From Clostridia bacterium (GTDB lineage Bacteria > Bacillota_A > Clostridia > UMGS1883 > HGM11501): a DNA stretch of 42,390 nt. The notes under the pieces were generated by a model that saw only the letters and a program-made list of their open reading frames with translations, had not been told where the DNA came from and ran no database searches. This document shows positions 1 through 42,390 of this stretch, one piece after another. Every line of letters begins with the position of its first letter. Position 1 is the stretch's first letter. The translations under genes were made by a program, and so were the position numbers. The stretch covers positions 1-42,390 of the forward strand of contig JAFXHP010000083.1 in the NCBI GenBank assembly GCA_017536285.1, written 5' to 3'.

Positions 1-35
1 ACTATTACACACACTAAACTTATAATCTTTTTCAT
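1..35 (-). CDS. 5' end of a gene leaving the window; start of a probable exported protein
   Basis: Only the first codons lie in the window. An ATG at 35-33 reads MKKIISLVCVIV before the left edge. Two lysines followed by a hydrophobic run look like the start of a signal peptide or lipoprotein leader. An AAGGAG ribosome site lies a few bases upstream, and a textbook sigmaA promoter sits at 67-95 on the same strand, so this start is well supported. The gene is divergent from the XRE repressor at 150-383 and shares its operators, so it is probably a repressor target. The function cannot be read from 11 codons. Confidence 0.6.
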   Translation of the reverse strand, partial: MKKIISLVCVI

Positions 36-66
36 TTTTTACACTCCTTTTTTATTATCTACCCAC

Positions 67-95
67 ATTATAGACGTTTTCCATCTAAATGTCAA
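67..95 (-). promoter_or_regulatory. sigmaA-type promoter for the leftward gene
   Basis: On the minus strand there is TTGACA (95-90), a 17-bp spacer and TATAAT (72-67), a perfect consensus match. One operator copy (71-87) fills the spacer and touches the -10 box, so bound repressor should exclude RNA polymerase. Confidence 0.8.
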
Positions 96-112
96 TAGAT
101 ATTTTCCGTCTA
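71..112. promoter_or_regulatory. Twin 17-bp operators, probably bound by the XRE repressor
   Basis: Two related 17-bp sites are seen: TAGACGTTTTCCATCTA (71-87) and TAGATATTTTCCGTCTA (96-112), 25 bp apart start to start. Together they give a consensus of TAGACG, 5 bp, CGTCTA, a 6-bp inverted repeat of the kind bound by a dimeric HTH_3 repressor. The left copy covers the -10 and spacer of the leftward promoter. The right copy abuts its -35 and overlaps the rightward -10 (TATAAT, 111-116). Both divergent promoters could therefore be controlled at once. That the adjacent XRE protein binds here is inferred. Confidence 0.7.
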
Positions 113-145
113 TAATATACTATAGAAAAATATAATAGGCGGTGG
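111..145 (+). promoter_or_regulatory. -10 element and ribosome site of the XRE gene
   Basis: TATAAT lies at 111-116 and a GGCGGTGG-type ribosome site ends 4 bases before the ATG at 150. No good -35 hexamer is found 16-18 bp upstream, so this promoter looks weaker than the divergent one. That fits an autorepressed regulator gene. Confidence 0.5.
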
Positions 146-149
146 TTTT

Positions 150-383
150 ATGCATATAAATATGACTCTTGGAGAAAAGGTACGACAGCTCAGAGAGGAT
201 ATGGATTTAACGCAAGGTGCGCTTGGCAAAGAGCTTGGAATAACTCAGCGAAAGGTTTCATATATCGAAAGCAATACCTACGAGCCAAGTTTATCTGACC
301 TTAAAGCAATATGCACATTTTTCGAAATCTCCGCAAACTACCTTTTGGGATTACCCGAAACATTAAAGCCATATAAAAAATAA
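150..383 (+). CDS. Small XRE-family (HTH_3) transcriptional repressor
   Basis: This 77-residue protein is almost entirely one Cro/C1-type helix-turn-helix domain (about residues 7-67). The recognition region is LTQGALGKELGITQRKVSYIE, here described as residues 20-40, followed by the typical tail in which SANYLLGL closes the domain. There is no sensor, peptidase or membrane domain, so it is a stand-alone DNA-binding dimer. It is transcribed away from a probable exported-protein gene and has twin operators in the shared 149-bp upstream region, which suggests autoregulation plus repression of that neighbour. A strong terminator follows directly, so it forms a single-gene transcript. The family call is firm; the target and signal are unknown. 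Confidence 0.88.
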   Translation: MHINMTLGEKVRQLREDMDLTQGALGKELGITQRKVSYIESNTYEPSLSDLKAICTFFEISANYLLGLPETLKPYKK

Positions 384-387
384 AATC

Positions 388-411
388 AAAAGACGGCAGT
401 TGCCGTCTTTT
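388..411 (+). terminator. Rho-independent terminator after the XRE gene
   Basis: The stem AAAAGACGGCA / TGCCGTCTTTT has a 2-base loop and continues into a T-rich run, immediately after the XRE stop codon. Confidence 0.85.
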
Positions 412-428
412 TTATTAGCTACCTCTTC

Positions 429-522
429 GGAACGACCAGGGCCGTTCCCTATATTTTTTGTAGGGGTGGGGCTTGCTCTACCTGAATAAAGCAGAGATTC
501 TTCGGCTTCGCCTCATAATGAC
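429..522. repeat. Non-coding stretch with REP-like palindromic fragments
   Basis: No gene is visible between 412 and 551. The stretch holds short palindrome pieces: GGAACG/CGTTCC arms at 429-448, a GC-rich GGGGTGGGGCTTGCTC segment at 463-478, and a motif of AGATTCTTCGGCTTCGCCTC type near 495-514. From memory, these resemble the degenerate intergenic repeats common in gut Clostridia genomes. A decayed RAYT transposase lies 4.5 kb away at 4984, which could be related. The repeat status needs other copies in the genome. Confidence 0.4.
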
Positions 523-551
523 CGGATGGTGAAATAAATCTCATTTATTTA

Positions 552-580
552 TTGAAATTTCTTTTTCTTTATTGTATAAT
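552..580 (+). promoter_or_regulatory. Promoter of the desulfurase-thiI-cinA operon
   Basis: TTGAAA (552-557), a 17-bp spacer and TATAAT (575-580). Transcription would begin near 587, which makes the first in-frame ATG (589) essentially leaderless and favours the TTG start at 613. Confidence 0.75.
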
Positions 581-612
581 ATAAGGTAATGCAAAAAGAA
601 AGGATGTTTCCT

Positions 613-1728
613 TTGATTTATCTTGATAACAGTGCTACGACAAAGCCGTCGGAATCTGCCGTAAAAGCTTCCATCCGTATGATGGAAGAGGAATTTGGAA
701 ACCCCTCCTCCCGCTATACTTTGGGGCTTTCGTCTGAGCGTATACTTAATGAAGCAAGGGCATCTGTTGCCTCATCACTTCACACCAATGCGAAAAATAT
801 AATATTCACCTCAGGAGGAACTGAAAGCGATAATCTTGCCATCTTAGGCGGTGCCAACATAAAGGCTGGAAAAAGAATTGTCACCACGGCAATTGAGCAC
901 GATGCGGTTAAAAATGCATTTATGCATCTTGAAGGTATGGGCTTTGAAGTGCTCTTCGTAGAACCCGAAGAAGACGGAAGCGTAAAGACGGAAAAAATAT
1001 TAGATGCCGTTAACGACAAGACATCACTTGTCAGCGTTATGCATGTCAACAACGAAACGGGAGCTATTCTCCCGATAGAAAAGCTGGCTCCTATGATAAA
1101 GCGTAAAGCACCGAGGGCTCTTTTCCATGTGGATGCGGTGCAGTCCTACGGAAAAATTGACCTTTATCCTGCCAAGTGGGGCATTGACTTACTTACCGTA
1201 AGCAGTCACAAGGTACACGGCCCAAAGGGCGTAGGTGCATTATATAAAGGTGACAAGGTTACAAGTCTTAAGTCCATCGTTTTCGGTGGCGGACAGGAAG
1301 GAAACATTCGCTCCGGCACAGAAAATATGATAGGAATTGCAGGCTTTGGTGCTGCGGCAAAGGAAATCAATCCCGGTGAGCATTACGAGCGTATGGCACA
1401 GCTAAAAAAAGACTTTGCAGAAAAACTTTTAAGTCTCCCCGATGTTTACTTAAACGGAAACCTCGTTTCTTCTGTTCCCTATGTATTAAACGTATCCTTT
1501 AAGGGAATCCGCTCGGAAATAATGCTTAATGCACTTTCCGAAGAAGGCATTTATGTAAGCTCGGGTTCCGCATGTGCAAAGGGTGCAAAGGGCAGTTCCA
1601 CTTTGGCCGCCATGAACGTACCCTTCCCGGATAACGCAATACGTTTCAGCTTTTCAAAGCACACAACTGCCGAGGAACTTGAAGAAACATACCAAACTAT
1701 AATAAAGAAACTGGAGATATTAAGATGA
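613..1728 (+). CDS. Cysteine desulfurase (NifS/IscS-type, PLP-dependent)
   Basis: The enzyme removes sulfur from L-cysteine to give alanine and an enzyme-bound persulfide. Seen: the N-terminal IYLDNSATT motif; the EHDAV histidine that stacks on PLP (about residue 96); SSHKVHGPKG with the PLP lysine (about 200); and the SSGSACAKG loop with the persulfide cysteine (about 321). Length is 371 residues, normal for the family. I chose the TTG at 613. It gives the family's usual beginning, has an AAAGAAAGGA ribosome site at a good distance, and the promoter leaves the upstream ATGs at 589 and 604 without room for a leader. The stop overlaps thiI by 4 bp (ATGA), so the most likely acceptor of its sulfur is ThiI, as with the Bacillus desulfurase paired with ThiI. 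Confidence 0.93.
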   Translation: MIYLDNSATTKPSESAVKASIRMMEEEFGNPSSRYTLGLSSERILNEARASVASSLHTNAKNIIFTSGGTESDNLAILGGANIKAGKRIVTTAIEHDAVKNAFMHLEGMGFEVLFVEPEEDGSVKTEKILDAVNDKTSLVSVMHVNNETGAILPIEKLAPMIKRKAPRALFHVDAVQSYGKIDLYPAKWGIDLLTVSSHKVHGPKGVGALYKGDKVTSLKSIVFGGGQEGNIRSGTENMIGIAGFGAAAKEINPGEHYERMAQLKKDFAEKLLSLPDVYLNGNLVSSVPYVLNVSFKGIRSEIMLNALSEEGIYVSSGSACAKGAKGSSTLAAMNVPFPDNAIRFSFSKHTTAEELEETYQTIIKKLEILR

Positions 1729-2897
1729 GAGAAATGATACTTGCCAAGACAGGCGAACTTATATTAAAGGGCGGAAACCGCCGTCGTTTTCAGGATATGC
1801 TTAAGGGTAATATGAAGCGTAGCCTTAAAACCGTGGGCGACTTTCAAATTTACGATCAGCAGGCAACGGTTTATGTTCTTCCCGAAAAGGAGGATGACAT
1901 TGACGAAATGGTAGGCCGCCTTTCCAAAGTTTTCGGAATTGTAAACCTTTCCCGAGCAGGCATAATCGAAAAAGATATGGAAAAGATTATGAACTTTGCT
2001 CCCGAATATTTAAGCGATGCCCTTATGGGCGTTAACACCTTCAAGGTTGAGTCACGCCGTGCGGACAAGTCCTTCCCCTATAAGTCCCCTGAAATTTCCG
2101 CAATGGTGGGCGGTGCACTTCTTGATGCCTTCCCCCATCTTACGGTTGACGTGATAAATCCCGACGTGGTTGTACGCGTTGAAGTAAGAGATACCGACGC
2201 CTTCGTTTACGCCGGAAGAATAAAGGCTGCAGGCGGTATGCCCACAGGCACAAACGGAAGAGCAATGCTTCTTTTATCAGGCGGTATCGACAGCCCCGTC
2301 GCAGGACATATGATTGCAAAGCGCGGCGTTTACGTTGAGGGAATACACTTCTTCAGCTATCCTTATACAGGCGAAAAGGCAAAGGAAAAGGTTTTAACCT
2401 TAGCTGACCGCATTGCGGACTATACAGGAAGTATGCCTCTTCACATTGTTCCCTTCACCGAAGCACAGCTTGCCATCCGTGATAACTGTCCTTCTGAGCA
2501 CATGACATTAATCATGCGAAGAATGATGATGAAAATAGCAAACGAGGTTGCTAAAAAGAGAGAGTGTCAGGGACTTATCACAGGCGAATCCATCGGCCAG
2601 GTTGCAAGCCAGACGGTTTGGGCACTGGGCGTTACAGATTCGGTTACGGACATTCCCGTTTTCCGTCCCTGCATAGGTATGGACAAGGATGAAATTGTTC
2701 AGATTGCAAGAAAAATCGACACCTTCGAAACCTCCATTCTTCCCTATGAGGATTGCTGTACGGTGTTTACACCCAAGCACCCAACAACACGTCCCAACAT
2801 TGAAAATATATTAAAGAGCGAAAGCCACATTCCCTTTGACGAGCTTTGTCAGAAAGCCATCGAAGGAATTGAGACGATAAACATAAGAAAATATTAA
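1725..2897 (+). CDS. thiI: tRNA 4-thiouridine synthase ThiI
   Basis: ThiI adenylates U8 of tRNA and transfers sulfur to make 4-thiouridine; in some bacteria it also serves thiamine thiazole synthesis. The sequence shows a ferredoxin-like/THUMP N-terminal half (to about residue 165) and then the PP-loop SGGIDSP (185-191), which binds ATP. It ends near residue 390 without the C-terminal rhodanese domain of the E. coli protein. This is the short Gram-positive form, in which the dedicated desulfurase supplies sulfur. A CC pair occurs in the EDCCTVFTPKHP segment near the C-terminus. It is translationally coupled to the desulfurase (4-bp overlap) and followed 20 bp later by cinA. Confidence 0.95.
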   Translation: MREMILAKTGELILKGGNRRRFQDMLKGNMKRSLKTVGDFQIYDQQATVYVLPEKEDDIDEMVGRLSKVFGIVNLSRAGIIEKDMEKIMNFAPEYLSDALMGVNTFKVESRRADKSFPYKSPEISAMVGGALLDAFPHLTVDVINPDVVVRVEVRDTDAFVYAGRIKAAGGMPTGTNGRAMLLLSGGIDSPVAGHMIAKRGVYVEGIHFFSYPYTGEKAKEKVLTLADRIADYTGSMPLHIVPFTEAQLAIRDNCPSEHMTLIMRRMMMKIANEVAKKRECQGLITGESIGQVASQTVWALGVTDSVTDIPVFRPCIGMDKDEIVQIARKIDTFETSILPYEDCCTVFTPKHPTTRPNIENILKSESHIPFDELCQKAIEGIETINIRKY

Positions 2898-2917
2898 TCT
2901 TGAGAGGATTGACTTAC

Positions 2918-4159
2918 ATGAACGCTGAAATACTCGCAATCGGAACCGAGCTTTTAATGGGGCAAATTGCAAACACCAATGCCCAGTTTATCACAGCAAG
3001 GCTTTCCGAGCTTGGATTGAATGTCCACTATCACACGGTTGTGGGCGACAATGCAGAAAGATTGAAGGAATCCCTTGACCTTGCCTTTAAAAGAAGCGAC
3101 TGTGTTATTATGACAGGCGGTCTTGGTCCCACATATGACGATATGACAAAGGAAACCGTGGCAGAATATTTTAATATGCCCCTTAAGATGGATGAAGCGG
3201 CACTTTCTCAGATTACGGAATATTTCAAAAGCCGCGGACGGGAAATGACACCTTCAAACGCAAAACAGGCACTTATCCCCGAAGGTGCAGTTACTTTATA
3301 TAACAAGTTCGGCACCGCCCCGGGTGTACTGATTGAAAAGGACGGCAAAATTGCTGTTATGATGCCCGGTCCTCCCCGCGAAATGAAGCCTATGTTTACG
3401 GAATATTTAATTCCTTTTTTCGAGGAAAAGAGCGGCGTTACCGTAAAGTCGGACTTTATAAGAATTTTCGGTATGGGCGAAGCTGAGGCAGAGAAAAAAA
3501 TCGCTCACTTGACATCATCAAGCAATCCCACCGTTGCCCCCTATGTAAATCCCGGGGAGCTTTCTTTAAGAATAAGCGCAAGGGCTAAAACAAAGGACGA
3601 AGCAGAGGCTTTGATTGCTCCCGTAAAGAAGGAAATTTACGAAATTTTCGGCGATTTAATTTACGGCGAAGGGCTCACCTATTCCCTGCCTCAATGCATT
3701 CTTGATTTGCTCCGCAAAAAAAAGCTTACCTTTGCATCTGCCGAAAGCTGTACCGGCGGTATGATTGCCTCGGCAATAACAGACCTTTCGGGCTCCTCCG
3801 AGGTGTTTTTATACGGTGCCGTTACCTATGCAAATTCTGCCAAGGTAAATGCCTTGGGCGTCTCTCCCGAAACACTTGAAAAATGCGGTGCAGTATCGGA
3901 AGAGACCGTGCTTCAGATGGCAAAGGGTGTCCGCCTTAAAGCAGGCAGTGACATCGGAGTTTCCACCAGCGGTATCGCAGGGCCCACAGGCGGCACTCCC
4001 GATAAGCCCGTAGGTACGGTATGGATTGCAATTTCCACAAAAAGGTGCGAAAAAGCCTTTAAGCTTTTCATTCCCGGTGCAAGAGACCGCGTGAGAAATT
4101 CGGCAATGCTTCACGTTTACGATCTTATAAGAAGAACAATAAAGGAGGATTTGGTATGA
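2918..4159 (+). CDS. cinA: CinA-family protein (nucleotide hydrolase / NMN deamidase)
   Basis: A 413-residue, two-domain protein. The N-terminal MoCF-like domain begins AEILAIGTELLMG and contains TGGLGPTYDD. It corresponds to the COG1058 module that hydrolyses ADP-ribose-type pyrophosphates. The C-terminal domain (from about residue 255) carries ASAESCTGGMIASAITD and TSGIAGPTGG, the nicotinamide-nucleotide amidohydrolase (PncC) module. A longer reading frame opens at a TTG (2900), but the ATG at 2918 has a GAGAGGA ribosome site and matches the family N-terminus. It lies in the desulfurase-thiI operon and its stop overlaps the next gene. Its role is probably NAD-metabolite recycling. Despite its name, nothing here links it to competence, and recA lies 10 kb away. 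Confidence 0.93.
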   Translation: MNAEILAIGTELLMGQIANTNAQFITARLSELGLNVHYHTVVGDNAERLKESLDLAFKRSDCVIMTGGLGPTYDDMTKETVAEYFNMPLKMDEAALSQITEYFKSRGREMTPSNAKQALIPEGAVTLYNKFGTAPGVLIEKDGKIAVMMPGPPREMKPMFTEYLIPFFEEKSGVTVKSDFIRIFGMGEAEAEKKIAHLTSSSNPTVAPYVNPGELSLRISARAKTKDEAEALIAPVKKEIYEIFGDLIYGEGLTYSLPQCILDLLRKKKLTFASAESCTGGMIASAITDLSGSSEVFLYGAVTYANSAKVNALGVSPETLEKCGAVSEETVLQMAKGVRLKAGSDIGVSTSGIAGPTGGTPDKPVGTVWIAISTKRCEKAFKLFIPGARDRVRNSAMLHVYDLIRRTIKEDLV

Positions 4160-4971
4160 TGATTAATTTATGGAAAAAGGAAAACATTCCGCTTTATAAA
4201 GAAGAATTCGGTCAGATTCCCGTAATGGAGCCGTTTTTGATTGATTCGGATAAACCCCTTGGCACCGTAATCATTTTCCCCGGCGGAGGATATCACCATT
4301 TATCACTGGAAAACGAAGGCTCAAAAATTGCCGAATTTTATAACAATAACGGCTTTAATGCCTTTGTTGTAACCTACCGCCTTAGCCCCTACAACCATCC
4401 CGCAATGCTTTACGATGCCCTTCGTGCCATCCGATATGTCCGCTATCACGCGAAGGAATACAACGTAAATCCCGACCAGATAGCAATCCTCGGCTTTTCC
4501 GCAGGCGGTCATCTGGCGTCATCCTTACTCACCCATTACGATTTTGAAGTTGAGGCAAAGGATGAAATTGATGAAGTTTCCGCCCGTCCCAACGGTGCGA
4601 TTCTTTGCTACGGCGTGCTTTCATTAAGCAGTAAGTATACCCACATCGGCTCAAGAAAAAATCTTTTATCCGATTATCCCGGTGACGAATATATGGCACT
4701 TTCGGACTTTTTATCGGCAGAAAAGCAGGTTAACCCGGAAACCCCGCCCACATTTTTGTGGCATACGGCAGCCGATCCCGTGGTTCCTGTTTCCAACAGC
4801 ATTGATATGGCAAAGGCACTTTCCGAAAACAAAATTCCCTTCGAATTACATATCTATCCCACAGGCGGTCACGGTATGGGGCTTGCTCCCCAAAAGCCTC
4901 ACGCATCAAGCTGGGCCAATTTAAGTGCCGCATGGTTAAAGGATGAACTGGAATTCGACTTTAAGGGGTAA
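4156..4971 (+). CDS. Alpha/beta-hydrolase fold esterase (acetyl-xylan-esterase-like)
   Basis: A 271-residue cytoplasmic alpha/beta hydrolase of the small esterase type often annotated as acetylxylan esterase or BD-FAE-like. Seen: the oxyanion-hole motif PGGGYHHLS (about 42-50), the nucleophile elbow GFSAGG with Ser115, the acid Asp207 in TAADPVVP, and His239 in GGHGMG. All three catalytic residues are present. No signal peptide is seen, so the substrate is probably an imported small ester such as an acetylated oligosaccharide. That is family-level inference. The start has a strong AAAGGAGG site and overlaps the cinA stop by 4 bp, making this the last gene of the four-gene operon. Confidence 0.85.
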   Translation: MMINLWKKENIPLYKEEFGQIPVMEPFLIDSDKPLGTVIIFPGGGYHHLSLENEGSKIAEFYNNNGFNAFVVTYRLSPYNHPAMLYDALRAIRYVRYHAKEYNVNPDQIAILGFSAGGHLASSLLTHYDFEVEAKDEIDEVSARPNGAILCYGVLSLSSKYTHIGSRKNLLSDYPGDEYMALSDFLSAEKQVNPETPPTFLWHTAADPVVPVSNSIDMAKALSENKIPFELHIYPTGGHGMGLAPQKPHASSWANLSAAWLKDELEFDFKG

Positions 4972-4983
4972 AGTATGAGTTAG

Positions 4984-5100
4984 GAGCTTCCTCGCCTTAA
5001 AAATTATGATTATAGCTCTCCCTGCAGCTATTTTATTACCATTTTCACAGAAAATCGAAAAAATTATTTTGGAGACGGATTAATTGACGACAGCACATTC
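4984..5100 (+). pseudogene. Remnant of a RAYT / IS200-like Y1 transposase
   Basis: An ATG-AGT pair at 4975 is followed at once by TAG. The same frame then reads ELPRLKNYDYSSPCSYFIT and continues with an IFTENRKNYFG-type segment. This matches, from memory, the N-terminus of REP-associated tyrosine transposases (R-L-x-N-Y-D-Y-S...Y-F-I-T-I-x-T-x-x-R). The match fades after about 40 codons. The HUH histidine pair and the catalytic tyrosine are missing, so the gene is truncated and dead. The frame runs open to 5196 only by passing through a terminator. A REP-like hairpin lies just downstream, as expected for RAYT/REP pairs. Confidence 0.6.
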
Positions 5101-5117
5101 ACCTTAAATGTCGGAGG

Positions 5118-5134
5118 GGCGAACTTTGTTCGCC
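5118..5134. repeat. REP-like hairpin next to the RAYT remnant
   Basis: A perfect 7-bp palindrome GGCGAAC / GTTCGCC with a TTT loop, preceded by a GGAGGG run. There is no T-tract, so it is not a terminator. Its position directly beside the transposase remnant suggests a REP element. Confidence 0.5.
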
Positions 5135-5149
5135 AGAATAAAATGCATA

Positions 5150-5179
5150 AAAGCATCGAAGCGAAAGCTTCGATGCTTT
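5150..5179. terminator. Bidirectional terminator between convergent genes
   Basis: A 13-bp stem AAAGCATCGAAGC / GCTTCGATGCTTT with a GAAA tetraloop and A/T tracts on both sides. It serves the hydrolase operon on the plus strand and the DUF805 gene on the minus strand. Confidence 0.85.
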
Positions 5180-5182
5180 TTA

Positions 5183-5707
5183 TTATTTATATCTAGGATC
5201 GGGGCCGTATTTGTTTTCTCCTGCCTGAGGTTCAAGTGCACAAAGAACTAAAACTACTATCATTCCTACATCTGGAATTAAAGAGAGCAAATAAAACCAT
5301 CCGCTTTTCCCGGTATCGTGAAGCCTTCTGATATGAAGGGCAATACGGGGAATCATAGTCGAAAGTACATATAAAACTGCCAGAAGAGCAACAAGCATTC
5401 CTGCAATTCCTATTCCGTCGCTTTCAAGGGCTAATGCCAGTGAAAGCATAACTATATAGATAACTCCGAAGATCACTGCAATTATAAAATCCATAAGATA
5501 TGCATACCAGAATTCACTCCTGGAGCTTCTTCCGCCAAACTCAGAATATCTTTTAAGCATCTCCATATAAGCTGTAAACAGATTGAATTTTCTAGGTGTA
5601 GCCGTCCCCCCTGAATCTCCCCCATTCTCAATAATATCCTGTCCGCAATACGGGCATACCGCCAGACCTTTCTCCACATCTCTTCCGCATTTTGTACAAT
5701 AACTCAT
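5183..5707 (-). CDS. Zinc-ribbon plus DUF805 membrane protein
   Basis: 174 residues. The first 25 hold a zinc ribbon: YCTKCG, then CPYCG (two CxxC knuckles). The rest matches DUF805, an integral-membrane domain of unknown function. It has the characteristic GRSSRSEFWYAYL entry, three to four hydrophobic helices (about 67-90, 96-118, 143-162) and the signature RRLHDTGKSGWFYLLSLIP. I chose the ATG at 5707, because the GAAAGGGAG site is correctly spaced for it and an upstream GTG is not. It is the last gene of the minus-strand operon starting at 11539, 19 bp after the RsmH paralog. DUF805 proteins are widespread housekeeping or stress membrane proteins, so a tie to the STAND gene is not assured. 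Confidence 0.85.
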   Translation of the reverse strand: MSYCTKCGRDVEKGLAVCPYCGQDIIENGGDSGGTATPRKFNLFTAYMEMLKRYSEFGGRSSRSEFWYAYLMDFIIAVIFGVIYIVMLSLALALESDGIGIAGMLVALLAVLYVLSTMIPRIALHIRRLHDTGKSGWFYLLSLIPDVGMIVVLVLCALEPQAGENKYGPDPRYK

Positions 5708-5726
5708 TATACACACTCCCTTTCTT

Positions 5727-6758
5727 CTATTTTTTAGCCCAGCGCATTTTGGTGGATTTTGCTCTGGGATTTCTGAAGCATTCTTCTCCCGATGGACGTA
5801 TTACATCCTCGGAAATTTCGGAAAATACGCCTTCTTTCAGGTACTTCTTAAATGCCTTTTTCACCAGGCGGTCTTCTCCCGAATGGAAAGTTAAAACCGC
5901 AACTCTTCCCTTGTCACTCATAACCGAAGGGAGTTTTTCAAGGAAGGAATAAAGCACTTCAAACTCGGAGTTAACATCTATACGAAGTGCCTGAAATGTC
6001 CTTTGACAACTCTTCTTAACCGCATCTTCCCTTTCTTTTTTAGGAAGGAAGGAAAGAGCCTTTTCAATTATTTTTCTAAGGTCGGTGGTTGTTTCAATAC
6101 TTCCTCCCAAAGAATATGTTTTAATTATTTCTTCCGCAATTTCTTCGGCATAAGGCTCGTCGGAATTTTCAATAAGCATCCCGATTATTTCATCCTCCGA
6201 AAGCTCAGCTAATCTCTCTGCCGCACTAACTCCGCTGCTCTGGTCAAGCCTTAAATCAAGAGGGCCGTCAATTTTATAGGAAAATCCACGTTCCGGATTA
6301 TCTATCTGCATGGATGATACACCAAGGTCTGCCAATATAAAGTCAAACTTTTCCCCATCGGATACTTTATCCAAATCTGCAAAGTTCATATTTTTAATTG
6401 TTAGAATTTCTTCGCCATATCCTTTTTCGAAAAGCCGTGCTTTTGTTTTGGCCGATTCTTCCCTGTCAACATCTGTAGCATACATTCTTCCCTGCCCTTT
6501 AAGACACTCCATCATTTTTTCCGTATGGCCGCCATAGCCCAACGTTGCATCGTATCCTGTTTCTCCGGGTTCTATTTTAAGAAAATCGAGAATCTCATCA
6601 ACCATTATGGATATGTGCATTCCCGCAGGAGTTTTCCCCTTGCTGATGATTTTTTCTATATCGTCCTTGTATTTTTCAGGCTGATGCTCTTTATATTTTT
6701 CAGAAAACTTTTTCGGGTGTGTTCCTTTATATCGCACTCTTCTTTTATGTTCTTCCAT
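5727..6758 (-). CDS. RsmH (MraW)-like SAM methyltransferase, second paralog
   Basis: 343 residues, clearly of the RsmH family, which N4-methylates C1402 of 16S rRNA. Seen: TLGYGGHTEKM (SAM-binding motif), ADLGVSSMQID, GFSYKIDGPLDLRLD, CQRTFQALRIDVNSE and TFHSGEDRLVKK. It differs from the canonical copy at 27676-28602 in three ways. It has a basic extension of about 55 residues beginning RVRYKGTHPKKFSEKYKE. It has HSGED instead of HSLED. It lacks the Cys-rich insertion. Such divergent second copies are known in Clostridia but their substrate is not established, so I do not call it rsmH. The start at 6758 has an AAAGGGGG site 7 bp upstream, better than the ATG at 6776. It lies 23 bp after the STAND gene with no terminator between them. 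Confidence 0.85.
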   Translation of the reverse strand: MEEHKRRVRYKGTHPKKFSEKYKEHQPEKYKDDIEKIISKGKTPAGMHISIMVDEILDFLKIEPGETGYDATLGYGGHTEKMMECLKGQGRMYATDVDREESAKTKARLFEKGYGEEILTIKNMNFADLDKVSDGEKFDFILADLGVSSMQIDNPERGFSYKIDGPLDLRLDQSSGVSAAERLAELSEDEIIGMLIENSDEPYAEEIAEEIIKTYSLGGSIETTTDLRKIIEKALSFLPKKEREDAVKKSCQRTFQALRIDVNSEFEVLYSFLEKLPSVMSDKGRVAVLTFHSGEDRLVKKAFKKYLKEGVFSEISEDVIRPSGEECFRNPRAKSTKMRWAKK

Positions 6759-6781
6759 CTGTTTGCCCCCTTTCATAAAGA

Positions 6782-9700
6782 TTAAAACATAACCGTACTT
6801 TTATAAGGATAGGTTTCAGTATATATTTCAACTCCGCCGGTAAGCTCATTTATACCTGTAATTTTCCCGTTCCATTTTCTCGCTTCTTCTATACTCATTT
6901 TTTCCTCATCAAAAACAATTACTGAATTAAGCATATAGGAGACAAGAAAAAGTTTTCTTTCCTTCCTTATAAGTTTGCTTGCCAAATCATTTTTGCTTTT
7001 CACAAAGCTTGAAAAAAGAGAGTTTCCTTTTTCAAATTCTGTTTTCACAATCATATCAAAATCACAGTAGTCGTTTTCAAGTATTTTTCCGTTCAATTTG
7101 AAAATCCCGTTATCAAGCACAAGCGTGTCATTCCCGTTCCTGTACACCGCTTTGTAATTTCCGGCATAGTCGAAATCAGAATAAGCGTAGCACATAAACC
7201 TTTCAGCAAGATAAGCACCACTTAAGCACGGATATAAAAATCCTTCATACTCTTCGGTACGATATTTTTCATTTCTGATTTTATTATATTTATGCTTGAT
7301 TTTTTTGTCAACAGTAAATTCAAAGCGGCCTTCCTTTACAAAAGCAATCTTACCATCCTCTGTAAATTCCACCTGCTTCGGAGGATTGCCTCCAAAGCCA
7401 AACTTTGATATAACCTTTCCTTTTTCGACGTCAATTATTATAATTCCATCGGTTTTAAGAATATATAAAAATTTGGAATCTTTCGAAAATTCACTGTCAA
7501 TTATTGCATCAAAAACCGAAAATTCAAGATGCTTCAGCAAAAACAGCTCCTCACCTTTTCCGTCATATACCCTGATTTTTCCTGTTCCCTCATTTGCAAG
7601 CATAACATGCGAATCATTTGAAAACGCCATAAATGTTACATCTTTCAAATATTCTTCATATAGTTCGCTATACTTGGCCATGTCGTACCTGAAAAAGGAG
7701 TTATTCTTCCTGAAAAGTGTACGAAAACTTTCACGTTTTATATCAGGTACCAAATTCGTCTTGAACATATGAAGCATAAATCCTATCATCATTTCCCTGC
7801 TTGCCTCAACTGTATTGGAAGAAAGATAAAGCTTTTCACGAAGCGGTAAAAAATCATTTTCCGTCACTTTTTTCATTTCTGTCGCCGTAATCACCAATAA
7901 AGCTTCGGCGTTTCCTATACAATATGCATTACTTATTTCAGGAATATTTATATACGAAAGAGATAAATCTTTCATATCGGCTTTTATTATAGTGTTTTCA
8001 TATACAGCAACAATACAATTACCGTATTTGATAAATCGTTTTATCTCAGAAGTCTCCGGGAAATACATATACTTTTTCTTTCCGCCGGATAAAAGCCTCA
8101 ATTCCGTGTTATAAGAGTTATAGATTCCTACTCCGATTCCCTTGTCAAACAGGCACACGCTTTCCTCTTCTCCCAGATAAGGATAACGGAAGGATTCAGT
8201 TTTTATAATTGCTCCGCTTTTTAAGTCATACCTATTTGCCTTAGAGTTTTTCATAAGCCAGAGAATTTCATCTTCATTTTCATTTATATCGAAAAACTTT
8301 GTTCCCAAGCCACTAATCGCATACACTATTTCATACGTTTCCATATCTATGGCGGTCAGCTTATTTTTTCTTATGACCAAAAGATAATTATACTCAGATG
8401 AGTATTTCACAGTCTCTGTCTCATTTATATTTTTTATCTTATTTTCAAACTTTGGGATATCTCCGCTAAGATCGTAAACGTGTATTTCTTCGTTGTCGAG
8501 AACAATCGCAAGCCTGTCATCTCTTGTCCATACCAGGCTTATGATATTTTCTTTCATTATGTAATCAAGTAAATCCATATGGATGGATTGAAAATACCTA
8601 TAGGTATTTTCTCTGTAAATGTAAATATATTCATCACGTATTACGGCATACTTCTCCCCATTACATGACAAAAAGATTTCATCTTTTACATCAAAGTTCA
8701 TGCGTTCTCCCTTTATCGGCAAGTTTTTAAGCACGCCTCCTTCAAGAGTAAGACCGTAGCCGTATGCACAGCTGAATAACCCGTTTTTATAGCAGTCCAG
8801 AGTTCCAGAATTATTTCTGACACATTCAAAAAGTTTTTTCCCTTTTATTCCAAGAAGACCTTTTTCGTCAAGCTCCGCATAGCAGTCGCAAAGTTCCGTA
8901 AGATTGCCTGATTTTATCAGAGCATCTGCAAACGAAACATCAGACACAATATCTTCAAGTTCTTTATACATGCTTTTTTTCTTGAGCAAAGATATTATCG
9001 GCATAAGCTTTTTGATGTTCGGATAACCGTCCTTTGATATATAGTTATCCATCGCATCATAATACCTTATAAGATTGTTCTCCGCAGAAACGCAGTTTTC
9101 CTTAAATTCATTCAGCACAACTTTTCTGAATATATTATGGCTAAAGCTTATAATGATGCTGTCCTTAGCCATGCTGTGATGAATGCATTCCTTAAGGTCA
9201 TATAAAAGTCTTGATAAAATCGCAAAAGGAAGTTTCTTAAGTTTATAGTTATACCTGTCTTCTTTAGCAAAACTCTCTTCTATTTCCTTGTGTGTAAAAA
9301 GAAGTGTAAGAAGGTCGTCCTCAGTAATTCCGAACGGTGCTACTGCGATATAAGAAAGCACATATCGCACCACATTCTCATCGTGTCCGCAATTTCTGAA
9401 CATATCAAATATATGAATTTTCGCCATTTCATAATCGTCAAAAACAAAATTTTCCACATAATCTCCCGAGTGCCATCCTGCAGCCAGGTCTGAAAGCAGC
9501 TTACATGATAACGGATTTGCTCCGTTTGAAAGACAGTCTTCTACCAGTGCCTTCTGTCCTTCCGATATAAGCGTTCTTCCTCTGCTTGACAGCATTTTAT
9601 AAAAGCTGTCAGCTGCATCCTCCTTTGAAAAACCGGTTATATGATATTCCGTATCATTTATTTGTTTAAACTTTTCCACTATTTTTTCATCGGCAGAAGA

Positions 9701-11080
9701 CACAATGATTTTAACGTCTTTCATTAATTCTTCGGGGAACACGTTTACATTAACCTCTCCGATATCATAAAACATGTCCATTCCATCAATCACGATAACA
9801 GTTTTGCTGTAAGTAGGCGTTTTCCCCATTGCTTCTGAAAACATTTCAGATATATTATAGCGGTTAATTTCTTCACTTAAGGATATATCATACTCCTCCG
9901 TAATCATAATGCAAAGCTTTTTCAAACAGTCATAAAAATTATATATATCATTTTCTCCGAATAAAACATAAAAAACGTCTACAGACTTTTTATCCATAAA
10001 CCTTTTGGTTGCAGCCCACGCTTCTTTAAGGGACTCTTTATCTTTTGCTTCCTTCAGTTCTGCTTCATATTCCTTATTCGGATCATACTCTCTGTAAAAA
10101 TTAATAAACTCTTTAAGAAGTGTGGTTTTTCCGCTTCCTGACTCTCCTTTAAGAAAGTAAACTCCCCTGTCATCTCCTTCAACGTAGTTTTTAAGCCTAT
10201 TAATATCTTCCTGACGTCCGCAAAACATACCCTCAGGTAATTTCCCGGGAATGTACTCTTCTTTCAGTCCATCCAATCTTTCAAATTCACTTAAAATATT
10301 TTTAATTAAGAGTTCTGTAACTCTTTGTTCCATCAATTCATAATATTCATCATTAAAATCCAGAGTTATTATGTTTTCCGAAAGATTGTCCTCCTCCATT
10401 TTTTCCCTTATTCTTCTTTTAAGCTCGCAAGTCCTTGTCATATCCCGGTCCTTTTCCGGGTATCCCTCTCTCATAAGAACGATTACATTGTCTGCAATGT
10501 CTTCATTTCCAAAAAGACCTTTTAATATTTCGTGTTCCGTTGCCGACGCTTCATATTTTACCAATTCCTCTTTTTTTAATGAACACTCTTTTGCTCTCTT
10601 TTCCAGTATTGCATGAAGCTTTTCTTCTTCACTATACCAGATATTATCGTCCACATATTCCCCGCTTCTCCTATTTAAATAGTAAACCTTGGGAATGTTG
10701 TTTTCATCAAGCAAATACCACTTATAAAGCAATTTTTTTTCTTCATCATGGCACAAAGCAATTATTTTTTCAAATTCTGTCGCCTCTACTACCGAAGGAA
10801 GCGGAACCCATCCGTATCTGTCACCTGCCATAATAAGAAAGTTTGGTTTCGGAGAATTGCTCATGCAGTAATTTATCTCATCAAGGCAAATTTCAAGTGT
10901 ATTCTGATTCAGTGCCGACTCCGTGTTTATTCCCCATCTCAAGTCGACAATCTGAAATCCGCATCCTCTTCTCTTTAAAAGTGCACTTACCTTTTCAAAT
11001 ATTTCATTATTTAATATAGCTCGTTCTTTTATAAAATCGCTGAATGTGGAGCTTACAAAAAGACGGAATGTATTATTCAT
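6782..11080 (-). CDS. DUF4062 - STAND/NACHT NTPase - beta-propeller protein
   Basis: A 1432-residue multidomain protein. Residues 1-95 are a DUF4062 domain with its full signature (FRLFVSSTFSDFIKER, VDLRWGI, ICLDEI, GDRYGW), the same N-terminal module as metazoan TEP1, NWD1 and NPHP3. A STAND-type ATPase follows: MFCGRQEDINRL entry (285-296), P-loop GESGSGKTT (312-320), Walker B VIVIDGMD (428-435) and the ITGFSKEDA turn (481-489). A helical region comes next. From about residue 790 to the end there are WD40/propeller-like blades (IHVYDLSGD, IRVYDGKGE, IIIDVEKGK). No signal peptide or membrane segment is seen. STAND proteins are signal-triggered oligomeric switches, and bacterial ones include anti-phage Avs proteins. 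Here the DUF4062 would be the effector or adaptor and the propeller the sensor. That role is inference. Confidence 0.85.
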   Translation of the reverse strand: MNNTFRLFVSSTFSDFIKERAILNNEIFEKVSALLKRRGCGFQIVDLRWGINTESALNQNTLEICLDEINYCMSNSPKPNFLIMAGDRYGWVPLPSVVEATEFEKIIALCHDEEKKLLYKWYLLDENNIPKVYYLNRRSGEYVDDNIWYSEEEKLHAILEKRAKECSLKKEELVKYEASATEHEILKGLFGNEDIADNVIVLMREGYPEKDRDMTRTCELKRRIREKMEEDNLSENIITLDFNDEYYELMEQRVTELLIKNILSEFERLDGLKEEYIPGKLPEGMFCGRQEDINRLKNYVEGDDRGVYFLKGESGSGKTTLLKEFINFYREYDPNKEYEAELKEAKDKESLKEAWAATKRFMDKKSVDVFYVLFGENDIYNFYDCLKKLCIMITEEYDISLSEEINRYNISEMFSEAMGKTPTYSKTVIVIDGMDMFYDIGEVNVNVFPEELMKDVKIIVSSADEKIVEKFKQINDTEYHITGFSKEDAADSFYKMLSSRGRTLISEGQKALVEDCLSNGANPLSCKLLSDLAAGWHSGDYVENFVFDDYEMAKIHIFDMFRNCGHDENVVRYVLSYIAVAPFGITEDDLLTLLFTHKEIEESFAKEDRYNYKLKKLPFAILSRLLYDLKECIHHSMAKDSIIISFSHNIFRKVVLNEFKENCVSAENNLIRYYDAMDNYISKDGYPNIKKLMPIISLLKKKSMYKELEDIVSDVSFADALIKSGNLTELCDCYAELDEKGLLGIKGKKLFECVRNNSGTLDCYKNGLFSCAYGYGLTLEGGVLKNLPIKGERMNFDVKDEIFLSCNGEKYAVIRDEYIYIYRENTYRYFQSIHMDLLDYIMKENIISLVWTRDDRLAIVLDNEEIHVYDLSGDIPKFENKIKNINETETVKYSSEYNYLLVIRKNKLTAIDMETYEIVYAISGLGTKFFDINENEDEILWLMKNSKANRYDLKSGAIIKTESFRYPYLGEEESVCLFDKGIGVGIYNSYNTELRLLSGGKKKYMYFPETSEIKRFIKYGNCIVAVYENTIIKADMKDLSLSYINIPEISNAYCIGNAEALLVITATEMKKVTENDFLPLREKLYLSSNTVEASREMMIGFMLHMFKTNLVPDIKRESFRTLFRKNNSFFRYDMAKYSELYEEYLKDVTFMAFSNDSHVMLANEGTGKIRVYDGKGEELFLLKHLEFSVFDAIIDSEFSKDSKFLYILKTDGIIIIDVEKGKVISKFGFGGNPPKQVEFTEDGKIAFVKEGRFEFTVDKKIKHKYNKIRNEKYRTEEYEGFLYPCLSGAYLAERFMCYAYSDFDYAGNYKAVYRNGNDTLVLDNGIFKLNGKILENDYCDFDMIVKTEFEKGNSLFSSFVKSKNDLASKLIRKERKLFLVSYMLNSVIVFDEEKMSIEEARKWNGKITGINELTGGVEIYTETYPYKSTVMF

Positions 11081-11083
11081 AGC

Positions 11084-11539
11084 TTAATCCTCAATTTTAT
11101 ATTTTTTTCTTATTCTAAGGAGTGTGCGTTTTAATCCCAGTTTCCCTGTAACAATGATTAATGTAATACATAATATAATCGCAATTATAATTCCGATTAC
11201 AATAATCAATGCCGGAAAAGTGAAAAATAAAAGCAACAACGGTATCCATAAATTCGTAACATAAAAATTCTCCATAACCCAAATCACCGCTACTGCATCG
11301 GTCATAACCCAAAGCATTATAATAGGAACCGTTAAAAAAAGCGAAACTCTTTTTTTCTTTTCCGTGAAAGGTTTTTCCCCGCTTTTCAGTATTCCGGAAA
11401 ATTTGCCGTTGTAATTTATATATTCAGAAGAGCGTGTCCTGTAAATAAGATTTTCAATTACAGCAACAAAAACGCATACAACGGCAGTGATTATCATAAG
11501 AAGCCCAAAAAGCTCCCACAAAGATATTCGCAAGTTCAT
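11084..11539 (-). CDS. Small multi-spanning membrane protein of unknown function
   Basis: 151 residues, not recognised as a named family. Hydrophobic segments occur at about residues 8-30, 66-86, 91-112 and 114-133, with a polar, Lys-rich stretch between the first two (residues 33-62) and a basic tail (KLGLKRTLLRIRKKYKIED). This gives three or four membrane helices and no enzymatic motif. The frame is open from 11599, but the promoter -10 box lies at 11576-11571, so the ATG at 11539 with its AAAGGGTG site is the start. It is the first gene of the operon and ends 3 bp before the STAND gene, so the two are translationally linked. It could be a membrane partner or target of the STAND protein. 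Confidence 0.75.
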   Translation of the reverse strand: MNLRISLWELFGLLMIITAVVCVFVAVIENLIYRTRSSEYINYNGKFSGILKSGEKPFTEKKKRVSLFLTVPIIMLWVMTDAVAVIWVMENFYVTNLWIPLLLLFFTFPALIIVIGIIIAIILCITLIIVTGKLGLKRTLLRIRKKYKIED

Positions 11540-11570
11540 ACAATACACCCTTTTTAATGTCATTTGTTTT

Positions 11571-11599
11571 ATTATAGCAGAAATTTCACGGATGCACAA
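11571..11599 (-). promoter_or_regulatory. Promoter of the STAND operon
   Basis: Minus strand: a TTGTGC -35 (11599-11594), a 17-bp spacer and an extended -10 TGCTATAAT (TATAAT at 11576-11571). The start of transcription falls near 11564, 25 bp before the first gene's start codon. No operator-like palindrome is evident here. Confidence 0.7.
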
Positions 11600-11602
11600 G
11601 AC

Positions 11603-11628
11603 AAAAATAAAACCGCCGTTCGGCGGTT
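11603..11628 (-). terminator. Terminator of the glucuronidase gene
   Basis: Stem AACCGCCG / CGGCGGTT with a 2-base loop, followed on the minus strand by TTATTTTT. It starts 10 bp after the GH2 stop codon and ends 4 bp before the STAND promoter -35, insulating the STAND operon from readthrough. Confidence 0.85.
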
Positions 11629-11638
11629 CTATTATATA

Positions 11639-13396
11639 TCATTTCCATTCAGGTATTGTATAGTTATTAATTCTTGCTCTGTCAAAGTGTGCACCCTCGC
11701 CCATTTCTTTTCCGTAGATTTCCTGAACCACTCTGTATGCACGCTTGGGGCGACGGTATTCATCTACTATGCCCTTATTGTTAAAGCTTCTGGGGCGGGC
11801 AAGCTCTCTGCCAAAAGGAATATGAATATCGCAATACTGCCAGATATAGGTTCCTGAAATTTTCGCATTGGAAAGAAGCTGATTAAGGGAAAATTCAAGG
11901 TAGTCAGCCTGATAATCTTCGCTCCAGCGTTGTGCCTCAAAGGTGTTCACCCCGGGAATTGCACCTGCTCCGAACTCTGTCATAAGACGGGGTTTATCAA
12001 GAGAATTGCACGCCTCAATGTGCTTTTCCCATCTTTCAATAAATACGTTCCAATCTCCGGATTCAACCCCTTCATACCAGCCGATATATTTATTCATGCA
12101 GATAATGTCATCAAGTTCATAACATATATCAGGGAATGCATCTCCGCTTCTGTTGGTAACGTGGGTAAAGAGTTTGTTGTTATCCAGGCTCCTCGCCTTT
12201 TCCATCATCATTTTTGTAAATTCATATCCACCCTTGGTATCCGTAGCACATTCGTTATGCATACTGATAATTACAATGCTGGGATGATTGAATCCCGCAT
12301 GAATCATTTCCTCTATCATGGGAAGCACTCTTTTAATGGTAAGTTCAGTTACCATTGCAGCTTCCGGTCTTCCCCAAAGTGGTAATTCTTCCCAGAAAAG
12401 CATGCCGATTTCGTCGCAGTAATCTGCGGTGAGCTGAGAATTCGGGTAGTGACTGGTTCTTATGGCATTACAGTTTAAGTTTTTAATTATGTCTATATCC
12501 CTCTTAATAAGATTGAAAGGCATAGTAAAGCCCCAGTCGGGGTGGATTTCGTGGCGGTTGATTCCGAGAAGCTTAATTTTTTCGCCATTCAGCAGTATAT
12601 CCATATGCTCCGTCTTGATTTCACGGAAGCCTGTTCGCTCTATTAAGTCTTCTCCCCCGAATTTAACCTTTATGTAGTATAAATTGGGCTTGAAAATTCC
12701 CCAGAGCGATGCCTCTTCTATCAGTATTTCGGGGATTTTTATTTCCTCTTCCCCGTCAATCGTAAGCTCTTCTTCATATTTAAGTTCATCGTTTATGTAT
12801 ATTTCAAGCTTGTTGGAAACGCTCTTAAAGGTTTTTATTTTTGTGCTAAGATTAAGACGGACATCCTTGTAGTCGTTTTCAATTTTGTATGTAACAGAGC
12901 AATCCTTTATCAATACATCCGAAAGTTCTCTTATTTCAACACGCCTTGCAATACCACCGTAGTTAAGCCAGTCAACATCCGTCAAAGGATAGGTATCAAC
13001 GGAGTTACTGTCATTATTTACCCTCACTATAAGCTCATGACGCCCTTTTGAAAGGCCTTTGAGTTCATATCCGAACTCCAGAAACGCTCCGTAGTGATTT
13101 CCTAGGTGCTCTCCGTCAAGGTACACATCTGCTTCATTATTTACAGAAAAGAATTTTATAGATAAATTTTCGCTTTCAGATTCAAACGTTGTGCGATACC
13201 ATGCTGTTCCTATATAACGAAACAAATCTATTTCCGTATTCCAGCAGGAAGGCACATTAATTTTCCGACTGTCTTCAGGAAATGATAAAAACCACTTATC
13301 GTCTACCCCCTTGTTGCCGGGATCAATCTTGAAGTCCCACATTTTATCAAGCTCTATGCATTTCGCAGTATTACTTCTTTTAAATAATCTATCCAT
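11639..13396 (-). CDS. GH2 glycoside hydrolase, probably beta-glucuronidase
   Basis: A 585-residue family GH2 enzyme with a sugar-binding jelly-roll (about 15-155), an immunoglobulin-like domain (160-260) and a TIM barrel. The acid/base is Glu382 in SMHNECATD and the nucleophile is Glu474 in MTEFGAGA. The C-terminal part has NNKG (539-542), the N-x-K motif that in beta-glucuronidases contacts the sugar carboxylate, followed by RRPKRAYRVVQE. The segment between HYPNSQL and the acid/base is short, so it would be a no-loop type. There is no signal peptide, so it acts in the cytoplasm on imported glucuronides. Beta-galactosidase or galacturonidase activity remains possible. An AAGGAGG site precedes the ATG. 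It is divergent from an AraC regulator that probably controls it. Confidence 0.85.
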   Translation of the reverse strand: MDRLFKRSNTAKCIELDKMWDFKIDPGNKGVDDKWFLSFPEDSRKINVPSCWNTEIDLFRYIGTAWYRTTFESESENLSIKFFSVNNEADVYLDGEHLGNHYGAFLEFGYELKGLSKGRHELIVRVNNDSNSVDTYPLTDVDWLNYGGIARRVEIRELSDVLIKDCSVTYKIENDYKDVRLNLSTKIKTFKSVSNKLEIYINDELKYEEELTIDGEEEIKIPEILIEEASLWGIFKPNLYYIKVKFGGEDLIERTGFREIKTEHMDILLNGEKIKLLGINRHEIHPDWGFTMPFNLIKRDIDIIKNLNCNAIRTSHYPNSQLTADYCDEIGMLFWEELPLWGRPEAAMVTELTIKRVLPMIEEMIHAGFNHPSIVIISMHNECATDTKGGYEFTKMMMEKARSLDNNKLFTHVTNRSGDAFPDICYELDDIICMNKYIGWYEGVESGDWNVFIERWEKHIEACNSLDKPRLMTEFGAGAIPGVNTFEAQRWSEDYQADYLEFSLNQLLSNAKISGTYIWQYCDIHIPFGRELARPRSFNNKGIVDEYRRPKRAYRVVQEIYGKEMGEGAHFDRARINNYTIPEWK

Positions 13397-13421
13397 TTTT
13401 ATCCTCCTTGACTAAAGCTTT

Positions 13422-13444
13422 ACTTTATTATATAATAATAAAGT
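13422..13444. promoter_or_regulatory. Palindrome over the glucuronidase -10 region
   Basis: A perfect 9-bp inverted repeat ACTTTATTA / TAATAAAGT around TATAA. It contains the -10 box (13427-13432), so a dimeric protein bound here would block the promoter. The A+T richness means it could be chance. Confidence 0.4.
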
Positions 13445-13455
13445 AGGAGTTTCAA
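13427..13455 (-). promoter_or_regulatory. Promoter of the glucuronidase gene
   Basis: Minus strand: TTGAAA (13455-13450), a 17-bp spacer and TATAAT (13432-13427). The AAGGAGG ribosome site is at 13409-13403. Confidence 0.75.
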
Positions 13456-13461
13456 TCCACT

Positions 13462-13499
13462 ATCGTACAAAAATTGTAAAATCGTACACATTTTCATAA
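13462..13499. promoter_or_regulatory. Tandem direct repeats, candidate AraC activator sites
   Basis: ATCGTACA occurs at 13462-13469 and again at 13481-13488 in the same orientation, 19 bp apart, each followed by an A/T-rich tract. They lie just upstream of the -35 of the glucuronidase promoter. Tandem same-face sites next to -35 are the usual arrangement for AraC-family activators, and the AraC gene starts 17 bp beyond. Binding is inferred. Confidence 0.6.
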
Positions 13500-13515
13500 A
13501 AAAGAAGGTGCTTTT

Positions 13516-14322
13516 ATGAAAGTAGCTTTAAAAAACATTGAGTATTACAAAGGAATAGGCTTTCCCAAGGACAAGAAAAGCCTGCACTCCCATACTTTTG
13601 ATGAAATTTCTTTAATATCCAGCGGAGAGATAACTTATATTTCCGATGATATAATAACCAAAGTTTCCGGAAAAAGCCTCATATGCTCCAAAGCATATCA
13701 CCTGCATAATCCATATATCTCCCCCGATACTCTTTACGAGCGTTATCAGATATTCGTACATTTCGAAAATTTATACGATGCAATTCCTGCGGTTTATTCC
13801 ATGAGTACCCCTTCATTTATAGCTCCCCTTACAGATGACGAGTATTCTGAGCTTTATCATTATTTTTTTCTGTTAAAATCTGTATATGTATCCCCTTATA
13901 CAGAAGACTCTGTTCTCAGGGCTAAGCTGATTCTCGGCGTATTATATATGAAGATATATGATATTTTTTCCAAAACAGATTTAACTCCTGTAAAACTTAC
14001 CGGAACTTACATAAATGATGTAATTTCTTTTATCGAACTGCATTATGCAGAGAAAATAACCTTAGAGAATCTTGCATCCGAATTTTTCGTAAGCCGAACA
14101 AAGCTTGCGGGAGATTTCAAAAAAACCACCGGGATGACAGTTAATTCATTTCACATCCTCACAAGATTAAAAAACGCTAAATTCATGCTTGAATCAGGAC
14201 TTTCCGTAACAGAAACCGCAGAACGGTGCGGTTTCACCTCAAGTGCCTACTTCATAAACACCTTTGTCGCCCACAACAAAATAACCCCGTATAAATACCG
14301 CCAATTGATGAAACAAAAATAA
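13516..14322 (+). CDS. AraC-family transcriptional regulator
   Basis: 268 residues. The N-terminal half is a cupin-type sensor: LHSHTFDEISLISSGEITYI is the characteristic early strand with its histidines. The C-terminal 100 residues are the double helix-turn-helix, with ITLENLASEFFVSRTKLAGDF as helix set one and LSVTETAERCGFTSSAYFIN...ITPYKYR as the conserved second. The start has an AGAAGGTG site. Its neighbour on the opposite strand is the glucuronidase gene, and the 119-bp gap holds tandem repeats suited to an AraC activator. It is therefore the likely sugar-responsive switch for that enzyme, with the ligand unknown. No clear terminator separates it from the recA promoter. Confidence 0.9.
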   Translation: MKVALKNIEYYKGIGFPKDKKSLHSHTFDEISLISSGEITYISDDIITKVSGKSLICSKAYHLHNPYISPDTLYERYQIFVHFENLYDAIPAVYSMSTPSFIAPLTDDEYSELYHYFFLLKSVYVSPYTEDSVLRAKLILGVLYMKIYDIFSKTDLTPVKLTGTYINDVISFIELHYAEKITLENLASEFFVSRTKLAGDFKKTTGMTVNSFHILTRLKNAKFMLESGLSVTETAERCGFTSSAYFINTFVAHNKITPYKYRQLMKQK

Positions 14323-14346
14323 TTTCAAAAATTTTCAAAAAAACTA

Positions 14347-14375
14347 TTGACAAAACATATGTTCGCATTTATAAT
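14347..14375 (+). promoter_or_regulatory. recA promoter
   Basis: TTGACA (14347-14352), a 17-bp spacer and TATAAT (14370-14375): a perfect consensus, fitting a strongly transcribed gene that is held down by LexA. Confidence 0.85.
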
Positions 14376-14400
14376 AAAGAAAAACACGAATATTTGTTCT
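14352..14400. promoter_or_regulatory. Two candidate LexA (SOS) boxes at recA
   Basis: The Gram-positive LexA box is CGAAC-4 bp-GTTCG. Two near matches flank the -10: AAAACATATGTTCG (14352-14365), inside the promoter spacer, and CGAATATTTGTTCT (14387-14400), just after the transcription start. Each has a mismatch or two in one or both arms. Double sites around the promoter would give the usual DNA-damage control of recA. Confidence 0.6.
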
Positions 14401-14426
14401 TATTTTTTTAAGGAGGTATATATATT

Positions 14427-15506
14427 ATGAAAAAGACTACTGCATCAAAAACTGACAATCTTTCCAAGGCAGAAGCCTTAAAAAGCACCCTGGCTCAGAT
14501 AGAAAAGGATTATGGTAAAGGCACAATCATGAAGCTTGGAGATTCCTCTAACTTAGAAGTAGAAGCACTTTCAACAGGCATCTTAAGTCTTGATATTGCT
14601 CTCGGTATAGGCGGTATTCCCAAGGGACGAATTGTTGAAGTATACGGCCCCGAATCATCCGGTAAAACAACTTTAACCCTCCTCCTTGCTGCACAGTGTC
14701 AGCGAGAAGAAGGTGTAGTTGCTTTCGTTGATGCCGAGCATGCTCTTGATCCCGAATATGCAAAAACTCTCGGTGTTGACATTGACGAGCTTTTAGTTTC
14801 TCAGCCGGATACAGGCGAGCAGGCTCTTGCAATAGTTGAAGCACTGGTTCGAAGCAGTGCTGTTGACCTCGTAATTGTAGACTCTGTTGCTGCACTTGTT
14901 CCCAAGGCAGAAATTGACGGTGAAATGGAAGATCAACAGGTTGGTATGCAGGCAAGACTTATGTCCAAGGCATTAAGAAAACTTGCCGGTGTTATTAACA
15001 AGACAAATACCATCGTTGTATTTATCAACCAGCTCCGTGAAAAAGTCGGCGTTATGTTCGGAAATCCCGAAACAACCACCGGCGGTATGGCTCTTAAGTT
15101 CTATTCTTCCGTAAGAATGGACATCCGTAAGGGCGAACCTATAAAAGAAGGTGCAAATGTTATCGGTACCAAAACCAAGGTTAAAATTGTTAAAAATAAG
15201 GTTGCTCCTCCCTTCAAGAAGGCTGAATTTGATATGATTTTCGGTAAAGGCTTTGCTCCCGAAGGTGTTGTTCTTGACATGGCTGTTGAGCTTGACATCA
15301 TCAACAAGGCAGGTGCGTGGATTTCCTATAACGGAGAACGTATCGCACAGGGCAGAGAAAACGCCAAGCAGTACTTAATCGAGCATCCCGAGGTATTCAG
15401 TGAAGTAAAAGAAAAGGTTTTAGCTCACTACAAGGCTGAAACTGCTCCCAAGAGCAAGGACGATGATTTGTCTGACGATTTCCTTGAAGGTAACGAGGAA
15501 GAATAA
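14427..15506 (+). CDS. recA: Recombinase RecA
   Basis: 359 residues, the normal length. RecA forms ATP-dependent filaments on single-stranded DNA, drives strand exchange and triggers LexA self-cleavage. Seen: Walker [10 protein letters not shown] (74-82), the [13 protein letters not shown] segment, Walker [11 protein letters not shown], loop L1 near [12 protein letters not shown], and [22 protein letters not shown] covering loop L2. The acidic C-terminal tail ends [15 protein letters not shown], a typical autoregulatory tail. An AAGGAGG site precedes the ATG. It is a single-gene unit between its own promoter and a 19-bp terminator, next to the ftsZ end of the dcw cluster. Confidence 0.98.
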
Positions 15507-15581
15507 TTTAACCAATCCCTTCAAAGCCCTTTACCCCAAATGGCTTTGAGAGATATATACCCTTTTATTCAATGATTTTCT
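15507..15581. other. recA 3' leader into terminator; weak hairpin
   Basis: The stretch after recA contains CAAAGCC / GGCTTTG arms (about 15523-15549) around a 13-base loop, without a T-run. No gene is seen. Confidence 0.35.
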
Positions 15582-15623
15582 AAACGAAAAACGGAAATGC
15601 AAAAGCATTTCCGTTTTTCGTTT
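15582..15623. terminator. Bidirectional terminator, recA / SGNH gene
   Basis: A perfect 19-bp stem, AAACGAAAAACGGAAATGC and its complement, around an AAAA loop, with A and T tracts on each side. It lies between the convergent recA and SGNH-hydrolase genes. Confidence 0.92.
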
Positions 15624-15630
15624 ATCTATA

Positions 15631-16677
15631 TTATTTTTCAAGTGTTTTTACGAGGCACTGAGCATATCCTCTTATAAGAAAATCATTGGGATGATTTACG
15701 TTATTTCCCGTCATATCTTCAAACTTCTTGGTTTCAAGCATCGCCTTATGATACTCTGTCATATTGCAGACAACCGTATTCTTAAAATCCTCGGCAATTT
15801 CATTAAGTACATATTGCTGATACATCTGATTTCCCCAGAAACCTGCAAGAAGCTTATTCGGAAGCATTGTTGCGAGAAGAATAATATCCGTGTCGCTCTT
15901 TCCTTTGCGAAGAGCCTTACATATATTCTCTATATCCTCCTTGAAATCGGGAAGTGTTGTAGCACAGTTATTCATGCCAAAGCCGATAATTGCAAGGTCA
16001 GCGTCATACTTTACGGCGTTTTCTTCCACTGTTTCAACACCCCATTTTCTAGCCTTTCCGCCAACGGATGTATTTACGATTTCAATATCATCATATCCGT
16101 ATTTCTTTTTTAGTTCATGCACCAAAAGTGCGTCCCACTTAGGAAGACCGGGCAACATTTCTGCCTTTAAGGATGTAGCATTCGCACCTGCCGATATACT
16201 GTCCCCGAAAACTAGAATTTTTACAGGAGCTTTCGCTTCAAGCTTCTTTATAAAGTTTTCAAGCTTCGTTCCTTTTGACCCGGGGATATATCTATCCCAC
16301 TTATCCGAATGTTCATAAGTAACCGCTATCTGATAAGGATACATAAGTACCCACTCAGCAAAGGCAAGATACTTTCCGTTACGACGCATAAAAGACTTTC
16401 CTTCTATTTTTTCATCAAGAAAGAAGTCCTTACTCTTCATAACCGGAATCTTTCCTTCTGGAAGAACTATAATTTTTCCGTCCTCCACCTTATAATCTTT
16501 TCCCTCTTCATAAGTAACCGTAAGTGTATAGTCTGTTACCTTGAGAACTTTATCCGGCTTGTATAAAAGGTTTATGGGAATGAGAGTCCCTGCCTCATCC
16601 TCCATTACAAAGCATGATTCGTCCTCTACAACGCTTCCTTCCCAGAAAGGAATCATATATCTATCTAAATCAAACAT
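15631..16677 (-). CDS. SGNH/GDSL-family hydrolase with N-terminal accessory domain
   Basis: 348 residues. Residues 1-145 form a beta-rich accessory region of unknown type, and an SGNH esterase domain follows. Block I is ILVFGDSISAGAN with Ser160, block II TSVGGKAR with Gly, block III GFGMNN with Asn, and block V NVNHPND with His329. The usual Asp of the block V DxxH is Asn326, which is atypical but tolerated in some family members. There is no signal peptide, so it acts in the cytoplasm, perhaps removing acyl groups from sugars as carbohydrate-esterase relatives do. It has a strong AGGAGG site but no promoter of its own. The ftsZ terminator ends 4 bp before that site, so it is expressed by readthrough or from an unseen promoter. 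Confidence 0.82.
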   Translation of the reverse strand: MFDLDRYMIPFWEGSVVEDESCFVMEDEAGTLIPINLLYKPDKVLKVTDYTLTVTYEEGKDYKVEDGKIIVLPEGKIPVMKSKDFFLDEKIEGKSFMRRNGKYLAFAEWVLMYPYQIAVTYEHSDKWDRYIPGSKGTKLENFIKKLEAKAPVKILVFGDSISAGANATSLKAEMLPGLPKWDALLVHELKKKYGYDDIEIVNTSVGGKARKWGVETVEENAVKYDADLAIIGFGMNNCATTLPDFKEDIENICKALRKGKSDTDIILLATMLPNKLLAGFWGNQMYQQYVLNEIAEDFKNTVVCNMTEYHKAMLETKKFEDMTGNNVNHPNDFLIRGYAQCLVKTLEK

Positions 16678-16692
16678 AGTTATCCTCCTATT

Positions 16693-16720
16693 AAAAAAGC
16701 CCGGAAAACCGGGCTTTTTT
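16693..16720 (-). terminator. ftsZ terminator
   Basis: A 12-bp stem AAAAAAGCCCGG / CCGGGCTTTTTT with a 4-base loop, 5 bp after the ftsZ stop codon. It ends the dcw transcript and sits directly against the ribosome site of the next gene. Confidence 0.88.
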
Positions 16721-16725
16721 ATTAC

Positions 16726-17784
16726 TTATTCTAAGTCAGGCTTTTTAAGAAAGCTTGGAATGTCGGGATATGTATCGTCAGATCCACCTAAATTAAGTGC
16801 TCCGAAAATAGAATCTTCCTTCTTCTTTTCCTTGCCCTCAAAGCCTGTTGCGATGATTGTAATAGAAACATCATCTCCCATAGCTTCGTCATTAATCATA
16901 CCCATCTTAAAGAATACGTTGGGGTCAGCATAGCTCTGAACAAGCTCTGCAGCTTCGTTAACTTCAAAGAGAGAAAGGTCTCTGTTACCGGAGATGCACA
17001 TAAGAATACCTGTTGCACCTTCAATATTTGTTTCAAGAAGGGGAGCTTCAATTGCAGCCTTAGCAGCAAGTTCTGCTCTGTTTTCGCCGGAAGCACGTCC
17101 GATACCGAAGTGTGCACAACCTGCATCCTTCATAACGCTTGTTACGTCAGCAAAGTCTGCGTTCATGAAGCCAACATTTCCGATAAGCTCTGTGATACCC
17201 TGTACACCCTGACGGAGAGCTTCGTCAGCCATCTTGAATGCATCGATTAAAGTGGTCTTTGCACTTCCGATTGTAAGAAGCTTGTCGTTAGGAATAACAA
17301 CGATTGTATCAACATTAGCCTTTAGAGCTTCGATACCTTCCATAGCCTTGTCCATTCTTCTCTTACCTTCAAACTGGAAGGGCTTTGTAACGATACCTAC
17401 TGTAAGGATACCCTTATTCTTTGCAATGCCTGCAATAACGGGAGCTGCACCTGTACCGGTTCCGCCACCCATACCTGCAGCGATGAATACCATGTCTGCA
17501 TTTTCTATTGCCTTTTCAATTTCAGCAACGGATTCTTCAGCGGCTTTCTTACCAACTTCGGGATCTGAACCTGCACCCTGTCCCTTTGTTACTTTGTCAC
17601 CTATCTGAAGAGTTCTGTCAGCCTTTGAGCAAGCCAAAGCCTGAGCGTCTGTATTAACAGCGATAAACTCAACGTGTTTAACACCTGCATCTACCATTCG
17701 GTTAACAGCGTTGTTACCGCCGCCACCTACACCAATTACTTTTATAACCTGTGTTTCATTCATATCAATTCTATCCTCCGGCAT
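16726..17784 (-). CDS. ftsZ: Cell-division tubulin FtsZ
   Basis: 352 residues. FtsZ is a GTPase that polymerises into the Z-ring. Seen: [14 protein letters not shown] (about 17-30), the tubulin signature [10 protein letters not shown] (107-116), the T7-loop NADFADV and a C-terminal DIPSFLKK conserved peptide that binds FtsA or SepF. The variable linker before that peptide is very short. The frame opens at a TTG (17805), but the ATG at 17784 has TAAGGAGGC 8 bp upstream. An inner ATG (17763) with a GGAGG is also possible. It is the last gene of the dcw cluster and has its own upstream promoter candidate. No ftsA precedes it. Confidence 0.97.
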
Positions 17785-17817
17785 ATTTATTGCCTCCTTA
17801 TCCAATTTTACTATTAT

Positions 17818-17846
17818 ATATTATACTATTTTTTGCAATTTGTCAA
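17818..17846 (-). promoter_or_regulatory. Candidate ftsZ promoter
   Basis: In the 143-bp gap before ftsZ, the minus strand has TTGACA (17846-17841). It is followed by TAATAT at 17-bp spacing (17823-17818) or TATAAT at 15 bp (17825-17820). The rest of this gap shows nothing else. Confidence 0.55.
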
Positions 17847-17927
17847 TGACTAAAGTGAAACTTTTTTCGCAATTATCCTTATTTTTTTCACTTCAACCTT
17901 CGGTTTTCAAAGTTTATATTTCTTCTT

Positions 17928-18833
17928 TTATTCGCCTGCCGTATTTTCCGTATCTTCTATGTCCTCAACGCTATCTTCCGCCACTTCTTCCATGGTTTCT
18001 TCTGCACCATCTTCTGCGGAAAGTGTATATTCATATTCCCCGGTTCTGTAGGATACCCCTGCTTCCGGATTGGTTGCATCAATAATTCCGCTGATGCCGT
18101 GAGGCAGTGAATCTATGACCTCTTTTATATATGCCATTTTATACGAAAGCTCATCTTCGTCTCCTAGCTCGCCAATCTTTACCGTAAGATTCCCGTTCAC
18201 TGTGAATACCAGATCATTTATATCCGCCATATTCACTTCCGTTACATCAAGAAATCCGTATTCTTCAATGGCTGACAGACACTTTTTGAAAGTTTCAGTC
18301 TCCTTGTCGCTTTCAAGCCTGATATAATTTCCCAATTCATAGGTCCCTTCGTGACATCCGGTAAACTTTATCAACTTTTCCGTTTCTTCCATTGTAGCGA
18401 TTTTTATAGATTTACCGTGTTTATCGCAGAACACTCCCACTCCTCCGAAATCCAGCACGGCGTATTCGTATTCCTCGCCTACTGTTATATAAATCTCGGA
18501 AGGAAACTTCTTTTGTACTTTAACTGTACTTACATATGGCAGTGTCTGAATTTTTTCTTCATAGTAGGAACTTAAGTGCTCAAAAATATTTTGCCCCTCA
18601 TATATACCGGATACCTTAAAAATATCTTCTTCCGATACAAGCACGTTTCCTTTAACCGTTACGTTTTCCACATTAAAAAGCGGAGTCTTGATTATTATAA
18701 GCCCAACACAAAGCAAGATAAGAATTATAAACAGAAAGCTTATAATACCTCTTTTACGCCTTCTTTTTCTTCTTCGTTTTACCCTGTCGCCATTTTCATC
18801 GGTATTTCTTCTTTTGTTTTTCGCATCCGGCAC
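17928..18833 (-). CDS. ftsQ: Cell-division protein DivIB/FtsQ
   Basis: 301 residues. DivIB is a bitopic membrane protein that joins FtsL and DivIC/FtsB in the divisome and connects to the septal PBP and FtsW. Seen: a very basic cytoplasmic tail (KRRRKRRRKRG, about 19-29), one membrane helix (about 30-48), a POTRA domain beginning FNVENVTVKGN with LPYVSTVKVQKKFPSEIYI, then the FtsQ beta domain. The last 30 residues are an acidic, Glu/Asp-rich tail. The start is a GTG with an AAGGAAG site inside the end of murA, 4 bp after its stop. It belongs to the dcw transcript. Confidence 0.93.
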   Translation of the reverse strand: MPDAKNKRRNTDENGDRVKRRRKRRRKRGIISFLFIILILLCVGLIIIKTPLFNVENVTVKGNVLVSEEDIFKVSGIYEGQNIFEHLSSYYEEKIQTLPYVSTVKVQKKFPSEIYITVGEEYEYAVLDFGGVGVFCDKHGKSIKIATMEETEKLIKFTGCHEGTYELGNYIRLESDKETETFKKCLSAIEEYGFLDVTEVNMADINDLVFTVNGNLTVKIGELGDEDELSYKMAYIKEVIDSLPHGISGIIDATNPEAGVSYRTGEYEYTLSAEDGAEETMEEVAEDSVEDIEDTENTAGE

Positions 18834-18837
18834 GCAA

Positions 18838-20088
18838 TCACTTCCTTTGTATATCTGCTCCCAGCAGTCTTAAATTCTCCTCAAATTTTTCATAACCTCT
18901 GTCTATGTAGCAAAGGTTATCCACAACGCTTTTTCCTTTCGCCGCCAAAGCCGCCACAGTAAGAGCCGCACCGCCTCTTAAATCGTTGGCTGAAACATGT
19001 GCTCCGGAAAGGCTGTTTTTACCTCTTATAACAGCAACACTTCCGTCAGTGACAATATCGGCACCCATCCTTATAAGTCCGTCAACGTGATGAAATCTGT
19101 CCCTGAAAATGTTTTCGGTAATAACAGATGTTCCTTCTGCCATTGTCATAAGACTCATGAATACCGACTGCATATCGGTGGGAAATCCGGGATAAGGTTG
19201 TGTTCTTATATGCTTTACTGCTTTTAATCGTTCTTTATATTCTATTATAGCACTTTCATTTCTAAAATCAACACTTGCACCGCAATCTTTGAGAGCTGCA
19301 AAAAATGCTTGCATATGTTCCGCACAAATGTCGCACAGCTCCGCCTTTCCTTTTGTCATGAGCACAGCACAAGCGTAAGTAGCCGCTTCAATTCTGTCGG
19401 GAATTATGGTATGCTCTGTCTTTTCTCCCTGGACTCTGCCTTCTATGTATACGGTATCACTGCCGGCTCCGGATACATTATAACCGGCTTTTTTAAGATA
19501 TTCCTGTAAATCCGCTATTTCAGGTTCTTTTGCAGCATTGGTTATCTTTGTAATCCCCTTTGCTCCTGTCGCTGCAAGCATTATATTTTCCGTTGCTCCG
19601 ACGCTGGGAAAGTCAAGATGCACCTCTGCACTTTTCATATTCCGTGCATCACACGAAATTATTCCTCCGGCATCCTCAATTTCTATCCCCATTTTTCTGA
19701 AGGCCTTAAGATGCAAATCAATGGGTCTTGGCCCGATTTCACAGCCTCCCGGAAGTGTTACTCTTCCGCTTTTACACCTTGCAATAAGAGCACCCAGGAA
19801 AATTACCGAAGAACGCATTTTGAGCATAAGCTCTCCGGGAACTTCATTTGTTACAAGATTTCCCGAATCAATTACTGCCGTTCCTTCTTTCAATGTGGCG
19901 TCGCACCCAAGAAACTTAAGAATTTCAAGAGACTCTGCCACATCGCTTAAATCAGGACAGTTATGAATTATACTTTCTTTTCCGCTTACAACAGCAGCGG
20001 CTAAAATCGGCAATACCGCATTTTTGGCACCGTGTATCTTCACACGGCCTCTTAAAGCTCTATCACCATTTATTATGTACTTGCTCAA
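18838..20088 (-). CDS. murA: UDP-GlcNAc 1-carboxyvinyltransferase MurA
   Basis: 416 residues. MurA transfers enolpyruvate from PEP to UDP-GlcNAc, the first committed step of peptidoglycan synthesis, in the cytoplasm. Seen: GAKNAVLPILAA with the catalytic Lys near residue 22; PGGCEIGPRPIDLHL with the active-site Cys (the fosfomycin target); PDRIEAATYA; and YPGFPTDMQSVFMSL. The start is TTG at 20088, matching the family N-terminus (SKYIINGDRAL), with AGGGGGC 9 bp upstream. Firmicutes often carry two MurA paralogs. This is the one placed between murG and divIB in the dcw cluster. Confidence 0.96.
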   Translation of the reverse strand: MSKYIINGDRALRGRVKIHGAKNAVLPILAAAVVSGKESIIHNCPDLSDVAESLEILKFLGCDATLKEGTAVIDSGNLVTNEVPGELMLKMRSSVIFLGALIARCKSGRVTLPGGCEIGPRPIDLHLKAFRKMGIEIEDAGGIISCDARNMKSAEVHLDFPSVGATENIMLAATGAKGITKITNAAKEPEIADLQEYLKKAGYNVSGAGSDTVYIEGRVQGEKTEHTIIPDRIEAATYACAVLMTKGKAELCDICAEHMQAFFAALKDCGASVDFRNESAIIEYKERLKAVKHIRTQPYPGFPTDMQSVFMSLMTMAEGTSVITENIFRDRFHHVDGLIRMGADIVTDGSVAVIRGKNSLSGAHVSANDLRGGAALTVAALAAKGKSVVDNLCYIDRGYEKFEENLRLLGADIQRK

Positions 20089-20136
20089 ATCCTATCGCCC
20101 CCTATGCAATATTCTATGCAAGGAAGCTTTTTTGTG

Positions 20137-21237
20137 TTAATCTTTGATGAGCTTTTTTACTGTAGTATAAATTTTGTCCGTTGCATCATAAATCGCAACT
20201 GTTTTTGCATTTTTGCTCATTTCCGAAAGTAAATCACGGTTATTTACAAGAGCAAGAATTTCTGCATTAAGCTTTATTCCCGTAAGTTCATCATCATGTA
20301 TAAGAACGGCTGCACCCCTGTCTGATAAATATCTCGCATTATATTCCTGATGATTATGTGCAACATTAGGACTGGGAACAACAATTGAAGGTTTACCTGT
20401 CGCTGCAAGTTCGCTTACCGTCACCGCTCCTGTTCTGCACACAATCAAGTCTGCTGCCGCAAAGGCCACATCGGTATTATAAATATAAGGTGCGATTGTA
20501 ATGTTAGAAGGAATTTCGTCAATATTCTTTTTAATCTCACTCATAACCGCTTCGTAATTGCGTTCTCCTGTCGAAGCTATGATGTTGTAGTCCTCCGCCA
20601 TTTCCCTGGAAACAATTTCAGCAAGGGCATCGTTTATGCTTTTCGCCCCAAGGCTTCCGCCCATGAAAAGTACTGTAGGCTTTTCGTCAAGATTAAATTT
20701 TATTCTGGCCTCAAAGCGGGTAACTTTCAGCAAATCTGCCCTTACAGGATTACCTGCAAGCACTATCTTTTTATGTTTTTTAAGATAGTTTTTAGTGGTA
20801 TCAAAGCTTGTAGCTACCACATCTACTTTGTCTGCAAGCATTTTAACCGTCAGTCCCGGAATTACATTCTGCTCATGTATCAACGTGGGAATTTTCATTT
20901 TAACAGCCGCCTGAAGAAGCGGGCCGCATACATAGCCGCCTGTGCCTATAACAGCATCAGGCTTGAATTTTTTAATAATTTTTTCACTGTCCGCTATACC
21001 TTTAAGTGCTTTAAATGCAACATATATATTCTTAGGAGACAGTTTCCTCTTAAATCCGTACACATCAATATATGCTATATCAATATTCTGTGCCGGCACA
21101 AGTTTTTTTTCAAGTCCGTGTTCTGTTCCCACATATAAAATTTCAGATTCCGGCTCAACTTCTTTAATGTATTTCGCAATGGCTATCGCCGGATTTATAT
21201 GACCACCGGTTCCGCCGCCAGATACTATTACTCGCAT
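20137..21237 (-). CDS. murG: MurG glycosyltransferase (lipid II synthesis)
   Basis: 366 residues, family GT28. MurG adds GlcNAc to lipid I at the inner face of the membrane to make lipid II. Seen: the glycine-rich GGGTGGHINPAIAIA at the N-terminus; GTGGYVCGPLLQAA; HEQNVIPGLTVK; FMGGSLGAKSIND; and the donor-binding CRTGAVTVSELAATGKPSI. It lies between ftsW and murA with a 16-bp gap from ftsW. In canonical clusters murC/murB follow; here murA does. Confidence 0.97.
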   Translation of the reverse strand: MRVIVSGGGTGGHINPAIAIAKYIKEVEPESEILYVGTEHGLEKKLVPAQNIDIAYIDVYGFKRKLSPKNIYVAFKALKGIADSEKIIKKFKPDAVIGTGGYVCGPLLQAAVKMKIPTLIHEQNVIPGLTVKMLADKVDVVATSFDTTKNYLKKHKKIVLAGNPVRADLLKVTRFEARIKFNLDEKPTVLFMGGSLGAKSINDALAEIVSREMAEDYNIIASTGERNYEAVMSEIKKNIDEIPSNITIAPYIYNTDVAFAAADLIVCRTGAVTVSELAATGKPSIVVPSPNVAHNHQEYNARYLSDRGAAVLIHDDELTGIKLNAEILALVNNRDLLSEMSKNAKTVAIYDATDKIYTTVKKLIKD

Positions 21238-21253
21238 AAAACCTCTCCGTTCT

Positions 21254-22435
21254 TTATTTTACTTCATGAATAATTCCTGCCCCTTTTTTCTGGTACCTCG
21301 AAATATTAAGCACTATTCCGGTTGCTATCAACATGAAAAGCAAAGATGTTCCGCCGGAACTGAAAAACGGAAGCTGCATTCCGGTAGAAGGGATAAGATT
21401 TGTTACAACAGCTATATTTATTGCAACCTGAAGACCTATCATCACAGATACTCCGAAGGCAATGAGACTACCAAACATATCCCTGGCATTTATTGATATT
21501 TTAATGCCTCTCCATACAAAAAGGCCGAACATCACGATAACCGCAATACCTCCGACTATCCCCATTTCTTCGCAAATAATTGCAAAAATGTAGTCATTTG
21601 AAGCTTCAGGAAGCCAGTTGTATTTTTGCCTTGACTGTCCGAATCCTACCCCGAAAAGACCGCCTGAACATATTGCATACAGCGACTGCAGAATCTGCCA
21701 TCCGCTTCCTAAGGGGTCTGATTCCGGATTTCTCGAACCTAAAATACGCTGCAATCTGTAAGGCTCCATTATCGCAAGAGCTACTCCGGCAGCAACAACT
21801 CCCCCGCCCACTCCTATAATATGGCTTTTGGGCATACCGTAAGCAAACAGAACCACAAAGCCTATGAGACAAAGGATTATTGCTCCCGAAAGATGACGCT
21901 GCATTACAGCTCCCACAGCAGGTATCAAGATAATAATTTCCGCCCTGAAGCTGTATAAAATTCTCTGAAGCAGATTCATTCTGTTCACATTGCGTTTTTT
22001 CTCTCCCGATAATACATCCGCAAGATATAATATGAGAGCTATTTTCATGATTTCAGATGGCTGTACTGATATAGGGCCTATAAAAATCCAACGAGTAGCA
22101 CCAAGGCTTTCCCTTCCTATAAAAGGAGTAAGGTACATAAGTATAACACAAAAAATGTAAAACGCTTTAACATATTTTCTGAAAAGCGTATAGTCGGGTG
22201 CATTGGCAACGATAAGCATTACTGCAAAGCTTACCACAGCTACAACACAGTTTTTTATTATTCCCGAATAAGGACTTTCTGTTCCTATGGAATCCGGTGT
22301 GCTGGCACTTATCAGCATTAAAAGACCGGCACAAACCAAGGCACACAACAAAATCAGATAAACTCCGTCAAGTTCTCCTTTTCTTCTCACTCTGCCATTG
22401 GCTCTTTCATAAGTTTTCCCTTCTGCCCTAGCCAT
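21254..22435 (-). CDS. ftsW: SEDS-family glycosyltransferase FtsW/SpoVE
   Basis: 393 residues with about ten membrane helices. SEDS proteins polymerise lipid II at the septum together with a class B PBP. Seen: the SEDS signature GATRWIFIGPISVQPSEIMKIALILYLA (positions about 112-140), FGQSRQKYNWLPEASNDYIFAIICEEMG and the C-terminal IPSTGMQLPFFSSGGTSLL. The longer frame starts at a TTG (22441), but the ATG at 22435 lies 10 bp after GGAGG. Next to mraY and murG with a PASTA-PBP upstream, it is the division SEDS protein. Whether it serves vegetative division or sporulation (SpoVE) cannot be told. murD, usually between mraY and ftsW, is missing. Confidence 0.93.
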   Translation of the reverse strand: MARAEGKTYERANGRVRRKGELDGVYLILLCALVCAGLLMLISASTPDSIGTESPYSGIIKNCVVAVVSFAVMLIVANAPDYTLFRKYVKAFYIFCVILMYLTPFIGRESLGATRWIFIGPISVQPSEIMKIALILYLADVLSGEKKRNVNRMNLLQRILYSFRAEIIILIPAVGAVMQRHLSGAIILCLIGFVVLFAYGMPKSHIIGVGGGVVAAGVALAIMEPYRLQRILGSRNPESDPLGSGWQILQSLYAICSGGLFGVGFGQSRQKYNWLPEASNDYIFAIICEEMGIVGGIAVIVMFGLFVWRGIKISINARDMFGSLIAFGVSVMIGLQVAINIAVVTNLIPSTGMQLPFFSSGGTSLLFMLIATGIVLNISRYQKKGAGIIHEVK

Positions 22436-22453
22436 TTTCAACTATCCTCCAAA

Positions 22454-23428
22454 CTATATGTACATTTTTATATACAATGCACTTACTACTCCCATAATTA
22501 TTGTAATAGCCGAAGCCACCACTACAATTTTAACCTCTGACCAACCTTTTTTCTCAAAATGATGATGTATGGGAGTCATAAGAAATATTCTCTTTCCGTG
22601 AGTAAGCTTAAAATATGTAACCTGCATAATAACGGAAAGAGTTTCAATGAAAAATACCACTCCCGCCGTTATAACTGTAAACTGAAGTCCCAATGTGCAA
22701 GCAACCGCACCGATAAGACCTCCTAAAAACAAAGATCCGGTATCTCCCATAAATACCTTTGCAGGATGACGGTTATAGCAAAGAAATCCTGCTACTCCAC
22801 CCATCACTGCCATAAGCACTATTCCCATGGAATTCATTTTTGCATAGTATGCAGCAAAAGCAAAGTATCCCATACAGAAAAATGTGGTGCTTCCGGCCAA
22901 TGCATCAACTCCGTCCGTAAGATTAACGGCATTGTTTGTTGCAAGTAATACAAGAATATTAAAGGGTATTATGAAATATGACCAATCGTAAAACCCACCA
23001 AAAAGCAGAATTTCTCCGCCCTTAACATAATAAAGAGCCAAAGAGAAAGCTGCACTTACCAGGATCTGCGCCATAAACTTTTGTTTTGCGGTGAGGCCGA
23101 GATTTCTCTTTTTAATAACCTTTATGTAGTCATCAGAAAATCCGATTACGCCAAAAAAAGCCGCGCATAAAAGTACAATCAAAGCCGTAATATCCGCCAT
23201 TTTTGAAAGCAGAAGTATAATTACTGCAGCGGGTATAAGGCCCGCAAAGAATATAAATCCGCCCATGGTGGGTGTTCCGCTTTTTTTCTTATGCCAGGCA
23301 GGACCTTCTTCTCTTATTTCCTGTCCGAAGCTTGCTTCTTTAAGTTTTTTTATAACCATTCCGCCGCATAAAACGGATATTATCAAAGCAATAGAGAATG
23401 CAAATATACCCCAAATCCAACCTGTCAT
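22454..23428 (-). CDS. mraY: Phospho-MurNAc-pentapeptide transferase MraY
   Basis: 324 residues with about ten membrane helices. MraY makes lipid I by moving phospho-MurNAc-pentapeptide to undecaprenyl phosphate. Seen: HKKKSGTPTMGG near the N-terminus, FGVIGFSDDYIKV with the Asp pair, NAVNLTDGVDALAG, FMGDTGSLFLGG and the C-terminal THGKRIFLMTPIHHHFEKKGWSE with the HHH motif. It sits 12 bp from murE, where murF would normally intervene. Confidence 0.97.
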   Translation of the reverse strand: MTGWIWGIFAFSIALIISVLCGGMVIKKLKEASFGQEIREEGPAWHKKKSGTPTMGGFIFFAGLIPAAVIILLLSKMADITALIVLLCAAFFGVIGFSDDYIKVIKKRNLGLTAKQKFMAQILVSAAFSLALYYVKGGEILLFGGFYDWSYFIIPFNILVLLATNNAVNLTDGVDALAGSTTFFCMGYFAFAAYYAKMNSMGIVLMAVMGGVAGFLCYNRHPAKVFMGDTGSLFLGGLIGAVACTLGLQFTVITAGVVFFIETLSVIMQVTYFKLTHGKRIFLMTPIHHHFEKKGWSEVKIVVVASAITIIMGVVSALYIKMYI

Positions 23429-23440
23429 AGCAAAGTCCCC

Positions 23441-24877
23441 TTAATTCTCAAGTATTTTTTTTACGATTTCCCTCTCGTCATAATGGATCTTTTCTCCCAT
23501 TATATCCTGATAAGTTTCATGTCCTTTTCCGGCAAGCAACACAACATCTCCTTCTGTTGCAATGGAAAGGGCATAGCGTATAGCCTCTGTTCTGTCCGTA
23601 ATTGCCTTATATTTATCTTCCATTCCCGAAAGTCCAGGCAAAATATCCTGAATAATTGCATCGGGATCTTCTGTTCTCGGATTATCACTAGTAACCACAC
23701 AGAAATCCGCAAGACGAATTGCAGCTGCACCCATTTTAGGTCTTTTATCCCTGTCTCTGTCTCCACCGCAACCAAAAACTATAATTATTCTGTTTTTAAC
23801 AAAGCCTCTGATTGCTCCTAAGATATTCTCTATTCCGTCGGGTGTATGAGCATAATCTATCATAACCGTATACTTTTCGTTTACCGGAACAACTTCTGCT
23901 CTTCCCTTTACCCCTCTTACCATTAAAAGCCCCTTCATAAGCCTTTCGTCACTGAGGCCCAATGCCGCACATGCTCCCACTCCGGCAAGAGCATTATAAA
24001 CCGAAAACTTACCCGGAATGGCCATTCTCATCGGAACGGTGGTGTTCTTAAAACTCCAATTGAAGCTGACACCTTTTTCTGAATACTCTATCATGGTTGC
24101 CTGCATGTCAGCATTTTTTTCGATACCGTAGGTGTATATTTTAGAGGCGTTTTTCTTCATGATTTTACACCATGAATCATCTGCATTAATAACCGAAATT
24201 CTGCTCATGCCAAATAATTTCGCCTTGGCCTCCGCATAATTTTCCATATCATTATGATAATTCAAATGATCCTGTGTCAGATTCGTGAATACGCCCACAT
24301 CGAAAGTAAGTCCCAGGCATCTGTCAAGTGCAAGAGCATGGCTTGATGTTTCCATTACCACATATTCACAACCTGCTTCATACATCTCCTTGAATATCCA
24401 ATGAAGCTCCATTGCTTCAGGTGTGGTTCCTGTGGAAGGCAATTCACTTTCTCCTATAAGATAGTGGTTGGTTCCTATAAGCCCAACCTTTGCACCTTTC
24501 ATGTCAAGAATTTTCTTTATTATATGCGTAACCGTGGTCTTGCCGTTTGTTCCGGTAACGCCAATAAGTCTCATCTTATCTGCGGGATGTCCGTAAAAAG
24601 CTGCAGAGGCCCAGGCAAGCATCTTTCTTGAGCTTTCGCACACAATCAAAGTTGCACCGAAGCTTTCGCATTCTTTTTCCGCAACTACGGCCACAGCTCC
24701 CATATTTACTGCTTTTTCAATATAGTTATGTCCGTCTGCTCCCAGTCCGGTAAGTGCAAAAAACACGTCACCCTTCCCTATTTTTCGTGAGTCAATCTCG
24801 ATTTTAGCAATCTCAACGTCCACGCTGCCGCTTACAACACTGTATTCTCTGTTTTCCAACAGTTCTCTGAGTTTCAT
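23441..24877 (-). CDS. murE: UDP-MurNAc-tripeptide ligase MurE (meso-DAP type)
   Basis: 478 residues, a cytoplasmic Mur ligase that adds the third stem-peptide residue. Seen: the ATP loop TGTNGKTT (108-115), ETSSHALALDR, NLTQDHLNYH and DYAHTPDGIE. The specificity motif DNPR (398-401) is the arginine-containing form that selects meso-diaminopimelate rather than lysine, so the wall is predicted to be A1-gamma type. It follows the PBP gene by 29 bp in the dcw transcript. Confidence 0.97.
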   Translation of the reverse strand: MKLRELLENREYSVVSGSVDVEIAKIEIDSRKIGKGDVFFALTGLGADGHNYIEKAVNMGAVAVVAEKECESFGATLIVCESSRKMLAWASAAFYGHPADKMRLIGVTGTNGKTTVTHIIKKILDMKGAKVGLIGTNHYLIGESELPSTGTTPEAMELHWIFKEMYEAGCEYVVMETSSHALALDRCLGLTFDVGVFTNLTQDHLNYHNDMENYAEAKAKLFGMSRISVINADDSWCKIMKKNASKIYTYGIEKNADMQATMIEYSEKGVSFNWSFKNTTVPMRMAIPGKFSVYNALAGVGACAALGLSDERLMKGLLMVRGVKGRAEVVPVNEKYTVMIDYAHTPDGIENILGAIRGFVKNRIIIVFGCGGDRDRDKRPKMGAAAIRLADFCVVTSDNPRTEDPDAIIQDILPGLSGMEDKYKAITDRTEAIRYALSIATEGDVVLLAGKGHETYQDIMGEKIHYDEREIVKKILEN

Positions 24878-24906
24878 TTAAGTCATCCCTTTCCGAAGTC
24901 TTATTA

Positions 24907-27099
24907 TCAGTCAACGTCCTGCAGGACGAATTTCACATAAACCACGGTTCCCATTTCAACAACTTCACCTGCCGCAGGACTTTGTTCGCTGGCGATTACT
25001 CCGCCGTTCATGCCTGCACCCATATCGGAGTTCCTGAAATTGAGATTTGCACCTTTTATAGTCGCCTCAGCATTTGCTCTGCTCATTCCGGTTACAGACG
25101 GAACTGTTGTGAGCTGTGCCTCGGAGGATCCTTCTGTATAAACTATGATAGTCGAGCCTTCGGAAAGCATAATTCCGCTTAAAGGCTGCTGATCGGTAAC
25201 CTTATCTCCTCCGCCTATAAGGTTTATATTAAAACCACTGTTTTTAGCAGTTTCTTCCGCTTCTTTTCTGCTTAATCCAGTAAGATCGGGAATATATGCA
25301 CCGGATGAGAGTATTTCGCTTTCACTATACTGTGCTTCAATTCCCATATATCTTAATATGTCATCAATTATAAGTCCTGCCGTAGGTGCCGCAATCTGGC
25401 CACCACCGGCATTTATATTTCCCTCTCCCACACCGGGGGTCGGTTCATCCAGCATAACAAGAACTATTATCTCCGGATCATTCGCAGGAGCAAATCCGCA
25501 AAAAGACGCTATTTTTCTTCCGTCTCTCGGTTGCTTTTCACTGGTTCCGGTCTTTCCTCCGACTCTCTGTCCTGAAATTTTTGCTCCGCTTCCGGTTCCG
25601 TTTTTAACAACACCCTCAAGATATTTTTTCATGCTTTCGCTTGTCTTTTCGGAAATCACCCTTCTGACAACGGTTTTCTCAAAACTCTCCGTAACTTTAC
25701 CGTCTTCATCAAGATATTCTTTAACTATCATGGGTTTAAGCAGTTCTCCACCATTAATTACGGATGAAACGGCTGTTATCATCTGTATCGGAGTAACATT
25801 TATGTTCTGTCCGAAGGCGGCAGTCGCCACGTCGATATCCGCATACTGGTTTCTTATAATAGGCTCTGATTCCCCCGGAAGATTAATACCGGTTTTTTCT
25901 TCAAACCCAAAAGCCTTAACATATTCTCTGAATCTTTCACCACCAAGATTAAGTCCCAGTGTCATAAATACACAGTTACAGGAATTTGCCAAACCTGCTT
26001 CGATGTTTTGTATACCGTGAGGGTTGTAATATCTCCAGCAATTTATGTTCCATCCTGCAACATGCATCGAGCCGGGGCAATTAAATGCCGTATTTTCATC
26101 AACAATACCTTCTTCAAGGCAAGCTGCAGCAGTTATTATCTTAAACACCGAACCCGGCTCATATGTATCCGATACCGCCTTATTTCTCCACTGGCGATAC
26201 TGAGCTTTACCCTTCGCATCGCTCTTTTCTTCCCCTTCGAGTCCTTCAAGCTCTGATAGCAATTCTTCATCGTAAATTTCAAAGGGAGCATTCGGATCAT
26301 ACCCGGGAGTTGCCGCCATCGCCAGAATTTCGGCGGTGTTGGGGTTCATTACAATAACACACCCCTCTTCCTTTACTCCATATTTATTAATTGCTTCATT
26401 AAGTCTTGATTCCGCAATATGCTGTATGGTTTCGTCTATGGTTAATACCAGACTTTTTCCGTTTTCCGGATCCACATACTGCTCGTATGCATAGGGCAAT
26501 TCAATGCCGCCGTTAGCAACGGCAACACTCTTTCTGCCGTTTTTTCCTGAGAGCACGCTATCATATACACTTTCAAGTCCGTCAAGCCCCTGATTGTCAT
26601 ATCCGGTAAAGCCCAAAATATTTGCCGCAAGAGAACCGTATACATAGTTTCTCTTTGTGTCTTCCTCAAGCATTATTCCGGTTTTGTCCTTCAGTTCCTT
26701 TATAGCCTTACTCTCTTCCTGAGTAATTCTTTTTTTCAATATTTCATAGCTGCTTTCCTTCTGCGTAACTTTATATACGTCCTCATAAGACATATCAAGT
26801 ATTTCAGAAAGTGCAGAAGCCACCTTTTCCGCTTTTTCATTTTTTCTGATTAAAGCAGGGTCTAAAATAACCGTATCCGCAGAAACGCTTACCGCAAGCT
26901 GTTTTTTGTTTCTGTCATATATTGTCCCGCGCTTCGCTGCAACCTCTATATCCTTTGTCTGCTGTCTTTCTGCCGCTTCTCTGTACCTTTCTCCCAAAGT
27001 TATACTTTGATAACAGAGCCATATTACAAGTATCACAAGAACACATATAAATGCAAACGCCAGATTTTTCATTCTCTTTTTTACAGAAAGTATACTCAT
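24907..27099 (-). CDS. ftsI: Class B penicillin-binding protein with two PASTA domains (FtsI/SpoVD-like)
   Basis: 730 residues, a septal transpeptidase. Order: one N-terminal membrane helix (about 12-31); a dimerisation/pedestal domain starting RGTIYDRNKKQLAV; and a transpeptidase domain with SVFK (Ser317, Lys320), SCN (373-375) and KTGTS (516-520). Two PASTA repeats follow (about 600-656 and 664-726). A two-PASTA tail is like B. subtilis Pbp2B, while SpoVD has one, so a vegetative divisome role is favoured without being proven. The ATG has an AGAGGGGT site. A 111-bp gap with a candidate promoter separates it from ftsL. Confidence 0.94.
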   Translation of the reverse strand: MSILSVKKRMKNLAFAFICVLVILVIWLCYQSITLGERYREAAERQQTKDIEVAAKRGTIYDRNKKQLAVSVSADTVILDPALIRKNEKAEKVASALSEILDMSYEDVYKVTQKESSYEILKKRITQEESKAIKELKDKTGIMLEEDTKRNYVYGSLAANILGFTGYDNQGLDGLESVYDSVLSGKNGRKSVAVANGGIELPYAYEQYVDPENGKSLVLTIDETIQHIAESRLNEAINKYGVKEEGCVIVMNPNTAEILAMAATPGYDPNAPFEIYDEELLSELEGLEGEEKSDAKGKAQYRQWRNKAVSDTYEPGSVFKIITAAACLEEGIVDENTAFNCPGSMHVAGWNINCWRYYNPHGIQNIEAGLANSCNCVFMTLGLNLGGERFREYVKAFGFEEKTGINLPGESEPIIRNQYADIDVATAAFGQNINVTPIQMITAVSSVINGGELLKPMIVKEYLDEDGKVTESFEKTVVRRVISEKTSESMKKYLEGVVKNGTGSGAKISGQRVGGKTGTSEKQPRDGRKIASFCGFAPANDPEIIVLVMLDEPTPGVGEGNINAGGGQIAAPTAGLIIDDILRYMGIEAQYSESEILSSGAYIPDLTGLSRKEAEETAKNSGFNINLIGGGDKVTDQQPLSGIMLSEGSTIIVYTEGSSEAQLTTVPSVTGMSRANAEATIKGANLNFRNSDMGAGMNGGVIASEQSPAAGEVVEMGTVVYVKFVLQDVD

Positions 27100-27157
27100 A
27101 CATTACCCCTCTAAATAACAAAAAACGACAAGTTCTATGAAACGGAAAAATGCCGCA

Positions 27158-27187
27158 ATTATAAAACGCCTGAAAGCATTTTACCAA
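27158..27187 (-). promoter_or_regulatory. Candidate internal promoter before the PBP gene
   Basis: In the ftsL-PBP gap the minus strand has TTGGTA (27187-27182), 18 bp, then TATAAT (27163-27158). It is plausible as a secondary start within the dcw cluster. Nothing else is visible in this gap. Confidence 0.45.
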
Positions 27188-27210
27188 TAGCAGCATATTT
27201 TTTGTTCCGA

Positions 27211-27654
27211 TTAATTAAAAGCCGATTGTCCCCAAAATAAAGATGCTCCGCCACCGGATTTTGCCACCTTTATGCAGTCACCTCTCTCAACGCTGATATA
27301 TACAATCTGATCTTTCGTCGGCGTTGTCATACCGTATGAGTTTACGGCAACATCTTCAACATGAGACAAGTCTATTATTCTGTCTCTTTCTATTTCCAGA
27401 TTGGTATATTCGGCTCTGGCCTCTTCCAACGCTTTTTTCGTTGACTGAACATCGGAATTAAGCACCGAAATCTGAGCATATCTAAGTATTATCATAAGTG
27501 CCACTGCCATGATTATAAGTATAGAACCTATAATTTCTTTTCGCTTGGCTCTTACAAACGATTCATATCCGGGATTTTCACGGCTTATAAGTTTTCTTTC
27601 TTCTCTTTCCTTTAATCTTACTCTGTAAGCATTATTACCGTTATAATGTTCCAT
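27211..27654 (-). CDS. ftsL: FtsL-like division protein
   Basis: 147 residues with the FtsL layout: a basic cytoplasmic region, a single membrane helix (about residues 41-61, GSILIIMAVALMIILRYAQI), then a coiled-coil-forming stretch (about 62-98, VLNSDVQSTKKALEEARAEY onwards) and a DLSHVEDVAVNSYGM segment typical of the family. FtsL sequences diverge fast, so the call rests on layout plus position between rsmH and the PBP gene. ATGs at 27660 and 27654 compete; the AGGAAGG site is better spaced for 27654. It acts with DivIB and FtsB/DivIC to activate FtsW and the PBP. Confidence 0.82.
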   Translation of the reverse strand: MEHYNGNNAYRVRLKEREERKLISRENPGYESFVRAKRKEIIGSILIIMAVALMIILRYAQISVLNSDVQSTKKALEEARAEYTNLEIERDRIIDLSHVEDVAVNSYGMTTPTKDQIVYISVERGDCIKVAKSGGGASLFWGQSAFN

Positions 27655-27675
27655 TCCCATACCCTTCCTTTTATT

Positions 27676-28602
27676 CTATAATTTTTCCGCGATTCTGAGT
27701 TTAGCACTCTTCGCTCTGCTGTTTTCAATGATTTCTTTATCAGCCGGCAATATCGGCTTTTTCGTTATTATCTTTATCTCCGGTTGCTTTCCGCATACAC
27801 ATACCGGAAACGAAGAAGGACAAGTGCAACCTTTGGCCAGAGTCTGAAACGTCTGTTTAACCAATCTGTCCTCCAGGCTGTGGAAGGTTATAACCCCTAT
27901 TCTTCCACCGCTCTTCAAAAGCGAAACCGCTTTGCCAAGAGCATTTTCTACTGCTTCAAGTTCGCCGTTAACCTCTATTCTTATTGCCTGAAATGTTCTT
28001 TTCGCAGGATGTCCGCCCTTTTCTCTTGCTCCTGCAGGAACCGCCGCTTTTATTATGTCAACAAGCTCCAACGTTGTTTTCACAGGGCGGTTTTTCACTA
28101 TAAACTCTGCGATTCTTTTCGCCCAGCGTTCCTCCCCGTAGCTTCCGATTATTCTCATAAGTTCCGCTTCCGAGTATTTATTAACCACATCATACGCCGA
28201 AAAATCGCTCGTGGTATCCATCCTCATATCCAGTGGAGCATCGTGCATATAGGAGAATCCTCTGTCCGCATCGTCAAGTTGCGGGCTTGATACTCCAAGG
28301 TCAGCCATTATGCCGTCAAAAGCATCAATTTCATTTTCCCAGGCCGCAATATCTATCTCAGAAAAATTCCCGTGATAGAGCTTTACTCTGTCTGAAAAAT
28401 CCGAAAGTCTTTCCCTTGCCACTTCAAGAGCCAACGGATCACGGTCTATTCCGAGAAGCACAGCCTTATCTGTAAGTTCCAAAAGCCTTTTGCTGTGTCC
28501 CGCACCGCCAAGAGTCATGTCGCAATAAATCCCGTTCCTATCGGTTATTATTCCGCTGGTAAGTTCTTCTTTTAACACCGATACATGATTAAACTCTGGC
28601 AT
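27676..28602 (-). CDS. rsmH: 16S rRNA m4C1402 methyltransferase RsmH (MraW)
   Basis: 308 residues, the canonical copy. It methylates N4 of C1402 in the 30S decoding centre. Seen: NHVSVLKEEL at the N-terminus, MTLGGAGHSKRLL for SAM binding, MADLGVSSPQLDDADRGFSY, APLDMRMD, RTFQAIRIEVNGEL, TFHSLEDRLVKQTF, and the Cys-containing CTCPSSFPVCVCG insertion. It is the second gene of the dcw cluster and its start overlaps the mraZ end by 14 bp. A divergent paralog lies 21 kb away at 5727-6758. Confidence 0.97.
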   Translation of the reverse strand: MPEFNHVSVLKEELTSGIITDRNGIYCDMTLGGAGHSKRLLELTDKAVLLGIDRDPLALEVARERLSDFSDRVKLYHGNFSEIDIAAWENEIDAFDGIMADLGVSSPQLDDADRGFSYMHDAPLDMRMDTTSDFSAYDVVNKYSEAELMRIIGSYGEERWAKRIAEFIVKNRPVKTTLELVDIIKAAVPAGAREKGGHPAKRTFQAIRIEVNGELEAVENALGKAVSLLKSGGRIGVITFHSLEDRLVKQTFQTLAKGCTCPSSFPVCVCGKQPEIKIITKKPILPADKEIIENSRAKSAKLRIAEKL

Positions 28603-29047
28603 TTTTCTTTTCCTCTACTTTCTGAGATACTTTTTCAAGAGGATTTGCTTCATCGTTAAGATATCCGTTCCATACTTCGCTGGGCCATATTTCAATTTTA
28701 TTAAGGTTACCCACGATGCTTACTTCTTTATCTATTTTCGCTCTCGCTCTGAGCGGAGGGGGAATCAACATTCTCCCCTGTTTATCTATATTAATATCCA
28801 TACCGCCGGATGCCATAATTCTTATTCTTCTTCTGTAGTCTTCATCGGTTTCGTGTTCAAGTTCATCAAAGAGCTTTCCCAAGAAAGCATCCCATCCGGC
28901 ATCGTCATAAACAGTAACGCAGGAATCGTATCCTACTGTGATATGGCACTGTTCTCCCAGCATTTCACGGAACTTGGCAGGAAGTATCACTCTGCCTTTT
29001 TCATCCAAAGTATGTGTGTATTCGCCATAAAAAACATTTCTATTCAT
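28589..29047 (-). CDS. mraZ: Transcriptional regulator MraZ
   Basis: 152 residues made of two SpoVT/AbrB-like DNA-binding halves: YTHTLDEKGRVILPAKFRE (about 9-27) and MDINIDKQGRMLIPPPLRARA (about 82-102). MraZ binds repeated TGGGN boxes in front of its own operon and represses the dcw cluster in E. coli and other bacteria. The frame opens upstream (29095), but the ATG at 29047 begins MNRNVFYGEYTHTLDEKGR, the family N-terminus, with GGAGG 7 bp before it. Matching boxes are seen at 29078-29101. Confidence 0.96.
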   Translation of the reverse strand: MNRNVFYGEYTHTLDEKGRVILPAKFREMLGEQCHITVGYDSCVTVYDDAGWDAFLGKLFDELEHETDEDYRRRIRIMASGGMDINIDKQGRMLIPPPLRARAKIDKEVSIVGNLNKIEIWPSEVWNGYLNDEANPLEKVSQKVEEKKNARV

Positions 29048-29077
29048 CCTGCCACCTCCCTTTCTATGTTTCAAATA

Positions 29078-29101
29078 TCCACTTTTGCCCACCAAAACCC
29101 A
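29078..29101 (-). promoter_or_regulatory. Three MraZ boxes at exact 10-bp spacing
   Basis: On the minus strand TGGG (29101), TGGG (29091) and TGGA (29081) start exactly 10 bp apart, in the 5' leader between the promoter and mraZ. TGGGN repeats with 5-bp spacers are the known MraZ operator, so autoregulation is strongly suggested. Confidence 0.75.
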
Positions 29102-29122
29102 TCAAGTCACTACTGTAACTCC

Positions 29123-29151
29123 ATTATAAACCACTTTCATTCAAATTTCAA
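29123..29151 (-). promoter_or_regulatory. Main promoter of the dcw cluster
   Basis: Minus strand: TTGAAA (29151-29146), a 17-bp spacer and TATAAT (29128-29123). The start point near 29116 places the MraZ boxes just downstream. Confidence 0.8.
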
Positions 29152-29179
29152 TACTTTTTTTAATTTTTTTCAATTTTTT

Positions 29180-29208
29180 TTGACTTTTTTTATAAAAAAC
29201 GCTATACT
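29180..29208 (+). promoter_or_regulatory. Promoter of the VanZ-like gene
   Basis: TTGACT (29180-29185), a 17-bp spacer and TATACT (29203-29208), divergent from the mraZ promoter with 28 bp between the two -35 boxes. Confidence 0.7.
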
Positions 29209-29239
29209 ATAAAAAACAGTCCTTAAAATGGAGGTTTTT

Positions 29240-29734
29240 ATGAAGCTAAAAATCATTTTACGAACACTGATATCGCTCCTTATTATCTGCAACGTGGCAC
29301 TCATATTTCATTTTTCTTCCGAAAAGGCATCCGTATCTTCAAAAACAAGCAAAAAAGTAACGGAACAAATACTCGAAATATTTATAGAAGATTTCTCTTC
29401 CATGCCGGAAAAAGAGCAAAAAGCGTTGATAAAAAAAACAGACTCAACCATACGCTCACTGGCTCATTTCACAGAATATACCGCTCTCGGATTTCTAACC
29501 TTTGCCTTTTTCTCTCTTTCAAATTCGGATAAAATAAAAAAAGCACTCCTGTCTTTTACAGGATGTGCCCTCTTCTCTTTAGCCGACGAAGTACATCAGA
29601 TATTCGTCCCCGGCAGAAGTTTTCAATTCAAGGATATTTCCATTGACTTTGCCGGAGTTATTCTCGGAATATTAATATTCCTTTTTATAAAACATCTTAT
29701 AAAGAAATTAACAAAAAAATCTGCTGTCAGTTGA
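29240..29734 (+). CDS. VanZ-like family membrane protein
   Basis: 164 residues. An N-terminal membrane helix (about 4-24) is followed by a polar extracytoplasmic segment, then three more helices. The VanZ signature is present: STIRSLAHFTEYTALGFL and DEVHQIFVPGRSFQFKDISID followed by FAGVILG. VanZ gives low-level teicoplanin resistance in enterococci, but most family members have no known function. Next to the wall-synthesis cluster an envelope role is reasonable. The ATG at 29240 is chosen because the TGGAGG site lies just before it. The last codons (KSAVS) are part of a terminator shared with the convergent gene. Confidence 0.85.
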   Translation: MKLKIILRTLISLLIICNVALIFHFSSEKASVSSKTSKKVTEQILEIFIEDFSSMPEKEQKALIKKTDSTIRSLAHFTEYTALGFLTFAFFSLSNSDKIKKALLSFTGCALFSLADEVHQIFVPGRSFQFKDISIDFAGVILGILIFLFIKHLIKKLTKKSAVS

Positions 29735-29746
29735 CAGCAGATTTTT
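29715..29746. terminator. Bidirectional terminator inside both convergent gene ends
   Basis: A 15-bp stem AAAAATCTGCTGTCA / TGACAGCAGATTTTT with a GT loop. It supplies the last sense codons and the TGA stop of both the VanZ-like gene and the EamA gene. The coding regions overlap by 8 bp within it. Confidence 0.85.
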
Positions 29747-30596
29747 CTTTTTTCAACGCATCATCTTTTGCATCAAGCATACCCCATGCCGTTACGGCCA
29801 ATATAACCACGGCACAACCCCAAAATGCAAATTTTCCGGGTTTTTCTCCGATAAAAATCATAACAAGCAAAGGGTTCAAAAGCGGCTCGATAACTCCAAT
29901 AATCGAGCAGGCAAAACCCGATATTTTTTCAACAGCCAGGCAGAAAAATATGTATGCGACTCCAAGCTGAAAAATCCCCAGAATCCCCATGTAAATCCAG
30001 TCCGTTACTGTTATATTGACAGGCGATGCAATCAAAAAGCCAACGCCCACCACAGCGGTCATCAGATGCCCCATAAGCATACCGCTGAAGCGTTCTTCCT
30101 TTGTAACGTGTCCGTATATCATAAACGCAAGAGCGATGGCGGCTCCCGCTCCAATGGCCACGAAGTTTCCGAAAAGTTTTTCTCCCGATATGTTATCGGC
30201 AAAAAACAAAGCTATTCCGAAAAGAGTGGTAAGAGCCACCGCAATATCTCTTTTTACAAATTTTTCCCTGTAGAATATCCACGAGAAAATGAGAATGAAA
30301 AGCGGCTGCGTATACTGAAGCACTATGGCATTCGCCGCATCAGTCAGCTTATTTGCACTAACGAAAAGCAAAAATGTTGCCGAAGTGCAAAGGCTTCCGA
30401 AAAACACTCTTTTATTTATGCAGAACTTTATTTTCATAATTTTCATATAAATAAAGGTGCAAAGAGCTGCAAAAGCACTTCTTATCCCTGCTATAACAAT
30501 AGCTCCAACAGAAATTTTCTTAATGAAAACTCCCGCTATACTCCAAAGAATCGCACACACTGCCATTTCCAGCATGCCTATATATTTTTTATTCAT
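29727..30596 (-). CDS. EamA/DMT-family transporter
   Basis: 289 residues with about ten membrane helices in two EamA repeats. Typical marks are CAILWSIAGVFIKKIS in helix 1, the Pro/Gln turn VLQYTQPLFILIFSWIFYREKF closing repeat one and VIEPLLNPLLVMIFIGEKP in repeat two. The family exports metabolites such as amino acids and nucleotides. The substrate is not predictable. The ATG at 30596 is preferred over an upstream start (30629) because it matches the family N-terminus. It overlaps apbE by 8 bp and has a GGAG inside apbE. It is the third gene of the tautomerase-apbE operon. Confidence 0.87.
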   Translation of the reverse strand: MNKKYIGMLEMAVCAILWSIAGVFIKKISVGAIVIAGIRSAFAALCTFIYMKIMKIKFCINKRVFFGSLCTSATFLLFVSANKLTDAANAIVLQYTQPLFILIFSWIFYREKFVKRDIAVALTTLFGIALFFADNISGEKLFGNFVAIGAGAAIALAFMIYGHVTKEERFSGMLMGHLMTAVVGVGFLIASPVNITVTDWIYMGILGIFQLGVAYIFFCLAVEKISGFACSIIGVIEPLLNPLLVMIFIGEKPGKFAFWGCAVVILAVTAWGMLDAKDDALKKEKSAVN

Positions 30597-31527
30597 GATG
30601 CCATATCTCCAAATCGTATTTTTCGTCAATTCCGCTTATTTTTCCTTCTAAATTCTCGGATATAATCATGCGGTTATCTTCAGTTATTATCACAAGTCCG
30701 AAAGTGTATTCTTTCCAGAATTCCTTCGCCTTTTCCTCACCCATCACAAAAACCGCCGTGGAATAGGCATCGGAGCGCATACCGTCTTCCATTATAACAG
30801 TTGCACTTACTATTCCGCTTTTCGCAGGGTAACCGGTTTCAGGATTCATTATGTGTGAATAGGTCTCTCCGTTTTCGGAAAAATATCTTTCATATCCGCC
30901 GGAGGTTGATATAATGCAGTTTGTCACATCAAGATATGCGGCATAGCCTTCCGAGTCGGGCGAGGATATTGCCACACGCTTATCTTTTTCTCCAAAAACA
31001 AGAACCGTACCACCTAAAGAAACAACAGCCTCTTTCACATTGTGATTCTCTATAATTTTTCTTGCCGAATCGGCACCGTACCCTTTAGCAATTGCTCCGA
31101 AATCAAATCTTATTCCTTTAAGCGAAAGAGCTTCTTTTATATCCGCATCAGACGGCACCGAAAAATCCCCTGTCGTAAAGCCCCAGAGCTTTGTCACAGA
31201 GTAAATCCCCGCATCAAATGCACCCCCGGTTTCTCTCCTTATGCGGTCGCTTTCGGAAAGAAGAAAGGATACTTCTTCTCTCGGATTTTCTCCCTTATTG
31301 TAAGCAGCAAGTGCTCCGTTTCCGTTAACGGAAAGCTCTTCATGAAGACGGATTATTTCCTCTTCAATTTTCTCTGCACACTTTTTTGCACCAAGTCCTT
31401 TGATATTAAGACTTATCACCGTATCCATGGCAAAAAAGTCTTTTGTTACCCTTTGGTTATAAAATGACAAAAACACAAAAAACAGCACAATAAGCAATAA
31501 AATTACTGCAGAAATTTTCTTTTTCAT
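30589..31527 (-). CDS. apbE: FAD:protein FMN transferase ApbE
   Basis: 312 residues. ApbE attaches FMN through a phosphoester to Ser/Thr of target proteins such as Rnf or Nqr subunits, outside the membrane. Seen: FFAMDTVISLNI, ETGGAFDAGIYSVTKLWGF, FGAIAKGYGAD, VSLGGTVLVFG, STSGGYERYF, SHIMNPETGYPA and DAYSTAVFVMG. One N-terminal helix (about 5-22) has no lipobox cysteine, so it is a membrane-anchored rather than lipidated form. Start sites at ATG 31527 and TTG 31533 compete, both with weak ribosome sites. It follows the tautomerase gene by 6 bp. Confidence 0.93.
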   Translation of the reverse strand: MKKKISAVILLLIVLFFVFLSFYNQRVTKDFFAMDTVISLNIKGLGAKKCAEKIEEEIIRLHEELSVNGNGALAAYNKGENPREEVSFLLSESDRIRRETGGAFDAGIYSVTKLWGFTTGDFSVPSDADIKEALSLKGIRFDFGAIAKGYGADSARKIIENHNVKEAVVSLGGTVLVFGEKDKRVAISSPDSEGYAAYLDVTNCIISTSGGYERYFSENGETYSHIMNPETGYPAKSGIVSATVIMEDGMRSDAYSTAVFVMGEEKAKEFWKEYTFGLVIITEDNRMIISENLEGKISGIDEKYDLEIWHHE

Positions 31528-31533
31528 AATCAA

Positions 31534-31878
31534 TTAAAAATTCATTCCGTTCCAGCCCCAGATATCGGCTTCTTCATACTTTACATAAATCCTGTCCCCC
31601 GGGATTGACAAAACTTCAGAATAAATTCTGCAGATTTCTTTTGTAAGAGCATCGTATGCCTTCTTTTCAGCTTTTCCGAAAATTTTCACATCGATGTAAG
31701 CGGTGTCCGCAGAATCATCGCCTTTGAAATACATTTTGAGATTGTCGGAAAAAGAAAGCATAAGCCAGCTTTCGCTCTTTCCCGGAATAAGTTCTATCGC
31801 TTTGCCGAGAAGTGTTTTTATTTCTTCTCTTTTTTCATCTGTTACGTTAGCTGTAGTTTTCGTTTCTATAAACGGCAT
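31534..31878 (-). CDS. MIF-like tautomerase
   Basis: 114 residues, the length of vertebrate macrophage migration inhibitory factor. It starts MPFIETKT, so processing exposes the catalytic Pro. It then has PGKSESWLMLSF with the equivalent of MIF Lys32, DDSADTAYIDVKIFGK, ISP-like SIPGDRIYVKYEEAD, and ends WGWNGMNF as MIF proteins end WGWN(N/G)xxF. It probably tautomerises phenylpyruvate-like keto acids in the cytoplasm; the physiological substrate in bacteria is not known. The open frame begins at 31962, but the ATG at 31878 has AAAGGGTGA and the family N-terminus. It is the first gene of a three-gene operon with apbE and an EamA transporter. Confidence 0.9.
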   Translation of the reverse strand: MPFIETKTTANVTDEKREEIKTLLGKAIELIPGKSESWLMLSFSDNLKMYFKGDDSADTAYIDVKIFGKAEKKAYDALTKEICRIYSEVLSIPGDRIYVKYEEADIWGWNGMNF

Positions 31879-31906
31879 ACTATCACCCTTTCTGAAAATC
31901 ACATTA

Positions 31907-31935
31907 ATTTTATACCACAAAAAACCGGGTGTCAA
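31907..31935 (-). promoter_or_regulatory. Promoter of the tautomerase-apbE-eamA operon
   Basis: Minus strand: TTGACA (31935-31930), a 17-bp spacer and TAAAAT (31912-31907). Confidence 0.7.
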
Positions 31936-31982
31936 GTGAAAAAATGCGAGAAAAAAATTCATAATTTCAAGAATTTATAATA

Positions 31983-32118
31983 AACTATATATACCGCATA
32001 TATAGTTAAAGAAATTATTTTCATATTTTTTCCAAAAATACTGGATTTTGTAACAATTGTATGTTATACTGTTTATAATGTTTCTACCTATTTAAATATA
32101 TCACAACCAAAGAGGTGA
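31983..32118. promoter_or_regulatory. Glycogen-operon leader with a long palindrome
   Basis: A perfect 10-bp inverted repeat AACTATATAT / ATATATAGTT with an ACCGC centre spans 31983-32007, a possible operator. A TATAAT at 32074-32079 is the best -10, but no strong -35 lies 16-18 bp upstream (TTGTAA at 32048 is 20 bp away). This suggests an activator-dependent promoter. The ribosome site AGAGGTGA is at 32111-32118. Confidence 0.45.
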
Positions 32119-32125
32119 ACTAAAG

Positions 32126-34000
32126 GTGAAATCAAACAAGGCTTCATTAGGAGATTTCTTGGAAAAATTCAACCAGGGCAATGCAACTGACGCTTATGAA
32201 TACATGGGCTGTCACAAAGCTTCATCAGGCGGCTTCATCTTCAGAGTCTGGGCCCCCAACGCCCGCTCAGTAAGGCTCACAGGCGACTTCAATTCATGGG
32301 ACAAGAACGCCTTTATGAACAATATAGGATACGGAGTTTTTGAACTTTCTGTTCCCTGTGCCAAGGTTTACGATTCCTATAAGTACTATATCGAAAAATC
32401 AGACGGTTCCTTTGTGTATAAGTGCGACCCATACGGATTTCACATGTGTACACGACCGGATAATGATTCCAAGGTTTATGACCTTGGCGGGTTCAAATGG
32501 ACCGACAAATCCTATATGACCAAAAATGCAAAAAAGAACACCCTTAACTCCCCTGTGAATATATATGAACTGCATTTAGGCTCATGGCGTAAGCACTCAG
32601 ACGGCAACTTTTTCTCATACCGCACGACTGCTGACGATCTGGTTCACTACTTAAAGGAAATGAATTACACCCATGTGGAGCTTATGCCTGTGTCGGAATA
32701 TCCTTTTGATCCTTCCTGGGGTTATCAGGTGACAGGCTACTATGCTCCCACCTCCCGTTACGGAACACCACACGATTTCATGTATCTTGTAAACACATGT
32801 CACGAAGCAGGAATAGGCGTTATTATAGATTGGGTTGGTGCACATTTTCCCAAAGATGAATACGGCCTCATAGAATTTGACGGCACATGCTGTTATGAAT
32901 CAAACGACTATTTGATGAACGAACACCCCGACTGGAACACAAGAATTTTTAACTACGGAAGAAACGAAGTCCGCTCATTTCTTATATCAAATGTATTATA
33001 CTGGCTGGACAAGTATCATATAGACGGAATAAGAGTTGATGCCGTGGCTTCCATGCTTTACCTGGACTACGGAAGAAGCGGCAGAGAATGGCACCCGAAT
33101 TATTTCGGCGGCAAAGAAAATTTAGAGGCCATAGACTTCATGCGAAAAATGAATGCCGCAGCGTTTGCCTTCAAGCCTTCCGTTATGATGATTGCAGAAG
33201 AATCCACCATCTTCCCAATGGTAACAAAACCCGATTATATGGGCGGTCTTGGCTTTAACTATAAGTGGAATATGGGTTGGATGAACGATATGCTCAAATA
33301 TATTTCCAACGATCCTCTGTTCAGAAAAAGCATTCACGGAATGTTGACCCATTCATTTTCCTACGCTTTCACGGAAAATTATATCCTTCCCCTCTCCCAC
33401 GACGAGGTGGTTCACGGAAAGTGTTCGATGATCGGAAAGATGCCCGGAGTTTACGAAGACAAATTTTCAAATCTCAGAACTTTTTATGCATACATGGTGG
33501 CACACCCCGGAAAGAAGCTCACCTTTATGGGAAGTGAGTTTGCCCAGTTTATTGAGTGGGATTTCAAGAAAGAGCTGGACTGGTTCCTGCTTTCCGTAGA
33601 TGCTCATAAAAAAATGCATAAATTTGTAAAAGACCTAAACCGCTTTTATCTTGATAATCCTCCGCTGTATGAGATGGACACAGAACAGGAGGGCACATCC
33701 TGGATAAGCGGAGACGATGCGGACCAAAGCATTATCGTTTTCAGAAGAATTGATAAAAAAGGCGACGAGCTTATCATTATCTGCAACTTCTGCCCCGTAA
33801 GGCGTGATAAATACAGAATCGGAATCCCTTACGGAAAAAAGATAACCCCTGTATTTTCATCGGACTATAAGAAATACGGCGGTACCGGAACACCCCTTCG
33901 CACCGTTCCGGTAAAGGCAATACCTTATCACGGACTCGAAAATTCATCAGAGGTAACCATTCCCCCGATGAGCGTAACTTTTTATAAAATAGTCAAATAA
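32126..34000 (+). CDS. glgB: 1,4-alpha-glucan branching enzyme GlgB
   Basis: 624 residues, GH13. It cuts alpha-1,4 chains and rejoins them as alpha-1,6 branches in glycogen. An N-terminal CBM48 (FIFRVWAPNARSVRLTGDFNSWD) precedes the barrel. Seen: ELMPVSEYPFDPSWGYQVTGYYAPTSRYG (about positions 187-215), the nucleophile Asp305 in DGIRVDA, the acid/base Glu in AEEST (358) and LSHDEVVHGK with Asp426. The start is a GTG with AGAGGTGA 7 bp before. It is the first gene of the glycogen operon, 17 bp before glgC. Confidence 0.97.
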   Translation: MKSNKASLGDFLEKFNQGNATDAYEYMGCHKASSGGFIFRVWAPNARSVRLTGDFNSWDKNAFMNNIGYGVFELSVPCAKVYDSYKYYIEKSDGSFVYKCDPYGFHMCTRPDNDSKVYDLGGFKWTDKSYMTKNAKKNTLNSPVNIYELHLGSWRKHSDGNFFSYRTTADDLVHYLKEMNYTHVELMPVSEYPFDPSWGYQVTGYYAPTSRYGTPHDFMYLVNTCHEAGIGVIIDWVGAHFPKDEYGLIEFDGTCCYESNDYLMNEHPDWNTRIFNYGRNEVRSFLISNVLYWLDKYHIDGIRVDAVASMLYLDYGRSGREWHPNYFGGKENLEAIDFMRKMNAAAFAFKPSVMMIAEESTIFPMVTKPDYMGGLGFNYKWNMGWMNDMLKYISNDPLFRKSIHGMLTHSFSYAFTENYILPLSHDEVVHGKCSMIGKMPGVYEDKFSNLRTFYAYMVAHPGKKLTFMGSEFAQFIEWDFKKELDWFLLSVDAHKKMHKFVKDLNRFYLDNPPLYEMDTEQEGTSWISGDDADQSIIVFRRIDKKGDELIIICNFCPVRRDKYRIGIPYGKKITPVFSSDYKKYGGTGTPLRTVPVKAIPYHGLENSSEVTIPPMSVTFYKIVK

Positions 34001-34017
34001 TGTTAGGAGGGCTTTAA

Positions 34018-35208
34018 ATGTTAAACAAGAGCAAAGAATGTGTAGCAATTCTCCTCGCGGGAGGACAGGGCAGCAGACTTATGGTTTTAACCGAGGAAAC
34101 CGCAAAGCCTGCAGTTCCCTTTGGAGGGAAGTACAGAATTATCGACTTTCCCCTTTCCAATTGCGTAAACTCCGGCATTGACACCGTTGGTATTCTGACA
34201 CAATATCAGCCTTTGGAGCTTAACGATTATGTGGGCACAGGTCGCCCATGGGGACTTAATCGTAATTTTGGCGGAGCACATATCCTTCCGCCATACTCCA
34301 AGAGTAAAAAATCCGAGTGGTATAAGGGCACAGCAAACGCCGTATACCAGAACATTCCATTTATTGAGCGTTACAACCCCGAATATGTCCTGATTCTGTC
34401 AGGTGACCACATCTACAAAATGGACTATTCAAAGATGCTTGATTTCCACAAGGAAAAGAATTCCGAATGTACCATCGCCGTACTGGATGTTCCCATCGAA
34501 GAGGCAAGCAGATTCGGAATAATGAACGTAAACCCCGATTCTTCCATTTACGAATTTGAAGAAAAGCCGAAAAATCCCAAGAGCACAAAGGCTTCCATGG
34601 GTATTTACATTTTCAATTGGCAGCTTCTTCGTGATTATTTAATCGAAGACGAAGAGGATGAAACCTCCTCCAACGACTTTGGCAAAAACATCATCCCCAA
34701 GCTTATTGAAAACAATAAGAGACTTTTCGCTTACGGCTTTGAAGGTTACTGGAAGGATGTAGGAACAATCGACAGCTTATGGCAGGCAAACATGGATCTG
34801 CTTGATCCCGAAAGCGGACTTAACTTAAAGGATTCCAAGTTCAGAATTTATGCAAGAAACTATGCCCAGCCCTCAAGCTACATAGCAAAGAGTGCTACTA
34901 TTGATAATTCCTACGTTGCAGAAGGCTGCAGTATAAAAGGCACTGTTAAAAATTCCATCATTTCCACAGGCTGCACCATTGAAGAAGATGCTGTTGTCGA
35001 AGACAGCGTTATTATGCCAAACACCATAATAAGAAAGGGTGCAACTGTTAAATATGCCATCCTTTCCGAGAATGTTGAAATTGACAAAAACGCCCGCATC
35101 GGCGACAAGCCTGAATACTATTCCAAGTCGGAATGGGGCATTGCAGTCATCGGCAAAGGCAACATTATTGCGGCTAATACCGTAGTGAAGCCCAAGGAAA
35201 TTATATAA
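34018..35208 (+). CDS. glgC: Glucose-1-phosphate adenylyltransferase GlgC
   Basis: 396 residues. It makes ADP-glucose from glucose-1-phosphate and ATP, the first committed and usually allosterically controlled step of glycogen synthesis. Seen: the nucleotide loop LAGGQGSRL followed by [36 protein letters not shown] with the metal-binding Asp, GIMN and EKPKNP, and [20 protein letters not shown] left-handed beta-helix forms the C-terminal third. The full catalytic set marks this as the active subunit, paired with GlgD 14 bp downstream. Confidence 0.97.
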
Positions 35209-35222
35209 GGAGGCGTGTAACC

Positions 35223-36341
35223 ATGAATATGGCAGGTATTATATTTTCAAATCTTTTTGACGAAAATTTCGGCTTACTTACCAAAAACAGAACGGTGGCA
35301 TCTCTCCCCTTCGGCGGAAGATACCGTCTTATCGACTTTGTTTTATCAAATATGTCAAACTCCACAATAACCAATGTGGGTATCGTAACAAAGTATAACT
35401 ACAATTCCCTTATGGACCATTTGGGTTCCTCTGCAGAATGGGACTTAAACCGCAAAAACGGCGGAGTTTATCTCCTTCCTCCCTTCTCATCAGGCCAGAC
35501 TACGGTTTATCAGGGAAAGCTTGAAGCACTTTATTCCGCATTTTCATTTCTTGATAAGATAGACCAGGATTATGTGGTTTTATCCGACTCCACCGTAATC
35601 TGCAACATCGACTATGACGATGCGTTGGAATCGCACATAAAGTCCGGTGCTGACATAACTGTTATCGCCAACAAGGTTAAAGCAGACAAGCAGAGAAATT
35701 ATTCTATGATTACGGAAATGTCAAAGAAAAAAGTGACAGAAATTTTAGTTGACTATCCCGCATTGAAGGACGGTACTCTTGCCTCCATGGGTATGTACAT
35801 AATGGAAAAGCAAAAATTGGTTGCCGCAATAAAAGAGTCTGTTTCCAAGGGCAGACATCATTTAGAGCGAGACTTAATCCAGCGTGAATTCAATAAGGGC
35901 ACATTAAATGTAAATGTATTTGAATTCAAGGGTAAGGTTATAAGAAACAACAGCATCGCAACATATTTCAACAACAACTTAGCACTTATCTCAGACGAAG
36001 AATTGAGACGTGATATTTTCAACCCCGCACGTCCCATTTACACCAAGGTGCGTGACGAGGTTCCCACATTTTATGCTTCCACTTCTTCAGTAGACGAGTG
36101 TCTTGTTGCAGACGGTTGCAGAATTAAGGGAAATATCGAAAACTCCGTTCTCTTCCGTGATGTCAAGATAGAAAAAAATGCATCCGTTAAAAATTCAATC
36201 ATCATGCAGGGCAGCGTTATAGGCGAAGGTTGCGAAATCGAATACGCAATCATCGACAAGGATGCGAAAATATCCGCAGGTACCATACTTAAAGGTGCCA
36301 AAAACGCTCCCTTAATTGTAGAAAAAGGAGAAACAGTATGA
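35223..36341 (+). CDS. glgD: GlgD, regulatory homolog of ADP-glucose pyrophosphorylase
   Basis: 372 residues, homologous to GlgC along its length. The glycine-rich nucleotide loop is replaced by IIFSNLFDENFGLLT, and the GDH-type metal site by SDSTVICNIDY. The PFGGRYRLIDF segment and C-terminal beta-helix are kept. In Firmicutes such GlgD proteins form hetero-oligomers with GlgC and raise its activity without being fully catalytic themselves. AAGGAGG lies 9 bp before the ATG. Its stop overlaps glgA by 4 bp. Confidence 0.94.
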   Translation: MNMAGIIFSNLFDENFGLLTKNRTVASLPFGGRYRLIDFVLSNMSNSTITNVGIVTKYNYNSLMDHLGSSAEWDLNRKNGGVYLLPPFSSGQTTVYQGKLEALYSAFSFLDKIDQDYVVLSDSTVICNIDYDDALESHIKSGADITVIANKVKADKQRNYSMITEMSKKKVTEILVDYPALKDGTLASMGMYIMEKQKLVAAIKESVSKGRHHLERDLIQREFNKGTLNVNVFEFKGKVIRNNSIATYFNNNLALISDEELRRDIFNPARPIYTKVRDEVPTFYASTSSVDECLVADGCRIKGNIENSVLFRDVKIEKNASVKNSIIMQGSVIGEGCEIEYAIIDKDAKISAGTILKGAKNAPLIVEKGETV

Positions 36342-37765
36342 AAATACTTTTCGCAGCAAGTGAAGGTGCACCGTATATAAAATCCGGTGGCCTTGGTGAC
36401 GTAATTGAAGCACTTCCTTCGGAGCTTTCAAAGAATCCCGAATACGAGGTTTCGGTTGTGCTTCCCTACTATAAATCACTTAAGGAAAACCCTGACTTCA
36501 ATCCCGAGTTTATAAAAAGCTTTTATGTTTCCATTGCTTACAGGGATACTTATGTTGGTGTATTTACTCTTAAGAATAAAAATGTCACCTATTACTTTAT
36601 CGACAACGAATTTTATTTCCTTCGTGATGGTGGCTATTACGGTCATTTTGATGACGGCGAGCGTTTCGCTTATTATTCAAAGGCAATCCTTGCCTCCTTT
36701 GCCGAAATCGGATATTTTCCCGATATCATTCACTTGAATGACTGGCAGACGGCAACAATTCCCGTTTTCTTAAAGGCGTGCTACTCTCACATAGAAGCAT
36801 ATTCCAAAATAAAAACCGTGTTTACCATCCATAATATTGAATATCAGGGCAGAATGCCCATGGACTTTTCAGAAAACATTATGGAGCTTTCAGGCGAATG
36901 GAAAAATGTCTTGACTTATGACGGTGCCATCAACTTTATGAAGGGTGCAATTGTGGCATCCGACAAGATAACAACGGTTTCAAGGACATATGCTCACGAA
37001 ATAAAATACGCTTACTTTTCTCACGGGCTTGACCCCATTTTAAGAGAGAATGAATATAAGCTTACGGGTATTGTAAACGGAATAAATACTAATCTTTACA
37101 GTCCCAAGAATGACAAAAACATCCCCAAGAAGTTCTCCCCCACCAATCCTTCGGGCAAATACATCTGCAAGGAAGAACTTCAGAAGGAGCTGGGCCTTGA
37201 AGTGAGAAACGACGTTCCCATAGTTTCTATGGTTACCCGTCTTGTTTCCCACAAGGGACTTGAGCTTGTTGAATGTGTTATTCACGAAATGATGAAAAAT
37301 AACATTCAGCTTGTGGTGCTTGGTACAGGCGATTCCCGCTTTGAAGAAATGTTCCGCTTTGCAGAATATTACTATCCCGGTCGCTTAAAAGCATTAATTA
37401 CCTTCAACAGTGCTTTGGCAAGCCGCATTTATGCAGGAAGCGATTTATTCTTAATGCCGTCAAAGAGCGAACCCTGCGGGCTTTCACAGCTTATCGCAAT
37501 GCGTTACGGTACAATTCCGATAGTCCGTGAAACCGGCGGTCTTTTTGATACGGTACCCGCACTTAATACCGAAACACTTGAAGGAAAAGGTTTTACCTTT
37601 AAGCTTTTCAACGCTCACGATATGTTAAATGCAGTAGAACGTGCGGCAGAATTCTGGCACGATGAAGCCAAACGTGAAAAGCACATAAAGGCCCTTATGA
37701 AATATGACTCAAGTTGGTCTGAGCCGGTTAAGGAATACGGAGCAATTTATAACTCCTTAGTGTAA
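36338..37765 (+). CDS. glgA: Glycogen synthase GlgA (ADP-glucose type)
   Basis: 475 residues, family GT5. It extends alpha-1,4-glucan chains from ADP-glucose. Seen: MKILFAASEGAPYIKSGGLGDV with the KxGGL substrate motif at residues 15-19, HLNDWQTATIPVFLK, TIHNIEYQGRMP, GIVNGINTNLYSPKND, MVTRLVSHKGLELV, and SEPCGLSQLIAMRYGTIP with the catalytic glutamates. Translationally coupled to glgD (ATGA). Confidence 0.97.
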   Translation: MKILFAASEGAPYIKSGGLGDVIEALPSELSKNPEYEVSVVLPYYKSLKENPDFNPEFIKSFYVSIAYRDTYVGVFTLKNKNVTYYFIDNEFYFLRDGGYYGHFDDGERFAYYSKAILASFAEIGYFPDIIHLNDWQTATIPVFLKACYSHIEAYSKIKTVFTIHNIEYQGRMPMDFSENIMELSGEWKNVLTYDGAINFMKGAIVASDKITTVSRTYAHEIKYAYFSHGLDPILRENEYKLTGIVNGINTNLYSPKNDKNIPKKFSPTNPSGKYICKEELQKELGLEVRNDVPIVSMVTRLVSHKGLELVECVIHEMMKNNIQLVVLGTGDSRFEEMFRFAEYYYPGRLKALITFNSALASRIYAGSDLFLMPSKSEPCGLSQLIAMRYGTIPIVRETGGLFDTVPALNTETLEGKGFTFKLFNAHDMLNAVERAAEFWHDEAKREKHIKALMKYDSSWSEPVKEYGAIYNSLV

Positions 37766-37810
37766 CTTAAGAAAAAACTTGCTATTAATAATCTATAAAG
37801 GACGATATCA

Positions 37811-40228
37811 ATGAACTTAAAAAAAGACGAATTTAAAAAATTGCTTGAATCCGAATCCTTAAGAGGTTCGGGCTGTAGCCTTTCCGAGGCTTCAAAAATC
37901 CAGGTGTATAAGACACTATGCACCGTTCTTCGTGACCTGCTTGCAGAAGAACGCAAGAACTTCTCCGACGAGGTTACCGCAAAGGAGAAAAAACAGGTTT
38001 TCTATATGTCAATGGAATTCCTTGTTGGAACATCCCTTCACAACAACCTCTTCAACATGGGGCTTGAGGCAAAGGCAAAGAGCATCCTGGCAGGTGTAGG
38101 AATTGACCTTGCAGAGCTTTACGAAATGGAACCCGATGCAGGTCTTGGCAACGGCGGTCTCGGACGTCTCGCATCCTGCTATATGGATTCTATGACTACA
38201 CTGGGACTTCCCGGAACAGGCTTTTCCATCCGCTACGAATTTGGTATTTTCCGTCAGAAAATTGTTGACGGCTGGCAGATGGAATTTCCCGATGACTGGC
38301 TTTCTCTTGGTGATTCCTGGCTTCGTCCGAGACAGGATGAAGCCTTCGAAGTAAAATTCGGCGGCGAAGTTAAAGAATGGTTTGAAAACGGCAACTTCAA
38401 GTCTGAGCATGTAAACTACAACTCAGTAATGGCCGTTCCTTACGACCTCTTTATCTCAGGCTACAATTCAAAAGCGGTTAATCCCCTGGTACTCTGGAGT
38501 GCAAAATCCCCCTCCTCCGCATCCATTGACCTTAACTATTTCGTGCGCGGTGAACATTTAAAGGCTCTTGAAAGAAACACCATGGCAGAAGTTATAAGTA
38601 AGGTTTTATACCCTGCAGATGACCACATCGAAGGTAAGCGTTTAAGATTAAAGCAGCAGTATCTTCTTGTTTCCGCATCTCTTCAGAGCATCCTTAAAAA
38701 CCATATGAAGAATTACGGAACGCTCCGAAATCTTCCCGATAAGGTTGCTATTCACATCAACGATACCCATCCCGCACTTTGTGTGCCCGAGCTTATGAGA
38801 ATTTTAATTGACGAGTATTCCTTCGGATGGGATGAAGCGTGGGATATCACCTGCCGTACGCTTTCTTACACCAACCACACCGTCATGAGCGAGGCACTTG
38901 AGCGTTGGCCTGAGCATCTTTTCTCAGAGCTTCTTCCCCGAGTTTACAAGATTGTTGTTGAAATCAACCGTCGTCTTACCTCCGGGCTTTATGAAAGTTA
39001 TCCCGGTGATGTTGCAAAAATCGATTATATGGCGGCAATTTCCTGTGGAGAAGTCAAAATGGCAAATCTTTGCTTAGCTGCCTGCCACAAGATAAACGGT
39101 GTATCAAAGCTTCACTCCGAAATTTTAAAGGACAGCATTTTCCACGATTATTATGCCTTGACTCCCGACCGTTTCACCAACGTAACCAACGGTATAGCAT
39201 ACAGAAGATGGCTCTGCCAGGCTAACCCCGGACTCACCGCCCTTCTTAAAAACTTAATCGGCGACGGCTTTATGAAGGATGCAAATAAGCTAGAAGATCT
39301 TTTATCCTTCCGCGAAGATGCAACAGTTCTCGCTTCCCTCCGTGAGGTTAAGCGTGCAAATAAAATTCGTCTTGCAAACTACATTTCAACTGCAAACGGC
39401 ATAAATGTTGACCCCGATTCCATTTTCGATGTACAAATAAAGAGACTTCACGAGTATAAGAGACAGCTCTTAAACGCACTTCAGATAATCCACATGTACC
39501 GCATGATTAAAGAAAATCCTGACCTTGACATTCCTCCCCGCACCTTTATCTTTGCGGCAAAAGCATCCAGCGGTTATTTTATGGCAAAGCAGGTTATAAG
39601 ACTTATCTGTGCAATTGCCAACACCGTTAATGCAGATCCTGTCGCAAGAGAAAAAATAAAGGTTGTATTCTTGGAGGACTACAAAGTATCCTTAGCTGAA
39701 ATCATCATTCCTGCAGCTGAAATTTCCGAGCAGATTTCCATTGCCGGAAAGGAAGCATCGGGTACCGGTAATATGAAGCTTATGATTAACGGTGCCGTAA
39801 CACTCGGTACTCTTGACGGTGCAAATGTCGAAATTCACGAACAGGTTGGCGACGACAACATGTTCCTCTTCGGTCTTAAAGCACCTGAGGTTGAGGCCCT
39901 TTGGAGAAAAGGTTATGATCCTTTAAGTTACGTAAGACGTGACAGAGAGCTTTCCGCAATTCTTGAAATGCTTACAAACGGCTCCTTCGGTTCAAACTTT
40001 GATGATATTGTTAAATCACTCCTTTCAAATTCCTTCGGAACAGCCGATGCTTATATGACTCTTGCCGACTTCGGCGATTATGTAAGAGCGCAAGGATTGG
40101 TTTCCGAAACCTATAAAGACAGAGAGAAATTCACTAAGATGTCCCTTACCAATATTGCAAAGGCAGGCATTTTCTCAGCCGACCGTGCAATAAACGAGTA
40201 TGCAAAGAACATCTGGTACATGAAGTGA
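37811..40228 (+). CDS. glgP: Glycogen phosphorylase GlgP
   Basis: 805 residues, family GT35. It releases glucose-1-phosphate from glycogen using PLP. Seen: VFYMSMEFLVGTSLHNNLFN; ALGNGGLGRLA-type DAGLGNGGLGRLASCYMDS; HINDTHPALCVPELMRIL; QIKRLHEYKRQLLN; and EASGTGNMKLMINGAVTLGT with the PLP lysine. It sits 45 bp after glgA with AAAGGACG before the ATG, so synthesis and breakdown share one operon. No N-terminal phosphorylation region like that of animal enzymes is evident. Confidence 0.97.
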   Translation: MNLKKDEFKKLLESESLRGSGCSLSEASKIQVYKTLCTVLRDLLAEERKNFSDEVTAKEKKQVFYMSMEFLVGTSLHNNLFNMGLEAKAKSILAGVGIDLAELYEMEPDAGLGNGGLGRLASCYMDSMTTLGLPGTGFSIRYEFGIFRQKIVDGWQMEFPDDWLSLGDSWLRPRQDEAFEVKFGGEVKEWFENGNFKSEHVNYNSVMAVPYDLFISGYNSKAVNPLVLWSAKSPSSASIDLNYFVRGEHLKALERNTMAEVISKVLYPADDHIEGKRLRLKQQYLLVSASLQSILKNHMKNYGTLRNLPDKVAIHINDTHPALCVPELMRILIDEYSFGWDEAWDITCRTLSYTNHTVMSEALERWPEHLFSELLPRVYKIVVEINRRLTSGLYESYPGDVAKIDYMAAISCGEVKMANLCLAACHKINGVSKLHSEILKDSIFHDYYALTPDRFTNVTNGIAYRRWLCQANPGLTALLKNLIGDGFMKDANKLEDLLSFREDATVLASLREVKRANKIRLANYISTANGINVDPDSIFDVQIKRLHEYKRQLLNALQIIHMYRMIKENPDLDIPPRTFIFAAKASSGYFMAKQVIRLICAIANTVNADPVAREKIKVVFLEDYKVSLAEIIIPAAEISEQISIAGKEASGTGNMKLMINGAVTLGTLDGANVEIHEQVGDDNMFLFGLKAPEVEALWRKGYDPLSYVRRDRELSAILEMLTNGSFGSNFDDIVKSLLSNSFGTADAYMTLADFGDYVRAQGLVSETYKDREKFTKMSLTNIAKAGIFSADRAINEYAKNIWYMK

Positions 40229-40237
40229 AACTAATTT

Positions 40238-40270
40238 TTAAGGCACACAGGATTTTCCTGTGTGCCTTAA
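40238..40270 (+). other. Intra-operon hairpin between glgP and the GH13 gene
   Basis: A perfect 15-bp stem TTAAGGCACACAGGA / TCCTGTGTGCCTTAA with a TTT loop, 9 bp after the glgP stop. It lacks a following T-run (TGAAGG follows), so it is more likely an mRNA-stabilising or partial-termination element than a full terminator. Confidence 0.6.
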
Positions 40271-40286
40271 TGAAGGTAGGTAAAAC

Positions 40287-42086
40287 ATGCACATTTTATA
40301 CGACAGTAAATCAGAACTTCATAAAAAGCCCTTCGGTTGCCTTAAGAAGAACGAGGAGTGTACCATTTCCATACACATTCCCGAAAGTTGTAAAACCAAA
40401 AGGGCATATCTTTTAATAGAATCAGACGAGGGAATGAAATTAACACTTCCCCTCTCATGCATAAAAAAGGAAAATTCCTACGAGTACTACTCCGAAACCT
40501 TTTCTCTTTATAAGACAGGGCTTTACTTTTACCACTTTTTAATAGAGACGGAATGTTCAACCTTCCACCTTTATAAATGCGGCGATAGTGACACCAATAT
40601 GGAAGAGGGTGCATCCTGGCAGTTATCTTGCATTCCTTCAGATTTCACTGTGCCTTCCTGCTTCAAAGGCAGGGTTTATTATCAGATTTTTCCCGACCGT
40701 TTCTATAAGGAAAGAATTCTTTCTGCCGAGGATAAGAAAACGCCCTATCATCTACACGATGACGAAGGAGACATTCCGGTTTTTCTTCCCGATGAAAAGG
40801 GCATAATTCAAAATAACGACTTTTTTGGCGGGAACATAGAAGGCATAATAAAAAAGCTTCCCTATCTTAAGGATTTAGGGGTAGGCGTAATTTACTTAAA
40901 CCCGATTTTTTCGGCGTATTCCAACCACCGCTATGACACCTCTGACTACAAGAAAACAGATCCTCTCCTGGGCACTGAAGATGATTTCAAATCTCTTTGC
41001 GAAAAAGCACACGAACTTGGAATAAAAATACTTCTTGACGGCGTATTTTCCCATACAGGATGTGACAGCGTGTATTTTGATAAATACAATCGATATGGTA
41101 TGGGAGCATATCATAATCCTGACTCCCCTTATAAAGACTGGTATCAGTTCAATAATTATCCCGATTCCTACACATCATGGTGGGGTATCGACACATTGCC
41201 TTGCGTAAACGAGCTTTCCGAATCCTTCCTTAATTATATAATAGAAGATTCTGACAGTGTAGTTGCTCATTGGCTCACTTTGGGTGCTGACGGCTTCCGT
41301 TTGGACGTAGCGGACGAGCTTCCCGATGAATTTATTATAAAGCTAAGAAAAAGAGTAAAAGAGATAAATCCTGATGCTTTGGTATTGGGCGAAGTGTGGG
41401 AGGATGCATCAAACAAAGTTAGCTACAGCGTAAGGCGACGCTATTTTACCGCACCGGAGCTTGATTCGGTTATGAACTATCCTTTCAGGGATGCCATACT
41501 TTCATTTGTCAAGGGAAATATGTGTGCAAAGGATTTTGCCGCATCGGTTATGACCATATGCGAAAATTATCCCAGGGACGTTTTAGACGCTTTGATGAAC
41601 AGCCTGTCAACCCACGATACGCCAAGAATTTTAACCCTTCTCTCCGACGCTCCTTATATGGAGAAAAGAGAAGAAAGAGCTTTCTTCCGCCTTTCCGGTG
41701 AAATGAAAGAAAAAGCCATAAAGCGTCTTAAAACTGCAGCATTTTTGCAGTTTTGTCTTCCCGGTTGTCCCTGTATCTACTACGGCGACGAAGCCGGCAT
41801 GGAGGGATTTGAAGACCCCTTTAACCGTGCATTTTATCCCTGGGGCAAGGAAAACTCTGAAATACTTGATTTTTTCAAAGTTCTTGCCGAAATAAAAAAC
41901 TCACATATTGCTTTAAGGCTTGGCGATACCCGCTTTATCCCCATTGATGACAAAAGCTTATTAATGGAACGTAGGACCGATTCCGAGAAACTTTACGCTT
42001 ATGCGGGAAATGATGTTAGAGATATGACAGATGGAAAGGAAGTTATAATTTCAGGCGATAACTTCGCATTATACAAGGAGAAATAA
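40287..42086 (+). CDS. GH13 alpha-glucanase (neopullulanase/cyclomaltodextrinase-like)
   Basis: 599 residues. A beta-sandwich N-terminal domain (about 1-125) precedes a GH13 barrel that begins GRVYYQIFPDRFYKE. The four conserved regions are DGVFSH, GFRLDVADEL (nucleophile Asp340), LGEVWEDAS (acid/base Glu369) and NSLSTHDTPR (Asp444). No signal peptide is seen, so it acts in the cytoplasm. The QIFPDRF entry and domain plan fit enzymes that split maltodextrins, pullulan or cyclodextrins, and here it would trim or debranch glucans released with GlgP. The exact linkage preference cannot be read. The ATG has AGGTAGG upstream. It follows glgP with a hairpin between. Confidence 0.88.
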   Translation: MHILYDSKSELHKKPFGCLKKNEECTISIHIPESCKTKRAYLLIESDEGMKLTLPLSCIKKENSYEYYSETFSLYKTGLYFYHFLIETECSTFHLYKCGDSDTNMEEGASWQLSCIPSDFTVPSCFKGRVYYQIFPDRFYKERILSAEDKKTPYHLHDDEGDIPVFLPDEKGIIQNNDFFGGNIEGIIKKLPYLKDLGVGVIYLNPIFSAYSNHRYDTSDYKKTDPLLGTEDDFKSLCEKAHELGIKILLDGVFSHTGCDSVYFDKYNRYGMGAYHNPDSPYKDWYQFNNYPDSYTSWWGIDTLPCVNELSESFLNYIIEDSDSVVAHWLTLGADGFRLDVADELPDEFIIKLRKRVKEINPDALVLGEVWEDASNKVSYSVRRRYFTAPELDSVMNYPFRDAILSFVKGNMCAKDFAASVMTICENYPRDVLDALMNSLSTHDTPRILTLLSDAPYMEKREERAFFRLSGEMKEKAIKRLKTAAFLQFCLPGCPCIYYGDEAGMEGFEDPFNRAFYPWGKENSEILDFFKVLAEIKNSHIALRLGDTRFIPIDDKSLLMERRTDSEKLYAYAGNDVRDMTDGKEVIISGDNFALYKEK

Positions 42087-42087
42087 T

Positions 42088-42183
42088 ATGGATAAGAAAA
42101 AGAAAATGTATTTATACATCATTTTAATTATCGTTTTAATAATTTTCGCCCGCTGTGGCGTTTCCTATCTTTCAAACATTTAA
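42088..42183 (+). CDS. 31-residue single-pass membrane peptide
   Basis: A short gene directly after the GH13 stop codon: MDKKKKMYLYIILIIVLIIF followed by ARCGVSYLSNI. A Lys-rich head and about 16 consecutive hydrophobic residues give one membrane helix with the N-terminus inside. AAGGAG lies 7 bp before the ATG and a strong terminator follows 13 bp after the stop, so it is positioned as the last gene of the glycogen operon. No family is recognised. It could also be a chance reading frame, but the ribosome site and composition argue for translation. Confidence 0.65.
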   Translation: MDKKKKMYLYIILIIVLIIFARCGVSYLSNI

Positions 42184-42196
42184 AACTTTTCAAAAC

Positions 42197-42236
42197 AACA
42201 AAAACGACTGAACGATTTCGTTCAGTCGTTTTTGTT
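42197..42236. terminator. Terminator ending the glycogen operon (bidirectional)
   Basis: A 19-bp perfect stem, AACAAAAACGACTGAACGA and its complement, with a 2-base loop and A/T flanks. It also meets the stop codon of the convergent gene at the right edge. Confidence 0.92.
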
Positions 42237-42390
42237 ATATCTCCTTAAATGTATATAAATACCTTTCAGAAATTTCTTTCATTTCATCCACATAGGAATC
42301 CGAGGACTTATCGTAAATGCCCCAGGCGTGCATTCCCGCTTCCTTTGCGGTTTTAACGGCGTTTACATTATCGTCAATGAATATACACTC
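42235..42390 (-). CDS. C-terminus of a HAD-superfamily hydrolase (cut by window edge)
   Basis: Only the last 51 residues are present. They begin ECIFIDDNVNAVKTAKEAGM and continue HAWGIYDKSS. The D-D pair after a hydrophobic strand, then N-V-x-x-x-x-x-A-x-x-x-G-M, is HAD motif IV as in beta-phosphoglucomutase and sugar-phosphatase relatives. The stop codon lies within the shared terminator. The substrate is unknown. Being next to the glycogen operon makes a sugar phosphate plausible, but it is convergent rather than co-transcribed. Confidence 0.8.
   Translation of the reverse strand, partial: ECIFIDDNVNAVKTAKEAGMHAWGIYDKSSDSYVDEMKEISERYLYTFKEI

Follow-up and report, generated by a model that had tools for sequence, protein, structure and literature searches.

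Avs and other bacterial STAND and NACHT defence proteins carry an N-terminal effector, an NTPase and a C-terminal sensor. Thoeris has a TIR-fold NADase beside a second gene, a ThsA-type effector neighbour, and Apaf-1 joins a CARD effector to an NTPase, a helical part and two propellers. The NADase nature of DUF4062 has been known only since 2026, from the one paper found (a May 2026 preprint, PMC13174449), which covers a bacterial protein with a small auxiliary domain and human TEP1. According to that preprint DUF4062 is a TIR-like NADase with a conserved catalytic Glu, antiphage in Swarozyc (Swz) and active in TEP1; both KpSwz and TEP1 gave plain ADP-ribose, whereas human NWD1, NWD2 and NPHP3, which have the same plan, showed no NADase activity (PMC13174449). 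For the bacterium T. azotonutricium one passage mentions a protein with DUF4062 before a NACHT-type NTPase, followed by TPR rather than propellers, and the passage gives neither a partner nor a function (PMC4452313). DUF4062 as an NADase, the TEP1 plan, STAND defence proteins and, in passing, a bacterial DUF4062/NACHT protein are already known; new at the locus described here is the abutting upstream multi-TM gene, found in 11 of 12 relatives of its clade, with partners in unrelated forms.

The locus is a two-gene cassette on the minus strand of a Clostridia contig, of which a stretch of 42,390 nucleotides (the window) was analysed; its features are collected in Table 1. As the initial annotation had it, the gene of a small membrane protein, opening with ATG, ends 3 bp before that of a 1432-residue protein (TAA GCT ATG), and the large protein has an intact P-loop and Walker B behind a DUF4062 domain (Pfam, residues 6-103, 32.7 bits against a cut-off of 24.7). 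The order along the minus strand is the GH2 gene with its terminator, the 151-aa gene, the 4.3-kb large gene, the RsmH-like gene and a DUF805 gene.

The large protein has DUF4062, NTPase and propellers in the order of the TEP1/NWD1-type plan proposed for it, the propellers coming from a model of medium confidence. DUF4062 followed by an NTPase is common to animal TEP1, NWD1 and NPHP3, and propellers are found in TEP1 and NWD1; a weak match to a winged helix of NWD1 type (HTH_NWD1, 16.8 against a cut-off of 27) lies between NTPase and propellers. Unlike the animal proteins, the cassette is bacterial and accessory, has a membrane partner, and shows no TROVE or vWA among its Pfam matches. With Apaf-1 the large protein shares the succession of effector domain, NTPase, helical part and two propellers, but its effector domain is TIR-like. 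Swarozyc has the same N-terminal TIR-like domain with its catalytic Glu, but KpSwz relies on a small auxiliary HTH/winged domain to detect the phage portal (PMC13174449), where the cassette has an NTPase, two propellers (by Pfam and the structure model) and a membrane partner. It differs from Thoeris in that the second gene encodes a membrane protein, and from Avs in its DUF4062 effector, no Avs model being among the PADLOC matches. The searched text of open-licence papers contained no pairing of a DUF4062-STAND protein with a membrane protein, in line with the earlier remark that the pairing was not recognised as a described system, and 'membrane', 'transmembrane', 'RyR' and 'channel' occur 0 times in the main text of PMC13174449.

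Table 1. Features of the cassette and its surroundings (positions in the window).
Feature	Position	Strand	Basis
Large protein, 1432 aa: DUF4062 (TIR-like), STAND-type NTPase, tandem beta-propeller	6782..11080	-	ORF, Pfam, alignment
Membrane protein, 151 aa, 3 (possibly 4) TM, basic loop and C-tail, abuts large gene	11084..11539	-	ORF, TM scan
TIR-like DUF4062 domain, residues 1-275	10256..11080	-	
Codon of E184, equivalent of TEP1 catalytic E1008	10529..10531	-	residue mapping on 11gz_A
P-loop NTPase core, residues 286-461	9698..10225	-	Pfam ATPase_2 and AAA_22
Walker A GESGSGKT, residues 312-319 (K318)	10124..10147	-	
Walker B VIVIDG, residues 428-433	9782..9799	-	
First predicted propeller, about seven four-stranded blades, residues 801-1083	7832..8680	-	structure model; blades counted by eye
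Second predicted propeller, about 6-7 blades with helical inserts	6785..7633	-	structure model, lower confidence; blades counted by eye
Accessory cassette, 4810 bp against 30 bp in sister genome G341	6759..11568	.	genome comparison
Terminator after upstream GH2 gene; hairpin at same place in sister genome	11606..11633	-	fold z -5.8, genome comparison
Extended -10 TGCTATAAT; in sister genome before rsmH-like gene	11571..11579	-	read by eye
RsmH-like gene directly downstream of cassette	5727..6758	-	Pfam Methyltransf_5; start matched to sister genome

The best solved match of the DUF4062 region was the human TEP1 domain (E 3e-13 in one search, 1e-24 in another). In the alignment to 11gz_A, where R, R, R and E land on 908, 954, 976 and 1008 with a numbering offset of 893 and no other, the TEP1 catalytic residue falls on E184, inside a predicted helix (180-188); S179, T181 and E184 occur without change in all 28 aligned domains. 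The domain is predicted to have a TIR-like fold by VIA-align, in which TIR and NDT chains top the structural list; a Foldseek search with it gave no significant TIR match. Support for the TIR reading comes from the preprint (PMC13174449), the VIA-align result and the sequence match to TEP1. Because the catalytic residue of TEP1 maps on an invariant Glu, the large protein itself, through its DUF4062 domain, most likely acts as the effector, and this makes it a likelier effector than the membrane protein, which had been suggested as effector target or pore. We infer that the large protein is an NADase from these residues; a conserved fold is no proof of activity, since NWD1, NWD2 and NPHP3 showed no activity despite the same plan.

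Over the NTPase, ATPase_2 (34.8 against 33.2) and AAA_22 (30.6 against 27) exceed their Pfam cut-offs and NACHT (24.6 against 26.7) stays under its own. The C-terminal half had been annotated as one propeller; the fold is borne out by the structure model (mean pLDDT 72, pTM 0.45), which predicts two propellers. Among the best 50 Foldseek rows for this half are many tandem WD proteins, e.g. Utp21, Apaf-1 and the apoptosome (3shf, 3sfz, 5juy), at low TM-scores of 0.15-0.36 over the model, in our opinion because the position of one propeller relative to the other is not fixed. Against ten relatives, identity drops from 43-67% in the TIR-like domain to 31-54% in the NTPase and 19-40% in the C-terminal half (alignment of 11 proteins, P0003 being partial; relatives are at least those listed by a protein search that scored the 7,994 candidates sharing most words). 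Such a gradient is what an invariable effector combined with a changing sensor would show, and the variable region expected by the initial annotation is found in the propeller half.

The closest genome found, with 391 genomes of one class sampled, was a sister genome with a 99% identical RecA. From the GH2 gene to the RsmH-like gene its DNA is 82-83% identical to the window, with 30 bp in place of the 4810 bp, and profile searches for the family gave no match in it and the other three genomes of its family (0/4; E cut-off 1e-30; runs without a positive genome). The cassette is accessory, and the site being empty in so close a genome speaks against a core gene. The two genomes fit gain in the window as well as loss in the sister, although two features lean towards gain, which would have been horizontal: the cassette genes are low in GC (33-35% against 36-47% in 24 other window genes), and their codon use is unusual (r 0.39 and 0.68, where five genes taken for comparison have 0.74-0.89; the value for the 151-codon gene is noisy, and three of those five belong to the reference set).

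Both genes had been placed behind one extended -10 insulated by a terminator. The terminator folds well and the -10 can be read by eye, while a two-hexamer promoter scan ahead of the 151-aa gene found 0 where 1.1 is expected by chance; in the sister, however, both elements stand ahead of the rsmH-like gene, so that they probably belong to the host and not to the cassette. The cassette accordingly lies between promoter and gene, with the RsmH-like gene now behind it. In five genomes searched, a 95% orthologue of that gene was found only in the sister, at the same place. The sister also has a second copy at 38%, three other genomes have homologues at only 33-38% and one is without a match; given the 95% orthologue and the 38% copy in the sister, the window's gene is probably a second copy.

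When one genome per species was scanned, DUF4062 relatives turned up at 52 loci. A partner was defined as an ORF of at least 60 aa within 60 bp and with at least two Kyte-Doolittle TM stretches. The partner count is also over 52, namely 50 scan loci, L076 and the window; L015 and L018, with less than 330 bp upstream, were dropped and L077, from the same genome as L036, was left out. An upstream multi-TM partner was found at 16 of these 52 loci against 22/318 control genes in the same loci (22/306 with a narrower choice of upstream ORFs). In the Bacillota/Coriobacteria clade that contains the window (SH-aLRT 98), such a gene abuts the large one in 11/12 (Fisher p 2e-11 against all controls and 1e-9 against 4/70 controls from the same loci, with rows that are not independent, related loci sharing partner families). 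A mainly Campylobacterota/Bacteroidota group has a partner in 5/17 (3/15 without the hand-placed fragments L043 and L046) and the remaining loci in 0/23, the later locus L086 being likewise without one. The tree is a quick one with SH-aLRT support in which L003 is flagged as a long branch; L036, L043, L046, L040, L041, L051 and L052 were too short for it and were placed by hand, the clade count being 10/11 without L036 and the last four being counted in the 0/23. At 11 of the 15 loci besides the window the partner overlaps or just reaches the start codon, and at the rest it is 12-36 bp away. The one clade member without a partner, L026, has only, on its opposite strand, a divergent gene of 196 aa whose product shows 4 TM stretches. 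These recurrent abutting partners, of several families, support the pair as a real unit and show that the large gene is not always alone.

Partner TM counts are from Kyte-Doolittle only, and some partner starts are uncertain, notably in L003, whose first part looks spurious. The clade partners form about six families not joined by BLASTP below E 0.01: L001/L002 (signal or TM, LRR_5, then 3 TM), L003 (E 0.02 to L001), the window's 151-aa protein, L010/L028/L036 (80-111 aa, 2 TM), L012/L017/L076 (about 260 aa, 5-6 TM) and L005. On the tree the nearest large proteins with known context are L002 and then L001; the LRR_5 domains of their partners are probably outside the cell, which suggests an input role. 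Partners in the other group have 559-637 aa and 2-3 TM stretches; those of L007, L039 and L043, the three scanned out of five, match TrkA_N above and RyR below the Pfam cut-off, and those of L009 and L046 are homologous to them by BLASTP. A phage RyR-domain protein is described in a passage of PMC13232231 as cleaving cyclic ADP-ribose immune signals, which its relatives hold. An RyR domain recurring beside an NADase gene would fit ADP-ribose sensing, and these partners are possibly ADP-ribose-responsive membrane proteins.

Several of the loci had other features. In L036 (9071-13039) the assembly splits the large gene into several ORFs but leaves the 80-aa 2-TM partner gene open. Ordinary TIR-domain genes adjoin the DUF4062 locus before the membrane gene in L003 (6239-8935) and lie 12 bp before the DUF4062 start in L051 (2362-3984). 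Tandem pairs, with a second protein of 1166-1193 aa and DUF4062-like start 68-81 bp before the DUF4062-NTPase gene, were seen in L011 (10010-13510), L014 (9971-13552) and L023 (6453-10034), and in L030 (2910-4499) the DUF4062 gene starts 2 bp after the end of a gene whose product has a TPR-S match below cut-off.

The Kyte-Doolittle scan of the 151-aa protein gave four hydrophobic stretches, two of them contiguous. As the inner loop and the C-tail are basic, it may be read as a 3-TM protein with the N-terminus out and the C-terminus in. Membership in a known family was rejected, Pfam, NCBIfam and PADLOC giving no match above cut-off, and a protein search needing shared 5-residue words returned as its only relative a 99% copy (P0031). 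Compared with the LRR_5 and 3-TM partners of L001 and L002, it gave an hhalign probability of 2.7%, with two of five other cross-family pairs higher (16% and 7%). Segment-preserving shuffles gave z 2.95 (L002), 2.0 (P0032), 0.7 (L001) and 0.3 (L003), against -1.7 to 1.1 for nine others, and an additional search added one further relative, of the L002 partner only; these values are at most suggestive of homology to the 3-TM module of the LRR partners. From the basic inner loop and tail, the lack of room for a ligand domain and the LRR partners of the nearest large proteins, the 151-aa protein would most likely be on the input side, as anchor or sensor.

The family is rare, with matches in 2/295, 3/392, 1/146, 1/391 and 2/346 genomes of samples of orders and classes (overlapping samples, E cut-offs 1e-40 to 1e-60, 7 of the 9 matching genomes being seed genomes). 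Carriage by phages or plasmids was considered and rejected, as no relatives were found in viral contigs or phages and the two plasmid matches span DUF4062 alone. The defence-island setting that the initial annotation looked for was not seen within the window: Pfam named no defence gene among 13 neighbours, and PADLOC on 8 of them matched a cysteine desulfurase (589-1728) to SspA (E 3e-111) and DndA (2e-110), a glucan-branching enzyme to the GlgB model and, weakly, two others. Since ThiI adjoins the cysteine desulfurase, we read these matches as housekeeping enzymes of broad families. PADLOC gave no specific model for either cassette protein; the defence-system HMM search proposed for the STAND protein returned only PDC-M16A, mad3 and mad8, all over the P-loop region.

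A conserved effector, a less conserved switch and a variable propeller half are as expected of an NLR-type receptor. The reading we put forward, with about as much confidence as doubt, is that the two genes form an immune module, gained horizontally, which operates as an NADase system of NLR/Apaf-1 type does, with the membrane protein on the input side. The large protein would be autoinhibited at rest, until a phage or envelope-stress signal reaches the tandem propellers. ATP-dependent oligomerisation through the NTPase would then align the N-terminal TIR-like domains, which would hydrolyse NAD+ using E184 and lead to growth arrest or abortive death. The 151-aa protein would hold the large protein at the cytoplasmic membrane and relay the envelope signal. 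NADase activity, oligomerisation, the phage trigger, the horizontal gain and the role of the partner are the conjectural parts of this scheme. Against the reading as a whole are the window without a defence island, the human proteins of the same plan that showed no NADase activity, the TrkA_N/RyR partners, which look more like output, L026 without its partner, and the 151-aa protein with relatives limited to a 99% copy.

The main rival to the input role places the membrane protein at the output, where it would act as another effector: a pore or channel that opens in response to ADP-ribose or a related product of the TIR-like domain, or on touching the large protein once this has assembled. The TrkA_N and RyR matches of the other group, with their two homologous partners, would suit such a channel, as would the RyR-domain proteins that cleave or hold cADPR signals in the passage of PMC13232231, and small 2-TM partners do occur. 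In the window's partner, however, a loop of some 35 residues and a short tail leave no space for a ligand-binding domain, plain ADP-ribose is what KpSwz and TEP1 produced (PMC13174449), and the LRR domains of other partners look like input; we regard an output pore as rather unlikely here.

An immune function itself may be questioned, in that the cassette could serve signalling or assembly outside immunity, its DUF4062 being catalytically silent like that of NWD1, NWD2 and NPHP3 (PMC13174449). The absence of a defence island in the window would agree with this, but the three invariant residues in all aligned domains and a rare, accessory distribution unlike that of a housekeeping role make it improbable. 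Less probable still is that the large protein acts alone beside a bystander membrane gene. The partners are indeed not one family, and none was found outside the two partner-bearing groups (0/23 and L086), but the enrichment in the clade over both control sets, albeit in rows that are not independent, and the overlapping or immediately abutting partners at most loci speak against coincidence.

An optional cassette with recurrent but differing membrane partners suggests an unstudied membrane-coupled bacterial immune module, the preferred reading above. The cassette adds to the DUF4062 NADases a bacterial protein of the TEP1/Apaf-1 plan, with its catalytic residue intact and a membrane partner, and offers a small system in which to study the activation of a TIR-like NADase by tandem propellers and a membrane partner, a question that the vault raises too. 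It is tempting to speculate, although we are more doubtful than convinced, that in this clade, and perhaps beyond it, DUF4062-STAND NADases serve as immune receptors made of two parts and coupled to the membrane, in which a fast-evolving membrane protein (by lineage with LRR outside the cell or as an ADP-ribose-responsive TrkA_N-RyR protein) is combined with a cytoplasmic TIR-like STAND protein. If true, such an arrangement would recall Toll-like receptors and their TIR partners, and would bear on the origin of TEP1-type proteins.
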